From an uncultured Deferribacteres bacterium (lineage in GTDB: Bacteria; Zhuqueibacterota; JdFR-76; DREG01), in the NCBI GenBank assembly GCA_913009825.1, contig CAJVYQ010000010.1, positions 1 through 64,000 of the forward strand: a DNA stretch of 64,000 bases, written 5' to 3'. Made by a program: the position numbers and the translations under genes. Positions 1-64,000 of this stretch are shown one piece after another (within the stretch, counting starts at the first letter, position 1; each line of letters starts with the position of its first letter). The notes below the pieces were generated by a model that searched no databases, was not told where the DNA came from, and saw only the letters and a list, made by a program, of their open reading frames with translations.

Positions 1-198
1 TCCGCTTCCTTTGCGCTCTCTGCGTCTCTGCGTTTTAAAGCGCCTGTTTTTTTAACGCAGAGACGCGGAGAGCGCAGAGAAATTGAAAAAATCGTCTGCC
101 TGTTCAGCCCGCGAATTACACGAAATCATACGAATAGGATAAAATAGTTAACGATTCGCGTTTTTTAGCGATATTAGCGGGCAACCTGAATAGTTACA
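1..198. repeat. Copy 1 of a ~198-bp intergenic repeat (may extend left of the window); inverted copy at 14705-14902
   Basis: Reverse complement matches 14705-14902 with about 3 mismatches and no gaps by eye; contains CTCTGCGTCTCTGCG hairpin and ends CCTGAATAGTTAC. Confidence 0.9.
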
Positions 199-383
199 TA
201 CTTTCTTTGACAATAATGCATGATAGCCAGACCATACCAACAACCCTTCATTCCGCGTCACGTTCCTGTCTTCATTCTCAAGTTGTAACAACTGCAAAGA
301 AATTTGCCGGTAAACCCTCGCGAACCGCATTAATTTTTAACCTTATCCCGCGTAGCCATTACACGGTATTTTTCCCGGTGATC

Positions 384-2111
384 TCAGTAACCGTTTCTGT
401 TCCGGAACGTCTCCATTTCCCCCAGTACATCTGCAACAAAATCCGCCTGTAAAACCTTACGCGCCAGCTCCCGGCAATTTTTCATCGTAAGGGATTGAAT
501 TTGTTTCTTCACTGCCGGAAGCAATAATGGCGACATACTGAGCGAGTGGATTCCCAGCCCCAGCAGCAAAGGTGTCCAGCAGGGATCGGAAGCGATTTCT
601 CCACAAATAGAAACCGGTTTACCGAACTTGTCCCCGGCTTCTACAATTTTTTGTATCATTTGCAGAATAACCGGACTAAATGGTTGATAATAGTCTAACA
701 CATTCTGGTTGTTGCGGTCTACAATCAGCGCATACTGCACAAGGTCGTTGGTGCCGATACTTACAAAATCCACATGTTGCATGAGCTTGTCAATTTGAAA
801 AACAGCCGCCGGTGTTTCTATCATGGTTCCGACCTGAATATTACCGGAGCCGGAATCTACCGTTTCTAAAATCTGATTGAGGAAATCCAACTCTTCCAGA
901 TCATTAATCATAGGATACAGAATTTTAACCGGATTTCCTTCTGCGGCGGTTAGGATGGCGAGAAGCTGGGTTTTAAAAATTTCCGGGTGATACCGGAATA
1001 CCCGGTGCGCTCTTAAGCCAAGATATGGATTATCCTGAGCGCCCATGGAAAAATAGGGTAAAAACTTATCGCCGCCCACATCCAGTATTCGAAAAATAAC
1101 AGACTTGCCTTCCATATAACGCATCGTTTTTCGGTACCATACAAGCTGTCGGTCGAAGCCGGGAAAATCGTTTTGATCAAACATAAACAGGAACTCGGTG
1201 CGAAACAGTCCTATTTCATCCACCTGGGAAAGATCGATCAGGGGTAGTTCATCCAATCGTTCAATATTTACGCCAAGTATGACCCGGGTTCCATCGATTG
1301 TTTCGGCCGGCCGGTTTTTTACACGCGGATCCAATTGGTGTGTACGACGGTTTTCTTTGATCCTTTGCCGGTAGGTAAGAATTGTATGAGAATCAGGATG
1401 AATGATTAACTCACCGGAAAATCCGTCTAAAATTAGGGGATTGCCGGTTTCCGGGACATCAGAAAGATCAGTATAGGTTACAAGAACGGGAATGCCAAAT
1501 GCCCTGGCTAAAATTGCAGCATGTGATGCAGGCGTGCCATTCTCTGCAACAATACCGGCAACCGACTGTTTTTTGCCGGATAATACGGTGGAGGGTAACA
1601 ATTCTGAAGAAATTAATATTGTATTGCCGTTAATCACATCCTGCGAAAGAACCGACTTCTCCACCGATAGATTACGGAAATATTTTGCCATATCTGTAAA
1701 ATCCTCGGCGCGGGCGCGAAAATATTCATTTTTTGAAGTGAGCATCTGTGCAGCAATCTTTTGCATAATCCGGTCCACGGCAACTTCAACTGTGACCAGT
1801 TCTTCCGAAATTATACGGATCACTTTCTGATGAAAGCTTTTATCGGTTAAAATCATCTGATGTGTTTTCAGAATCTCCGCATCCCGCGCGTCAATTTCCG
1901 TTGTGATATTTTCACGCAGATCGGATAATTCAGCCACAATTTGTTCCACATTCCCGGTAAACCGTTTCAATTCTGTTTCCAGGTTAAATTCTGTCCTGAT
2001 ATTTTGACACAAATCAGGCCCTCTAATTTTAAAAGCATTCCCAATGGCGATCCCGGGAGAAATCACCCTCACCGGCTGTTTAATTTCCATCTTTCCATTA
2101 ATCCTGTTCAT
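384..2111 (-). CDS. ptsI: Phosphoenolpyruvate-protein phosphotransferase (PTS enzyme I-like)
   Basis: 575 aa; GTPASHAAILARAFGIPVLV phospho-His region, IGLFRTEFLFM, DVGGDK, GTMIETPAAV, SIGTNDLVQY motifs. Confidence 0.93.
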   Translation of the reverse strand: MNRINGKMEIKQPVRVISPGIAIGNAFKIRGPDLCQNIRTEFNLETELKRFTGNVEQIVAELSDLRENITTEIDARDAEILKTHQMILTDKSFHQKVIRIISEELVTVEVAVDRIMQKIAAQMLTSKNEYFRARAEDFTDMAKYFRNLSVEKSVLSQDVINGNTILISSELLPSTVLSGKKQSVAGIVAENGTPASHAAILARAFGIPVLVTYTDLSDVPETGNPLILDGFSGELIIHPDSHTILTYRQRIKENRRTHQLDPRVKNRPAETIDGTRVILGVNIERLDELPLIDLSQVDEIGLFRTEFLFMFDQNDFPGFDRQLVWYRKTMRYMEGKSVIFRILDVGGDKFLPYFSMGAQDNPYLGLRAHRVFRYHPEIFKTQLLAILTAAEGNPVKILYPMINDLEELDFLNQILETVDSGSGNIQVGTMIETPAAVFQIDKLMQHVDFVSIGTNDLVQYALIVDRNNQNVLDYYQPFSPVILQMIQKIVEAGDKFGKPVSICGEIASDPCWTPLLLGLGIHSLSMSPLLLPAVKKQIQSLTMKNCRELARKVLQADFVADVLGEMETFRNRNGY

Positions 2112-2124
2112 TCATTAGGCAGTG

Positions 2125-2225
2125 TCTGTCCTAAAATACCCGCGACATTGTCATTCCGGCCTGTCTGCACAGGCAGGCCGCTAAAAGCATGCGGGAATGA
2201 TATATCCGGACAGATATTAAGTAAT
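2125..2225. repeat. Short intergenic repeat with hairpins (GTCATTCC...GGAATGA, GCCTGTCTGCACAGGCAGGC)
   Basis: Inverted repeats visible in non-coding DNA. Confidence 0.5.
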
Positions 2226-2295
2226 CTTAGTGGTCTTGTTCATAAATATGGTGACATATTCTTATGGAAAAAAATGAAATTGAATTATCACTAAA

Positions 2296-2364
2296 CCCCT
2301 CCTGGCCTCCCCTTATCAAGGGGAGGAAATTCCCCTCCTTGATAAGGAGGGGCAAGGGGAGGTC
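2296..2364. repeat. Palindromic intergenic repeat (CCTCCCCTTATCAAGGGGAGG / CCCCTCCTTGATAAGGAGGGG)
   Basis: Two nested palindromes downstream of the Rieske gene. Confidence 0.7.
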
Positions 2365-2386
2365 GAAGAATCATACGTCTTCATAT

Positions 2387-2893
2387 TTATGAATTCATGT
2401 ACTTAGCAACAAATATTTTTCCGTCTTTGATATTAACTTTGTAAGGAGCAAGCGGCCGCGGCGGCGGACCGGAAATATTCTTACCATACAGATCGTAATG
2501 GCCGTTATGGCACGCACACCAGATATGTTCAAAATCCTGCCGGTACTGCACAATACAACCTAAATGGGTACATATCGCGCTGAATGCGCGGTATCCTCCG
2601 TCAGGCAGGTGGATGAGAATCACCGGTTTTCGGCCATAGCGAATAATTTTTCCACTGTTTTGTTTCAAATCGCCTATTGTACCTGCTTCCACTGTGTTCG
2701 GAACGGCTTCCGTATTTTTGGGGGGGATCAGATATCGAATAATGGGGTAAAGCACCGAACCAAGAAGCGGAATCCCGCCTACACTCATTAGAATGTTTAA
2801 AAACCAACGGCGCGGTTTCTTCTCCTTTTGTGACAAAACGCCCATATCCGCCAGGTGAGCGTTGCCCGAAGACTTGTTATTTTTTGTTTTCAT
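2387..2893 (-). CDS. Rieske 2Fe-2S protein (ubiquinol/plastoquinol-cytochrome c reductase type)
   Basis: CTHLGC...CACHNGHYD Rieske ligand motifs, N-terminal TM helix. Confidence 0.9.
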   Translation of the reverse strand: MKTKNNKSSGNAHLADMGVLSQKEKKPRRWFLNILMSVGGIPLLGSVLYPIIRYLIPPKNTEAVPNTVEAGTIGDLKQNSGKIIRYGRKPVILIHLPDGGYRAFSAICTHLGCIVQYRQDFEHIWCACHNGHYDLYGKNISGPPPRPLAPYKVNIKDGKIFVAKYMNS

Positions 2894-2981
2894 GATGACA
2901 ACCTCAGTTTTTTAAATGTTGTTTAAGTAATTCATAATTATACATTTATACAATTATAAATATCCAATTCGGCGAATCGAC

Positions 2982-4163
2982 CTACGATACGCCGCCTACC
3001 GCTAATTTCTCATTTTTAATTTGTCTGTTTTGTCTCGCGTCTGCTTCTTTACCGCACCGGCACCACACACAATGGCAATTCAGGTGCAGACATTGTTTGT
3101 CAATTAAACGGGAACGATACCAGTAACGCGCAACCAAATAGCTGATCTTTTTGGAAATAGTATATTGATGATGTTTTCTCAAAACCTCGATAACATCCCT
3201 TTTGCCCAAATACTTAAGGATAAACCGGTACCCTTTATTACCCAGTCTGGCATATAACCAGCGGTTTGCCAGAGCTGTTTCCAAAAAAGGCAGAATCTGT
3301 TCTTGCACCAGTTTCTCATAAGGCTGCCCGGTGATGATGCTTTCCGCCGCCAAATAGCCGGACGTCAGGGCATGCCGGATACCAAATCCCCATAACGCAT
3401 CCTGAAAGCCGGCATTTTCACCAACATATAAAATATTGTCTTTTCCGGTTGTAATGGACGGCAGAAAAAAATTACCGAAACCGCCAAACTCTTTTGGCTG
3501 TTGAATATCGATATTAATGAGGTTTTTCATTCTGTCGAACGCTCGTTCATAATAGAGCCGTTCATGTTTAAAATCCTCGAACAAGCAGGTGGCAAACGTA
3601 GCTCTACCGTCGTTAATTAACAGATATGCATAGCCTTTGGGGGCAATCCGGTCGTCTAAAAAACCGAAATAACCGTCTGGATGGGAAGTACGGAAAACGA
3701 TCCCTTTGGCAATTACATCTGCCGCCTTTGGGCCGGTCCCGGAAATCACCATTCTGGATTGGATATGTTCAACTTTATGATTCCACTTGAACTGTACACC
3801 GGCAGCCAGCGCTTGCCTTTTCAGCCCCTGATCAAAGGACCAGAGGTTTTCTCCCCGCTCGATCAGATAAAACAACGGCCGTTTGGAGGTGATGTCAAAA
3901 CGGTTCGAACCGGAATCAAAAAAAGATCCCTGCGAATGAGGCACAAATGTGAAATTAGGTTCCACGCCGATTTGTTTTAGAAATATTTGTGCATCTTCCA
4001 ATGTGGACCAATTCTCAATTCCCTGAAAATCTCCGTTAAAGCGGAAGCCTACATTGTTGTGCTGTTCATAAACAACCGCATTGTAACCGGCGCGAGCCAG
4101 ACGGATAGACGCAATCATTCCGGCCGGACCGGCGCCAATAATATGGATTTTTTGTTTTAGCAT
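2982..4163 (-). CDS. NAD(P)/FAD-dependent oxidoreductase (geranylgeranyl-reductase-like)
   Basis: N-terminal GAGPAGMIASIRLARAGYNAVVYEQ dinucleotide fold; C-terminal Cys-rich tail CLHLNCHCVWC. Confidence 0.75.
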   Translation of the reverse strand: MLKQKIHIIGAGPAGMIASIRLARAGYNAVVYEQHNNVGFRFNGDFQGIENWSTLEDAQIFLKQIGVEPNFTFVPHSQGSFFDSGSNRFDITSKRPLFYLIERGENLWSFDQGLKRQALAAGVQFKWNHKVEHIQSRMVISGTGPKAADVIAKGIVFRTSHPDGYFGFLDDRIAPKGYAYLLINDGRATFATCLFEDFKHERLYYERAFDRMKNLINIDIQQPKEFGGFGNFFLPSITTGKDNILYVGENAGFQDALWGFGIRHALTSGYLAAESIITGQPYEKLVQEQILPFLETALANRWLYARLGNKGYRFILKYLGKRDVIEVLRKHHQYTISKKISYLVARYWYRSRLIDKQCLHLNCHCVWCRCGKEADARQNRQIKNEKLAVGGVS

Positions 4164-4203
4164 ATCTGTTCATCCCTAAAAATCGTTATTTTATCTTCGT
4201 CAT

Positions 4204-4869
4204 TTAAATAGTATCCTTTTCCATGGCGCCGTCAATTTTCTTTCGTTTATAGAAAAATCGTGGAACAAATGCCGGAACCTGCCGGCGATAATTCTGATAT
4301 TCATCCCCGAAAATATTTTCCACCTCCCTTTCTTCACGCATGGACAACCGGTAATAGGCAAACATTAAGATCGGCCACATAATAAGTGTGATAAGTGTGG
4401 GCCATTGAATCAGCATTCCGATGGAGATCAAAAACAAACCTAGGTATTGCGGATGGCGAACAGAAGAATATATACCGGTCACTACCAATTCCCCCTTTGC
4501 AGTATGAATTTGCCGCCATCCTTTGCCCATGATGATTAAACCAATCAACATAATAAAACCGCCAAGCTGACAAATAATCAGCTTTACCCATTCCGAGGCG
4601 CCAAATAACGTGCCCAGCAGATGGCCATTGACATGTTGAAACGGATCGGCTATTCCCATCTTGCTGCCGAATACAGAAAGGAGAACGTAAATTGTCAGCG
4701 GGAATCCATACATCTCCGTGAACAACGCGACAATAAATGCAGCGAACACACCAAGTGTTCGCCATTCATATTTTTTCCTGGGCCGTAAAAAACCGATAAC
4801 AAAAGCGCCAAACAGAATCACATTGAATAAAACCATCAACCAAAGGCCGTAATCATAAGATTCGTGCAC
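4204..4869 (-). CDS. Isoprenylcysteine carboxyl methyltransferase-family integral membrane methyltransferase
   Basis: TGIYSSVRHPQYLGLFLISIGMLI ... EEREVENIFGDEYQNYRRQVPAFVPR motifs, multiple TM helices. Confidence 0.85.
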   Translation of the reverse strand: MHESYDYGLWLMVLFNVILFGAFVIGFLRPRKKYEWRTLGVFAAFIVALFTEMYGFPLTIYVLLSVFGSKMGIADPFQHVNGHLLGTLFGASEWVKLIICQLGGFIMLIGLIIMGKGWRQIHTAKGELVVTGIYSSVRHPQYLGLFLISIGMLIQWPTLITLIMWPILMFAYYRLSMREEREVENIFGDEYQNYRRQVPAFVPRFFYKRKKIDGAMEKDTI

Positions 4870-5144
4870 TTTTTTACCCTCCCTTTTTAAACTTTTTTTT
4901 TATCGTTCCTTAAACAATTTTTATTATTTCAAGATTCATGCCAAAAACATAAATAACTGTTTAATCATTGGTTATACAAAATAAGATGATTCAAAATCAC
5001 ACTATTTTTGAGAATATTCTACAAGTATTTTGTTCAATATTCTACAATTCGAAAATGATTTATTGCTTGTGATTTGATATTTGAAGTTTTAATTTTATTT
5101 GTAATTTGCTCATTTTGTAATTTTGGATTTGCGGTTTCGCTGCG

Positions 5145-5765
5145 CTATGAATTATTCGGGTTAAATCGCTCCGCCAAACGTTTCAGATCGGCAACCGTGT
5201 CGATGTCCTCAACGATAAGCGGGTCTGCAACCTTCCGGCGGATGATTAAATTTTGATTTTTTTGCAGCACATCCCGCAAAGAATGGGATGAAGACTCTCC
5301 GGTGATAGGTTCGAACAGATTACGGGGCAGATAAACAGGATGCCCGCCCCTATTTTGGTGAATTGGGATGATAATTTTATCTCTTTCATTCTCCCCGGTT
5401 TGCCGTAATTGCCCAACCGTATCGCTGCGCAAAAATGGTTGATCGATCAAACAGAGAAGACAACCGGAGCTGTCAGGCGGCAGATTTGCGATGCCCAATT
5501 GCAGTGACGAAAATTGCCCCATTTCATATTGTTTGTTCATTAAAATATTTATTTGACCCGCTTCCGGCAGGGCGGAAATGATTTTTTCCGCATTGTGGCC
5601 CAGGATGAGCAGAATTGTATCAATTCCCGCGCTTCGGAGTGACTTTACGATCCGGAGTAAAAACGGCTGTCCGGCAAATGTTTGCAGTACTTTTGGCGCG
5701 CCGAACCGTTCCGATTTGCCGGCGGCTAAAATAATGGCCGGGATTTGAACAGGGATGAATTGCAT
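5145..5765 (-). CDS. mocA: MocA-family molybdenum cofactor nucleotidyltransferase
   Basis: LAAGKSERFGAPKVL, CLIDQPFL, HQNRGGHPVYLPRNLF; adjacent to xdhC and molybdo-hydroxylase genes. Confidence 0.82.
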   Translation of the reverse strand: MQFIPVQIPAIILAAGKSERFGAPKVLQTFAGQPFLLRIVKSLRSAGIDTILLILGHNAEKIISALPEAGQINILMNKQYEMGQFSSLQLGIANLPPDSSGCLLCLIDQPFLRSDTVGQLRQTGENERDKIIIPIHQNRGGHPVYLPRNLFEPITGESSSHSLRDVLQKNQNLIIRRKVADPLIVEDIDTVADLKRLAERFNPNNS

Positions 5766-5778
5766 CGGGAGGGAACAG

Positions 5779-6573
5779 TTACTTTTTTAACTTCATGGAA
5801 AGATCATCCACCGGGACATGATGCCGCACGGCAATCATTTCCGCAAGGATGCTGACGGCAATTTCATGGGGGGTTTCGGCGCCGATTTTCAGACCGATGG
5901 GCGAATGAACTTTGGCGATCCATTCCCGCTCGATCCCTTTTTCCTGCAAATTGGCAAACAGCGTCGCCGTTTTCCGCTTGCTGCCGATCATGCCCAGGTA
6001 AACAAACGGCTGCCGGATACAATGCTGCAACACTTCCTCATCGCGCTTGTGGCCGTAGGTGACAATAACAATGAAAGTCCTTTCATTGAAAGAAAGCCCG
6101 GCAAATGATTGATTGTATTCCCCGACTATTATCTGACTTGCCTGCGGGAAACGGTTTGAATTGGCATATTCCGGCCGGTCATCCACCACAATCACGTTGT
6201 ATCCGGCTTCTTTCGCCAGCGGACACAGCGCCTGTGCTATATGCCCGGCGCCAAAAATGATGAGCCGGTCCGCGCCGCCCACCGGTTCAAACAACAACTC
6301 CACACTGCCGCCGCACAACATCCCCTCGTCCCCGGTCAGGTGAAAGTTTCGTTTGGCATAATGAGGCGCAGCCATTATTTTGACCGCATCTTCGACGGCC
6401 TCTTTTTCCAGCTTGCCACCGCCAATAGTGCCTGCAATGCTGCCATCGCTGTGGACCACCATTTTACTTCCCGTATGCCGCGGCACCGATCCCTTAACTT
6501 CGGTGACGGTAACCAAAACTCCCCGCTGCCCGGAACGGATCAATTCCAACAGATGTTCGTAAATTTCCGTCAT
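5779..6573 (-). CDS. xdhC: XdhC/CoxI-family Mo cofactor insertion protein
   Basis: VTVTEVKGSVPRHTGSKMVV, GGGKLE, IFGAGHIAQAL, GMIGSKRK. Confidence 0.9.
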   Translation of the reverse strand: MTEIYEHLLELIRSGQRGVLVTVTEVKGSVPRHTGSKMVVHSDGSIAGTIGGGKLEKEAVEDAVKIMAAPHYAKRNFHLTGDEGMLCGGSVELLFEPVGGADRLIIFGAGHIAQALCPLAKEAGYNVIVVDDRPEYANSNRFPQASQIIVGEYNQSFAGLSFNERTFIVIVTYGHKRDEEVLQHCIRQPFVYLGMIGSKRKTATLFANLQEKGIEREWIAKVHSPIGLKIGAETPHEIAVSILAEMIAVRHHVPVDDLSMKLKK

Positions 6574-6592
6574 TCTTTACGCAATGCTCCGT

Positions 6593-7570
6593 TTAAGCCG
6601 TCAACTCACCGATCAGCCTTTTCATTAAATTTTTGGCCAACGGAAGTTTGTATTCATTCATCGCCAAAGGTTCTGCATCAACCAGTGCGGTTTTCATGAT
6701 TTCATCGAGATTCTTTTCACTGGGGATCAGACCGGATAACTTTTTACTGATCTTCTTTTCGAACCATGGCGCCGGCGCCACGCCGCCCAACACGACACGA
6801 CCCTTTTTGAGGGCATTACCATTTTTCTGAATCACGGCAGCGACGCTGACTACCGCAAAATCCCAAACGCCCCGTTCGGCAAATTTGACATAGCCGCTTT
6901 TTGTGTTATTATTCAATTCCTGAATTCGGATATCAACCACAATTTCTCCCGGCAGCAAAATGTTTTCCCGCCTCACATTTTTTTCGGGCAAAACAAAAAA
7001 GTCCCCGATGGCTACGGTTTTGTTTTTCCCGCCGGAATAAACAGTCAATTTTGCATCGAGAGCCAACAGCGCCACCGCCATATCCGAGGGATGAACGATG
7101 AAACAAGGTCCGCCGCCGATGACGCAATGGTACTTATTCTTACCGTCCACGGCATAGCAAATATCCCCGCCTTTGCGCAGACAGTGGAAATCGCCGCGGA
7201 AATACCAGCAGCGCGGACGCTGGCAAATATTACCGCCGATAGTGCCCACATTCCGCAACTGCGGCGAGGCAACTTGTTTTGCCGCCTGCGCCAGCACCGG
7301 ATACCGTTTGTTGATATCGGAATGAGAGGCAATTTTGGCAATGGACGTCAACGCGCCGATTTTCAACCCTTTGCCCGGCTGGTACGAAATCCGGTTCAAA
7401 CCGGGCAGCGATTTTAAATTGACCACATTCCGGGGAGCTTCGATGTCATCTTTCATCAAACCCAACAGATCCGTCCCGCCGGCCAGAGCCGTTGTTTCAT
7501 GCCAACTCTTGCCGAACATTTCTCCGGCTTCCTGCAGCGTTTTGGGTTGGAAGTATGTAAAATTATTCAT
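6593..7570 (-). CDS. Molybdo-hydroxylase FAD-binding subunit (PaoB/YagS-like, with Cys-rich 4Fe-4S insert)
   Basis: ALAGGTDLLGLMK, RNVGTIGGNICQRPRCWYFRGDFHCLRKGGDICYA. Confidence 0.88.
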   Translation of the reverse strand: MNNFTYFQPKTLQEAGEMFGKSWHETTALAGGTDLLGLMKDDIEAPRNVVNLKSLPGLNRISYQPGKGLKIGALTSIAKIASHSDINKRYPVLAQAAKQVASPQLRNVGTIGGNICQRPRCWYFRGDFHCLRKGGDICYAVDGKNKYHCVIGGGPCFIVHPSDMAVALLALDAKLTVYSGGKNKTVAIGDFFVLPEKNVRRENILLPGEIVVDIRIQELNNNTKSGYVKFAERGVWDFAVVSVAAVIQKNGNALKKGRVVLGGVAPAPWFEKKISKKLSGLIPSEKNLDEIMKTALVDAEPLAMNEYKLPLAKNLMKRLIGELTA

Positions 7571-7652
7571 GATATTCTCCGTATTTTAAATTTGTCCGAA
7601 ACCTTGGCGTGTTCCGTGACAGGAAACATCCGGTTCCCATCGCTTTCTTAGA

Positions 7653-9944
7653 CTATCCCTGCAGTGCCATCAACACCTTATCCGGCGTGATGGGCAAACT
7701 TTTAAGGCGCACACCGATCGCGTTATACACTGCGTTGGCAATGGCTGCCGGGGTGGGAATCATCGCCGGTTCACCGATCCCTTTGACGCCGGTGTTGCTG
7801 ATTTTGGCATCCCCTTCACTGACGATGATCACCTCTATTTCCGGAACATTATATATTGCGGGCATTTTGTAATCATACAGATTAGCATTCAGCATTTTGC
7901 CGGTGAATTCATCCATCACCCGTTCTTCTATCAGAGCAAAACCCAATCCTTGCAGAATGCCGCCGTGGACCTGGTTTTCCAGCGTTTTACGGTTCAGAAC
8001 GCGGCCGATATCATGTGCGGCAACAATTTTTTTCACCGAAATCCTGCCGGTGTACGTATCCACTTCCACCCGGGCGAACTGGGCGCCGAAAGTGTTGATC
8101 GCGTATCCGGAAGGGTTTGCGTTGCGCGCGCCGGTGGTGAGTAAAACCCGCTCCCGCATCCGGCGCACAATGTTGGCGATGGTGAGTTTTTTATCCGGTT
8201 TATTTTTCACAGAAATAATGCCGTTTTTGTACACAAGCTGATTTCCCGGAATTTCCAGAACTGCGGCCGCAGCCGAAATCAGTTTGGTTTTCATCTGTTC
8301 CGCCGCATCGCGCACGGCCGGTGAAACAGAGGGAGCTGTGGTGCTGCCGCCGCTGGAACCGCAGTAGGGAGCTACGGCCGTATCTCCCAGTGTAACCTGG
8401 ATTTTCTCCATGGGAATTTCCAAAACTTCCGCAGCAACCTGGGCGATAAAAGTGTAGGTTCCGGTACCCAGATCCTGCGACCCGGCAATTACATGGGCGC
8501 TGCCGTCGCGGTTCAATTTAAGTGTGGCGTAAGCCGGCGGGCCTCCTCCACCCCACCATATCTGCGTGGCCACACCCAGACCGGTTTTAACCGGCCCGCT
8601 GCCGGAACCTGCCGGTTTGCGATCCTGCCAACCGATGGCAGCAGCGCCGCGCTTGTATGCCTGACGCAATAATTTGCCGGTGTACGGCCGGTTGGAAGCC
8701 GGATCCACTTCCGCATAATTTTTTATACGGAATGCCAATGGATCCATGCCGATTTTTTCCGCAGTCTCGTCGATGATCGATTCAAAGGCAAAGGTCCCCT
8801 GAACATGTCCGGGAGCCCGGAACGGTCGTCCGCGGCCAGTATTGATGAAAACCGTGTATTCTTCACTGCGGACATTGAAGCATTTGTACAGAGTGCGAAA
8901 CGGCCGGCTACAACCTGCGCCGCTTGGATAAGCGCCTGCCGCGCCGTAGGAGTAATGATTCATGGCGGTGAGTGTACCGTCTTTTTTCGCGCCGACTTTC
9001 AACTTCTGCACGGAACCGGGACGGTTGCCCACGGCCAGGTTCATCGCCCTTCTGTCCAGCGCAATCCGTACCGGCCTGCCGGTCTCCCGGGCTAAAAGCG
9101 CCGCCATCACCGTGTATTTACCCGCTTCCAGTTTGCTGCCAAAAGCGCCGCCCATATATTTTTTGATAACCCGCACTTTGCTGGCCGGCATTTTTAAATA
9201 ACCGGCAATAGCATCACGCACAGAAAACACACCCTGGGTGGAATCCCAAATTGTTAACCGGCTGCCATCCCAATTCACCACGCTGCAATGGGGTTCCGTC
9301 GGGTTATGGATTTCAACCTGAGTGGAAAAAGTATCCTCCACCACCACATCTGCTTGTTTGAACCCCTTCTCGATATCGCCTCTTTTGTAAATTTGCGGCT
9401 CGCCGCGTACAACATTTCCTGCGTCATGGACTTTCGCCGCGCCGGGTTTCATGGCGGCGCCGGCGTCCACCACAAAGGGCAGCTCTTCGTACTCAACATG
9501 AATCAGTTTCAAAGCATCCACTGCAATCTGCTCCGTTTCCGCGGCGATACAAGCCACTTCATCGCCTTCGTAACGCAGATGGGGATCGAAAAGGAAACTC
9601 ATGCCATAGTACCAGGGAATCTTTGGCGCATTTTCATAAGTAAGCACTGCCAAAACTCCCGGCACTTTTTTAGCTTCACTGATATCGATCTTTTTAATTT
9701 TAGCATGGGGCAGCGGACAACGCAGCGTTTTTGCATATACCATGTTGGGTAGTGAAATATCGAAGGAAAATTTCGCAGTTCCACTGACTTTATCATACCC
9801 GTCGATGCGTGACAATGATTTGCCAACGACCTTTAGCTGTGAATTAGGCCCCCAATCTTTCACTTTCTCCGTGGAAACTTCACCGATGGTTTCGATGAAA
9901 TCCTCTTCAAAAAAATATTTCGATTTAACAATTTTTCGAGGCAT
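7653..9944 (-). CDS. Molybdo-hydroxylase molybdopterin-binding subunit (xanthine dehydrogenase/aldehyde oxidoreductase family)
   Basis: 763 aa; MGGAFGSKLEAGKYT, GSQDLGTGTYT, GSSGGSTTAPS, GVKGIGEPAMIPTPAAIANAVYNAIG. Confidence 0.93.
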   Translation of the reverse strand: MPRKIVKSKYFFEEDFIETIGEVSTEKVKDWGPNSQLKVVGKSLSRIDGYDKVSGTAKFSFDISLPNMVYAKTLRCPLPHAKIKKIDISEAKKVPGVLAVLTYENAPKIPWYYGMSFLFDPHLRYEGDEVACIAAETEQIAVDALKLIHVEYEELPFVVDAGAAMKPGAAKVHDAGNVVRGEPQIYKRGDIEKGFKQADVVVEDTFSTQVEIHNPTEPHCSVVNWDGSRLTIWDSTQGVFSVRDAIAGYLKMPASKVRVIKKYMGGAFGSKLEAGKYTVMAALLARETGRPVRIALDRRAMNLAVGNRPGSVQKLKVGAKKDGTLTAMNHYSYGAAGAYPSGAGCSRPFRTLYKCFNVRSEEYTVFINTGRGRPFRAPGHVQGTFAFESIIDETAEKIGMDPLAFRIKNYAEVDPASNRPYTGKLLRQAYKRGAAAIGWQDRKPAGSGSGPVKTGLGVATQIWWGGGGPPAYATLKLNRDGSAHVIAGSQDLGTGTYTFIAQVAAEVLEIPMEKIQVTLGDTAVAPYCGSSGGSTTAPSVSPAVRDAAEQMKTKLISAAAAVLEIPGNQLVYKNGIISVKNKPDKKLTIANIVRRMRERVLLTTGARNANPSGYAINTFGAQFARVEVDTYTGRISVKKIVAAHDIGRVLNRKTLENQVHGGILQGLGFALIEERVMDEFTGKMLNANLYDYKMPAIYNVPEIEVIIVSEGDAKISNTGVKGIGEPAMIPTPAAIANAVYNAIGVRLKSLPITPDKVLMALQG

Positions 9945-9992
9945 GATTCCTCCTGTATCAAAAAAAAATTAATCTGCGGTGACGGCGTATTT

Positions 9993-10598
9993 TTACCTTT
10001 GCCCGCCGGCAGCAAGAACCGATTCAATAATTTTGGGGTAAGCGCCGCAACGACAAATATTGCCGGACATCCCCTCCACTACTTCCTGTTCGGCAGGATG
10101 GCGATTTTTCAGCAACAAAGCCCGGGCGGACATGATCTGGCCGGACGTGCAAAAACCACACTGCAGGCCGTCATGCTCCACAAACGCCTGCTGCAGAGGA
10201 TGCAGTTTTTCACCGGAAAGCAAACCTTCCACAGTGATCACTTCCTTCCCCGCTGCATCCAGGGCCAGAATATGACAGGAATAAACCGCCTCACCATCTA
10301 AAAGAACCGTGCAGGCGCCGCATTCACCGTGATTGCAGACAACTTTAGTGCCGGTTAAATGGAGATGGTTACGCAATATTTCCACCAGGGTTGTCCGTGG
10401 TTCAATCATCGACCGTACTGTTTTTCCGTTTACTTTAAGAAAAAGCAACTGTTTGCCGGCATGTTCCCCGTTTTCTCCTTTTTTCTCCGGTGCGGCCTGC
10501 AGTGTATCCAGCAGTACTGTGCTGCCAATTACACCCGTGCCGACTCCCTGAATGAATTTCCGGCGGGAAATACCTTTGGATTTGGACTTCTCATTCAT
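9993..10598 (-). CDS. 2Fe-2S subunit of molybdo-hydroxylase with Tat-like signal
   Basis: SRRKFIQGVGTGVIGSTVLLDTLQA signal; CNHGECGACTVLLDG; CGFCTSGQIM; GNICRCGAYP. Confidence 0.93.
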   Translation of the reverse strand: MNEKSKSKGISRRKFIQGVGTGVIGSTVLLDTLQAAPEKKGENGEHAGKQLLFLKVNGKTVRSMIEPRTTLVEILRNHLHLTGTKVVCNHGECGACTVLLDGEAVYSCHILALDAAGKEVITVEGLLSGEKLHPLQQAFVEHDGLQCGFCTSGQIMSARALLLKNRHPAEQEVVEGMSGNICRCGAYPKIIESVLAAGGQR

Positions 10599-10755
10599 GG
10601 TTTTCTCCTGCTTATGAGAATAATTTGATTTAACTTGGATAATAATTAAATGTAAATACAGGATGGTAAAATGTCAAGCTGAAAGTATAAAATCTTTCTT
10701 CCTGCTGTTTTTTGAACAAAGTCGAAGCTTTTTATCCGTAAAATTTCCGTAACTT

Positions 10756-10846
10756 GTGCCTGAACGAAAACCCCGCTTTTCTCTCATTCCCACCGTGCCT
10801 GAGGGATGACATTTCAGTTGCTATTTCATAGTTTTCATTAAGACAC
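10756..10846. repeat. Family-3 intergenic element (ends GTGCCTGAACGAAAAC / GTTTTCATTAAGACAC)
   Basis: Imperfect terminal inverted repeat; interior shares GTTGCTATTTCATAGTTTTC with 23671-23860. Confidence 0.6.
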
Positions 10847-10924
10847 TATTTAGCCACAGAAAAGAGATGGCGCAGAATTGGTTTCTTCCCGGTTAGGGAA
10901 TTTTTTCTGTATCCCCGTCCGCCT

Positions 10925-12751
10925 CTACATCCCCTGTATTTCCACCGTATGTTCACCGGGGAAAATGAGGTTGATGCGCAAATTTTTTGCCGGCTGACTC
11001 AGCATGTCACCCAGCATCAGCGGCATGGTGTGCTCCATGGCGCCGCCGGAAATTTTGATGGCATCCCCGGCGTGCCGGTAAACAGCGCTACCCGTTTTCA
11101 GATACAAATCATTTTCCGACGGATTTTTTACATAGCCCGGTAAATTGGTGTCCGGCATCTCATCTTTCTGCAAAATGTCCTCACCGTAAATTTCACCGGA
11201 CAATGGGAATTGCAACACAATCTGCGCCAACACCGGCAGTTCATCTCCGGATTCTTCGATGGCGCCGGAAGCATGAAAACGAAAAGATAGGCCGTTCATT
11301 ATTTCCGCAACGAACACCTGCCAGTTTATCCGGTTGCGATTGAGCGGCTGCCGCATGTCACGCTGCATATCCAAAGTTGATAGTGGCCGGTTCAGCGGCC
11401 CCATAAATTCAGCCTGCAAATCACGGGAGAGTTTCCAGTTAGCTCCCGCTTCCGTCAATTCCGAGGCAAAAACGGGTCCGGAGCCAAAATAAGACAAACT
11501 GCAAAAGAGGCCGGAAAGTTGTGCTTTCCCGTAACGCAATGTCGCGATTGCTTTGTTGAACGTCTGAATAGTTGCACTCAATTTCCCATGGCGGATTCGC
11601 ACAAATGGTGCGCCGTGGTTGTAGTGAGTGGCCAACACAGATGGATCATTCTTGTAAGGCAGCACCAACTTTTCAACTAGTGAACGCCGTTCGATCTGCA
11701 ATTTTTCATCGCCAAACCGTTTCACATAGTCGGCCGGCCACGGTTCCGGCTGCGGCCAGGAGAGGGATTGCGGCGGAAATAGCTGAATCCACGGCAGCAG
11801 ATCGGCCGTTGACGGTGTGAGATAGGATTGATCATCCTGTTGTAAGCGCAGAAAAGATGCCGAACATTTTTGCACCAGCATGGCGCTGAACGGGCCGGGC
11901 GAAAAAGCATGATACAGATAGGCGGATTCCAAAAACCGGGAGATATGCACTTTGACGCCGGCATCGTTTCTGGCGGAAATTTCCGTGACACCCCGGTCGT
12001 CTTCATGCACCAAAAAAGGCAGCATGCGTAAATTTCTCTCCGGCGCATAGAGCAATTCCGGTTTCTCCAGCGTATAAGCAGCGCTCATCAAACTGCGGTT
12101 GGCATGGTTGCTGTAGTTCATCGACCTTTCCATATATTCGCCGTCGCTGGAAAGATCGATCCCTTCCGCCAGCCATTCTTCGGCGTAATCCCGGGCTTTT
12201 TCATTGCCGAACAAACGCCACAGCCAACCCAGGCCCTGTACATTGCTCCAGCGGTGGTTGGGTGTGTGAATGCCGCCGTCAACCAGGCCGCTGCCGATGA
12301 AATTTGTCAGTTCCTCCAATTTAGGTAAAAAACCGGACAGACCGGGATGATCTTCCCGCCGCATCAATTCCAGAACAGGGCCAAAACCGTACATGGCAAA
12401 TCCGGTATCCGCCGGACTGGAAAAATTGCAGTAAATCATGGAAAGCAAACCCGATTGGGGCAGATTCCGGAACACAAAATCGACAGCCAGATCGATTTTC
12501 TCCAGCCAGTCCGAATTGTGAAAATAACGGGACAGCGGTTCCCGCCACAGAGACAGCGCTTTGGGAATGAACGGCAGCGAACCTTTATCGTGCCAGGCAA
12601 TATGAACCAGTCCGGAACCGTTCCAGGGGATGCCGCCATGTTCTTTTGTCCCCGGTTCCATGATCATGTCGTCGGCCCATTGTGTCATCCGTTTTTCCAG
12701 AACCGTAACAGTGGTTTGGTGAATCTGAATTAAAATTTGGTTTTGTATCAT
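10925..12751 (-). CDS. Large uncharacterised protein, possibly heparinase/polysaccharide-lyase-like
   Basis: Long ORF; likely start at ATG 12751 preceded by AGAGGAAAA; alpha/alpha-toroid-like N-terminal half is a guess. Confidence 0.5.
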   Translation of the reverse strand: MIQNQILIQIHQTTVTVLEKRMTQWADDMIMEPGTKEHGGIPWNGSGLVHIAWHDKGSLPFIPKALSLWREPLSRYFHNSDWLEKIDLAVDFVFRNLPQSGLLSMIYCNFSSPADTGFAMYGFGPVLELMRREDHPGLSGFLPKLEELTNFIGSGLVDGGIHTPNHRWSNVQGLGWLWRLFGNEKARDYAEEWLAEGIDLSSDGEYMERSMNYSNHANRSLMSAAYTLEKPELLYAPERNLRMLPFLVHEDDRGVTEISARNDAGVKVHISRFLESAYLYHAFSPGPFSAMLVQKCSASFLRLQQDDQSYLTPSTADLLPWIQLFPPQSLSWPQPEPWPADYVKRFGDEKLQIERRSLVEKLVLPYKNDPSVLATHYNHGAPFVRIRHGKLSATIQTFNKAIATLRYGKAQLSGLFCSLSYFGSGPVFASELTEAGANWKLSRDLQAEFMGPLNRPLSTLDMQRDMRQPLNRNRINWQVFVAEIMNGLSFRFHASGAIEESGDELPVLAQIVLQFPLSGEIYGEDILQKDEMPDTNLPGYVKNPSENDLYLKTGSAVYRHAGDAIKISGGAMEHTMPLMLGDMLSQPAKNLRINLIFPGEHTVEIQGM

Positions 12752-12998
12752 ATTTTCCTCTTTTCCTTGCCGGCTTGAATGGTTATAACAGAACTTCCGG
12801 CTATTAGTCATTAAAATTGCATAATAAAATAGAATTAATCATTGTTATATACAGGTGTGAATGTAAGTGACCGTTTATCAAAATTAATTAATTCACATTC
12901 TTGAAGCTAAGAAAAGCACTGCATAATAATGTAACTAAGTTGACCCGAGGGGCGCTGTTTGAAATCTAAATTTCAGAGCCCCGCATTAAGTTATTTTT

Positions 12999-13117
12999 AC
13001 CTTAATTGAGCGATTGCAGGGCGATTCGCTGAATCGCCAGCCGTATTTGTATTAAAAATGAAAATCCGTTTTGTAAAAAAAACAAGGTCAAAAACAAGAG
13101 AATCGCTCAATTCAGGT
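12999..13117. repeat. Family-1 119-bp element, copy A
   Basis: ACCTTAATTGAGCGATT ... AATCGCTCAATTCAGGT termini with internal GCGATTCGCTGAATCGC palindrome. Confidence 0.9.
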
Positions 13118-13205
13118 TTTAAATATGAACGTATGGTGCGCCGCAACCATCGGGCAACTTATTACAAACCGTTTGGGTTTTTATGAAAATGAAATTTATA
13201 TTCAA

Positions 13206-13799
13206 CTATAAAGATGATGAAATTCCTGTTAGCAAAAGCACTACCAAACCCAATACAAGATTAGTTTTGACAAGATTCAATGAAAATATTTGTAACCTTG
13301 CTGCTTTTGAAGATAATTCGGATGATTCAATTATTTGTGTGGACAACCCAACTATCCTGGGATTTAGTATTAGTCCCCTGTAAAAGTGTATTATGACCAT
13401 AGCGGCCACAAAAAGGTGTTTTATAAATATGACAATATTTACATAATTGTCAAAATCCAAAAATCCCGTGAAATTTTTATTATATTTTGTAATGATAATT
13501 CCCGTGATTATTAATACAATAATACTTATGTTAGCCATAAAAGTGAATCGTTTGCTTATATCTTTCATTAATTTGCTTACAAGAGATTTTGATTCTAAAA
13601 CTACTTTTGCTCCGGGAAGTATCACTAAAAGGATCATCACTATACCGCCAATCCATACAACTGTAGCTAAAATGTGTAGAAAGTTGCTCAAACTTTGTAT
13701 TACCAAATTCATTTTATCCCTCCATTTTGTTATTCGTGATATTAAAGTAAAGAGGATGCGGTTTATAGTTTTCAACCCCATCCCCTTCAGCAAAGCCAA
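13206..13799 (-). CDS. CopD-like/DUF4149-type integral membrane protein
   Basis: Four-TM pattern: LHILATVVWIGGIVMILLVILPGA ... FIKHLFVAAMVIIHFYRG. Confidence 0.6.
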   Translation of the reverse strand: MALLKGMGLKTINRILFTLISRITKWRDKMNLVIQSLSNFLHILATVVWIGGIVMILLVILPGAKVVLESKSLVSKLMKDISKRFTFMANISIIVLIITGIIITKYNKNFTGFLDFDNYVNIVIFIKHLFVAAMVIIHFYRGLILNPRIVGLSTQIIESSELSSKAARLQIFSLNLVKTNLVLGLVVLLLTGISSSL

Positions 13800-13811
13800 G
13801 CCACAGTTATC

Positions 13812-13913
13812 CTACTTCGAATTCCTGGCTTCTTTCTTGCTTTTTGTGGCTTTTTTGTCATTTTGTTTCGATGGAATACATCCGCAGCCACATGGATTCT
13901 TCTTGTCAGCCAT
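13812..13913 (-). CDS. 33-aa Cys-rich micro-protein MADKKNPCGCGCIPSKQNDKKATKSKKEARNSK
   Basis: Short ORF with good SD (GGAGGTG) upstream, in line with the downstream membrane gene; not in the supplied ORF track. Confidence 0.6.
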   Translation of the reverse strand: MADKKNPCGCGCIPSKQNDKKATKSKKEARNSK

Positions 13914-13975
13914 TTTCTTCACCTCCTTTATCTGGATTTTGATTCTTAATTTTGACATTTTATAATTTATTTATT

Positions 13976-14094
13976 ACCTGAATTGAGCGATTGCAGGGCG
14001 ATTCGCTGAATCGCAAACAGAATTTACACGAAAACCATAAACCCGTCTGGTAACAGTAACAAACTTAAAAACAAAAAAATCGCTCAATTCAGGT
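13976..14094. repeat. Family-1 119-bp element, copy B
   Basis: ACCTGAATTGAGCGATT ... AATCGCTCAATTCAGGT termini. Confidence 0.9.
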
Positions 14095-14112
14095 ATTATC
14101 AAGATAATTCAA

Positions 14113-14136
14113 TTAAGTATCTTAGCCAATACTTAA
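14113..14136. promoter_or_regulatory. Predicted ArsR-family operator TTAAGTATCTTAGCCAATACTTAA
   Basis: 24-bp inverted repeat, same architecture as 14592-14615. Confidence 0.65.
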
Positions 14137-14157
14137 TCATAAAAGCAAAAAAATTAC

Positions 14158-14571
14158 TTACTTCTTCTCGGACTCTATTTCTTTAATCCTTTCTCGTACA
14201 ATTTTAAGCTCATTTCCCATCTCTCTTTCATACTCTTTGAGAGATTCCAAACTTGAGCTTTTCATTTCTTCTTCTTTAAATTTACCGGTTCCTCCGCACC
14301 CGCAGGAGCAAATTTTATTTAATTCACGCCGGCAATTCTCTAATGCTTCTTCATCTAATGAATATGGAATCCAATATCCCTTTCTTTCGCTCCTAACAAG
14401 ACCGATTTGTTTTAATATTTTTAGGTGTTGTGATACCGCAGCCGGTGTTATGCCGACCAGTTTTGCAATTTCATTGGTGCCAAGGGGCCCTTTTGTTTTT
14501 AAATGTTCAATTATTCTGACCCTTGTTTCAACGCCTAATACTTTAAAGATATCAAATGGCTCGAAATTCAT
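14158..14571 (-). CDS. ArsR-family winged-helix transcriptional regulator with C-terminal Cys cluster
   Basis: LKTKGPLGTNEIAKLVGITPAAVSQHLKILKQIGLVRSERKGYWIPYSL; CSCGCGG motif. Confidence 0.88.
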   Translation of the reverse strand: MNFEPFDIFKVLGVETRVRIIEHLKTKGPLGTNEIAKLVGITPAAVSQHLKILKQIGLVRSERKGYWIPYSLDEEALENCRRELNKICSCGCGGTGKFKEEEMKSSSLESLKEYEREMGNELKIVRERIKEIESEKK

Positions 14572-14591
14572 AATAATAGATCTCTTTTTGG

Positions 14592-14615
14592 TTAAGTATT
14601 TTAGTTACTACTTAA
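14592..14615. promoter_or_regulatory. Predicted ArsR-family operator TTAAGTATTTTAGTTACTACTTAA upstream of arsR-like gene
   Basis: 24-bp inverted repeat just upstream of the regulator start. Confidence 0.7.
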
Positions 14616-14704
14616 TCATACAAATTAAAAATGATTTTGTCAAGTGTTTTTTTTAAAAAATTATGATAAGCAAATTTTGAAGAATTATGGTGTTATAAAA
14701 AAAC

Positions 14705-14902
14705 TGTAACTATTCAGGTTGCCCGCTAATATCGCTAAAAAACGCGAATCGTTAACTATTTTGTCCTATTCGTATGATTTCGTGTAATTCGCGGGCTGAA
14801 TAGGCAGACGATTTTTTCAATTTCTCTGCGCCCTCCGCGTCTCTGCGTTAAAAAAACAGGCGCTTTAAAACGCAGAGACGCAGAGAGCGCAAAGGAAGCG
14901 GA
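14705..14902. repeat. Copy 2 (inverted) of the 198-bp intergenic repeat
   Basis: ~3 mismatches to reverse complement of 1-198. Confidence 0.9.
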
Positions 14903-14933
14903 TTTGTTCAAAAAACTAAAGTGTTACGGTATT

Positions 14934-15052
14934 GTCACTACTCAGGCAGCCCGCGAAAGACTCAAAAAAAAACAGGAAAAAAGTTAGATGAGATATTTCG
15001 ATTGTTTCGTGCGCTTTCTGCCTGTGTCAGACAGACGTGAGCTGAATAGTTA
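14934..15052. repeat. Family-2 element (GTCACTACTCAGG ... GCTGAATAGTTA), adjacent to copy 2
   Basis: Degenerate terminal inverted repeats. Confidence 0.5.
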
Positions 15053-15205
15053 AAAACCAATTATTTCAACAAATTAAAATGTTATAAAAATATAGAACAA
15101 ATTTCCCCTAATTACGTAAACTTTATTTATGCCTGTTAACCTGTTTAATATTTTGAATGTTTTGCGGACATAAAAAGAATAATTCAATCGTAAACGGAGG
15201 TTTTA

Positions 15206-16243
15206 ATGTTACGTGGACTGAAACTACTTTCAATTATTTTTCTGTTGGCTGCCTTTTTTCATTCTGCCGTTGCCGAAGAGTCAAAAAAAAGTCTGGATTT
15301 GGCAATCGATGGTTACGGCCTTAGTATCGGCAACTCTAAAAATTTCACCGGATTGCGAATCAATTTCAGAGACAGGGGAGTGGAAAGGATCAATGGAATT
15401 AATCTCACGTTGTGGCGGCCAAAGGATAATGATGATGCAGTGTATCATGGAATCTCTCTCGGGCTAACGGCCGTAGGCGGTGGTGCGCTCAAAGGGATTT
15501 CAATTGGCGGCCTGGGCGTTGGTGCTAAAAAGGAGTTGTCCGGCGTCTCGGCGGGTTTGCTGGGCGTCGGTTCCGGCGGCAACATTTCCGGGATCGCAAT
15601 TGGCGGATTGGGCGCGGGCGCCGGAGGTTCAATTTCCGGCCTCGTAATTGGCGGGCTTGGCGCGGGCGCGGGCGGTGATATTAACGGTGTCTGTATCGGC
15701 GGATTGGGCGCCGGTGCAAGCGGCAATATCACCGGTCTTGCTATCGGCCTGCTTGGCGTTGGTTCCGGCGGAAGTATCAAAGGGATCACAATTGGCGGAA
15801 TGGGAGCCGGAGCATCCGCAAATATCTCCGGTTTCACTGTTGGCTTGTTAGGGATTGGCGCCGGGAAGAATTTAACCGGAATCAATATCGGCGGCATTGG
15901 CGTAGGTGCCGGCGGTGAGTTAAAAGGGATCACTATTTGCGGAATAGGCGCGGGATCGCCATCCATAAAAGGATTAACTATCGCCGGATTTGGTATTGGC
16001 GGTGAAAAAATTAAGGGGATAACACTTGCCATTGGCATGGTAAAGGTAGAAAAAGAGGGCAGATTGACCGGATTTTCTGCCAGTGCCTTTAATTTCAACA
16101 AGGGGAGGCAAAACGGAATTTCCATTGGGATCGTAAATTACGCTGTCCATTTGAACGGCATTCAAATAGGTTTGATTAATTATGTGAAGAACAATCCGAG
16201 AGGATTAAAAATTTTACCGCTTATCAATTTGCATTTTGATTAG
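15206..16243 (+). CDS. Secreted glycine-rich solenoid-repeat protein (16-aa tandem repeats)
   Basis: Signal peptide MLRGLKLLSIIFLLAAFFHSAVAEE; repeats GxxIGGLGxGAGGxIx at 16-aa period. Confidence 0.8.
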   Translation: MLRGLKLLSIIFLLAAFFHSAVAEESKKSLDLAIDGYGLSIGNSKNFTGLRINFRDRGVERINGINLTLWRPKDNDDAVYHGISLGLTAVGGGALKGISIGGLGVGAKKELSGVSAGLLGVGSGGNISGIAIGGLGAGAGGSISGLVIGGLGAGAGGDINGVCIGGLGAGASGNITGLAIGLLGVGSGGSIKGITIGGMGAGASANISGFTVGLLGIGAGKNLTGINIGGIGVGAGGELKGITICGIGAGSPSIKGLTIAGFGIGGEKIKGITLAIGMVKVEKEGRLTGFSASAFNFNKGRQNGISIGIVNYAVHLNGIQIGLINYVKNNPRGLKILPLINLHFD

Positions 16244-16368
16244 ATGTCCCTCCCGATATTTTTTGCTTGCGGTAGAAAGATGGAGAGTGGATGCCGGTGA
16301 AAAGAAAAAAGCGCCCGCTTGAGGGTGTACTTTCAGGCACTGGAGCTGGTTTGACTTTAGATTTAACT

Positions 16369-16486
16369 TACTGTAGTTTGGCAAAAACGTCATTCTGAGC
16401 GTAGCGAAGAATCTATTTCCCCCCACCGGAGATTCTTCGACAAGCTCAGAATGACACTCCCCTCTAAAATTTGCCAAACTACTATA
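16369..16486. repeat. MITE-like palindromic element
   Basis: TAGTTTGGCA ... TGCCAAACTA ends; internal GTCATTCTGAGC ... GCTCAGAATGAC stem. Confidence 0.8.
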
Positions 16487-16583
16487 AGTATATAAAGATT
16501 GCATAACAATTTAGTGCTTGAATGTTTCCTGATTGCAATGAAAAAAAACGTTATCATATCCTGCAACTTTATTCAGATAAAAT

Positions 16584-17090
16584 TCATAGGGATTTCCTTT
16601 TAGGAAAGACTAAAATGTCACCAATTTTTGTAGTTACAAAAATCATTAAAAAAATTCGCGTTATTGGTGTGATTTGCGGTTCAACTAATTCTCCCATTTC
16701 TGCCAAACTTTCCCCTTCTAATCTGGCCACAATGCGGGCAATGATGCCGAACAGACCCAGAAGGGCGCTCCAAACGACAAACAGGGTCAGTTTCAGCATC
16801 ACGTCAAATGCCGCCTGAAACAGATCGCTCAGTTGAGTGCGCGGTTTTTCCGCGACTTTTGTGATGAAATAGCCAAAAAGTACGGAAAAGAAAATAACCG
16901 GCAGCACATCTCCGTTTGCCATTGCGGCAATGGGATTTTCAGGAATGATGTGGATGAGCAGATCGGTGATGCTTTGCTGCGCTGCTGCAATTTGCTGTGG
17001 CGCCTTCTCCAGTCCGATATTTGCACCTTTGCCGGGTTAATTTTTCTGTCCCCATGAAGATCAGCAACGAGATCATCACCTTAATCGAGG
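16584..17090 (-). pseudogene. Remnant of a dicarboxylate/amino acid:cation (SDF/GltP) symporter
   Basis: ENPIAAMANGDVLPVIFFSVLFGYFITKVAEKPRTQLSDLFQAAFDVMLKLTLFVVWSALLGLFGIIARIVA resembles SDF; upstream in-frame stop/frameshift and missing C-terminal half. Confidence 0.7.
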
Positions 17091-17247
17091 CGTTGGGATG
17101 GCCTGCTTTCTCAGAGTAAAAGTGTCTGAACTTTTGTTCATCGATTAAAGGTAGTACTCTGTTCCGGTATGTGTAACTCCAATCATTCTGAGGAAGTACT
17201 GGATATGTGAAACAACTTCCAATATAATCGTATTGTATCCTGGATAG

Positions 17248-18630
17248 TTACGAATAGCTTTTATAAACCTCCCCGCCCGTTAAAAATTGCGCGCCTCTTC
17301 GCTGCAGTTCAACCAGCAAATCTTCATAAACTTCCCGCCAGCCGGCAAATTTATAGAGGGAAAAATAGTTGTTATGCCACAGAATAGTAAGTAGTCCGTT
17401 GAATTTTTGCACTTCATCAAACAGGTTCAGGATTTGGGCTGCGACCTTCTCCGGCGGTGTCTTTTGGTAAACGCGAAACGTGGTATCCATGGCCGTCAAC
17501 GGAATCTCCACAATCGGGTAAGCTTGTTTTTGGGAGAAATTGTACGGCGGGAAAGGAAAGGCGATGCCGTTGCGAAAACCGGGTTCTTCCGCAAATCCCA
17601 GTGTGGCATCGTACTGCAAACCGGCATCCGCAATCAGTGCAGGGCTTTTGGCGATATCATAATAAAGAATGTGAAATCGCACCCCTTTGGCCGGCACGCC
17701 GAGTCGCTGTAAATCTTCCCGCAGGTTGGCCGGAAGCAGGTGAGAGCCGACGCTGCCGTGCAGCCCGATCTCGCTGCCGGCTTCCCGGATGTTGCGCAGA
17801 ACCCGCCTGAGCTTTGCTGCGCGGATGTCGTAATCTGCATTGGAAAAACGGTCGGCAGCCATTTTGTTCATTTGGGCGGGTAGGTTTTCAATGACCGGTT
17901 TCGGCGATCTCCCTTTGCGCGGCAGAAAGAAGAAAGTGGAGCGAACGTTGTGTTTTTTCTCCAACGCCAAAATCTCCGCCAAATTGAACCAGACATCCCT
18001 GCCCGCTGCTTTTCGGGCCAGCAGTTTGAACGCATTAAACACCCGGCCGTTTTTTATTTCATGAAAGCCCCCTTCTTTCCAGCCGCTGCCAAGCAGGTCG
18101 ATGTCATGGGTCAGACAGACCGCTGCCTTTCTGTTGTCCCAAAGCCGGTTTTTCGGAGTGAAACGGGTAACCGCCCGGATGGCGGTGTTCAGGATATCGA
18201 AATAGTAATTCACCACGGGAGTCCGGGTGATGGCCAGTTTTTTCTGCAAACTCTCCTCGTACGGGAATCGCAGTGCGGAATGTCGACGCATGTAAACCTG
18301 TTCCTGCCACCCGCTCAAAAAGAAAAAAGCGGAAGCTAAAATATCATAATGGATGAAGGCTTTTCCGTCGTTGATCGAAAAAACAGGGGGGGAATCGGTT
18401 GCATCAAACAGAAAAGGGATCTGTTTGTTCTGCCACACTTTCCGGATCATCCTGCTTACGGGGGGCGGAACCATCATCTCAAAATAACTCAGGTCGCAAG
18501 CGGCGACATTAATTTTGCAGCCGGTGGTTCCGTACCCGATTTTAATATCGTCGGGAATGCGGTAAAGTGTGCGAAAATACGCCAAAACATATTCGATTTC
18601 CGGCTGCATGGCAAAAAGGAGTTTGGCCAA
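17248..18630 (-). CDS. Polysaccharide deacetylase-family protein
   Basis: CLTHDIDLLGSGWKEGG, EIGLHGSVGSHL, motifs of NodB-like fold. Confidence 0.75.
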   Translation of the reverse strand: MAKLLFAMQPEIEYVLAYFRTLYRIPDDIKIGYGTTGCKINVAACDLSYFEMMVPPPVSRMIRKVWQNKQIPFLFDATDSPPVFSINDGKAFIHYDILASAFFFLSGWQEQVYMRRHSALRFPYEESLQKKLAITRTPVVNYYFDILNTAIRAVTRFTPKNRLWDNRKAAVCLTHDIDLLGSGWKEGGFHEIKNGRVFNAFKLLARKAAGRDVWFNLAEILALEKKHNVRSTFFFLPRKGRSPKPVIENLPAQMNKMAADRFSNADYDIRAAKLRRVLRNIREAGSEIGLHGSVGSHLLPANLREDLQRLGVPAKGVRFHILYYDIAKSPALIADAGLQYDATLGFAEEPGFRNGIAFPFPPYNFSQKQAYPIVEIPLTAMDTTFRVYQKTPPEKVAAQILNLFDEVQKFNGLLTILWHNNYFSLYKFAGWREVYEDLLVELQRRGAQFLTGGEVYKSYS

Positions 18631-18635
18631 AAAAA

Positions 18636-19265
18636 TTAGCGAATCAGGGTTGCTTGCGGCCGCTGGATGTAGCCGTTTTTTTCCAGATAGTCCACAACCT
18701 GCAGCGCGTTGCGGTGCACTTCCGGCACTTCGGCAGTGTTGAGGACAATTTCCGGATTCTTCGGCGCTTCGTACGGATCATCCACGCCGGTAAAGCCTTT
18801 TATCTCGCCCGCTCTGGCTTTTTTGTACAGTCCCTTGGGATCCCGTTGCTCGCAGACGTCTACGGGACAATCGATGAACACTTCGATGAAATCACCTTTA
18901 CCCATGATGCCGCGGACAAAATCCCTGTCCTCGCGGTAGGGTGAAATAAAAGCGGTGCAAACGACGATGCCGGTATCCACAAATAGTTTGGCTACTTCAC
19001 CGATGCGCCGGATGTTCTCCTTGCGGTCATCGGCGGAAAAGCCCAGATTATTGTTTAAACCGTGACGCACATTATCGCCGTCCAGCACGTACGTTCGGAT
19101 GCGGCGGATATACAAAATGTACTCTACTTCCCGGGCTATAGTAGATTTGCCGCTGCTGGGCAGGCCGGTGAACCAGAGACAGGCGCTGCGATTACCGTTT
19201 AAGATTTCCCGGTCGTTTCTTTTGATGATACTGTCATGCCATACAATATTCGTGCTCTTTCCCAT
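18636..19265 (-). CDS. cysC: Adenylylsulfate (APS) kinase
   Basis: CLWFTGLPSSGKSTIAREVE, YVLDGDNVRHGLNNNLGFSADDRKENIRRIGEVAKLF, SPYREDRDFVR. Confidence 0.95.
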   Translation of the reverse strand: MGKSTNIVWHDSIIKRNDREILNGNRSACLWFTGLPSSGKSTIAREVEYILYIRRIRTYVLDGDNVRHGLNNNLGFSADDRKENIRRIGEVAKLFVDTGIVVCTAFISPYREDRDFVRGIMGKGDFIEVFIDCPVDVCEQRDPKGLYKKARAGEIKGFTGVDDPYEAPKNPEIVLNTAEVPEVHRNALQVVDYLEKNGYIQRPQATLIR

Positions 19266-19804
19266 TTCAATTCATCCTTTCATTTTCAATCAATTTTCCC
19301 CCATTTGTGGATTCTCCATGTGAGACCTGTTAGTAAATATTCGGTTATGAAGCATAAAAAAATAACCAAGGTTGCAATCATTTGGTTTTGTGAAAAACAT
19401 TCGGCGCATCATCTCTCCGGATGGTTACACAAATAATGTAAAATAAACAAATTATTTTTAATTTCAAGAAAAATATCTGATTAGGTTGAAGCTTCAGTGC
19501 TGATCACATACTAATCAAATAAATAGTTTAGCCACAGAAATGGTTCTGCTGATTATTTCCTGACAGGACTCCTTTCGAAGAGGGAAAAAACAACGAATTT
19601 AAATTTTAACGATGTATTCATTATATTGTTGATTCAGACTGTCTATATTTTCTAAAGTTAATAATAACAAGTCAATGAGCGATGAAAGCAGGAATCTTGT
19701 TCTTACACTTTGTTTATGTTAACTTTAGTCACTTCAAATTTTGGTTTACTCTAAACTTCATTCAGTCTGTTTTTCTGCTGCATTTTCATTTTTGCAGCCA
19801 ATTT

Positions 19805-21148
19805 TTAATCCTGTGGTCGATTACAAATTTCCGCAAAAATTCCCGCCAGTTTCTCCGTAAGCGTCTTGCGGGTGAATTGCCGTTTAACTGCTTCTGCTGC
19901 GGCAGACTTTGTTTCCTCCGCGGCTTTCCCACTCAAAATTTGCCGGAGAGCCTCTTTAATCTGCGCGACATCATCCGGCGGCGCCACAATTCCCAGATTG
20001 TTTATCCGGATAATTTCCGCCGCATCTCCTTCCGGAATGAGCGCCAGAATGGGCCGTCCTGAGCCGATATATTCAAACAGCTTGCCGGTAAGGATGCCGC
20101 GGTTGATGGGTGTATCGTCGATGACCAAAAAAGAGTAGTCCGTGCCGAGCAGGTAGGCCAGGCCCGTTTTGTGAGGCCGGTAGGGGATCAATTCAATCAG
20201 ATCCCGAACCGGTGAATTTTCGATTTTCTCCAGAATATCGGTGGCAATTCTGCCCACAAAACGCAACCGGAATTTATTCACCGCCGTCACATTTTCTGTT
20301 CGAAGCGCTTCAACCGCTTTGATCAAATATTCCGGACTGAAATTGCCGAAGAATGTGCCGGTGTAGGTGATGGTAATTTTATCGTCTTTGGGGAGCGGTG
20401 TAACGCCCCGGAAATCGTCTTCATCGTAGCCGTTAGGCAGAATATGCCAGCGCCGGTCATCAAAACGGCGGTGGCGGCTGATCAGGTCGTTTTTCACGCC
20501 GGACGAAACTGCCAGAATTTTATCGGCATGGTGCAGAACGTACTCTTCCATTTTGATTTCCGTTTTGCGCGAGCAAACCGGACGCCATTTGGGCGCGGAA
20601 TGCCAGCCGATCCATGAATCCCGGAAATCGGCCACCCAGGGCTGCCGGGTGAAACGTTTCAGGAACCCGCCGATCAGATGGGTGGTGTACGGCGGTGCGG
20701 AAGAGAAAATCACCGCAATCTTTTCCCGGCGCACAATCTTCACGGCCAGCGGCAGGGCAAAGAACAGCCAGAAAATCCGGGCATCCGGGATGAAAAAAGC
20801 GGCGCGGATCCATTGGGAAATCCGTTCGCTCCTTGTCTGTTTGTCGCTTTTTTCTACGCTTTGAACCTCTACATCCGTCGCCGTGTTCGGTTTTTTGCCG
20901 GTAAATTTTCGGTACAGACGGTAGGGTTCCGGAATTTTAGAACGATAAATTTTGAGATTTTCCGGCACATCCTGCCACAGCGATTCATCGTAGGCCGGAT
21001 AATCCGCATTACGTGCGGTCAACACAACCGGTTCCCAGCCGAACTGCCGCAGGTATTTCACAAATTTTAGGGTGCGCTGCACACCGGAACCGCCGGATGG
21101 CGGAAAATAGTAGGTGATAATCAGAACTTTTTTAGCGGCAGAAGTCAT
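19805..21148 (-). CDS. Glycosyltransferase (GT4-like)
   Basis: ITYYFPPSGGSGVQRTLKFVKYLRQFGWEPVVLT; LFEYIGSGRPILALIP. Confidence 0.85.
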   Translation of the reverse strand: MTSAAKKVLIITYYFPPSGGSGVQRTLKFVKYLRQFGWEPVVLTARNADYPAYDESLWQDVPENLKIYRSKIPEPYRLYRKFTGKKPNTATDVEVQSVEKSDKQTRSERISQWIRAAFFIPDARIFWLFFALPLAVKIVRREKIAVIFSSAPPYTTHLIGGFLKRFTRQPWVADFRDSWIGWHSAPKWRPVCSRKTEIKMEEYVLHHADKILAVSSGVKNDLISRHRRFDDRRWHILPNGYDEDDFRGVTPLPKDDKITITYTGTFFGNFSPEYLIKAVEALRTENVTAVNKFRLRFVGRIATDILEKIENSPVRDLIELIPYRPHKTGLAYLLGTDYSFLVIDDTPINRGILTGKLFEYIGSGRPILALIPEGDAAEIIRINNLGIVAPPDDVAQIKEALRQILSGKAAEETKSAAAEAVKRQFTRKTLTEKLAGIFAEICNRPQD

Positions 21149-21936
21149 CGTTTTTTCTCAAGCAGGAAAAAAGCGCCGGTGATAAAAAATTCACGCAGAA
21201 GCGGGATTTTGCCGATTATATTCCCGCCGATAACCGGCAGATGATAACGCAAATGATGGCTGGGCCGGATAAGATAAAATTTGCGGGCAACGATGTTCAA
21301 GCCATGCAGCCCGGCATTTTTTAAAAAGGAATGAATGGTTGTGCGATAGTTCCGCAGTTTTTCGATCTCTTTCAGACAGCCTGCATTTTTGTCGAACCGT
21401 GCAATGAAAAAACGAAACAGTCCCCACAGCGGCGGAGGCAAAATATGAAAATAGGGCAAAAATTTTAATTTACTTTGCAATAATTGCTGATGACCGCCGA
21501 ATGGCGAATAGAACGGCGGAAACGTAATCAATAATTTAGTTTCCGCTCCCATAAGCGAACGGAGTTTTGTCAACACCCGCTGCTTTTCCGGAAGGTGCTC
21601 GTAAACATCCCGCAAGGTGATCAGATAGAAAGGATTTTCGTTCGGCTTCAGGGGTTCGGAAAAAAAATCGGCGGCGATGAATTGTAGTCCGGCGAGATGC
21701 TTTTGTTCCGCCAGCGCTTTCCCGGTCAGAAGCCGGTTAATACTGATCTCGATGCCGGTGCAGGAAGCGCCCGCTTCCATAAACGCGCATAAAACACCGG
21801 CTTCGGCACAGCCTATGTCCAGCACTTTTTTGCCGGACAGAGAGATTCTCCATTCCTGCAGCAGCGGCGCCAGGTACTCGGCGCCCAAGCGGTACTGATA
21901 ACGCCGGTAGGATTTCTTCCCTTCGCTCAGCAGCAT
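21145..21936 (-). CDS. SAM-dependent methyltransferase
   Basis: GKKVLDIGCAEAGVLCAFMEAGASCTGIEIS; ITLRDVYEHLPEKQRVL. Confidence 0.85.
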   Translation of the reverse strand: MLLSEGKKSYRRYQYRLGAEYLAPLLQEWRISLSGKKVLDIGCAEAGVLCAFMEAGASCTGIEISINRLLTGKALAEQKHLAGLQFIAADFFSEPLKPNENPFYLITLRDVYEHLPEKQRVLTKLRSLMGAETKLLITFPPFYSPFGGHQQLLQSKLKFLPYFHILPPPLWGLFRFFIARFDKNAGCLKEIEKLRNYRTTIHSFLKNAGLHGLNIVARKFYLIRPSHHLRYHLPVIGGNIIGKIPLLREFFITGAFFLLEKKR

Positions 21937-23396
21937 TGAAAAGCGGTTTTCAAATCGATGTGAAATTTGTACTTTCCTCTGTAAGTAAATTCCGCTGTTT
22001 TCGGATCGAAATCATAATCATCGCTCCATTCCCGGTAATGGTCGAGAACTTCGGCGACGGCATGGGTGATATAATCCATTTCATCGTCCCGCATGGTGGG
22101 GTGAATGGAAATCCTCACCCAACCCGGTTTTTCACTCAGATCGCCTTCATCGATTTTGTGGGTAATCTTTGCCGATTTTTGTTTATCCACGCCCAGCAGA
22201 ATATGGCCGTAGGTGCCGGCGCAGGAACAACCGCCGCGGGTCTGAATGCCGAACCGGTCGTTTAAAATTTTCACTACCAGGTTGTAATGTTTTTCTTCCG
22301 AATAGAAAGAGAAATAACCCAGCCTGCTTTTTTGCTGCGGTTCCAGAATCTTGATGGATGGGATTTTCAGAAGTTGTTCAAACAGGCGTTCTTTCAGTTG
22401 ATTTTCCCGTTTCATCAAATTGTCCGTGTTCATCTCTTCCTTCAGACGGATGGCCAGTCCTGCTTTGATCGCCTGCAGAAATCCGGGCGTGCCGCCGTCC
22501 TCGCGTACTTCAATATCGTCAAAAAAGCGGTGGTCGCCCCACGGCGTAGTCCACAGTACGGTACCGCCGCCCGGATTGTCGGGCACTTTGTTTTTGTCCA
22601 GTTTTTTATCGAATATAATCACGCCGGAGGAACCGGGGCCGCCTAAAAATTTATGGGGCGAAAAAAAGATGGCATCCAGTTTCTCCTCCTCCCGTTTCGG
22701 ATGCATGTTAATGTCAACGTATGCCGCCGACGCAGAGAAATCGATAAAACAGTAGCCGCCGTAACTGTGTACAATGGCAGCCATTTCATGGCAGGGAGGC
22801 ATGATGCCGGTCACGTTGGAGCAGGCGGTGAAAGAGCCGATGATAAACTCCCGCTCTTTATTTGCCTCCAAAATTTCATATAGATGATCCAGATCGGCAA
22901 GCCCGTCATCTTTGCGGCGGATAATCTCCACATCGCTGACGCATTCCAGCCAGGAAGTCTGATTGGAGTGATGTTCCATGTGGGTAATAATCACCAGCGG
23001 CCTCCGGTTCTTTTCAAATTTTATCTGATCCTTGTATTTCTCCGGCACGCGCAAACCAAGAATTCGCTGGAATTTATTCACCACCGCCGTCATACCGAAG
23101 CCGGCAAACAGAAGTGCGTCATTGTTGTCGGCATTGACATGATCTTTGATCAATTTTTGTGCCTGATGATAAGCGGAGGTCATCACAGTTCCGGTCAGTG
23201 AGGTTTCGGTGTGAGTGTTGCCCACGTACGGCCCCAGGGTGTTGGAGATGAAATTCTCTATCGGTTTGTAAAGCCTGCCGCTTGCCGCCCAGTCCGCATA
23301 AACAATGGGATATTTGCCAAAAGTAAAATCATGTTCAAAATCAGAACCGATGATATTTTTGCGAAACTTGTTGAAATACTGTTCTAAATTTCCCAT
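21927..23396 (-). CDS. Class V aminotransferase / cysteine desulfurase-like PLP enzyme
   Basis: YADWAASGRLY, THMEHHSNQTSWLE, FFSPHKFLGGPGSSGVIIFDKK, GIQTRGGCSCAGTYGH. Confidence 0.88.
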   Translation of the reverse strand: MGNLEQYFNKFRKNIIGSDFEHDFTFGKYPIVYADWAASGRLYKPIENFISNTLGPYVGNTHTETSLTGTVMTSAYHQAQKLIKDHVNADNNDALLFAGFGMTAVVNKFQRILGLRVPEKYKDQIKFEKNRRPLVIITHMEHHSNQTSWLECVSDVEIIRRKDDGLADLDHLYEILEANKEREFIIGSFTACSNVTGIMPPCHEMAAIVHSYGGYCFIDFSASAAYVDINMHPKREEEKLDAIFFSPHKFLGGPGSSGVIIFDKKLDKNKVPDNPGGGTVLWTTPWGDHRFFDDIEVREDGGTPGFLQAIKAGLAIRLKEEMNTDNLMKRENQLKERLFEQLLKIPSIKILEPQQKSRLGYFSFYSEEKHYNLVVKILNDRFGIQTRGGCSCAGTYGHILLGVDKQKSAKITHKIDEGDLSEKPGWVRISIHPTMRDDEMDYITHAVAEVLDHYREWSDDYDFDPKTAEFTYRGKYKFHIDLKTAFQCC

Positions 23397-23542
23397 TTAA
23401 TTCACACCTGTTTTAATTGGGTTGAGGAAAGCAAAAACGGATCGTTTTAATATTTTGCCATTTTTATGCTTCCCATTTTAAAAAAAAATTATATCTTGAA
23501 ATATATAGAAATCAAAGTGTATAGTCAATACTTAGAATTTTT

Positions 23543-23668
23543 GTAACTGTACGGCCCGCGAAATACACTAAACACACGAAAGGTTCTATTTGATTAAACG
23601 ATTCTGATTTTTCAGTGTTTTTCATGCCCCCCCACGCAGGCTGGTATTTTTGGGCTATCTGAGTAGTT
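23543..23668. repeat. Family-2 element (GTAACTGTACGGCCCGCG ... CTGAGTAGTTGT)
   Basis: Degenerate TIRs, interior resembles GCCCGCGAATTACACGAA of other copies. Confidence 0.55.
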
Positions 23669-23670
23669 GT

Positions 23671-23860
23671 TGTATGAACGAAAACTATGAAATAGCAACT
23701 GAAGGTCATTCCTGCGAAAGCAGCCTGTCCGTCCGCAGGCGGGGAATCTAACTGCGTGGGCAGGAGTTGGACCCCTGCCCACCGCAACGCCGGCATTTGC
23801 AATGAACCGGTTGCAAAAATTTGATCAATTCGGGGAAAAGGGAGCTTTCATTCAGGCACT
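23671..23860. repeat. Family-3 element (TGAACGAAAACTATGAAATAGCAACTGAA ... TTTCATTCAGGCAC)
   Basis: Terminal inverted repeats and shared interior with 10756-10846; abuts family-2 copy. Confidence 0.55.
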
Positions 23861-23867
23861 AGTTACT

Positions 23868-23986
23868 ACCTGAATTGAGCGATTCTCTTATTTTTGAGCT
23901 TGTTTTTATTACTAAACGGATTTTCATTTTTAAACTAAATTCGATTGGCGATTCAGCGAATCGCCCTACAATCGCTCAATTAAGGT
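23868..23986. repeat. Family-1 119-bp element, copy C
   Basis: ACCTGAATTGAGCGATT ... AATCGCTCAATTAAGGT; internal GGCGATTCAGCGAATCGCC. Confidence 0.9.
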
Positions 23987-24036
23987 ACGAATTATTTTAA
24001 CAATTCAAAAGCAGATTATAATTATGAAGGAATACG

Positions 24037-24870
24037 ATGAAAATTATCGCACCCGAAAATAACGGCGGCCAGCAAAAGTTAGCAGAAATTCTGGGCACAC
24101 CGATCTGGTGGCACTACACCAAACCGGTCAGTTGGATCAAAGCCGGTTTGCAGGCCGCCGGCGACGATGTCTGGGTTGTTTACTGGAATCCGGTTTTTTC
24201 CCTGCCGCTGTTTGTAATTTATGCGCTGGCAAAAACCCGGCTGAACATCATTGTGGAAAATGCGCTGCCGCATCATAAATTCCCTTTTGGGCTGCAGACT
24301 ATCAAATATTTTCTGCGCCGCTCCGGCAGCGTTATTGTGTATTCACGCAAGGTGTACGAGCAGATCGAACCGTTTTGCCACCCGCAACTTCGGCAGCTTC
24401 CCCATGGCACGGAAATGGAGTTTGATCAGCCGCTGCCTGTGGATCCCAGGCGGGTGTTAATGCTCGGTTTCATCCGCGGTTACAAAGGGCTGGATACGCT
24501 GCTGGATGCCATCCCGGCGGTGCTTGAAGAATATCCACAAGCCGTTTTTTATGTTGTGGGGAAATTCAGAGGGTTGTCATGGTGGCAATATCGTTCCCGA
24601 ATGAAGCGGTTCTCGTCGGAAAAACTAAAAGTGATCGACAGAAGAGTAAGCGACAACGAATTCAAACAGCACATCCGGCGCGCCGCGGTGATGGTGTTCC
24701 CCTATAAAAGAATCACCCAATCCGGTGTGATGAACTATGCGCTCAAAGCTGGGAAAAAAATTGTGGCCACGCCGGTTTTTAAGGAATTTTTACCGTCCGA
24801 AGATATTTACCCGCCCGAAGAATTTGCCCGGGGAATTGTGCAAAAATTGAGCATGCTGCAGCAAAATTGA
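24037..24870 (+). CDS. Glycosyltransferase (GT4-like)
   Basis: MLGFIRGYKGLDTLLDAIPAVLEEYPQAVFYVVGKF; ITQSGVMNYALKAGKKIVATPV. Confidence 0.8.
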   Translation: MKIIAPENNGGQQKLAEILGTPIWWHYTKPVSWIKAGLQAAGDDVWVVYWNPVFSLPLFVIYALAKTRLNIIVENALPHHKFPFGLQTIKYFLRRSGSVIVYSRKVYEQIEPFCHPQLRQLPHGTEMEFDQPLPVDPRRVLMLGFIRGYKGLDTLLDAIPAVLEEYPQAVFYVVGKFRGLSWWQYRSRMKRFSSEKLKVIDRRVSDNEFKQHIRRAAVMVFPYKRITQSGVMNYALKAGKKIVATPVFKEFLPSEDIYPPEEFARGIVQKLSMLQQN

Positions 24871-24887
24871 ACCGTTCTGATAAAAAA

Positions 24888-25481
24888 CTATTTGAGTCGT
24901 TTTTTAAATGGATAGCAGAGCTGCAGTGTTTTCAGATATTTATCTTCAAAATATCGCGGGAATCGTACTGTGAAAAACGGATCGGTGCTTTTATCGATGG
25001 GGGGGATCAACACAGTTTTCAGACCGGCATTTTTCCCGCCGGTGATATCGGTGAGAATTCTGTCGCCGACCATCAGCGTTTTTTGCGGCTCCGTTTGCAA
25101 ATAATCCAGCGCCGTTTGAAAGGCCGCCGCCGCCGGTTTCTTTTGTGCCGCGGCGATTACCTCGATACCCACCTGTTTTTCGATGCTTTCGATCCGTTTG
25201 ATCCGTTCGGCAAGCGGAGGAAAGTTGGACAGAATACAGCAGCGGTACTCTGTTTGCAGATGACGCAAAAATTCGCGATTTTCCGCAGAAACCTCATCGC
25301 TTCCGAACGGCAAAATGGTTTGATCGATATCGAAAATAATTCCTTCGACAGGATGATTCTGTAATATCCCGGTGAGGTCGATCAATCGTTCCACCTGAAA
25401 ATCGGGAACAATATGACCGGGTTTAAAAATCAGGTGCAGATTCAGGAAAAAATCAAAATTGAACAGTTTGCGCAGTGACAT
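24888..25481 (-). CDS. YqeG-family HAD phosphatase
   Basis: GIIFDIDQTILPFGS, ILSNFPP, MVGDRILTDITGGKNAGLKTVLI. Confidence 0.85.
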   Translation of the reverse strand: MSLRKLFNFDFFLNLHLIFKPGHIVPDFQVERLIDLTGILQNHPVEGIIFDIDQTILPFGSDEVSAENREFLRHLQTEYRCCILSNFPPLAERIKRIESIEKQVGIEVIAAAQKKPAAAAFQTALDYLQTEPQKTLMVGDRILTDITGGKNAGLKTVLIPPIDKSTDPFFTVRFPRYFEDKYLKTLQLCYPFKKRLK

Positions 25482-25495
25482 AAATTATCTCTTTT

Positions 25496-25599
25496 GTAAC
25501 GATTCAGCCCGCGAATTATACGAATTATTCAGAATGCCCCCGAGATACACTAAAATTCATAACTTTTGATTTCGTGTGTTTCGTCGGTTGAATCGTTAC
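25496..25599. repeat. Family-2 element (GTAACGATTCAGCCCGCG ... GGTTGAATCGTTAC)
   Basis: Terminal inverted repeat GTAACGATTCA/TGAATCGTTAC. Confidence 0.7.
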
Positions 25600-25635
25600 T
25601 TTTTTTTATAAAATACAGTTTCCCCAAAAGCGTCT

Positions 25636-26403
25636 TTACTTGTTTGCCCGCCAAACCGTTTGCGCGCGGCACAACTCTTTGGCCTCTTTTTCGCCAATTA
25701 TTTTGTGCTGAACCATGGGATATTCACCGATGTCGTTGCGAACGGACACTTTGTCGCTGAAGAACGCCTCCGCCAAATAATGGATCTCAATTTCCCGTAA
25801 GAAATTGGCGCGATGAAAATCGGGAGAAAAACTATCCCAAATCCATTCCAGATAGCGGACATTATTGACGTGGCCATTTACGTCCAGATCGGAAAACCTG
25901 ACTTCAAAAGAAGCTGCTGCTCTCGAATTCGAAATTTCCGGCAGCTTTTTTAGGGGTTCGGAAAAAACCTGTTCATTACCTTCCGTGTTATAATCGAAAT
26001 ATGAATTCACATTTTGCGGTCTTCTCCGCTTCAGATCGATGGCGTACCATTTTGTCCGGGCCAGGATAATCACCTGTTTCGTTTCATCGAGGATTTTAAA
26101 ATCACGCAGGTAGGCTAATCTTTTCTGTGCCGAAGGCCAGGTGTGAATGCGGATGGTTTCACCCCATTTGGGCAATGCATTGAAACGGATACGCTGTTGC
26201 GATAACACCCAGGCCAGACCGTTTTTGCTCAGTTGAGAGTAGCCGACACGCAAATTTTCCGCATGATGCCAGGCGCATTCCTGCATGAATTTGCATAATA
26301 TGGGCACGGTTGCCGTTCCTTTCATGTCAATTTCATAAGAATGAATTTTGAAATCTTCGATCCAGATTCTTTGCGTTTCGGCATGATCCATGGGTTCTCT
26401 CAC
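25636..26403 (-). CDS. Acyl-ACP thioesterase family protein
   Basis: Two hotdog-like halves: FMQECAWHHAENLRVGYSQLSKNGLAWVLSQQRIRF; VRFSDLDVNGHVNNVRYLEWIWDS. Confidence 0.85.
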   Translation of the reverse strand: MREPMDHAETQRIWIEDFKIHSYEIDMKGTATVPILCKFMQECAWHHAENLRVGYSQLSKNGLAWVLSQQRIRFNALPKWGETIRIHTWPSAQKRLAYLRDFKILDETKQVIILARTKWYAIDLKRRRPQNVNSYFDYNTEGNEQVFSEPLKKLPEISNSRAAASFEVRFSDLDVNGHVNNVRYLEWIWDSFSPDFHRANFLREIEIHYLAEAFFSDKVSVRNDIGEYPMVQHKIIGEKEAKELCRAQTVWRANK

Positions 26404-26466
26404 TCAAATTTAATGTAAATCCGGTTGGCGATTCAGCGAATCGCCCTACAATTGTTCAATTCAGGT
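26404..26466. repeat. Family-1 element, right half only
   Basis: GGCGATTCAGCGAATCGCCCTACAATTGTTCAATTCAGGT. Confidence 0.75.
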
Positions 26467-28095
26467 ATTTGATAATCTTCTGTTCGCGCCTGCCACAATT
26501 GCCTGTGGGAAGCCGGTATATTCCAACAGGGCTATGGCATTTTTAGTTGCAGACCTGCCGGGTTTAATTTTATAATCAAAATGCAGACCTGTTTTTTGCA
26601 TGGTTTCTCTGAAATGATAATTTTCGTATATTTTCTGCAGAATTTGTGTCAGGTCCAAATCGTGTGTGGCGACAAGTATAAAATCATCATTTTGCGCTAA
26701 ATAGTCAAGTACTTCTATGGATGCGGCGCTGCGTTCCACAGAATTGGTGCCGCGGAATATCTCATCTATCAGCAGCAGATACGTCTTTCCATCTTCCGCT
26801 GCTTTTATCAAACGGAGTATCGATTCAACTTCAGACAGATAATAACTTTTTCCCGTCATCAAATTATCACTTTTGCTGATGGATGATTTTACACGCAGAG
26901 CGGGCGCTTTATATTTTTTTGCCATGGCCATATTCAATGTTTGGGCAAATATGGCGTTGATCCCCATGGTTTTTAAAAATGTTGTTTTCCCGGACATGTT
27001 GGAACCGGTGATCAAAATGTTTTTCGCTTCGAAATGAAAGGTGTTGTCTACCGGATTTTCCAGTAACGGATGATAAATATCTTCAACAAAAAACTCTCCC
27101 CGGTCAGCGCTGAACTGTGGAATGCAAAACCGGGAAAATTGCCGGCGAAATGAGGCAATCGATATCATAGCATCAATAGAGCCCACAATCTCCAGAATTT
27201 TCTGTAACGCCGGTAAATTTTTTTTAATTTCGTTGAGCGCAAGATAAAAGGCGGTTACATCCAGCAAGAAAAAAATATTGATATAATCTGAAAGCCCAAA
27301 ACCATCCTGCAACTGGAGAGAGATGATTTTCTTTCGCAACTTTCTTGTCTTTTTCAGGTTGCGCTTCAACTCACCGTGGAGTGCTCTTAGACGTTCAAAT
27401 TTTCGCGCGGTCAAAAGGTCTGCGACATGCAGCATCTTTTCCAGTTGCTGAAACGAGATGATGGCATCGTCTATTTTCCTTTTAACAAAATGGCGTATGA
27501 ATAAATTGAAAGAAAAAATAAAAATGATAATCCACCAGGGCCATAAATGAATAAATATTCCTAACAAGCCGGCAGCGGACATGAATGATAAAACCGGCAA
27601 TAATTTTGCATAAAATGGAGGTTGAGGTAACGGAGTCCATAATAACCTGGCCAGATAGCCGACGTTTTTTGTCTGCAATTTCAGAAGCGCTATTTGTATA
27701 TTCTCTCTGAATGATTGATCCTTTGAAAACAGGGCGATCAGTTTTTCCCGCTCTGCCAAAATGCGGACATCTGCAACCGGAGTTTTCAGCAAATGAAAAA
27801 GGAGTTGTCCGCCAATTGGCGAGATTGTCCGGTTGATCAATACAAATATCTCATTCATATCCAGATCCTGCCAGGTTCGTTCGTCGATGGAATACCCCGG
27901 TTTGTCCGGTTTTGTATCTTTCATTTTCGAATAGATCCGTGCGGTCTCAATATTCAATCGATATTCAGGAAGTTCCCCCCAATTTCTTCGGAAGTGCCGG
28001 ATCTTTTTTCTTCGGAGTTGAAATTTTAGAAGAACGAAAATCCCTGCCAAAAGAGCAAAAAAGATGGAAGCGTAAACAATATTTATGTAAGACAT
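26461..28095 (-). CDS. MutS-family ATPase with N-terminal transmembrane helices
   Basis: NILITGSNMSGKTTFLKTMGINAIFAQ, YLLLIDEIFRGTNSVERSAASIEVLDYLA, VATHDLDLT; TM segments near residues 5-25 and mid-protein. Confidence 0.85.
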   Translation of the reverse strand: MSYINIVYASIFFALLAGIFVLLKFQLRRKKIRHFRRNWGELPEYRLNIETARIYSKMKDTKPDKPGYSIDERTWQDLDMNEIFVLINRTISPIGGQLLFHLLKTPVADVRILAEREKLIALFSKDQSFRENIQIALLKLQTKNVGYLARLLWTPLPQPPFYAKLLPVLSFMSAAGLLGIFIHLWPWWIIIFIFSFNLFIRHFVKRKIDDAIISFQQLEKMLHVADLLTARKFERLRALHGELKRNLKKTRKLRKKIISLQLQDGFGLSDYINIFFLLDVTAFYLALNEIKKNLPALQKILEIVGSIDAMISIASFRRQFSRFCIPQFSADRGEFFVEDIYHPLLENPVDNTFHFEAKNILITGSNMSGKTTFLKTMGINAIFAQTLNMAMAKKYKAPALRVKSSISKSDNLMTGKSYYLSEVESILRLIKAAEDGKTYLLLIDEIFRGTNSVERSAASIEVLDYLAQNDDFILVATHDLDLTQILQKIYENYHFRETMQKTGLHFDYKIKPGRSATKNAIALLEYTGFPQAIVAGANRRLSNT

Positions 28096-28373
28096 TTATT
28101 CCTCAGATAAATATTTCTCATGTTGCTCTAAAACAGCATCAAATTCCTGTTTCTCCATGATGGGTATGTCTTGTCTAAACATCTTTTACTAATCGAACGA
28201 CGGAATTAGTAATTTCGAAGGACTAAAGTATCGCAATAATTTTTATTCTCTAATTTTTTTTGTCGATTTCTTTGCATCCTCTGCGCCTTTACTTTAAAAA
28301 ATGGGCGCTCAAACGCAGAGATGCAGAGAGCGCAGAGGATCGCAGATTCTATTGAAATACTAAAATGCTCCAC

Positions 28374-29096
28374 TCATTTTTTAATAATTTTCGTGTCGAT
28401 GATGTAATCCAATTGCGGAAATTCCGCCTCAAGATAGGCGTTTCCCTCGGCAGATATCCTGCCCTGATTTGGTCCGTTTCCCCGCGGCGCGCCCTCACCG
28501 TAGCCGCTGTAAAGATTATCCACAACTTCCATGCCCTGAACCACTTTGCCGATGGGGGCAAATCCTTGCGTATCTAAAAATGAATTGTCTCTGTAGTTGA
28601 TGAAAAGCTGCGTCGTTCTTGAATTAGGCCTGTTCGATTTTGCAAACGTTACAAAGCCTCTTAAATTGCTTTGCTTGGCGGGTTCATCGGGGATGTTAAA
28701 CGCTCCCCATGCTTGTGCGACCTGCGGATCGCCGTGGGCGCCAAATTGCGCCATAAAATTTTCCATAACCCGGAAAAATCGTACATCTTTGAAATAACCG
28801 CTTCGTACTAAATTATAAAACCGGTCTACTCCGTGCGGAGACCAGGAACGATGCGCTTCAATAATGAAAGAACCCTTACCGGTTTTGAATTCAACCTGGA
28901 AAATTTCCGGCGCTATTTTACTTAATTCCGCTTCGCTGGGATTTTTGTATGAGAATTCCAGAGATGTTGTTCCCTTCGCTTCAACAACTTTTTTAGTTTC
29001 GTTTTTCGATTTATCCTTGCTGCAACCGAAAAGCATGATGATGAGAATTCCAATCAACAGACCGTACCATTGTTTTGAAGATGTTCGTGATACCAT
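28374..29096 (-). CDS. Peptidylprolyl isomerase (cyclophilin type), lipoprotein signal
   Basis: GLLIGILIIMLFGCSK lipobox; RFYNLVRSGYFKDVRFFRVMENFMAQFGAHGDP. Confidence 0.9.
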   Translation of the reverse strand: MVSRTSSKQWYGLLIGILIIMLFGCSKDKSKNETKKVVEAKGTTSLEFSYKNPSEAELSKIAPEIFQVEFKTGKGSFIIEAHRSWSPHGVDRFYNLVRSGYFKDVRFFRVMENFMAQFGAHGDPQVAQAWGAFNIPDEPAKQSNLRGFVTFAKSNRPNSRTTQLFINYRDNSFLDTQGFAPIGKVVQGMEVVDNLYSGYGEGAPRGNGPNQGRISAEGNAYLEAEFPQLDYIIDTKIIKK

Positions 29097-29108
29097 GTTG
29101 TTCTCCTT

Positions 29109-30836
29109 TCATTTTGTGCTTTTTTCCTTTTGTTCTCCTGCTTTTTCAATTTTAGCCCAACTGTCCCGCAAGGAGACCGTGCGGTTGACTACCAACTTTT
29201 CCATGGAAGAATCTTTCGTGTCGATACAAAAATATCCTTTCCTTTCGAATTGAAAAATTTCTCCGGGAGCAGCATTTTTCAGGCCCGGTTCCACCCGGCA
29301 ATTTTGCAGTGTTACCAGCGAGTCGGGATTCAAATTAACCGCGAAAATTTCGTTGCCGTTCACTTCGTCCGGATTCCTTTTGAGGAACAGACGGTCGTAC
29401 AAACGCACTTCGGCGGTGACGGCATGTGCGGCAGATACCCAATGCAGCGTTCCTTTTACTTTTCGACCGTCCGGCGAATCACCGCCGCGTGTCTGTGGGT
29501 CGTACGTACAACGCAATTCCACAACGTTTCCCTGTTCATCTTTGATGACATCGGTGCAGGTTATAAAATAGGCGTAGCGCAGTCTCACCTCCCGACCGGG
29601 AGCCAGGCGGAAAAACTTTTTCGGCGGCTCTTCGCGAAAATCTTCTTTTTCGATATAGAGAATCCGGGAAAACGGTACCTGCCTGGTCCCGGCATCCGGG
29701 TCTTCGGGATTGTTAACGGCGTTGAGATATTCCGTTTTATCTGCAGAATAATTTTCGATAACCACCCGCAGAGGTTGTAAAACGCCCATCACACGCGGCG
29801 CCCGTTTGTTCAGATCTTCCCGGATACTATGCTCGAGCAGCTCGATATCAACAATACTGTTGAATTTTGCCACGCCGATTCGAACACAGAAATTGCGGAT
29901 GGATTGGGGTGTAAAGCCTCGTCGCCTCATACCGGAAATGGTCGGCATCCTGGGATCGTCCCAGCCGGATACATACCCATCCTCAACTAATTTCAGCAAT
30001 TTTCTTTTGCTCAAAATTGTGTAACTCAAATTCAGGCGGGCAAATTCAATTTGCTGAGGATGACAGGGCGCGCTCACATGATCCAGCACCCAGTCATACA
30101 ATGGCCGGTTGTTTTCAAATTCAAGTGTACATAAGGAATGGGTGATTCCTTCGATTGCATCGGAAAGGCAATGGGCAAAATCATACATGGGATAGATGCA
30201 CCAGGCATCGCCGGTCCTGTGGTGGGTTGCTTTGCGGATGCGGTAAAGAGTCGGGTCCCGCATCACAATATTTGGCGAAGCCATATCGATTTTAGCCCGT
30301 AAAACGTGTGTTCCCCCGGTAAATTCGCCGGCACGCATACGTTCGAATAGATCCAGATTCTCTGCCACCGAACGGTTACGGTACGGACTCTCTCTGCCCG
30401 GTTCGGTCAGTGTGCCTCTGTATTCTCTGATCTCTTCGGCGCTTAAGCTGTCCACATAAGCAAATCCTTTGCGAATCAATTCCACTGCAAATTCGTAAAG
30501 TTTTTCAAAATAACCGGAAGTATAAAATATGCGGTCTTCCCAATCGTAACCCAGCCAGTGAACATCTTCCTGAATGGATTGGACATATTCCACTTCCTCT
30601 TTGGCGGGGTTTGTGTCGTCGAAGCGTAAATTACATTTGCCGTTGAACTCTTTTGCCACGCCAAAGTTCAGGCAGATCGATTTGGCGTGACCAATATGAA
30701 GATACCCGTTCGGTTCCGGGGGAAACCGGGTATGAACGCTGCCGTTATTTTTGTTTTGTGCCACATCTTCCGCTATCCGTGTTCTGATGAAATCGAGAGA
30801 TTCCGTTTTTTGTTCTGTCTTCTGTTTATGATCCAC
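29109..30836 (-). CDS. glnS: Glutaminyl-tRNA synthetase
   Basis: [67 protein letters not shown]. Confidence 0.96.
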
Positions 30837-30875
30837 GTTTATTCCTTTAAATTCATGATTATGGTAAAAAAACTT

Positions 30876-31061
30876 GTAACTACTCAGCTATGCTTATTGT
30901 TTTGATGTGCCGGAAAGGCCTTCGACTGAGTTTATCCTGAGCCAGCCCTGCGACAAGCTCAGGATAAACTTGTCGAAGGGCTCAGACCGGCTTAAATAGC
31001 CATGCTGAACGGAGTCGAAGCGTGATTACAGCTAATTCATAAAGCATACCCGAGTAGTTAT
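30876..31061. repeat. Family-2 element with long internal hairpin
   Basis: GTAACTACTCAGCTATGC ... GCATACCCGAGTAGTTAT; interior CCTTCGACTGAGTTTATCCTGAG / CTCAGGATAAACTTGTCGAAGG. Confidence 0.75.
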
Positions 31062-31212
31062 AAAAACATAATCAAAAAAATAAGGAATATTAGTACACCG
31101 TTCAACATATTTTTGTAATTTTCAGTGGGCTTTGGTTTTTCGATGATTTACTGAGTAGAATTTTGAAATTGGGGAAGAATATTGGAGGTAATAAAGATGA
31201 TTTGCAAGATTT

Positions 31213-31491
31213 TTACAGCTCTTCATCTACATTGTGTTTTATGATTTTAGCTTGAAAAATAAAAACAATATCTTCTGCAATATTTGTAGCTAAATCAGCT
31301 ACTCTTTCCAGATTTTTACTGATATTGATTAAGGCTAATGAACTGGAAATTGTCTTTGGGTCTTCCATCATATAAGTAATGAGTTCGCGAATGACTTCAT
31401 CGTTCAAATTGTCTATTTCATTGTCGTTTTCGATCACGTTCCCGGCCGGTTCATTATCCCGTCTTTTTGCTGCTTTCGTTGCATCGGATGC
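31213..31491 (-). pseudogene. phoU: PhoU C-terminal remnant
   Basis: IENDNEIDNLNDEVIRELITYMMEDPKTISSSLALINISKNLERVADLATNIAEDIVFIFQ; frame continues upstream ~18 aa then stops, first PhoU repeat absent. Confidence 0.7.
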
Positions 31492-31551
31492 TTTGGCTCG
31501 GTAAAAAATGATTTATCCATAACTACAGTATGATTATAGAAGAGTAGCTCA

Positions 31552-32070
31552 TCAATTATAAGATATGAAATATGAATAATAATTTATTACAACGAATGAA
31601 TACATACCTAAATTGAGCGGATTGGCGCCGGATAAAACGGTTCGATCAGAAAAATTAATCTGCAAATCCCAGAATAATAATTTTTGCTCCGGCCCTGTCC
31701 CGGAGCGGCGCAGCAATGCCTGCACACGAGCAATGAATTCTTTGGGCCGGAAAGGTTTGGTAAGGTAATCATCGGCTCTTTTTTCGAAACCGCGCACAAT
31801 GTCATCTTCGGTTGAACGGGCGGTGAGCATGAGGATCGGAATTCTTTCGGTGAGTGTCGCGGAGCGCAATGTGCGGGAAATCTCCAAACCGTTCATGCCC
31901 GGCAGCATCAAGTCCAATACAATCAAATCCGGCGGGTGATCAATCAGATAGTCCAGCGCTTTCTTGCCGTTATGAAAAATAGTGACCTGAAAATTTTCTA
32001 ATTCAAGATTGAATTTGAGAATTTCACAAATATCCGGATCATCCTCGACTACCACAATTGAAACAGGCAT
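31552..32070 (-). pseudogene. PhoB-type response regulator truncated at the start of its DNA-binding domain
   Basis: Intact receiver domain (VVEDDPDICEILKFNLE, DLIVLDLMLPGMNGLE, MLTARSTEDD, ADDYLTKPFRPKEF); ends at ...VLSGANPLNLG then unrelated tail. Confidence 0.75.
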
Positions 32071-32117
32071 GATATCGACTCAATTTTTAATTGATTTTTC
32101 AAATGTTATAGTCCAAA

Positions 32118-32226
32118 GTAACTATTTCAGGATAGGATTTGATTATTTTCGGTGTTGTTTTACACCCCCCGTCTTCCTCTCGAGGAGGGAATGGGGTGTG
32201 TCTCTTCCTTCTACCTGAATAGTGAC
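32118..32226. repeat. Family-2 element (GTAACTATTTCAGG ... CCTGAATAGTGAC)
   Basis: Terminal inverted repeats; interior ACACCCC...GGGGTGT stem. Confidence 0.7.
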
Positions 32227-32231
32227 ATCTA

Positions 32232-32279
32232 AAAAAAAGTCCACAGGAGAAAAAGATCTGATCTTCCCTGTGGACTTTT
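32232..32279 (-). terminator. Rho-independent terminator of fba
   Basis: AAAAGTCCACAGG ... CCTGTGGACTTTT immediately downstream of fba stop. Confidence 0.85.
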
Positions 32280-32301
32280 CATCTGAGCATGAATCCTTTT
32301 A

Positions 32302-33240
32302 TTATCCTTCGGCCATCCCGCCGCAGCCTAATACATCAATTTTGTGCATCACCATCTCTTTGATGGATTCACGCACCTGACCCAGATATTTACGGTAATC
32401 GAAAACTTCCGGCTTTAAGTGAAAAAATTCCCGCAGTTTTGCCGTCACCGCCAGGCGAATATCGGTATCGATATTTACTTTGCAGATACCATATTGAGCG
32501 GCCTCGGCAATCATATCTTCCGGTACACCCATGGCATTGGGAAGATTTCCGCCATACTTATTGCAAAGCTGAACCAGTTCCTGCGGTACGGAAGATGATC
32601 CGTGCATTACAAGCGGAAGTCCGTCCAGCCGTTTGGTGAGCTCCTGAATCAAATCCATGGCTAATACCGGCGTTTCTTTGAATTTGTAAGCGCCATGCGA
32701 AGTACCGATCGCCACGGCCAGGGAATCAACGTTGGTTTCTGCCACAAATCTTTCCGCTTCGTCCGGATCGGTTAGAAAAGCATCCCTTTCGCTTACCTGC
32801 ACATGTTCCTCGATGCCGCCCAATCGACCCAGTTCAGCTTCCACAACTTTGCCGCCGGCGTGGGCATATTCGACAACTTGCTTGGTCAGGGCTATGTTTT
32901 CTTCCAAGGGCAAATGAGAGCAGTCGATCATCACAGAGGTAAAAATGGGATTATCCACACACTGTTTTGCCAATTCAAAGTCGGGTCCATGATCCAGATG
33001 GACGGAGAGTTCCAAATCGGAGTGTTCTTCTAATCCGGCTTCAACAATTTTTCTCAGATAAATCATGCCGGCATAATCCAGGGCGCCTTTGGAAATTTGT
33101 AAAATACAGGGCGCTTTTTTTTCGGCTACTGCATTTAAAACTCCCTGAATCACTTCCATGTTGTTTACATTAAAAGCGCCAACGGCATAGCCGCCCTTGT
33201 ATGCTTTTTCGAACATTTTGGTTGTTGTTGCTAAAGGCAT
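32302..33240 (-). CDS. fba: Class II fructose-1,6-bisphosphate aldolase
   Basis: YAVGAFNVNNMEVIQGVLNAV, VHLDHGPDFE, SVMIDCSHLPLEENI, GTSHGAYKF, VMHGSSSVP. Confidence 0.95.
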   Translation of the reverse strand: MPLATTTKMFEKAYKGGYAVGAFNVNNMEVIQGVLNAVAEKKAPCILQISKGALDYAGMIYLRKIVEAGLEEHSDLELSVHLDHGPDFELAKQCVDNPIFTSVMIDCSHLPLEENIALTKQVVEYAHAGGKVVEAELGRLGGIEEHVQVSERDAFLTDPDEAERFVAETNVDSLAVAIGTSHGAYKFKETPVLAMDLIQELTKRLDGLPLVMHGSSSVPQELVQLCNKYGGNLPNAMGVPEDMIAEAAQYGICKVNIDTDIRLAVTAKLREFFHLKPEVFDYRKYLGQVRESIKEMVMHKIDVLGCGGMAEG

Positions 33241-33382
33241 TATTCCTCCCGGTTGGTTGTCTTTTTTCCTGTGTTTTTAAACTTTCAATATACTACACCT
33301 GAACACTCTTTTCAATGATAATGTGATAAAGAAATCAAACCTTCCAGGTTTTTAAGACCCGGAAGGTTTATGGTTAAATCAA

Positions 33383-33516
33383 ACCTAAATTGAGCGATTC
33401 TCAATCCCAAATTGCCACCTGACGGGTATAATGTCATTCAGTAGGAATCTTATTGCTTCATTGCTTGATAATGACAAGATTCCTACTGAATGACATAAGA
33501 ATAGCTCAATTCAGGT
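33383..33516. repeat. Family-1 termini with a different core (134 bp)
   Basis: ACCTAAATTGAGCGATT ... ATAGCTCAATTCAGGT enclosing a perfect 21-bp inverted repeat ATGTCATTCAGTAGGAATCTT/AAGATTCCTACTGAATGACAT. Confidence 0.85.
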
Positions 33517-33599
33517 CAAAATAGAAATTGTATTTGTTTCCACGAAGCTTTATATTAATGTAACCCGTTTAATAGACAGGCTTTTTTTTAGAGAATGTT

Positions 33600-34229
33600 A
33601 TGAAGAATTATTGTGTCATTACGGCTGATATCAGAAAATCCAGGGAAGCTGCCGAACGACAGCAGTTACAGGAACTTATTTTTACCACGCTAAAAGAAGT
33701 CAATAAACGATTTAAAGAAAATCTGACGGTTGAATTTCGCATTACCCTTGGAGATGAATGGCAGGGCGTTTTGCCCAATTTGGCATATAGCTATGCAATC
33801 AGCAGTCTTTTTATTGAAAAATTTTATCCTCACTCTCTTGCAATAGGCATCGGGGAAGGAGGGATTACCACCTCTGTTCGTCCTCGTTCCGCCGAAATGG
33901 ACGGCCCCGCTTTTCACCGTTCCCGGCATGCCGTTGAAACAGCTAAAAAAAGGCAAAGTGATCTTTTTTATGAGACAACACAACCGGGCATCGATATTCT
34001 GGTAAATAACAACTGTCGTTTACTTCAAATCATTAGAAAAAGCTGGACGCCCCGGCAATTTCAAAAGGTGAAACTTTATAAATATTTGAAAACTGAAGCG
34101 GCGGTGGCCAAAAAGCTGCAGGTATCTCAGGTTGATATCCATAAAACCCTTTCTGCTGCGAATGGAAAGCCTTTTTTAGAGGCAATGGAAAATCTGAACG
34201 AGTTTTTTATTCAGACATATAACCGATAA
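33600..34229 (+). CDS. satD: SatD-family protein
   Basis: MKNYCVITADIRKSREAAERQ; FRITLGDEWQGVL; AIGIGEGGITT; C-terminal HTH-like AVAKKLQVSQVDIHKTLSAA. Confidence 0.8.
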   Translation: MKNYCVITADIRKSREAAERQQLQELIFTTLKEVNKRFKENLTVEFRITLGDEWQGVLPNLAYSYAISSLFIEKFYPHSLAIGIGEGGITTSVRPRSAEMDGPAFHRSRHAVETAKKRQSDLFYETTQPGIDILVNNNCRLLQIIRKSWTPRQFQKVKLYKYLKTEAAVAKKLQVSQVDIHKTLSAANGKPFLEAMENLNEFFIQTYNR

Positions 34230-34285
34230 TGGTTGTTATTATCAATTAATAACCATTATTGGTTATAATATACAAAATATAACCA
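34219..34285. promoter_or_regulatory. Array of GGTTAT/ATAACC inverted motifs between satD and membrane gene
   Basis: ATAACC GATAAT GGTTGTTATTATCAATTAATAACC ATTATT GGTTATAATATACAAAATATAACC. Confidence 0.6.
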
Positions 34286-34303
34286 ATATAGGATATATAT
34301 TTG

Positions 34304-34705
34304 GTGGGAATAAGCTTTTTATTCATATTGGCCGGCTATATTTTGTCGATTTTGGGAGTGGATTATCTGATTCAGTTTATTTTGAACCGCTTGTTGAACC
34401 TTGAAGAAGATGACGAATTGAAAAACCGTATCCGCAGTGGAATGAAAACGGTGGGACGATACATCGGCTGGACGGAGCGATTTTTGATTTTTACGATGAT
34501 TTTAGTGGGGACCTATTCCGGAATCGGCTTTATTTTGGCAGCGAAGAGTTTGCTGCGCATGGGAAATTTTTCATCGGAAATAAGTGAGAAGAAATTTTCC
34601 GAATATGTAATCTTCGGAACTTTGTTAAGTTTCTCGCTCGCTTTTTTTCTGGCGCTTGTAGTGCGGAAACTGTTGCATCTGCCTGTGCAAATGAAAATTA
34701 ATTAA
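34304..34705 (+). CDS. Small integral membrane protein (satD partner)
   Basis: Three TM helices; follows satD on same strand; likely GTG start. Confidence 0.6.
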   Translation: MGISFLFILAGYILSILGVDYLIQFILNRLLNLEEDDELKNRIRSGMKTVGRYIGWTERFLIFTMILVGTYSGIGFILAAKSLLRMGNFSSEISEKKFSEYVIFGTLLSFSLAFFLALVVRKLLHLPVQMKIN

Positions 34706-34808
34706 GCGGATATTCTCTTGAAAATTATGTAATTTATTACGGGAACCGGCCAAAATTTAGTTGATTTTTTAGCTGTAATGAGATAAATTTGAAAAACTTA
34801 AATTTACG

Positions 34809-35522
34809 ATGATGACAATATCCGATAATTGGAAAAGAGTTAAAGGACGGGTTGCCGAAGCGGCGATTCGGGCCGGCAGAGATCCGGAACAAATTAAAAT
34901 TGTTGCCGTCGGTAAAACCATGCCGGTTGAAAAACTTCGGGAGGCCGTTGCTGCGGGCATGCCCATTTTGGGAGAAAACCGGGTGCAGGAAGCTTGGGGT
35001 AAGTACCGGCAGTTGGGGAAAATCGCTGCCTGGCATCTGGTAGGTCATCTGCAAACCAATAAGGTGAAACGGGCGCTGCAGATATTTGATGTGATTCATT
35101 CCGTGGACAGCTTTCATCTTGCCGAAGAAATAGACCGCCGTTGTGGTCAGATGGGCAGGAAGGTTGAGATCTTTGTCGAAATAAAAACTTCGGATGAGCC
35201 GACAAAGTACGGCGTGGCTCCGGAAGAAGCGCCTGAGTTAGTGGAAAAAATTTCCCGCTTGCCCAATCTGCAATTATCCGGTTTGATGACGCTGGGAAAA
35301 TGGACAACAAATGAAACGGAAGTACGGAACTGTTTCAAACGTCTCGTTAAGGTAAAAGAGACGATCGAAGAGCAAAAATTACCCGGTGTTTCTCTTTCTC
35401 ATCTGTCAATGGGGATGAGCGGTGATTTTGAGTGGGCAATTGAAGAAGGCGCAACGATTGTTCGCATCGGCACTGCTATCTTCGGACCGAGAGACAGTTG
35501 CAAGATAGAACCAACAACCTGA
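34809..35522 (+). CDS. yggS: YggS/PROSC-family pyridoxal phosphate homeostasis protein
   Basis: IKIVAVGKTMPVEKLREAVAAGMPILGENRVQEAWGKY; WHLVGHLQTNKVK; LSMGMSGDFEWAIEEGATIVRIGTAIFG. Confidence 0.95.
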   Translation: MMTISDNWKRVKGRVAEAAIRAGRDPEQIKIVAVGKTMPVEKLREAVAAGMPILGENRVQEAWGKYRQLGKIAAWHLVGHLQTNKVKRALQIFDVIHSVDSFHLAEEIDRRCGQMGRKVEIFVEIKTSDEPTKYGVAPEEAPELVEKISRLPNLQLSGLMTLGKWTTNETEVRNCFKRLVKVKETIEEQKLPGVSLSHLSMGMSGDFEWAIEEGATIVRIGTAIFGPRDSCKIEPTT

Positions 35523-35564
35523 TTTGTAAACAATAGCCGGTTCTGACCGGCTGGGAGGAAAATT

Positions 35565-36356
35565 TTGAGACTGACACCATTGGACATTAAGAAGCAGGAA
35601 TTCAAAAACACATTTCGCGGGTACGATCCTCTGGAAGTAGACACTTTTTTGGAAATGGTGGCCGACGAATACGAAGAGTTGCAGAATGAGCGCAATCAAC
35701 TGACTAACGAAATATTAACGCTGAGAACGCAGTTAAAAGATTATCAACAGGTTGAACATACGTTGAAACAGACATTGATGAACGCCCAGGAATCGGTCAA
35801 CCGGGCGCGGGTGAATACGGAGAAAGAGGCCAACCTGATCATTCATGAAGCGGAACTGAAGGCGGAAAAAATACTGGAACGTGCGCGCCGCGATCTGGAA
35901 AAAATGAAAAATGAGTTGATTATTGTCCGGTCGCAGAAGGAATCTTTTGCCAAGCGATTAAAACATCTGCTTGAATCTCAAATTGAATTGATTAAAGTGC
36001 TGGAAATTGATGATACGGATTCCGGCATCGAAGATATGAATATCTTGCCGGAAACCGCATTGAAATCCCGGCAGCCGGAATCCACACCAAAAACAACATT
36101 TACCGAATCCGGGCAGATGGAACAGAAATTAAAAATTAATACAGAAAAGTCTCCCGGAGAGGCGCCTCAATTCCGGCAGCCGGCAGCCGATACAAGCCAA
36201 CCGAAAAATAATGTTGCGGAACGTATTCAGACAGAAACGGTTCAACCGGAGAAAAAACAGGAGCAGGCCATATCCAATAGCCCGTCGGCGCCGTTAGAAC
36301 GCAATCGGGAACCTGCAAAACCCGCCTCTCCTGATGAAGACCAGATGGTTTTTTGA
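35565..36356 (+). CDS. divIVA: DivIVA-domain protein
   Basis: MRLTPLDIKKQEFKNTFRGYDPLEVDTFLEMVADEYEEL. Confidence 0.92.
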   Translation: MRLTPLDIKKQEFKNTFRGYDPLEVDTFLEMVADEYEELQNERNQLTNEILTLRTQLKDYQQVEHTLKQTLMNAQESVNRARVNTEKEANLIIHEAELKAEKILERARRDLEKMKNELIIVRSQKESFAKRLKHLLESQIELIKVLEIDDTDSGIEDMNILPETALKSRQPESTPKTTFTESGQMEQKLKINTEKSPGEAPQFRQPAADTSQPKNNVAERIQTETVQPEKKQEQAISNSPSAPLERNREPAKPASPDEDQMVF

Positions 36357-36424
36357 TCGTATGGCCGGATAACCGTAGAAATCTTTTGTAGTATGGATAG
36401 CCGTCACTTTTTATGAATCAAGGA

Positions 36425-36958
36425 AGGAGAGAAATGAAGAAAAATATTATTTTTATGCTCATATCGGGAATCCTTTTTTATAGCGGTTTGCAGACAGGTT
36501 GTGCGCACCGTTCGGTGATGCCGTATGATGAAAAGGGAGATTTAATTACCAAGGAAGAGATCAATAAAGAAAAAAACAATAAAAATGCCGTTATTTATAC
36601 CCTTGGCGGCGGGGCACTTAGTTTTGGTGCCAGCCTGTTTATCAGCTCCATGGTTTATCGCGGTGGTAACAAAGAATTCAAAGTGATCAATCCTATCTCT
36701 GTAGGCGGCGGTTTGTTGGGCACCGGTTTTCTATATTTGCAAGGCAGAAAACGCGACCGGATGTTAGCGATAGAAAGGATCAAAGACAGTCGCAAGCTGA
36801 CAGCGGAAAAAGAGGTAAAGGAAAAACAGGCGGAGCGGGAACTATTGAAAAAAAAGGTGGAAGAGCTTAAAAAAGAAAAAGCCCGGGTTGAAGAAGAAAA
36901 AAGGAAAATAGAGGAAAAACTAAAAAAGAAAAAGAAGAAAAAAAAGGTAGGGGATTGA
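36425..36958 (+). CDS. Putative lipoprotein with C-terminal Lys/Glu coiled coil
   Basis: IFMLISGILFYSGLQTGCAHRS lipobox-like; charged coiled-coil tail. Confidence 0.55.
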   Translation, partial: RREMKKNIIFMLISGILFYSGLQTGCAHRSVMPYDEKGDLITKEEINKEKNNKNAVIYTLGGGALSFGASLFISSMVYRGGNKEFKVINPISVGGGLLGTGFLYLQGRKRDRMLAIERIKDSRKLTAEKEVKEKQAERELLKKKVEELKKEKARVEEEKRKIEEKLKKKKKKKKVGD

Positions 36959-36997
36959 ATAGCGACGGGTAGAACGAGCGGGAATGGAGGAAAACGG

Positions 36998-37819
36998 ATG
37001 TCGGAAATAAAGGAGCAGTTAATAAAAACATTGCCGGTTATTCGTGAAAAAACCGGCAGCAAACCACGGATCGGTATCATTCTCGGCACCGGCTTGGGGG
37101 CGTTAGCCGACGAAATAGATAAGGAAGTTGTTTTTTCATACAAAGATTTACCGCATTTTCCATTGTCTACCGTCGAGTCTCATGCGGGTAATCTGATATT
37201 CGGTAAAATATCCGGGAAAGATGTGGTGGCCATGCAGGGGCGGTTCCACTATTACGAAGGATATACCATGCGACAGATCACCTATCCGGTGAGAGTGATG
37301 CGTGAACTTGGTGTGGAAATACTCATGGTCTCCAATGCCGCCGGCGGCCTGAATCCTCTGTTTCGCGCCGGGGACATCATGGTGATTTGTGACCATATCA
37401 ATCTTTTGGGCGACAATCCTTTAATTGGTCCCAATGATGATCATTTGGGGCCGCGTTTTCCGGATATGTCCGAACCGTATCATAAAAAATACATTGCTAT
37501 GATTGAACGGATCGCCCTGAAAGAAAGGATCAAAATACAGAAAGGGGTGTTCTCCGCCATGACCGGTCCCAGTCTGGAAACGCGGGCGGAATACCGGATG
37601 CTGCGCATGATTGGTGCGGATGTCATCGGCATGTCCACGGTGCCGGAAGTTATTGTGGCGGTGCATGCGGGGATGAAAGTTTTGGGTATGTCTGTGATTA
37701 CGGATGAATGTTTCCCGGATTCACTGCAGTCAATCGATATTAACCGGATCATTCAACACGCAAAGAATGCCGAACCCGCTTTAACTACATTAATGAAAAG
37801 ATTTATTGAGAAGGTGTGA
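36998..37819 (+). CDS. Purine nucleoside phosphorylase (PNP-I)
   Basis: GIILGTGLGALADEI, MQGRFHYYEGYTMRQITYPVRVM, VSNAAGGLNPLFRAGDIMVICDHINLLGDNP. Confidence 0.93.
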   Translation: MSEIKEQLIKTLPVIREKTGSKPRIGIILGTGLGALADEIDKEVVFSYKDLPHFPLSTVESHAGNLIFGKISGKDVVAMQGRFHYYEGYTMRQITYPVRVMRELGVEILMVSNAAGGLNPLFRAGDIMVICDHINLLGDNPLIGPNDDHLGPRFPDMSEPYHKKYIAMIERIALKERIKIQKGVFSAMTGPSLETRAEYRMLRMIGADVIGMSTVPEVIVAVHAGMKVLGMSVITDECFPDSLQSIDINRIIQHAKNAEPALTTLMKRFIEKV

Positions 37820-37869
37820 CCCGGTCTTTTTTTTAACAAGTAGGATATTTTTTCTCAAGAGGTGTGATT

Positions 37870-38223
37870 ATGGGAATTACTCATATTCATGGGAAAGTTT
37901 CCGGGCCGAAAGGTACGGCCGAGGATGTGCGTTTTTTAGTTGACAGCGGCGCTACCTACTCATTATTGCCCCAAAAAATTTGTGAAGCCATCGGTTTAAA
38001 GCCCAAACGAACATTACAATTTTCTCTTGCGGACGGCACTATCATCGAACGTGCCGTGTCGGAATGCCATATCTCCTTACCGGAGGGCGAAGGCCATACG
38101 CCGGTGATTATTGGTCAACAAGATGACGAAGCGCTGTTAGGCGTTGTTACTTTAGAAATTCTGGGTCTGGTTTTCAATCCGTTCAATCGAACCCTACAGC
38201 CAATGAAGATGGTATTAATTTGA
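37870..38223 (+). CDS. Retropepsin-like aspartyl protease-fold protein
   Basis: VRFLVDSGATYSLLPQKICEAIGL; ALLGVVTLEILGL. Confidence 0.8.
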   Translation: MGITHIHGKVSGPKGTAEDVRFLVDSGATYSLLPQKICEAIGLKPKRTLQFSLADGTIIERAVSECHISLPEGEGHTPVIIGQQDDEALLGVVTLEILGLVFNPFNRTLQPMKMVLI

Positions 38224-38306
38224 ATGAATGTTTTCATCAATGTGTTTTAGGCTGAATGTTATGTTAGTCAGGTGGATAACAATTAACACGAAAGAGAAAT
38301 GAAGAT

Positions 38307-38564
38307 ATGAAAACAATTCGAGTCCAACAAATTGTCGCAAAAGATAGTGAAATATTGGTTAAAGAAATACCTTACAGGAAAGGTCAAAAGGTTGAGGTTA
38401 TTGTGTTGCCTCAAACTAAGAAAACCAGATCACGTCCGCATTTAACCGTGCGCCGGTTGCGTCAATTCGGTTTGATTGGTCTGTGGAAGGATCGAGACGA
38501 TATACAAAACAGTGCTGACTATACTCGTCATTTGAGAGAACAAGCTCAAAATCGTGGAATGTAA
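38307..38564 (+). CDS. VapB-like antitoxin (orphan)
   Basis: Small protein ending GLIGLWKDRDDIQNSADYTRHLREQAQNRG, typical of antitoxins preceding PIN-domain toxins. Confidence 0.6.
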   Translation: MKTIRVQQIVAKDSEILVKEIPYRKGQKVEVIVLPQTKKTRSRPHLTVRRLRQFGLIGLWKDRDDIQNSADYTRHLREQAQNRGM

Positions 38565-38567
38565 ACC

Positions 38568-38684
38568 ATGATTCTGTTAGATAGCCATAAATTTCTTACC
38601 TGTGCAAAGACAGAGTTTCGAATACTCATAATAAATCATTTGGAATTTTGCAAAACATCTTGTATATTTATTCATGTTTATTAA
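38568..38684 (+). pseudogene. Possible truncated vapC (PIN toxin) 5' remnant
   Basis: ATG ATT CTG TTA GAT AGC -> MILLDS... typical PIN start, then unrelated sequence. Confidence 0.35.
38640..38668 (+). promoter_or_regulatory. Predicted sigma70-like promoter of aromatic operon
   Basis: TTGGAA - 17 nt - TATATT. Confidence 0.55.
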
Positions 38685-38712
38685 GGATCATTTCAAGAAA
38701 GTTAATATCTGC

Positions 38713-38769
38713 ATGGATCGCATCGAATTTGTAAACTTCTCTTTTTATTACTTTTATTTTTATCCGTAA
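38713..38769 (+). CDS. Phe/Tyr-rich leader peptide MDRIEFVNFSFYYFYFYP* (longer in-frame start possible at 38674)
   Basis: 8 of the 10 residues at the C-terminus are Phe/Tyr; stop codon 3 nt before antiterminator arm; not in ORF track. Confidence 0.8.
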   Translation: MDRIEFVNFSFYYFYFYP

Positions 38770-38772
38770 AAG

Positions 38773-38837
38773 CGGGAGCGGTATATTTGTGTTTTTAAAC
38801 CCTCCCGAATTTACTTGTCGGGAGGGTTTTTTATTTT
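38773..38837 (+). promoter_or_regulatory. Attenuator: antiterminator arm CGGGAGcGG (38773-38781) vs terminator CCCTCCCG (38800-38807)/CGGGAGGG (38819-38826)-TTTTTT
   Basis: Both pairings use the same CCCTCCCG strand and are mutually exclusive. Confidence 0.82.
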
Positions 38838-38847
38838 GGAGGATCTT

Positions 38848-39216
38848 GTGCGGCAAATAAAAGTGCGCGGCATTCGCGGGGCAAATACGGTTGACGGGGA
38901 TTCAAAAAGTGAAATATTTAGATCTACCAAAGACCTGTTACAGGAAATTTTTACGGTTAACAGAATCAACCCCGAGGAAATTGCGGCTATTTATTTCACT
39001 TTAACACCGGATTTGAACGCCGCTTTTCCCGCTGAGGTTACCCGTGAAATGGGGATGACAAAAGTTCCCCTCTTGTGTATGCGGGAAATTGGTGTGCCGG
39101 GCAGTTTGCCGCAGGTTGTGCGAATATTATTGCTTGTAAATACAGAGTTAGATCAAAATGAGATCAAGCACGTTTATCTTAGGGAAGCTAAAAATTTACG
39201 AGATGATTTGGATTGA
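38848..39216 (+). CDS. aroH: Monofunctional chorismate mutase (AroH type), GTG start
   Basis: VRQIKVRGIRGANTVDGDSKSEIFRSTKDLLQEI; REIGVPGSLPQVVRILLLVNT; SD GGAGG 7 nt before GTG. Confidence 0.92.
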   Translation: MRQIKVRGIRGANTVDGDSKSEIFRSTKDLLQEIFTVNRINPEEIAAIYFTLTPDLNAAFPAEVTREMGMTKVPLLCMREIGVPGSLPQVVRILLLVNTELDQNEIKHVYLREAKNLRDDLD

Positions 39217-39225
39217 GGAGGTCTT

Positions 39226-40272
39226 ATGATTGTTGTCGTTGATAACAAGTCGGGCGAAAAAAGCGTTCGGGCGATTGTTGAGGAGATCCGGAAGATGGGC
39301 TTTAAAACCCACCTCTCTAAAGGAATAGAAAAAACCACTATTGGTGTAATTGGTGATAACCGCTATATTGCGAAAGAGAGAATTCAAATGCTATCAGGTG
39401 TGGAAAAAGTGATTAATGTATTAAAACCGTTCAAGTTAAGTTCCAGGGAGTTTCACCCGGAAAATTCAATTATACGCGTGAATGGAACGGAGATAGGGAA
39501 AGGATTTATTACTATTGCCGGGCCCTGCTCAGTGGAATCCCGGGAGCAGATTTTGGAGTCTGCTCATTTTGTCAAAGAAAACGGTGCGAATATTCTGCGC
39601 GGCGGCGCCTTTAAACCCAGAACCTCGCCGTACAGTTTTCAGGGGTTGGGGCTGAAAGCTCTGGAATATCTGGCCGAAGCAAAAGAAGCTACCCATTTAC
39701 CCATTGCCACAGAAGTGCTCTCGCCGCAGGATGTGCAGATGGTGGCACAGTATGTGGATGTTTTACAGATAGGCGCCAGAAACATGCAGAATTTTTCATT
39801 ACTGCGGGCGGTAGGACAGGTGAGAAAGCCGGTTTTGTTGAAACGGGGCATGATGGCAACTATCGAAGAATTTCTGCTGGCGGCAGAATATATCATGAAC
39901 GAAGGGAACCCGGATGTGATTTTATGCGAACGGGGAATCCGCACATTTGAAACCTATACCCGGAACACACTGGATTTAAGCGCCGTCGCTCTGATCAAAG
40001 GGATTTCCCATCTGCCGATCATCGTCGATCCCAGTCATGCTACCGGAAAACGGGAACTGGTGGCGCCGCTGTCAAAAGCTTCCGTTGCTCTCGGCGCCGA
40101 TGGTGTGATGGTGGAGGTTCATCCCGATCCGACAAAAGCGTTGTCGGACGGCGCCCAGAGTCTGGATTTTCCCCAATTTGCATCGATGATGAAAGAAATA
40201 TTCAGCATCGCTGAAGCATTGAAAACAACCCGTGTTGAAACCACTAATCTTTACGCCAAAGAAGCAGTTTGA
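39226..40272 (+). CDS. aroF: 3-deoxy-7-phosphoheptulonate (DAHP) synthase
   Basis: [85 protein letters not shown]. Confidence 0.96.
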
Positions 40273-41123
40273 TGAAATCAGAAAAAGAAGTATATAGCGC
40301 CGCTTACCAGGGAATCGACGGCGCGTACAGTCAGGAGGCGATTTTTAGCTATTTCGGGGAAAAAGTGAAAACCTGTGGCTGTGAGACATTCGATGAAGTG
40401 ATTAAAAAAGTTGAACTTGATGAAGCGAAAACCGGTTTTTTACCTGCCGAAAATTCAGTGGCCGGAACCATCGTGCAAACGTTCGATTTGCTTTTAGAAT
40501 CAAATCTCAGTATCACCGGTGAGTTTTATCTGCCCATTCATCATAATTTGCTGGTTTTGCCGGATGTAGATGAAAAATCGATTCACACCATCTATTCTCA
40601 TCCACAGGCGCTTGCACAATGCGCACAGTTTATCAAGCGTGCCGGCTATCATTCACAGGCGGTGTGGGATACGGCCGGCAGCGCCCGGGAAATCCGGCAG
40701 AAAAAAATTACCGACGGCGCCGCCATCGCCAGCTCGCAGGCGGCAGAGGCTTATCAACTAAAAATTTTAACCTCGAATATCGAAGATGTTGTGCACAATA
40801 CGACGCGGTTTTTTATTCTGGGCAAACATACAGCGAAACCGGCGGAAAAGAATAAAACTTCTCTGCTTTTTTCCACCAGGCATGAACCGGGATCTTTGAT
40901 GAGATGTTTACAGCAATTCGCCCGGCGCGAGATCAATTTAACTAAAATTGAATCCCGCCCGGATCGTCTCCATCCCTGGCACTACATCTTTTATCTCGAT
41001 TTTGAGGGGCATGTTGAGGATCCCGTCATTGAACAGGCGTTGCTGCATCTGTTAAAACAGGCGACGTTGGTGAAAATATTGGGCAGTTACCCTATGGGAG
41101 AGAAATATGCTGCCGGCAATTGA
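40272..41123 (+). CDS. pheA: Prephenate dehydratase
   Basis: YQGIDGAYSQEAI, LPAENSVAGTIVQTFDLL, YSHPQALAQC, NTTRFFILG, C-terminal ACT ESRPDRLHPWHYIFYLDFEGH. Confidence 0.93.
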   Translation: MKSEKEVYSAAYQGIDGAYSQEAIFSYFGEKVKTCGCETFDEVIKKVELDEAKTGFLPAENSVAGTIVQTFDLLLESNLSITGEFYLPIHHNLLVLPDVDEKSIHTIYSHPQALAQCAQFIKRAGYHSQAVWDTAGSAREIRQKKITDGAAIASSQAAEAYQLKILTSNIEDVVHNTTRFFILGKHTAKPAEKNKTSLLFSTRHEPGSLMRCLQQFARREINLTKIESRPDRLHPWHYIFYLDFEGHVEDPVIEQALLHLLKQATLVKILGSYPMGEKYAAGN

Positions 41124-41961
41124 AACAGCTTCGATTATCGGCCTGGGGCAGATTGGCGGTTCGCTGGCAATGGCATTGAAAAAAGCAGGTTATTTCCCCA
41201 AGTTGGGCGGATTTGATTCTGATAAAAAACGTCGGCAACTGGCTGCATCTTTTCTAGATCAACATTTTGAAACTATCGAGGACGCATTCGAAAAGAGTGA
41301 TCTTCTTATTTTAGCAACTCCGGTCGGAGATATTTTGCACCTGCTCGAATTTGGCTTCCAACATTATCCCCAAAAACTTTATTCCGACGTTGGCAGCGCT
41401 AAGCAGCCCATGATGAAACTGGCAGCCGGTTACAAAGATATCCGTTTTGTTGGCGGTCATCCGCTGGCCGGCAGCGAAAAAAGCGGCGAATCCGGCTGGG
41501 ATGAAACTTTGTTTGAAGATAAACCCTATTTTTATGTTCCCGCGCCGAATCCGCCTGCCAAAGATGTGGAACTGCTTGTCGAAATGATCCGGGCGATCAA
41601 AGCGGTGCCTCATCCCATTGCCGCAGATGTCCATGATCGTGCTCTGGCGGCAACCAGCCATTTGCCGCTGCTGTTCTCATTATCTGTGATGTCAACTTAC
41701 ATGGAAAATGAAATTAACTTGCAGCCGTTTCTTGGCGGCGGTTTCAAATCCGTGGTCCGCCTGAGCGGCGGCTCCCCGGAAATGGGCAGAGATTTGCTGC
41801 TCAGTAACCGGGAGAATATTTTGTCAGAATTGAACCGCTATCGGATGGGTTTGACTGCGCTGCAAAATATGCTCGAAACCAACAATGAAGGTAAATTACT
41901 TACGATAATGGAAAAGATTCACGAAAAATATTGGCTGCTTTTTCCGGAGCAGGCAAAATGA
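41107..41961 (+). CDS. tyrA: Prephenate dehydrogenase
   Basis: IIGLGQIGGSLAMALKKAGY, DVGSAKQPM, GGHPLAGSEKSGE, ATSHLPLLFSLS. Confidence 0.93.
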   Translation: MLPAIETASIIGLGQIGGSLAMALKKAGYFPKLGGFDSDKKRRQLAASFLDQHFETIEDAFEKSDLLILATPVGDILHLLEFGFQHYPQKLYSDVGSAKQPMMKLAAGYKDIRFVGGHPLAGSEKSGESGWDETLFEDKPYFYVPAPNPPAKDVELLVEMIRAIKAVPHPIAADVHDRALAATSHLPLLFSLSVMSTYMENEINLQPFLGGGFKSVVRLSGGSPEMGRDLLLSNRENILSELNRYRMGLTALQNMLETNNEGKLLTIMEKIHEKYWLLFPEQAK

Positions 41962-43235
41962 TGAGAATATTTCCGGCCGGAAAAATAAGCGGCACTCTGC
42001 ATGTTCCGGGCGATAAATCGATCTCCCACCGCGTACTAATTCTTGCTTCGCTGGCGAAAGGGGAGTCCTTTTTCTCCGGCTTATCTACCGGTGCAGATGT
42101 TCAATCCACGATGAATGTTCTATGTCGGTTGGGGACAAAAATAGAATTGGACGGGGAAAACATAGTCGTTACCGGGAAAGGAAGATTTGCCTACCGGGAA
42201 CCGAAAACTGTTTTGGATTGCGGAAATTCCGGCACTTCTGCCCGTTTACTCACCGGAGTGATTGCCGGACAAAAATGTTTTGCCGTTTTGTCCGGTGATG
42301 AATCTCTGCGCAGCCGGCCGATGAAACGGGTTATTGCTCCATTGAGTGAAATGGGCGCCCGGATCTGGGGCAGAAAGAAAAATGCTTTACTACCGTTGGC
42401 TATTTTGGGAACGTCATTGCACGGAATCGAATATCACACACCCACGGCGAGCGCTCAGATAAAAACGGCAATTCTGCTGGCCGGTCTGCTGGCGGAAGGA
42501 GAAACCACGGTGACGGAACCGGCGCCGAGCAGGGATCACACGGAGCGGCTGTTTCACTGGCTGGGCTTTTCGTTCACAAAACAGGGGTTGACATCCAAAA
42601 TAGAACCCTCGAATATTCCCGCTTTTTCCATGGCTGTTCCCGGTGATTTTTCTTCTGCGGCCTATTTTATTGCCCTGGGCGTATTGCATAAAAAGTCTCG
42701 TTTAACACTGAAATCCGTGAATTTGAATCCGACAAGAACAGGCTTTTTGCAGGTGCTGCAGCGAATGGGCGCCGATATCCGGATTGAAATTACGGCGGAG
42801 GGACCGGAACCGGTGGGCGATGTTTTTGTTGAACCGTCGGCGTTGCAGAATGTGGAACTTACCGCGGCGGAAATTCCTTCTCTGATCGACGAACTTCCCC
42901 TGTTGGCAGTTGTGGGGACACAGGCACATGGAGAGATGCGGGTTACCGGCGCAAAAGAGCTTCGTGTGAAAGAATCGGACCGGATCACCGGCATTGTATC
43001 GCAATTGAAAAGGATGGGTGCCGGAATAGAAGAGCTGCCGGACGGATTTGTGGTTGAAGGTCCGGTGAAACTCCGGGGTTCGGCGCTCACTTCCAATCAG
43101 GATCACCGTATCGCCATGGCGCTGACCGTTGCCGCTTATCTTGCCGGGGGCGAATCGAAATTATTCGGCGAGAAATGGGTGACCATTTCGTTCCCGGAAT
43201 TTTACCGCCTGCTTTCTCAAATTAGCAAGGAATAA
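41958..43235 (+). CDS. aroA: 5-enolpyruvylshikimate-3-phosphate (EPSP) synthase
   Basis: GDKSISHRVLILASLA, LDCGNSGTSARLLTGVIAG, GDESLRSRPMKRV, VKESDRI; ATGA overlap with tyrA. Confidence 0.96.
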   Translation: MMRIFPAGKISGTLHVPGDKSISHRVLILASLAKGESFFSGLSTGADVQSTMNVLCRLGTKIELDGENIVVTGKGRFAYREPKTVLDCGNSGTSARLLTGVIAGQKCFAVLSGDESLRSRPMKRVIAPLSEMGARIWGRKKNALLPLAILGTSLHGIEYHTPTASAQIKTAILLAGLLAEGETTVTEPAPSRDHTERLFHWLGFSFTKQGLTSKIEPSNIPAFSMAVPGDFSSAAYFIALGVLHKKSRLTLKSVNLNPTRTGFLQVLQRMGADIRIEITAEGPEPVGDVFVEPSALQNVELTAAEIPSLIDELPLLAVVGTQAHGEMRVTGAKELRVKESDRITGIVSQLKRMGAGIEELPDGFVVEGPVKLRGSALTSNQDHRIAMALTVAAYLAGGESKLFGEKWVTISFPEFYRLLSQISKE

Positions 43236-43236
43236 G

Positions 43237-44082
43237 ATGAAATTACTTGGTTTATTAGGCTATCCGCTATCACACAGTTTTTCACCGCGTATGATTAATA
43301 AAATTGCCCGGAAAAATAATTGGGATTGCAGTTACCATCCTTTTTCCATTCCCGGAGATAAAATGGCCGATTTTATAAAGGCGGTAAAATTACTGCCCGT
43401 TGCCGGGTTTAATGTAACCGTTCCGTACAAACAATCCATCCTTCAATATTGCGACGAACTTTCGGCCGGTGTGCGTGAAATTGGCGCCGCCAACACAATT
43501 ATCAACGACCGGGGCAGATTGATTGCCCGGAATACGGATGTTACCGGTTTTAAGTACGGCATGAAAAATTTACTGCCGGAAAATATAAATCTGTCCGGCG
43601 CTCTCATTTTAGGCGCCGGCGGCGTTGCCCGGGCGGTAGTTTATGCGCTGAAAAAAATGGACTGCCGTAACTTTTACCTGACCGATGTGAACCCGGAAAA
43701 AGAACGGCAATGGCGGGAAGAGGTGAGCGGTATGTTCAATAATTGTGAGATTCATTTCTTCACGCCGCAAACGGAACGACTGCGGGAGCTGTTGAGTAGT
43801 GTAAATTTAATCATTCAGGCCACGCCGGTTGGCATGTTTCCAAATATAAATGAAGCGGTTCAGTTTCCGTTCGAAAATCTTACGCAGAATCACTATGTTT
43901 ACGATCTGGTTTATAACCCACTGGAAACAAAATTTGTCCGCCTGGCAAAACAATCCGGCGCGCAAGCGCATAATGGATTGAATATGCTGGCCGCTCAGGC
44001 TGCCAAATCGTTGGAGCATTGGGGTTTTTCCGTGGCGGCGGAAGTTTTGTTTAATACTCTTTTAGCAGAAAATCAAAGTTAA
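43237..44082 (+). CDS. aroE: Shikimate dehydrogenase
   Basis: GYPLSHSFSPRMIN, GFNVTVPYKQSI, GAANTI, NTDVTGFKYG, LILGAGGVARAVVYAL. Confidence 0.95.
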   Translation: MKLLGLLGYPLSHSFSPRMINKIARKNNWDCSYHPFSIPGDKMADFIKAVKLLPVAGFNVTVPYKQSILQYCDELSAGVREIGAANTIINDRGRLIARNTDVTGFKYGMKNLLPENINLSGALILGAGGVARAVVYALKKMDCRNFYLTDVNPEKERQWREEVSGMFNNCEIHFFTPQTERLRELLSSVNLIIQATPVGMFPNINEAVQFPFENLTQNHYVYDLVYNPLETKFVRLAKQSGAQAHNGLNMLAAQAAKSLEHWGFSVAAEVLFNTLLAENQS

Positions 44083-44098
44083 AAATCGGGATATTTTC

Positions 44099-45223
44099 AT
44101 GTTGACTTATCACACCGCCGGAGATTCGCACGGTAAAATGCTCCTTGGCGTTTTGACAGGATTTCCGGCACATGTTCCTCTTTCCGTGGAAAAAATCAAT
44201 GCCGTGTTGGCTCGGCGCCAGGCCGGATACGGACGTAGTAAGCGGCAGCAGATCGAGAAAGATGAGGTGGAAATTGTCGCCGGTTTCTGGCGGGGAGAAT
44301 CCACCGGCGCGCCGCTTGGACTTACGGTGAAGAACAAAGCCGGTAAAATACAAAAAACGGTGCGGCCGCGAACCGTTCCCCGTCCGGGTCATGCGGATTT
44401 AGCCGGTGCATGGAAATATGGTTGGGAACATGATTTTAATCCGGTCATCGAAAGGTCCAGCGCCCGGGAAACTGCTATGCGGGTTGCTATTGGCGCGATT
44501 TGTTCTGCGTTTTTACGGGAATTAGGTGTCGAAGTGCTGGGACATGTCCGCCGCATCGGCGACGTGGAAACAGAAATCGGGGAATTGCCTTTGGGGAAAA
44601 TGAGGCAGATTATGGAAAAATCCCCTTTCCATTGCTTGGATGCCGGTGTTGAAGAAAAAATGCGTCAACTTGTCGATGATATCCGGGAAGAAGGCGACAG
44701 TCTTGGCGGTGAAGTGGAAGTGATTGTGGAGAATGCTCCGCCGGGATTGGGAAATCCGGGCGATGCAGATCAACGGCTGGACGCACAATTGGCACAGGCC
44801 ATGATGAGTATCCCCTCGGTGAAAGCGGTGGAAATCGGTGACGGCATCAGGAACTCCTATTTGCCGGGAAGTTGGGTGCATGATAAAATCAGTCTGGCCA
44901 ATCAACATATTCGGCGGGAGACCAATCGCACCGGCGGTATCGAAGGCGGGATCAGCAATGGGGAACGGATCATTGTGCGTAATTATCACAAACCGGTTCC
45001 TACCATGGTACAGGGAATCGAGAGCGTGAATTTGCAGGACGGCACTTCCCAAAAAGCGCCTTATATTCGCTCGGATGTTGTAGTGATCCCTGCTGCCTCC
45101 GTTGTTGCCGAAGCAATGGCCGCTTTTGTGATTGTCAAAGCGATACTGGAAAAATTTGGTCATGATCATTTAGAGGACATTAAAAAAAATATAGAGAATT
45201 ACAAAAACAGATTGAAATTTTAG
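44099..45223 (+). CDS. aroC: Chorismate synthase
   Basis: HTAGDSHGKMLLGVLTGFPA, RRQAGYGRSKRQQIEKDEVEI, RPGHADLAGAWKYG, RSSARETAMRVA. Confidence 0.97.
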   Translation: MLTYHTAGDSHGKMLLGVLTGFPAHVPLSVEKINAVLARRQAGYGRSKRQQIEKDEVEIVAGFWRGESTGAPLGLTVKNKAGKIQKTVRPRTVPRPGHADLAGAWKYGWEHDFNPVIERSSARETAMRVAIGAICSAFLRELGVEVLGHVRRIGDVETEIGELPLGKMRQIMEKSPFHCLDAGVEEKMRQLVDDIREEGDSLGGEVEVIVENAPPGLGNPGDADQRLDAQLAQAMMSIPSVKAVEIGDGIRNSYLPGSWVHDKISLANQHIRRETNRTGGIEGGISNGERIIVRNYHKPVPTMVQGIESVNLQDGTSQKAPYIRSDVVVIPAASVVAEAMAAFVIVKAILEKFGHDHLEDIKKNIENYKNRLKF

Positions 45224-45419
45224 TTCCGGCGGGGTTCGTCCGGTTTCGTATTGTAACGCTTCGGGCAGGTAGAAAAACATTCTCCTGTTTTCTACTTCAA
45301 GGGGGGGGATGAGCGGGGCAGATAGATGTAAAACAATTTTTTAGCACAATCAAATCATATCCGTATTGTTGCTCTTTCTTTGTTGAATTCTGCCTGTTTG
45401 ATTATCGGAGCTTTTTATA

Positions 45420-47033
45420 ATGGCACAAAATTCATCTTTCTCAATCCAGTTCAAATCTTCCCGCATCGTCCTTGCCGGTATGATGGGTTCCGGCAAATCA
45501 ACCGTGGCAAAAATTCTTGCCGATTACCTGGATTGGGATTTTATCGACACCGATGCTCTCATCGAAAAGAGGCATGGAAAAACCATCAGGGAAATCTTTG
45601 CCGATGAGGGGGAACCTTATTTTCGCAATCTGGAACGGGATTTGGTGAAAGAGCTTCAAGCCCGGAATCACTGTGTTATCGCTACCGGCGGCGGTATGAT
45701 TGTTCCCGAAGAAAACAGAAATTTACTTCATCGGGATTCGCTCTTTGTGCATCTGCATTCTTCGGTTCAGGAACTGATGGAACGGTTAGAAAAAGCTACC
45801 AACCGTCCCCTGCTTTTGCGCGGAGAATTGCTGGAGGAGCTGCAAAAAATTTATTGTGACCGGGCCGGAATTTACGAAGGATTGCCAATCCAGATTCTTA
45901 CGGATGATAAAACGCCGGTTCAGATTGCCTGGGAAATTTTGCTGCAGTTGGTACATTCCCATGAGATCATCTCCGGCGGAAAAGCCGTGGTGCATGTGGG
46001 ATTAAATCTGACTTCTGTTTTGGCTGACATTCTGGAACAGGGAATTATTTCTACTCCGGTTTTTATTCTGGCGGATGAATATTTCTGGCCGATCGCAGGA
46101 AAGTTTTACATGGAGAGAGTCCTGGCAGAAATGGATCGCAGCCCAAATCTCCATTTGATGCTAATTTCCAGTTCAGAGCAGAACAAATCCATCGAAACGG
46201 CCACAGTTATGTGGCGGGAGATGATTGAAGCCGGCGCCGATCGCAACAGTGTATTGGTAGTATTGGGTGGCGGCGTGCCCGGCGATGTAGGCGGGTTTGT
46301 TGCTTCCACCCTGTTTCGCGGCATCCGTTTGATTCAAATCCCGACTACTCTGTTGGCGCAGATCGATTCTTCCATCGGCGGGAAAACAGGCGTCAATTTG
46401 CAGGACACCAAAAATATGGTTGGCACCTTTTATCCCGCTCATCACACGCTGATCGATCCATTGCTATTGCTGACTCTTCCCGAACGGGAGATGAGCAGCG
46501 GCCTGGCGGAGATGATTAAAACGGCGCTGCTGGGGGATTATGAGTTGTTCGGTTTCCTTGAAGAAAACATGCCCAAAATTTTGCACGAACAATTGCCTCT
46601 GTTGCTCCGGGCGGTTACACGAACGGCCAAAATCAAAGTGGAGATTGTGGAAGAAGATCTGTATGAAAAAAGCGGAAGCCGGATTTTACTGAATCTGGGG
46701 CATACCTACGGCCACGCCATCGAAGTTTTGAGCGATTACAAATTGAAACACGGTGAAGCGGTATCTCTCGGGATGGTGCTGGCAGCAAAACTTGGGGTAA
46801 AATTAGGCTATTGTGATGACGCCATACTCAATCGTTTAACAACTTTATTGAAACAGGCTCAACTTCCCGTTAAATTGCCGGATATGAAGAAAGAAGAAAT
46901 CCTTGGGAAAATCAAACGCGATAAAAAAAGAACCAATCAGGTTTTGCGTTTTGTTTTTCCCAAAGAGATCGGCCGGGCGAATGCAGTACCGCTTGAATCT
47001 GAAGAAAAATTGCTGTTGGCTTTTGATGATTAA
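45420..47033 (+). CDS. aroKB: Fused shikimate kinase / 3-dehydroquinate synthase
   Basis: N-term GMMGSGKSTVAKILADYLDWDFIDTDALIE, ATGGGMI; C-term VLGGGVPGDVGGFVASTLFRGIRLIQIPTTLLAQIDSSIGGKTGVN, LNLGHTYGHAIE. Confidence 0.96.
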   Translation: MAQNSSFSIQFKSSRIVLAGMMGSGKSTVAKILADYLDWDFIDTDALIEKRHGKTIREIFADEGEPYFRNLERDLVKELQARNHCVIATGGGMIVPEENRNLLHRDSLFVHLHSSVQELMERLEKATNRPLLLRGELLEELQKIYCDRAGIYEGLPIQILTDDKTPVQIAWEILLQLVHSHEIISGGKAVVHVGLNLTSVLADILEQGIISTPVFILADEYFWPIAGKFYMERVLAEMDRSPNLHLMLISSSEQNKSIETATVMWREMIEAGADRNSVLVVLGGGVPGDVGGFVASTLFRGIRLIQIPTTLLAQIDSSIGGKTGVNLQDTKNMVGTFYPAHHTLIDPLLLLTLPEREMSSGLAEMIKTALLGDYELFGFLEENMPKILHEQLPLLLRAVTRTAKIKVEIVEEDLYEKSGSRILLNLGHTYGHAIEVLSDYKLKHGEAVSLGMVLAAKLGVKLGYCDDAILNRLTTLLKQAQLPVKLPDMKKEEILGKIKRDKKRTNQVLRFVFPKEIGRANAVPLESEEKLLLAFDD

Positions 47034-47130
47034 ACAATTCACGTAGTACAATTACTTTACTTGATTTATTTCATCTTGCCTCATGGTAAAATTATTCTTA
47101 TCTTTAGGTCAAAATCATGGAGATTCCATT

Positions 47131-47334
47131 ATGGATATGATTAAAAAACAATATATTGTTGATGAGAAAAACAGAAAAATCGGAGTTCGGTTAGATATTG
47201 GCACTTTCAATAAAATTGAAGAGTTGCTGGAGAATTATGCTCTGGTTCAGTTAATGAAGGAGAATGAAAACGAAGACAAATTAGATAGAAAAAATGCAGA
47301 GACCTTTTATCGTCAATTGGAAAAAGCAGCTTGA
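47131..47334 (+). CDS. RelB-like/Phd-like antitoxin
   Basis: Small acidic protein overlapping the relE-like frame by 4 nt. Confidence 0.6.
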   Translation: MDMIKKQYIVDEKNRKIGVRLDIGTFNKIEELLENYALVQLMKENENEDKLDRKNAETFYRQLEKAA

Positions 47335-47597
47335 AAGTTAAGTATCGAAGAAAATTTTTAATTGAATTGGCGAAGATTCCTGCAAAGACGAGAAGTCGTA
47401 TGGAACAATTTGTCTTTAATGATGTCCCCAATGCGATATTCATTTCCGAAATTAGTAAAATGGAAAAGCTCAAGTGATATTCAGTGTTTTATAAAGTGCG
47501 TTCCGGCTCTTATCGAATCGGGATCAGAATGGAAAATGATGCTATTATTTTTGAGCGAGTTCGTCATCGCAAAGATATTTATCGCTGTTTCCCATAA
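47331..47597 (+). pseudogene. RelE/ParE-family toxin interrupted by in-frame TGA at 47475
   Basis: LKVKYRRKFLIELAKIPAKTRSRMEQFVFNDVPNAIFISEISKMEKLK*YSVFYKVRSGSYRIGIRMENDAIIFERVRHRKDIYRCFP*. Confidence 0.8.
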
Positions 47598-47602
47598 AAG
47601 TA

Positions 47603-48904
47603 ATGATTACGAATGATTTTCACTTAGAAAATATGTATTTATCAACAAAGAAGACTGAAGTTGATTTAAAAAGAACACTTCAAAATTTTTCCCTGCAATC
47701 TTCATCTGATCTGTTCAATGGGATATCAAGTTGCAATACCAGTATCGAATATTTGAAAATAGATGATTTAACCTATCCCAAATTCACCAATGAATTTTGG
47801 ACTGCCAAACAGCGTCAGGCTTCTTCACTCCATGAAATTGCCTATCGCGCTTGTTTTAAAGGGCAGTTGCCGCGATTTTTTATCGAATTGCTCACCAATC
47901 CGTGCGATACGGTTTACGACCCTTTTTCCGGCCGGGGAACGACTGTCATCGAGGCGGCTCTGCTGGGACGCAACGTCATCGCCAACGACATTAATCCCCT
48001 GAGTGAAATTCTTTCCCGGCCACGATTATCTATCCCGGAAATTCCCGCGGTGCAAAAACATCTTGCACAAATTGAATTCAGCGAAAATGCCGAAGCGGAC
48101 ATCGATCTGTCCATGTTTTATCATCCCGCAACTCTGTCTGAAATTGTTTCGCTGCGAAATTATTTGCAGGAACGCCGCCTTACCGGCTCAGAAGATGATC
48201 CGGACCGGTGGATTCGCATGGTTGCCACCAATCGCCTTACCGGCCATTCGGCCGGCTTTTTTTCTGTATATTCACTCCCGCCCAATCAGGCGGTGACGCA
48301 GGAAAGCCAAAGGAAAATCAATCTCAAACGGAATCAAAAACCGGCATATCGGGATACTAAAAAACTGATTCTGAAAAAGTCAAAATCGCTGTTAAGAAAT
48401 CTGTCCTCTGTCCAGAAAGAAAATCTGAAGAATGCCGCGAAAAGCGCTCTGTTTTTAGCCGAAGATGCAAGAAAAACAAGCCGGATTCCAAACGATTCAG
48501 TTCAACTAACGGTAACCTCTCCTCCCTTCTTAAATATTGTGCAGTACGCCGGTGACAACTGGCTGCGCTGCTGGTTTAACGGCATTCATCCGGATGAAGT
48601 AGCAGGGAGAATTACGATGTCGCGTACTGTCGATCGATGGTCGAAAGTAATGGGCGATGTGTTCAATGAACTTTTTCGTCTCACCAAACACAATGGCTGG
48701 GTTGCATTCGAAGTGGGAGAGGTGCGAAAGGGCAAGGTAAAGCTTGAAGAAAAAGTGATCCCATTGGGAACCGCTGCGGGTTTTGCCTGTGAAGCGATTT
48801 TGATCAACCGGCAGCAGTTTACAAAAACATCCAATATTTGGGGTATCAAAAACAATGAGCGAGGAACCAACTCAAACCGGATCGTCATCTTCCGTAAAAC
48901 GTAA
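47603..48904 (+). CDS. Site-specific DNA methyltransferase (N4/N6 amino-methyltransferase)
   Basis: VYDPFSGRGTTVIEAALLGRNVIANDINPLS; LTVTSPPFLNIVQYAGDNWLRCW. Confidence 0.87.
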   Translation: MITNDFHLENMYLSTKKTEVDLKRTLQNFSLQSSSDLFNGISSCNTSIEYLKIDDLTYPKFTNEFWTAKQRQASSLHEIAYRACFKGQLPRFFIELLTNPCDTVYDPFSGRGTTVIEAALLGRNVIANDINPLSEILSRPRLSIPEIPAVQKHLAQIEFSENAEADIDLSMFYHPATLSEIVSLRNYLQERRLTGSEDDPDRWIRMVATNRLTGHSAGFFSVYSLPPNQAVTQESQRKINLKRNQKPAYRDTKKLILKKSKSLLRNLSSVQKENLKNAAKSALFLAEDARKTSRIPNDSVQLTVTSPPFLNIVQYAGDNWLRCWFNGIHPDEVAGRITMSRTVDRWSKVMGDVFNELFRLTKHNGWVAFEVGEVRKGKVKLEEKVIPLGTAAGFACEAILINRQQFTKTSNIWGIKNNERGTNSNRIVIFRKT

Positions 48905-49442
48905 GTTTAGTAGAAGCTATCCATTTGTGCTGATTGGCGGAGAGATGATTGCGGCGGCGCAGAAGTTGATACCAACCACAAAAGTTAACCGTACTGTAGC
49001 CTCAAAAATCGATACCCTTTCCGGTCATCTGGGTGAATTTGCTTTTGCGCAATATTTTTACGGCGACTGGCGCGAAAACCGGGTTGGTAAAAACAGGGGG
49101 CAGCCGGATTTCCCGGATGTGGAGATCAAAACATCTGCTTTTCCGTTCAGTGAAAATCTGAACTTGTTGGTGCGCGAAGATTATGCAAAAAAGCGCAAAC
49201 CCAGATATTATGTTCAGATTATTCTGAATGTCCCATCGAGATATGCCGAAAAGATCAAACCGAATGTGAAAGCCGTAATTTGTGGTTATGCCACATCCGG
49301 TGAAGTCGACGCAGGGCCCAAAAGAGATTTTGGCTCGAAAATTAGTGGAAAAGGGGGGTACTTGTGTTATTATATTCCGATAATAAATTTGCATCCGATC
49401 CGGGAATTGAAATCGATTCTACCGCAAGCTATTTCGAAGTGA
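48855..49442 (+). CDS. Putative type II restriction endonuclease (PD-(D/E)XK-like)
   Basis: GQPDFPDVEIKTSAF catalytic-like motif; overlaps the MTase 3' end by ~50 nt. Confidence 0.7.
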   Translation: MSEEPTQTGSSSSVKRKFSRSYPFVLIGGEMIAAAQKLIPTTKVNRTVASKIDTLSGHLGEFAFAQYFYGDWRENRVGKNRGQPDFPDVEIKTSAFPFSENLNLLVREDYAKKRKPRYYVQIILNVPSRYAEKIKPNVKAVICGYATSGEVDAGPKRDFGSKISGKGGYLCYYIPIINLHPIRELKSILPQAISK

Positions 49443-49921
49443 TCATGCAACGTCTTCCGTGAATTTTTGTGATCAAGTATGAAGCTGTATATTTTTCGCC
49501 GGGGAATCTGCCCCAATTGGCACCTGACGATTCAATCCGAACTTTAATATTCCACCATTCATCCGAATTTTTTTCATCGTAACTCCAACACCTTTTTTGC
49601 TTCTGTAAGTAGTAATGAAGGAAAAACTCCCTTTTTCTGTCATCCCCGCCGTGCCCGCGGAGTTAAAGAATGATAATGAATGAGATTAATAACATCAAAG
49701 CCAATCGACTTTTTGTTGATCTTGTCTGTCAAATTGCTATTGTTGTATTCTGAAAAGGTAATCCTGTTTTTTCGGGGAAGTATCATTCTGAAACAGGACA
49801 ATTTCTTTTTCTGCTTAAATTTTACCGTTTGCCGTTAATCGCTAAATAATATTTTTTATCTTCCGATACTTTGAGTAACAATTTTGGAAATAGAAAAATT
49901 AATTCTTTGGAAAGAACAGAG

Positions 49922-51991
49922 ATGAGAAAGCCCAAGTCAGAAAATTCATTACAATCGATCATCTTGTCATTTTTTACCGGCATCATTTTTTTTCTTATTT
50001 TATCCGTTCAATTTTCCTGCTCCTTCAAAGAACCGGTGGCGCCCAAATGGGATGTCAATCTGCCGGTACCGCTGATGAACCGGACGATAACCATGCAGGA
50101 ATTAGTAGATAAGAATGATTTTTTGGTTTCCAACCCGGATGGCCTGGTTTCTATTGATTTCGAGGAAAATTTGGATCGCTACGAAGTCGGGGACCAATTG
50201 AAGATTGAAGGGGTGAATGAATCGTTTACAGCAAAATTGGGGAAAATTGAAATTCCTTCTCCGGGAACCAAAACCGCCACCTTTAATTTAAGTGATATTT
50301 ATCCGCCATCGCAGATGTTGAACGGGCAAATGGTACCGGTACCTGCGTTCTCTTTCGAGAACCTGACAGCCAACCTGGAAGGTTTTCAAGATTTTGAATC
50401 CATTTTAATCGAATCCGGATTCATAAGAATCACGTTGACCAATCGTCTGCCTATTCCGTTGATGAGTGGAACCAGTCTGCAGGTTAAAAATCGAAATACC
50501 GGCGAACCGGTTTTTTTTGTTGAATTTTCCCGGCAAATTGAACCGGGCGAAAAGGTGACGAAGAATGTCAGTCTGGCCAATGTGCGCATCCCGTCTAATC
50601 TTTCTTTTGTGATCACAGGCGGCTCGCCGGGCAGCGGCGCGGAACAGGTGGAAATCGATGCTGACAATGACGGAATCGATCTGGAAGCGTATATTTCTCC
50701 TCTAACTGCTACAGAAGCGACGGCAGTCATCGAGGAACAACAATTTTCCGGTAAAGACAGCCTGTCGCTTGGCGATTCAATCGTTGTTACGCAGGCAAAA
50801 ATTTCTACCGGAAACTTCGCGCTTGAATTTGAAAACCATGTCCCGTTGAATTTGCAGATCGATTTGCAACTGAATGATTTTTATGATTTGAATGACCAAC
50901 CGGTCCGGATTTACATTCCGATCCAGGCAGGCGGTACTGTTTCCCGCAATATTGATATCTCCGGATTTGAATTTCGTCCGGTTCTGAACAATGGGAGTTC
51001 GGTGGTTCATTTTTCCTACGATGTGATCGCAGCAGGTTCCAACGGCAATTTTGTGACGGTAACCAGTGAAGACAATTTTTCCCTGCGCATTAATTTATCG
51101 GAGATTCACTTCTCCGAGCTACATGGAATTCTGAACGGAGTCCAGGTAAAGTTAGATTCTACGGAGATTTCTCTCGATATGCCGGAAGATTTGGATAGTT
51201 TACATTTCGATGCTGCCCGTCTGGAGTTGTTAGTCAATAATGGGATCGGTTTTCCCCTGTTTCCCGATATTAAAATTGTCGGCCGCAACAATTCAGACGG
51301 GGAAGTAGTGGAATTAAAAATCGACCAGAAAATCGAGGCGGCAAACGATCATCCGGTTCAATCGGTTATTACACTGGATGAAAACAATAGCAATCTGCTT
51401 GATTTTCTGAATATCTCTCCCGATAGGTTGACATTGGCAGGCAGTGTTAAACTTGGCGACGGTATTAAGGTAGCTTCAATCACAACATCAGATTTTCTGG
51501 AAACTTCCGTACATATTACAGCACCGCTCCGATTAAGTTTTCCCTCCCAATCCATCAAAACCGATGTAGATACCATCCAAATCGATGAAGATGCCCGGAA
51601 AGAATTGCGGGAAAATCTGTTAAGCGGCAAACTTGTAGCAGAGTTAGACAACCATCTCCCTTTTGGCGTCGATCTGACGCTGCAATTTTCCGCCAAAGAT
51701 ACCGGCGTTTTTAATAATCCAGAATTAACAATCGGTCCGCTATCTTTGCAGCCTGCTCCGGTATCATCCGCAACCGGTAGAGTTGAAGCGGAGGAACCCA
51801 GCCGGATTTTAATAGAGCTGAACCAGGAAGAGATTGCTATTTTCGCCAATAAGGAAGTTTATATGGGTATTGTGGCTTATATCCCCGGCAGTAATGGTCA
51901 GAAATACAGTGTTTATAATAGTGACTACTTGCGGGTGAAGGCTTACTGTGAGTTTAAATATCATGTTGATCCTGAAAAAATGTCTCAATAA
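49922..51991 (+). CDS. Large secreted lipoprotein of unknown function
   Basis: GIIFFLILSVQFSCSF lipobox; repeated beta-rich segments. Confidence 0.6.
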   Translation: MRKPKSENSLQSIILSFFTGIIFFLILSVQFSCSFKEPVAPKWDVNLPVPLMNRTITMQELVDKNDFLVSNPDGLVSIDFEENLDRYEVGDQLKIEGVNESFTAKLGKIEIPSPGTKTATFNLSDIYPPSQMLNGQMVPVPAFSFENLTANLEGFQDFESILIESGFIRITLTNRLPIPLMSGTSLQVKNRNTGEPVFFVEFSRQIEPGEKVTKNVSLANVRIPSNLSFVITGGSPGSGAEQVEIDADNDGIDLEAYISPLTATEATAVIEEQQFSGKDSLSLGDSIVVTQAKISTGNFALEFENHVPLNLQIDLQLNDFYDLNDQPVRIYIPIQAGGTVSRNIDISGFEFRPVLNNGSSVVHFSYDVIAAGSNGNFVTVTSEDNFSLRINLSEIHFSELHGILNGVQVKLDSTEISLDMPEDLDSLHFDAARLELLVNNGIGFPLFPDIKIVGRNNSDGEVVELKIDQKIEAANDHPVQSVITLDENNSNLLDFLNISPDRLTLAGSVKLGDGIKVASITTSDFLETSVHITAPLRLSFPSQSIKTDVDTIQIDEDARKELRENLLSGKLVAELDNHLPFGVDLTLQFSAKDTGVFNNPELTIGPLSLQPAPVSSATGRVEAEEPSRILIELNQEEIAIFANKEVYMGIVAYIPGSNGQKYSVYNSDYLRVKAYCEFKYHVDPEKMSQ

Positions 51992-52003
51992 AAAAGGTTC
52001 GAA

Positions 52004-53266
52004 ATGAACATTAAAAAACAATTTTTTTCTTTGTCGATCTGTCTGTCGCTGTTAATTCCTTCCCTGCGGGCGCAAACGAATTCCAATGCACGCAGCTTAT
52101 CCATGGCCAGGGCCTTCACCGCGGTTGCCCGGGGCGTTGATGCGGTAATCTGGAATCCTGCCAATCTGGCCATGCCGGAACGCCCACCGGTCAGTTTTAT
52201 GCTGGCAGGAGCAGGTTTTCAAATCGGGAATATGACATTTTCTAAGTCCAGTTACGACAAATACAATGGCAAATATTTGACAGATACGGATGTGGCGGAT
52301 ATTCTCTCGGAGGTTCCGGAAGATGGGTTCAAACTTATAGCGGATTCTGATGTCCGGGCAATCGGTTTTTCTATTGGGCCGTTTGCCATTACAACGAATG
52401 CCGTTGCTGTTTCCGACCTGTCTCTCAGCAAAGATTACATGCGGATTTTATTAGAGGGGATTCAAATAAATAAAAATTATGACATCGGCAACAATTCCGG
52501 CGAAGCCATCGGTTATTCGAGCATTACGGCGTCGTATGCTGTTCCGGTTTCTTTTCCGTTTTTCCGGCGGATTTATATAGGTACAAACGTGAGTTATCTG
52601 ATCGGATTAGGCTATGCGGAGGTCATGGAATCTTATGGAAATTTGTACAATTCCGGCTGGGAAGTGAGCGGTTCAGGTGGTGTCAAAGCTCGTTACGCAC
52701 AGGGAGGTGCAGGCTTTGCCGTTGATTTAGGTCTGGCGACCATCAAAAACGGCTGGTATTTTGGCCTGATGCTAAGAAATGCAACATCAAACATAAAATG
52801 GAAATCCAAACCGGAGGAGTTCGAAGCCCAATTTTACACGGTGAATGGACTGAATGCGGATAATTCTTCAGATGAAGACTCTTTAGATGCTTATTTACAG
52901 ACTGAAGATGGTAAACGGGAAATTGCCGCTTTTTCCACTTCCTTGCCGGCGGAGATAAGGTTCGGCGCCGCCAAAAAGTGGCGCTCCTTTCTGCTTGCGG
53001 TTGACTATCAGCAGGGTTTCTCCCACCGCCCGGGAATATCAAAGAAACCCTATCTGGCGATGAGTACGGAATGGCAGGGAATCGGCTTTTTCCCCATGCG
53101 ATTAGGTCTCGGATTCGGCGGTGATTATGGTTTAGTTCTGGCAACCGGCTTCGGTTTTAAATTGGGCTTCTTCCGGTTGGATTACGGCATTAGTTTTAAC
53201 GGCGCGCTTACGCCCGGCAAAGCCAATGCTCTGGGAATGGGGTTATCTACTTATTTCAGCTTTTAA
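52004..53266 (+). CDS. Outer-membrane beta-barrel-like protein (DUF5723/PorV-like)
   Basis: Signal peptide; SLSMARAFTAVARGVDAVIWNPANLAMPERPPVSF; terminal aromatic YFSF. Confidence 0.65.
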   Translation: MNIKKQFFSLSICLSLLIPSLRAQTNSNARSLSMARAFTAVARGVDAVIWNPANLAMPERPPVSFMLAGAGFQIGNMTFSKSSYDKYNGKYLTDTDVADILSEVPEDGFKLIADSDVRAIGFSIGPFAITTNAVAVSDLSLSKDYMRILLEGIQINKNYDIGNNSGEAIGYSSITASYAVPVSFPFFRRIYIGTNVSYLIGLGYAEVMESYGNLYNSGWEVSGSGGVKARYAQGGAGFAVDLGLATIKNGWYFGLMLRNATSNIKWKSKPEEFEAQFYTVNGLNADNSSDEDSLDAYLQTEDGKREIAAFSTSLPAEIRFGAAKKWRSFLLAVDYQQGFSHRPGISKKPYLAMSTEWQGIGFFPMRLGLGFGGDYGLVLATGFGFKLGFFRLDYGISFNGALTPGKANALGMGLSTYFSF

Positions 53267-53313
53267 ATGCTGTCGCAAAAATAATCTTCGACTAACTTCC
53301 TCCCTCCCAACGA

Positions 53314-53342
53314 AAGGTCTGCCTTCGGGCAGGCCTTTTTTA
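53314..53342 (+). terminator. Rho-independent terminator
   Basis: AGGTCTGCC-TTCG-GGCAGGCCT-TTTTT. Confidence 0.85.
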
Positions 53343-53349
53343 TCTGTTT

Positions 53350-53467
53350 GTAACTACACAGCCATACTGGAGTTGGCAGATCAATTATACTTTGACTCCC
53401 TGCCTGCAGCTCGAAGGAAGTCGAAGGCTTATGATGTTGGAAATATAAGACAGGGCTGAGTAGTTAC
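53350..53467. repeat. Family-2 element (GTAACTACACAGCCATAC ... GGCTGAGTAGTTAC)
   Basis: Degenerate terminal inverted repeats. Confidence 0.65.
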
Positions 53468-53511
53468 ATCTGTTTTTTGATAAGATAACCTGGCCCGGGT
53501 TTATAATTCTC

Positions 53512-53630
53512 ACCTGAATTGAGCGATTCTCTTATTTTTAAGCTTATTTTTATTACTAAACGGATTTTCATTTTTGAACTAAATCCGATTGGCGATTCAG
53601 CGAATCGCCCTACAATCGCTCAATGAAGGT
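53512..53630. repeat. Family-1 119-bp element, copy D
   Basis: Near-identical to copy C (23868-23986). Confidence 0.92.
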
Positions 53631-53889
53631 CTCACAATTATTCTTTATCCTGATTGTTGTGAGAAACAGACCCAACCATTTTTTCTTCTTCAAATCCTGC
53701 CGTCGGTGGACTTGAAAAAAGGCCAACCAATTTTGTTGATTTTTTCATTTGTATTAGATATATTCATACCTAAATTGAGCGATTCAGATATTATTTATTC
53801 AACAATGAACCTCAAGAATCAAAAAAAATGTTTTCTATGTTTTCTATGTTTTCAATAATCCGTATTAAATTTCTGGAACATTTAAAGAG

Positions 53890-55038
53890 GTGCTTATGAT
53901 AAACAAAAGTGATGTAACTTCATTAGCCCGATTTAATACACAAGGCTACTATGCCTCGAGTTTGTATTTAAACGTCAATGGGAAACGGTTCAACAAAAAG
54001 GATTATGAAATAAAATTGAAAGCGCTAATCAGAGAGCGCAAGCAGGAAATTAACGGTTTGGGATTAAGCCAGGAAGCCCAAAATTCTATTCTTGCCGATT
54101 TTGATCTGATCCGGAATTTTGTCAGTATGCAGTTTAATGGCAAGGGGGCAAAAAGTTTGGCCATATTCAGTTGCAATGGCCTGGATTTATGGCAGGTTTA
54201 TCGTTTGCCTTATGCCATTCATCCCCGTTTGGTTGTGAGTAAACAACCGTACTTACGGCCTCTAATTACCATGCTGGCTGATAATAAACGCTATCTTGCC
54301 ATCATTGTCAGCAGGGACAAAGCCAGACTTTTTGAATATTATTTGGGAACATTGAAGGAGTATTCAAAAATATTGAATGAGGTTCCCAGCCAGGTTAAAA
54401 TGTCCGGATGGTACGGCCTGGAAGAACGCCGCATCGAGCGCCACATCGATGATTATGTTCACCGGCATCTTAAAAATGTTTCCGAAGGTGTATTCGATTA
54501 TTATCAGAATAGCTATCCCGATTGGCTGATCCTTGGCGGCAGAAAAAGTATTGTGAGCGAGTTTGAACGTCATCTGCATTCGGATATTCAGGAAAAAATT
54601 ATCGATCGGATTGTGATTGGAGTGGATTCCATCGCATCCGAAATTGTGGCATCGCTGCAATTGGCAGTGGAAGATTTTGAAATGAAAGAGCAGAAACGCC
54701 TGCTGAAACATTTGTTTGAAGAAAGAGGTCCGGTTGGTTTGGGTATAACCGGGTTAAAAGCAACATTGCGTGCGCTTTGGCATGGCCAGGTGAACATTTT
54801 ATTCATCACGGAAGATTATGCACAACCGGGATATTATTGTCCTGAATGCTGGTATATGAGCAATAACGAAGAAGTTTGTACTAACGACAAAACACCGATG
54901 AAACGGTCCCATGATATCATAGAAGATGCCATAGAAACGGCCATATATCAGAATTGTGAAATTGTCCGGGTAAAAGATAAAAAAATATTAGCGGGTGAAT
55001 ATGAAAATATTGGCGCCCTGCTCCGTTTTAAAATCTGA
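53890..55038 (+). CDS. Bacterial eRF1/Vms1-like (baeRF) protein with C-terminal Cys motif
   Basis: RDKARLFEYYLGTLKEY; GWYGLEERRIERHIDDYVHRHLKNVSE; DDYAQPGYYCPECWYM...VCTNDK; DAIETAIYQNCEIVRV. Confidence 0.7.
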   Translation: MLMINKSDVTSLARFNTQGYYASSLYLNVNGKRFNKKDYEIKLKALIRERKQEINGLGLSQEAQNSILADFDLIRNFVSMQFNGKGAKSLAIFSCNGLDLWQVYRLPYAIHPRLVVSKQPYLRPLITMLADNKRYLAIIVSRDKARLFEYYLGTLKEYSKILNEVPSQVKMSGWYGLEERRIERHIDDYVHRHLKNVSEGVFDYYQNSYPDWLILGGRKSIVSEFERHLHSDIQEKIIDRIVIGVDSIASEIVASLQLAVEDFEMKEQKRLLKHLFEERGPVGLGITGLKATLRALWHGQVNILFITEDYAQPGYYCPECWYMSNNEEVCTNDKTPMKRSHDIIEDAIETAIYQNCEIVRVKDKKILAGEYENIGALLRFKI

Positions 55039-55050
55039 ATGGGAGCATGA

Positions 55051-56082
55051 ATGAACGAATTACGGCGCGATCCCATGTCGGGTCGCTGGGCGATCATTGA
55101 ACACAGAGATAAAATCGATTTTAAATCCTTGTTGAGTAGAAAGCAGCATCGAAAAGAAGTCAGCAAAAATTGTCCGTTTTGTGAAGGAAACGAAAGCCGG
55201 ACCGAACCGGAAATCTATGCTCTGCGCACTCGGGGAAAGATGGAGAACGGCCCGGGATGGCAAGTACGGGTCATTCCGGATTTACATCCTGCTTTGCAGA
55301 CCCGGGGGGCCATGGACGACCGTGGTTATGGAATTTATGATGTGTTGAACGCAATCGGCGTGCATGAAGTAATTGTGGAACATCCCAATCATTCGATGGG
55401 TTACCCGGATTTTTCAGTGGAGCATGCTCAGCATATCATCGAGGTGATGCAGAAACGGACCATCGAGATTAAAAAAGATGTTCGTTTCCGGTATGTCCTG
55501 ATTCATAAAAATTATGGGGAGGCCTCTGCCGCGATTACCGATCATTCCCATTCCCATCTGCTGGCAACTCCTGTAACTCCCAGGAGAGTAAAAATAGAAT
55601 TGGATTTCGCGAAGGAATTTTATCTTTATAAAGAACGCTGCATCTATTGTGATATGGTTGATATGGAATTGGAAAAACGGGAAAGAATTATCCTGGAGGA
55701 CGGTGATTTTTTAGCGGTTACTCCTTTCCCTTCACGCCGGCCGTTTGAGATATGCATTTTGCCGGAAAAGCATGAAACTTTTTTTGAACAGAATCAGAAT
55801 CAAAAACAATTGGCGCAGATGTTGATCACAATCATGTCCAAGATGAGTAAATTGCTGAAAGATCCCGATTATATTCTTACCTTTCATAACGGGCCCAATA
55901 CAACGGCGGCTTACAAACGCGGATACTGGAAAACGATCCATAAAGATTTTCACTGGCATATCGAGCTGGTTCCCCGCCTGCACAGCCGAACCAGTTTTGA
56001 ATTAGGTTCAGGCTTTTCCATCAATCCTATTGCGCCGGAAATAGCGGCAAAAATATATAGAGAAGAAGAATTTGACATCTGA
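55051..56082 (+). CDS. Galactose-1-phosphate uridylyltransferase-like (HIT superfamily) protein
   Basis: ELRRDPMSGRWAII, CPFCEGNE, DHSHSHLLATP, CIYCDM, FHWHIELVPRL. Confidence 0.85.
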   Translation: MNELRRDPMSGRWAIIEHRDKIDFKSLLSRKQHRKEVSKNCPFCEGNESRTEPEIYALRTRGKMENGPGWQVRVIPDLHPALQTRGAMDDRGYGIYDVLNAIGVHEVIVEHPNHSMGYPDFSVEHAQHIIEVMQKRTIEIKKDVRFRYVLIHKNYGEASAAITDHSHSHLLATPVTPRRVKIELDFAKEFYLYKERCIYCDMVDMELEKRERIILEDGDFLAVTPFPSRRPFEICILPEKHETFFEQNQNQKQLAQMLITIMSKMSKLLKDPDYILTFHNGPNTTAAYKRGYWKTIHKDFHWHIELVPRLHSRTSFELGSGFSINPIAPEIAAKIYREEEFDI

Positions 56083-56266
56083 AAAATGAAAAGCCAGGTC
56101 AGGAGTTCAACTCCCGACCAAGTGAAGATATTCCTACCGGACAAATCATCAGTGAGTCCATATTTACAAGTAAAATCAATATTTTTATTCAATTCAGCAT
56201 AGAAACCGGAATGGTATTTGATTGATTTTTGTTCCTGCAAATACTATATTACATAGTGTCTGAACG

Positions 56267-56553
56267 AAAAGTGGAAAACATGCATCTTGCTTGTTTTATA
56301 AACTGTTTAGTTTCCTGCTCTTCAATAAGATTATAATTCAAACAAGATGTTTGATATAGAATTTAGGTAACTATTCAGGTCGCCTGAGAGTGAACCCTCA
56401 GGCTAAGACATGAAAGCATCCTGAAGGATGCTATCGTAAATAGGACGCTTTAGCGCCCTTTCATTTCTTAGCCTTGTCGTTCACGGCAAGGCGAAAAAGA
56501 TTGAAAGAAAACACCTGAATAGTTACGAATTTAGATACTTTTCGTTCAGCCTT
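56267..56553. repeat. Family-3 element (GTGTCTGAACGAAAAGT ... ACTTTTCGTTCAG) carrying a nested family-2 element
   Basis: 13-bp perfect inverted repeat CTGAACGAAAAGT/ACTTTTCGTTCAG outside 56367-56526. Confidence 0.7.
56367..56526. repeat. Family-2 element with multi-hairpin core
   Basis: GTAACTATTCAGG ... CCTGAATAGTTAC; core stem GGCTAAGacATGAAAG/CTTTCATttCTTAGCC with two inner hairpins. Confidence 0.8.
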
Positions 56554-56611
56554 TACATAACAATCATTCAATAAGTAAATAACCCTTTATATTGTTTTTC
56601 AGAGAGTTTTG

Positions 56612-57172
56612 ATGAACATCATTCACAATAAGAGCGGTTGGATAGAGGTGATTTGCGGGAGTATGTATAGCGGTAAAACGGAAGAATTAATCCGTCGCCT
56701 CCGCCGTTCTCAAATTGCCCGGCAAAATGTAACCATCTTCAAACCGGAAATTGATAACCGGTACAGTGATGACCACATTGTATCACATAGCGATTTGAAG
56801 ATTCCATCTATTCCGGTGAATTCTGCTGCGGAAATTTTTAATAAAGCCAAAGATGCAGATGTAGTGGGTATCGATGAGGCGCAATTTTTTGGTATGGATT
56901 TAGTGGACGTTTGTCAAAATTTAGCTGATGCCGGCAAGCGGGTGATTGTGGCCGGCCTGGATCAGGATTATCGTGGTGAGCCGTTTGAACCGATTCCGCA
57001 ATTATTGGCAACGGCAGAATATATTACTAAAACGCTGGCCATTTGCATGGTGTGCAGCAACCCGGCAAACCGGACGCAACGCATTACCGCGGACGAAGAG
57101 CGGGTAATTGTCGGGGGCAGCGAAATTTACGAGGCCCGTTGCCGTAACTGTTTTATGCCGCCGAAGAAATAG
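56612..57172 (+). CDS. tdk: Thymidine kinase
   Basis: [49 protein letters not shown] zinc site. Confidence 0.96.
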
Positions 57173-57194
57173 AACGAAACCCGGGAGGAGATGA

Positions 57195-58505
57195 ATGCTC
57201 TATCGCATGATCAGTTTTGTGGGGATCTTTGTCATTTTGGGGATCGCCTGGTTGATGTCCAACAACAAACGGAACATAAATTACCGCACGGTATTTTGGG
57301 GCATTGCATTGCAATTGGTCTTTGCTGTTATCATTCTTAAAACCGGACCGGGGAAAGCCCTTTTTTTCTTTGCCCGGGCATTCATCGACCGGCTGTTGAG
57401 TTTTACGGACGCCGGCGCTTATTTTCTCTTCGGCAAGCTGTACCTGGCAACTTCGGATATCGTTCATACACCGGAAATTGCCCGGCAAATCGGCCGGAAT
57501 GTGGGCCCGATGCAGTTGTATGATGCCGGCGCCAAAGGATTTGTCAATATCGGTATCGTGTTTGCCATCCATATTTTACCCACTATTATTTTCTTCGCTT
57601 CCGTGATGTCGGTTCTATATCACCTGGGTGTTATGCAGAAGATTGTGCAATTTATGGCCTGGATTATGAGCAAATTCATGAACACCAGCGGCTCAGAATC
57701 TCTCTCTGCCGCATCCAATATTTTTGTCGGACAGACCGAGGCGCCGTTGGTGATTAAACCGTATGTTAGTATGATGACCATGTCCGAACTGATGGCTATT
57801 ATGACCGGTGGATTTGCCACCATTGCCGGCGGCGTTATGGCAGCATACGTACGTTTTGGCGTAGATGCCGGGCATTTGATGGCCGCCAGCGTGATGTCCG
57901 CTCCGGCGGCGCTGGTGATGGCGAAAATTATTTTTCCTGAAACCGGGAAATCACAAACCGCCGACGGTAACCTTTTAAATATCGAAAAAAAAACCGCAAA
58001 CATTGTCGATGCGGCAGCTTCCGGTGCGGCGGACGGTTTGCGACTGGCCGTGAATGTGGGGGCTATGTTGATGGCTTTCATCGCTCTCATTGCCATGCTC
58101 AATTACGGCCTTGGGCTTGTGGGTGGCCTGTTCGGCTATGCCGATTTAAGCCTGAAAACAATCTTTGGTATCCTTTTCTATCCCCTGTCTTTTTTTATGG
58201 GTGTGGAATGGAGCGATTTACTTCAGTTCGGCAACCTTTTGGGAACCAAAATATCAATAAATGAAATGGTAGCGTATGTGGAATTAACCTCACTTAAGGA
58301 TGTTATTTCACCGCGCTCGTATATTATTGCCACATACGCGTTGTGCGGTTTTGCCAATTTCAGTTCCATCGCCATCCAAATTGGCGGAATCAGCAGTATT
58401 GCGCCCAACCGCAGACAGGATCTGGCCAAGTTGGGGATCCGTGCCATGTTTGCCGGCGCCCTTGCTTCCTGGTTAACGGCAACTATCGCCGGTATGTTAA
58501 TTTAA
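57195..58505 (+). CDS. nupC: Concentrative nucleoside transporter (NupC/CNT family)
   Basis: GSESLSAASNIFVGQTEAPLVIKPY; MTGGFATIAGGVMAAYV; YALCGFANFSSIAIQIGG. Confidence 0.95.
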   Translation: MLYRMISFVGIFVILGIAWLMSNNKRNINYRTVFWGIALQLVFAVIILKTGPGKALFFFARAFIDRLLSFTDAGAYFLFGKLYLATSDIVHTPEIARQIGRNVGPMQLYDAGAKGFVNIGIVFAIHILPTIIFFASVMSVLYHLGVMQKIVQFMAWIMSKFMNTSGSESLSAASNIFVGQTEAPLVIKPYVSMMTMSELMAIMTGGFATIAGGVMAAYVRFGVDAGHLMAASVMSAPAALVMAKIIFPETGKSQTADGNLLNIEKKTANIVDAAASGAADGLRLAVNVGAMLMAFIALIAMLNYGLGLVGGLFGYADLSLKTIFGILFYPLSFFMGVEWSDLLQFGNLLGTKISINEMVAYVELTSLKDVISPRSYIIATYALCGFANFSSIAIQIGGISSIAPNRRQDLAKLGIRAMFAGALASWLTATIAGMLI

Positions 58506-58516
58506 ACATCGGTTTG

Positions 58517-59356
58517 ATGATGGATGATTTGTCCCGTAAAATAGCGGAAGCCCAGCACTTTATTTTGAACCAATTAGGCCAACTGCCCCCGTTGGCAATC
58601 GTTTTGGGATCGGGATTGGGAGGCTTCGCCGATAGATTGGAAAATCCAAACTTTATCTCCACTGCCGATATTCCTCATTATCCGCGCTCAACCGTGGCAG
58701 GACACGCCGGGTACTGGGTGATGGGAACACTGCACGGTAAAAAAGTAGTGGCCGTGAAAGGACGGGTTCATTTCTATGAAGGCTATTCGTTAGAGAAAGT
58801 CACATTCCCGGTGCGGCTCCTGGGCAGATTGGGCATTCGGTATCTTGTGATAACTAATGCCGCCGGTAGTTTGAATCCTCTCATCCGTCCCGGAGATCTG
58901 ATGCTGATCGATGATCATATCAATCTTTTTTTAACCAATCCATTGATCGGAATTGGGGGGAAATCGGAATCGGACCGGTTTGTTGATATGTCCGCTCCTT
59001 ATTCGGAAAAATTGGCGTGCATCGCTGAAAAGGCCGCCCTGGATTTACGGATCGAACTAAAAAAAGGCGTACTGATCGGCAGCAGCGGACCTACCTATGA
59101 AACTGCTGCGGAAGTGAACATGATGCGAAAATTGGGCGGCGATGCAGGCACTATGTCCACCATCCCGGAAGTGATTGTTGCCAATCGATTGAATTTGGAA
59201 GTATTGGGCGTCTCGTGCATCACTAATATGACCACCGGCCTGTCCGGGAAAAAATTAGACCACCGGGAAGTGACGGAAGTTGCGGCTCTGGCAGCGGATC
59301 GATTCCAAAAATTAATGGAAGAGACTATTGTACGAATATTGTCTGTGTCTGTGTGA
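58517..59356 (+). CDS. Purine nucleoside phosphorylase (second paralogue)
   Basis: AIVLGSGLGGFADRLE, VKGRVHFYEGYSLEKVTFPVRLL, ITNAAGSLNPLIRPGDLMLIDDHINL. Confidence 0.93.
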   Translation: MMDDLSRKIAEAQHFILNQLGQLPPLAIVLGSGLGGFADRLENPNFISTADIPHYPRSTVAGHAGYWVMGTLHGKKVVAVKGRVHFYEGYSLEKVTFPVRLLGRLGIRYLVITNAAGSLNPLIRPGDLMLIDDHINLFLTNPLIGIGGKSESDRFVDMSAPYSEKLACIAEKAALDLRIELKKGVLIGSSGPTYETAAEVNMMRKLGGDAGTMSTIPEVIVANRLNLEVLGVSCITNMTTGLSGKKLDHREVTEVAALAADRFQKLMEETIVRILSVSV

Positions 59357-59396
59357 AAATTCTTATTTTCGAACCGTGTAAAATATGAGGTTGTAA

Positions 59397-61073
59397 ATGG
59401 ATAAAATTGTGGAATGTGTGCCTAATTTTAGCGAAGGCAGAAACGAAGCGGTTATCAAAGAAATTACAGATGAAATTGAAAATTGTGACTCCGTAATGTT
59501 GTTGGATGTTGACCCCGGCGCGGCGATCAATAGAACGGTGGTTACGTTTATCGGCACACCCGGCGGCGTGAAAGAAGCGGCTTTCAAAGCTATCAGAAAA
59601 GCGGCGGAAGTAATCGATATGAGCAAGCAAAAAGGAGAACATGCCAGAATGGGCGCTACCGATGTTTGTCCGTTTATCCCGGTCTCCGGCGTTACGATGG
59701 AAGATTGTGCCCAAATTGCCCGGGATGTGGGGGAGCGGGTCGGAAATGAATTGAGTATTCCCGTTTATCTGTATGAAATGGCTGCTGCCCGGCCGGAGCG
59801 GCAAAATCTGGCAATAATCCGGCAGGGAGAATATGAAGGATTACCGGAAAAGTTGCAGGATCCGGACTGGCAGCCCGATTTTGGCACGGCGGAATTTAAT
59901 CCCAGAGCCGGCGCTACTGTTATCGGGGCCAGAGAATTTTTGATTGCTTACAATATTAATCTGAATACCCGTGACAGAAAACTGGCTCACGAAATTGCCC
60001 TTAACCTGCGTGAAGCGGGCCGGGCGAAGAGAGATGCGGCAGGTAAAATTGTGCGTGATGAGAACGGCAAAATAGTCAAAGTTCCGGGACGGTTGAAATC
60101 GGTAAAAGGGGTTGGCTGGTTCATCGATGAATACGGTATTGCCCAGGTTTCATACAACCTGACGAATTATAAAATTACTCCCGTTCATATCGCCTTCGAA
60201 GAATCGTGCAAGGAAGCGGAAAAATTGGGCATGCGGGTTAGCGGCAGTGAATTAATCGGTTTGATTCCACTGCAGGCCATGCTGGATGCCGGGAATTATT
60301 TTCTGAAAAAACAGGGCAGGTCTACCGGCGTCCCGGAAGAAGAGTTGATCCACATTGCCGTAAAATCGCTTGGCTTGGATGATCTTGGCGAATTCAACCC
60401 GGAAGAGAAGATCATCGAATATCGATTTAAAAAGAGATACGGGAATTTGGTTTCCATGCGGTTATACGAATTTGCCAATGAGCTTTCCACCGATTCTCCG
60501 GCCCCCGGCGGCGGCAGTGTTTCCGCTCTGGCCGGTGTGTTGGCTGCTTCGCTGGCTGCAATGGTGGCAAATTTAACTCACGGGCATAAAAACTACAAGG
60601 TAAGCTGGGGAGAAATGGAAGATGTGGCCGTCATCGGACAAAAAGTTAAAAAGCAACTTTTAAGTTTGATCGATGAAGATACCGACGCCTTCAACCGGAT
60701 GATGGATGCCATGCACTTGCCGAAGAAAAAAGAGAAAGACCGCAAAAGAAGGGATGCTGCTATTGAAGAAGCAACCAAATCGGCCACGATGGTGCCTTTC
60801 CGGGTGATGGAGCAATCGCTGCAGGCCATGAAACTATGCAAAGCTGTGGTCGAAATGGGTAATATAAATGCGGCAAGCGACGCCGGTGTGGGTGCGCTGT
60901 TAGGGAATGCTGCGGTTAACGGCGCCTTTTTGAATGTTAAAATAAACCTGCCCGGTATTGTCGAAAAATCATTTAGGGACGAAATTATGAAGAAAACGGA
61001 TGCCCTGGCCACCGAAGCTAATATATTGCGGCGTGAAATTCTGGATTTGGTGGAATTGAAATTGGAAAAATAG
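59397..61073 (+). CDS. ftcD: Bifunctional formiminotransferase-cyclodeaminase
   Basis: MDKIVECVPNFSEGRNEAVI, FIPVSGVTMEDCAQIA; C-term TDSPAPGGGSVSALAGVLAASLAAMVANLT. Confidence 0.95.
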   Translation: MDKIVECVPNFSEGRNEAVIKEITDEIENCDSVMLLDVDPGAAINRTVVTFIGTPGGVKEAAFKAIRKAAEVIDMSKQKGEHARMGATDVCPFIPVSGVTMEDCAQIARDVGERVGNELSIPVYLYEMAAARPERQNLAIIRQGEYEGLPEKLQDPDWQPDFGTAEFNPRAGATVIGAREFLIAYNINLNTRDRKLAHEIALNLREAGRAKRDAAGKIVRDENGKIVKVPGRLKSVKGVGWFIDEYGIAQVSYNLTNYKITPVHIAFEESCKEAEKLGMRVSGSELIGLIPLQAMLDAGNYFLKKQGRSTGVPEEELIHIAVKSLGLDDLGEFNPEEKIIEYRFKKRYGNLVSMRLYEFANELSTDSPAPGGGSVSALAGVLAASLAAMVANLTHGHKNYKVSWGEMEDVAVIGQKVKKQLLSLIDEDTDAFNRMMDAMHLPKKKEKDRKRRDAAIEEATKSATMVPFRVMEQSLQAMKLCKAVVEMGNINAASDAGVGALLGNAAVNGAFLNVKINLPGIVEKSFRDEIMKKTDALATEANILRREILDLVELKLEK

Positions 61074-61129
61074 TGAACAGACAGTTGTTTGAAACCATTT
61101 TTAACCTGAAAAATTCATTCACTACAAAG

Positions 61130-61208
61130 GTACCCCGCCTGCACGGGCAGGATAAACTCAGTCGAAGGCTTCCTGCCATCAAACTAATAAGCATACCTGA
61201 GTAGTTAC
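61130..61208. repeat. Partial family-2 element (right end GCATACCTGAGTAGTTAC)
   Basis: Right terminus matches 30876-31061; left end not clear. Confidence 0.5.
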
Positions 61209-61341
61209 AATTGAACTTAAAATAAAAGGGATCGCAAAACAAACCGGGTTTAAATTACTGAATTGTCCTAATATAAATATTCTTAGTAACTTAGTGCCTT
61301 TGTGGCAAAAATTTGTGAATAATGCAGATTAAGAAAAAGAA

Positions 61342-62682
61342 GTGAAAAAAAATTCTCCAAAAATCCTGATTAAAAACGCTGTTTTAGCAACCTTCGACAG
61401 AGACGAAAAACCGCAGCGCGGCGATATTTTGATCGAAGGGAGCGATATCCGGCAGATTGGGACTTCTCTGCCGGAAGAAAATGCGGAAGTTGTCGATGCC
61501 TCCGGTTTGGTGGCCATGCCCGGCTTCGTTCAAACACACATCCATCTCTGCCAGACTCTATTCAGAAACCTGGCCAACGATCTGGAGCTGCTGGATTGGC
61601 TGAGGCAGCGGATCTGGCCGCTGGAAGCAGCCCACAACCGGGCATCCCTGGCTATCTCCGCCCGGCTCGGTCTGTTGGAATTGATAAAGAGCGGCACAAC
61701 CGCCATTCTGGATATGGGTAGTGTACGGGATACGGATATTATTTTGCAGGAGGTTGCCAACAGTGGTTTGCGTGCTTCTGTGGGCGTCACTTTCATGGAT
61801 GGGGGTGAAGGGGTGCCGCAGGAACTTTCACGGCCGGCTGCCGAGAGTATCTTCTATTTCAAGCAATTGTTCCCGGTGTGGCATGGAAAGAAAAATGGAA
61901 GGATCCAATTAAATCTGGCGCCCCGTTTTGCGTTGTCGTGCTCGGAAAATGTTTTACAAGATATCGCCGGATTAGCTAAGGAATACGATCTGCTGATCCA
62001 CACTCACGCCTCTGAAAACAGAAAAGAGGTGGCTTTCATCAGAGAGATGTATGGTTTGGGAAATGTAGCCTATTACCATAAATTGGGTTTGACCGGCAAA
62101 AACCTTTGCCTGGCACATTGTATCTGGCTGGATGATGAAGAAGTCGACATTTTGGCCGCCACGGGAAGTAATGTTCTCCATTGTCCGTCATCGAACTTAA
62201 AATTGGCTTCCGGTATTGCCGATATTCCAAGGTTTCTTGATTCGGGCATCAACTGTTCTTTGGGTGCAGACGGCGCGCCGTGTAACAACAATTTGAATAT
62301 ATTTTGGGAAATGCGGCTGGCCGGTTTGATCCAGAAACCGATTCACGGTCCGGATGCCATGCCGGCTAAAAAAATTATTGAAATGGCTACTGTAAATGGC
62401 GGGCGGACACTTCAATTAAGCGGCCGGATTGGGAGTCTGCAAATAGGTAAAAAGGCGGATATCATTTTGATCGATTTGAACAGCGTACACACCGTGCCTG
62501 GTGATAACCTGTACACCCAACTGGTGTATGCCGCCAATCAGGAAAATATCCATTCTGTTTTTATCGATGGCAAACCGGTTATGCGTAACCGGAAAGTTTT
62601 GACAATTAATGAGAAAGAAACCCTGCGCCGGGCGAATGAGGAATATGAAGGGTTGCTTCGGCGGGCAAACATACAAACATGA
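61342..62682 (+). CDS. Amidohydrolase/cytosine-deaminase-like metal-dependent hydrolase (guanine/SAH deaminase-like)
   Basis: GLVAMPGFVQTHIHLCQTLFRNLANDLELLDWLRQRIWPLEAAH; HTHASENRKE; LGADGAPCNNNLNIFWEMRLA. Confidence 0.87.
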   Translation: MKKNSPKILIKNAVLATFDRDEKPQRGDILIEGSDIRQIGTSLPEENAEVVDASGLVAMPGFVQTHIHLCQTLFRNLANDLELLDWLRQRIWPLEAAHNRASLAISARLGLLELIKSGTTAILDMGSVRDTDIILQEVANSGLRASVGVTFMDGGEGVPQELSRPAAESIFYFKQLFPVWHGKKNGRIQLNLAPRFALSCSENVLQDIAGLAKEYDLLIHTHASENRKEVAFIREMYGLGNVAYYHKLGLTGKNLCLAHCIWLDDEEVDILAATGSNVLHCPSSNLKLASGIADIPRFLDSGINCSLGADGAPCNNNLNIFWEMRLAGLIQKPIHGPDAMPAKKIIEMATVNGGRTLQLSGRIGSLQIGKKADIILIDLNSVHTVPGDNLYTQLVYAANQENIHSVFIDGKPVMRNRKVLTINEKETLRRANEEYEGLLRRANIQT

Positions 62683-62704
62683 ATTAACGGAGGAGATGGT
62701 TAAC

Positions 62705-64000
62705 ATGCCCAAGTTGGAACAGTTGATCCGGGTGGCTCGTAGTGAAGTGGACGGCGATTTACTGCTGAAAAATGCCAAACTTGTGAATGTCTATTCCGGT
62801 GAAATTCAGGAAACAGACATTGTCGTGTTTGAGGATAAAATTGCCGGCATCGGTTCCGGGTACCAGGCAAAGCAGGTCATCGATTTGGATGGGTTATATC
62901 TGGCGCCGGGGTTCATCGACGGTCATGTTCATATTGAAAGCTCGATGATGGAGGTGCCGGAATTTGCCCGTGCCGTGGTGCCGCTGGGGACAACTTCCGT
63001 TATTGCCGATCCTCATGAAATTGCCAACGTGTTGGGCTATGAGGGCATTCGTTACATGCTGGGTGCGAGCAAATATAACCCGCTAAATGTTTTTTTTATG
63101 ATGCCTTCCTGCGTGCCTGCTACCGAAATGGAGACGGCCGGCTCGACTCTGCGGGCGTTTGATATTTTACCGCTTTTCAAAGAAAAATGGGTTTTGGGTT
63201 TGGCCGAAGTAATGAATTTTAACGGCGTGATCGAACGGGACGAAACGGTTCTGGATAAGATAAAAATTGCCACGGAAAAAAGAATAGACGGCCATGCTCC
63301 CGGGTTGAGCGGCAAGAAATTAAACGCGTACATCGCAGCCGGTATCCGCTCCGATCATGAATGTACGACGGTGAAAGAAGCCAGAGAAAAACTGCGGTTG
63401 GGGATGCACATCATGATTCGGGAAGGTACATTCATAAAAAATCTCATGGATTTGCTGCCGTTAATTACACCGGAAAACAGCCGGCGCTGTTGTTTTGTAA
63501 CCGATGATCGCCATCCCAACGATATTTTGCAGGAAGGTCACATCAATTTTATGATCAAAAAGGCCATCGACTTTGGCATCGATCCGGTTACGGTGATCAG
63601 AATGGCTACTTCAAATACGGCGGAGTATTTTGGCTTGCGGGAACTGGGCGGGATCCGGCCCGGAAATTATGCCGATATGGTCTCTTTTGGTGATTTCGAG
63701 CATTTTAATATCAAACACGTTTTTAAAAACGGCGAGCTGGTTGCCCTGGATGGGAAAACCCTTTACAGTCCACCGGTTCGGCCGGAATCAAAAATACGAT
63801 CTTCGGTGAATATCAAATGGTTGCAGGGGGATGAATTTACAATTCCGGCCGAGGGCGGCAAGGCACGGGTAATCGGGCTGGTACCGGATCAGGCTTTAAC
63901 AGAATCTCTTGTCGCAGAAGCGCCGGTGCGGGACGGCAAAGTTGTTTCCGACCCTGAGCGGGATCTGCTGCGGATTTTTGTGGTGGAGCGGCACAGGGCT
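62705..64000 (+). CDS. ade: Adenine deaminase (truncated by window end)
   Basis: LAPGFIDGHVHIESSMMEVPEFARAVVPLGTTSVIADPHEIANVLG; DGHAPGLSGKKLNAYIAAGIRSDHECTT; FVTDDRHP. Confidence 0.92.
   Translation, partial: MPKLEQLIRVARSEVDGDLLLKNAKLVNVYSGEIQETDIVVFEDKIAGIGSGYQAKQVIDLDGLYLAPGFIDGHVHIESSMMEVPEFARAVVPLGTTSVIADPHEIANVLGYEGIRYMLGASKYNPLNVFFMMPSCVPATEMETAGSTLRAFDILPLFKEKWVLGLAEVMNFNGVIERDETVLDKIKIATEKRIDGHAPGLSGKKLNAYIAAGIRSDHECTTVKEAREKLRLGMHIMIREGTFIKNLMDLLPLITPENSRRCCFVTDDRHPNDILQEGHINFMIKKAIDFGIDPVTVIRMATSNTAEYFGLRELGGIRPGNYADMVSFGDFEHFNIKHVFKNGELVALDGKTLYSPPVRPESKIRSSVNIKWLQGDEFTIPAEGGKARVIGLVPDQALTESLVAEAPVRDGKVVSDPERDLLRIFVVERHRA

Follow-up and report, generated by a model that had tools for sequence, protein, structure and literature searches.

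An operon of aromatic amino acid biosynthesis genes lies on the plus strand of the window (the whole stretch of DNA analysed, 64,000 nucleotides long), behind a short reading frame rich in Phe and Tyr codons. An intrinsic terminator (38797-38832) is located between this leader and the first structural gene. The promoter-like element, the leader and the start signals of aroH were read from the sequence itself, and the features are as follows:

38640-38668, plus strand: promoter-like element, TTGGAA-N17-TATATT
38713-38769, plus strand: leader peptide ORF, MDRIEFVNFSFYYFYFYP and stop codon, with equivalents in 37 further genomes of the phylum
38773-38782, plus strand: arm 2, CGGGAG(c)GGT, the antiterminator's 5' arm, which begins 3 nt beyond the stop codon of the leader
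38797-38808, plus strand: arm 3, AAACCCTCCCGA, the 3' arm of the antiterminator (38799-38807) and the 5' arm of the terminator
38818-38829, plus strand: arm 4, TCGGGAGGGTTT, which with the U-tract at 38827-38832 completes an intrinsic terminator with six U
38838-38842 and 38848-38850, plus strand: GGAGG Shine-Dalgarno sequence and GTG start codon of aroH
38848-39216, plus strand: aroH, type I chorismate mutase (TIGR01796, 133.7 bits against a cut-off of 82; PF07736)
39226-40272, plus strand: aroF, DAHP synthase (NF006421 and TIGR01361, over cut-off)
40272-41123, plus strand: pheA, prephenate dehydratase (NF008865, over cut-off)
41107-41961, plus strand: tyrA, prephenate dehydrogenase (best NCBIfam matches are prephenate dehydrogenases, below their cut-offs)
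41958-43235, plus strand: aroA, EPSP synthase (TIGR01356, over cut-off)
43237-44082, plus strand: aroE, shikimate dehydrogenase (TIGR00507, over cut-off)
44099-45223, plus strand: aroC, chorismate synthase (TIGR00033, over cut-off)
45420-47033, plus strand: aroKB, shikimate kinase / 3-dehydroquinate synthase fusion (TIGR01357, over cut-off)

The promoter, leader ORF, pairing arms, run of six T, Shine-Dalgarno sequence and GTG named in a preliminary description of this DNA were all found where it had placed them. Judged by its sequence, the gene called aroH here is a type I chorismate mutase and not the E. coli DAHP synthase of the same name. The eight aromatic genes share the plus strand, and from aroH to aroC they overlap or are separated by at most 16 nt. 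The aroC-aroKB gap measures 196 nt (45224-45419), and no terminator-like site was found within it; because of its length, control by the attenuator from aroH through aroKB is plausible rather than established. A comparable aroC-aroKB gap was seen in G005, a genome of the same order. Residues 11-180 of aroKB are matched by shikimate kinase models. Upstream of the attenuator, the window contains a clan AA aspartic protease-like ORF (37864-38223; TIGR03698, 56.4 bits, just under the cut-off of 57.35), followed by a small unannotated ORF (38307-38564).

The leader peptide is encoded with six Phe and four Tyr codons, so that ten of its 18 codons are Phe/Tyr. An in-frame ATG at 38674 is an alternative start that would give a 31-residue variant. 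Inspection of the sequence found no strong Shine-Dalgarno element before either candidate start (38713 or 38674), which leaves the leader start codon unsettled. The promoter scan returned 12 matches where 11.3 were expected, meaning that TTGGAA-N17-TATATT occurs at background frequency; counterparts at about the same place are TTGCTT-N16-TATATT in both genomes of the same family and TTGCAT-N17-TATTTT in G005.

The preliminary description had paired arm 2 (CGGGAG core, 38773-38778) with CCCTCCCG at 38800-38807, and the latter strand with CGGGAGGG at 38819-38826, followed by T6. The antiterminator helix is longer than was described there, joining 38773-38782 with ACCCTCCCG at 38799-38807 (-13.9 kcal/mol), and it shares arm 3 with the terminator as an alternative pairing. 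The terminator stem has 12 bp (38797-38808 with 38818-38829, -20.0 kcal/mol). In the folding model, no strong 1:2 protector or pause hairpin of the trpL type was found to form from the leader coding region; the minimum free energy fold holds a 1:2-like hairpin of only 4 bp.

A single locus of this kind is only suggestive, and the case rests on conservation, because runs of six F/Y codons are found 64 times across the 5.1 Mb of the genome and the reversed control pattern 87 times, the folding z-score of the whole region is modest (-1.54) and the promoter is at chance level. These same figures are compatible with an accidental origin, in which a T-rich stretch happens to be read as Phe and Tyr codons before an ordinary terminator. 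The comparative data contradict this. A search for aroF in 82 genomes of the phylum gave a full or good match in 59, and 60 stretches upstream of aroF were scanned for a terminator with a short ORF ending near it in which at least 5 of 12 residues were F, Y or W. The scan yielded 37 leaders, each from a different genome, so that with the present locus there are 38 leaders from 16 families; a leader with a terminator just upstream thus occurs in 38 of the 59 genomes having a good aroF match. When the threshold was raised to 6 of 12, the forward strand still gave F/Y/W leaders at 32 of 60 loci, the reverse strand at 0 of 60. At that threshold, other residue sets gave no leaders (H, W, KN, HQ and DE) or few (ILV, 8 forward and 3 reverse). 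Among 456 codons, 286 were F/Y/W in frame 0, 90 in frame +1 and 104 in frame +2; these counts are to some extent predetermined, as frame-0 content served to select the leaders, and the reverse-strand and other-residue controls are cleaner. Together, the strand, residue-set and frame controls indicate that the aromatic residues belong to the reading frame and do not simply reflect T-rich DNA. Given that leaders precede the same operon in 38 genomes from 16 families, that the opposite strand yielded none, and that the arms co-vary (see below), we regard a chance arrangement as having a negligible probability.

The closest relatives preserve the arrangement in detail. Upstream of aroH, both genomes of the same family carry leaders (MISHNSNTPNSFFFSYYFWFQ and MKNFTANSSFYYFYFRFP), as does G005 (MKTLSVANYFSNFGGNFYVYFYFP); in G003, where aroH had no match, the leader MTISRLRLIDFYVGFYFYYFP directly precedes aroF. 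Leader, terminator and antiterminator arm recur at all four of these loci (L003, L004, L005 and L014, of the same family or order). In these relatives TGGGAG, TTGGGAG or CAGGGAG comes immediately after the leader, ahead of a GGGAGGG terminator. The arm 2 bases 5' of the GGGAG core (C, T, TT, CA, CA) have their complements in arm 3. The codon run and the alternative pairings, on whose presence in relatives the preliminary description had staked its interpretation, are therefore both present. No such leader was found upstream of aroH at L006/L047 (G024).

A MAFFT alignment of the five nearest leaders failed to bring the arms into register, and co-variation was assessed by arm swaps instead. Duplexes were formed between the sequence following the aromatic run and the terminator 5' arm, with partners swapped between genomes. 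Own pairs averaged -17.33 kcal/mol and permuted pairs -12.16 kcal/mol (sd 0.44), and none of 2000 permutations reached the own value; shuffling of arm 2 gave -9.03 kcal/mol. With one leader per family and partners taken across families, own pairs (-16.6 versus -10.9) were lower in 200 of 200 draws. Since own pairs are more stable than swapped ones, arms 2 and 3 co-vary, and at the level of sequence they change together between families. The comparison of 2:3 stems proposed in the preliminary description thus came out as it had anticipated, with pairing within a genome far better than between genomes.

One of the 38 leaders (L074) has no convincing arm 2, and the others fall into two layouts. 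In the order to which the locus belongs, arm 2 starts no more than 2 nt from where the leader stop codon ends. In the remaining families its start lies inside the reading frame, 13-36 nt ahead of the stop codon's end, and it often codes for Ser-Ser-Gly or similar. The first gene also varies. It encodes an AroQ-type chorismate mutase in most families (PF01817; checked on two), with aroF next, and usually an AroH-type chorismate mutase in the order of the locus. At six sampled loci outside this order, tyrA follows aroF in all six, aroA, aroE and aroK/aroB in five, and aroC in four. The AroH type occurs in 5 of the 82 genomes of the phylum, all of them in the order except one, G024; the leader has thus been kept before two unrelated chorismate mutases. 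The named AroH relatives found are Chloroflexi MAGs, which together with the narrow distribution suggests that an AroQ-type enzyme was replaced by AroH through lateral transfer. Arrival of the sensor together with aroH from Chloroflexi was considered and ruled out, the relatives at L007-L011 having no upstream leader.

The leader codons follow the content of the operon. Leaders of aro-only operons have means of 3.5 F, 3.9 Y and 0.2 W per 12 codons, and those before trpE in genomes where aroF lies elsewhere have 3.5 W, 0.7 F and 0.9 Y. Where aroF lies less than 10 kb downstream of trpE on the same contig, the means are 3.2 W, 3.6 Y and 1.2 F (for example TSAYWFWYWYYY and FGFWFWYWYYYY), with one of these five joined leaders (L173) containing W only. 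On the codon counts, aro leaders are F/Y leaders, trp leaders are W leaders, and joined trp-aro leaders combine W, F and Y. Mixed W/F/Y leaders were noted at L156, L166, L170 and L179, the trpE loci of G040, G013, G032 and G035; in each of these four genomes a single contig carries trpE with aroF no more than about 8 kb away. In family f7 the aro leaders are W-rich (WFWYWYY), and a PLP-fold protein is encoded between leader and aroF (Pfam PALP, 29.6 bits, below cut-off, from a partial sequence); we tentatively assign it as a TrpB-type tryptophan synthase. Gene content in f7 was read from translations, with the order leader, AroQ-type, ParB-like, TrpB-like and aroF at L048 (reverse complement, about 4947-8000) and L055 (about 3065-6000).

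The same scan found W leaders at 21 of 30 trpE loci of the phylum, at least one of the 21 (L168) looking like chance, and His leaders at 16 of 31 hisG loci; swapped-residue controls gave 0 and 1 matches, respectively. In the genome under study, the leader MHFNSSYKTKRNNWWWYYLQSGFCMFD and then a terminator (AAAGCCCGCT/AGCGGGCTTT) lie upstream of trpE (L102:1252-1335, G000:C54), and a six-His leader, MDYTKRYHHHHHHVKVKLNL, stands before a terminator upstream of hisG (L104:1273-1335, G000:C27). Trp and His attenuators are thus likely to be present in the same genome. No leader was found directly upstream of pheS (L105) or of ilvB (L106, apparently behind ilvD), and no Ile/Leu/Val leader was found in the 5.4 kb upstream of ilvB under the filter used.

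These codon data bear on what the leader might sense. An attenuator may respond to only one of the two amino acids, with the codons of the other carried along by the abundance of TTT and TAT in AT-rich genomes. TTT and TAT do make up 221 of the 286 aromatic codons, and the known leaders pheL and pheM are Phe-specific. However, all 38 leaders contain both Phe and Tyr, in nearly equal totals (Y 143, F 127), and TTC, TAC and TGG are used too, e.g. at L051 and L054. Leu and Ile, whose codons may be equally AT-rich, are rare at this locus, and the leaders of trp operons are rich in W with few F or Y. Sensing of a single amino acid is thus considered unlikely. An RNA that binds a protein or metabolite (TRAP-like, T-box or riboswitch) could instead control the terminator, with the ORF incidental; an antiterminator and a terminator are by themselves compatible with any attenuation system. 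Yet Rfam gave no match at gathering score, including T-boxes and riboswitches, in the window or ten related loci. Moreover, only the arms, the terminator and the content of the ORF are evidently conserved between families, the codon content follows operon content and the aromatic codons are frame-specific. A binding RNA is for these reasons judged very improbable.

The geometry of a ribosome-mediated switch was assessed in a co-transcriptional folding model, in which the leading edge of the ribosome was assumed to lie 11 nt past the first A-site base. Before arm 4 was made, the probability of the 2:3 helix at this locus was 0.99-1.00 for every ribosome position as far as the last Tyr codon, 0.39 at Pro18 and 0.02 at the stop. 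In this model, then, a ribosome on the Phe/Tyr codons leaves arm 2 free and a ribosome at the stop masks it. With the 3' edge of the ribosome anywhere up to 38769, the 2:3 helix won (P 1.00) before arm 4 existed. Even with the ribosome near the start codon, modelled arm 2 was free and paired with arm 3, which indicates that a strong 1:2 hairpin guarding arm 2 is absent. Once arm 4 was present the terminator always won, being the more stable fold at equilibrium in the model; the choice between 2:3 and 3:4 must therefore be kinetic and made before arm 4 is synthesized. Averaged over the 38 leaders, the corresponding values were 0.83, 0.83 and 0.67 on the first, middle and last aromatic codon and 0.22 at the stop, by a coarser measure, which includes other upstream pairings as well and gives 0.39 for this locus at the stop. 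Several relatives stay at 0.5-0.65 at the stop, perhaps because the model ignores upstream ribosome coverage.

From the parts of the switch, their conservation, the co-variation of the arms, the modelled geometry and the matching of codons to operons, we infer a ribosome-mediated transcription attenuator that very probably senses the charging of both tRNA-Phe and tRNA-Tyr, with leader translation, stalling, termination and regulation as its expected steps. The leader-peptide attenuator put forward in the preliminary description is supported by the recurrence of leader, terminator and arm 2 in the family, the order and across 16 families. Transcription would start at about 38675, with a ribosome trailing RNA polymerase into the leader ORF. 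When Phe- or Tyr-tRNA is short, the ribosome would wait on one of the ten Phe/Tyr codons, leaving arm 2 free to pair with the emerging arm 3, so that the terminator would not form and the aromatic operon would be transcribed. When both tRNAs are plentiful, a ribosome reaching the stop would cover arm 2, arm 3 would pair with arm 4 and transcription would end before aroH. An untranslated leader is predicted to allow read-through, as arm 2 has no strong protecting hairpin; in E. coli trpL, a strong 1:2 protector hairpin is present and the untranslated leader terminates.

The proposed switch has several known counterparts, but it falls outside the Rfam families of such leaders: Phe_leader (RF01859) scores 19.7 bits, where 55 are needed for gathering, and His_leader (RF00514) 23.7 bits, where 49 are needed. 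With trpL and the His operon leader it shares the principle that ribosome position on regulatory codons selects between 2:3 and 3:4, but the amino acids differ and no strong 1:2 protector hairpin was found here. The E. coli pheA leader (pheL) also combines a short Phe-rich leader peptide, alternative antiterminator and terminator structures and an aromatic gene downstream; here, however, the leader mixes Phe codons with Tyr codons, and the operon behind it runs from DAHP synthase as far as chorismate synthase, and probably to aroKB. The nearest open-access description is the uORFC-13-1 motif of Acholeplasma and environmental sequences, which occurs exclusively before aroF and is a proposed uORF with at least one Phe codon before an intrinsic terminator; unlike here, sensing of Tyr is not reported in the section consulted (PMC8632094). 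Tyr-related attenuation of E. coli aroF was hypothesised by Camakaris et al. 1980, as cited in PMC8632094 and PMC2659441; the DAHP synthase gene is common to both cases, and the 5' UTR and the phylum differ. No description of Phe and Tyr codons together in one leader peptide was found in the open-access literature, subscription papers being outside the scope of the search. The mechanism is classical; the proposed dual Phe/Tyr sensing, its placement before a whole shikimate operon and a phylum-wide family in two layouts are new relative to that literature.

Attenuation of the textbook kind has been described mainly in Proteobacteria; Firmicutes and Actinobacteria contribute scattered examples (PMC9413887, PMC1262725). 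The present data extend attenuation at aro, trp and his operons to one phylum beyond the usual Proteobacteria. We consider it likely that in this phylum ribosome-mediated attenuation is the main control of aromatic, and also histidine, biosynthesis, leader peptides serving as exchangeable sensors (Phe and Tyr for the shikimate operon, Trp for trp, and Phe, Tyr and Trp for joined operons), and that the sensor was retained when the first enzyme changed from AroQ-type to AroH-type and when the antiterminator arm crossed the leader stop. The series of aro, trp and joined trp-aro operons with matching leaders provides a natural test of the idea that regulatory codons change in step with the genes of the operon. 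With dual sensing ahead of a complete shikimate operon, one RNA switch would read two end products of a branched pathway. Such leaders aid the assignment of function and the prediction of regulation in genomes that are known mainly as draft assemblies.
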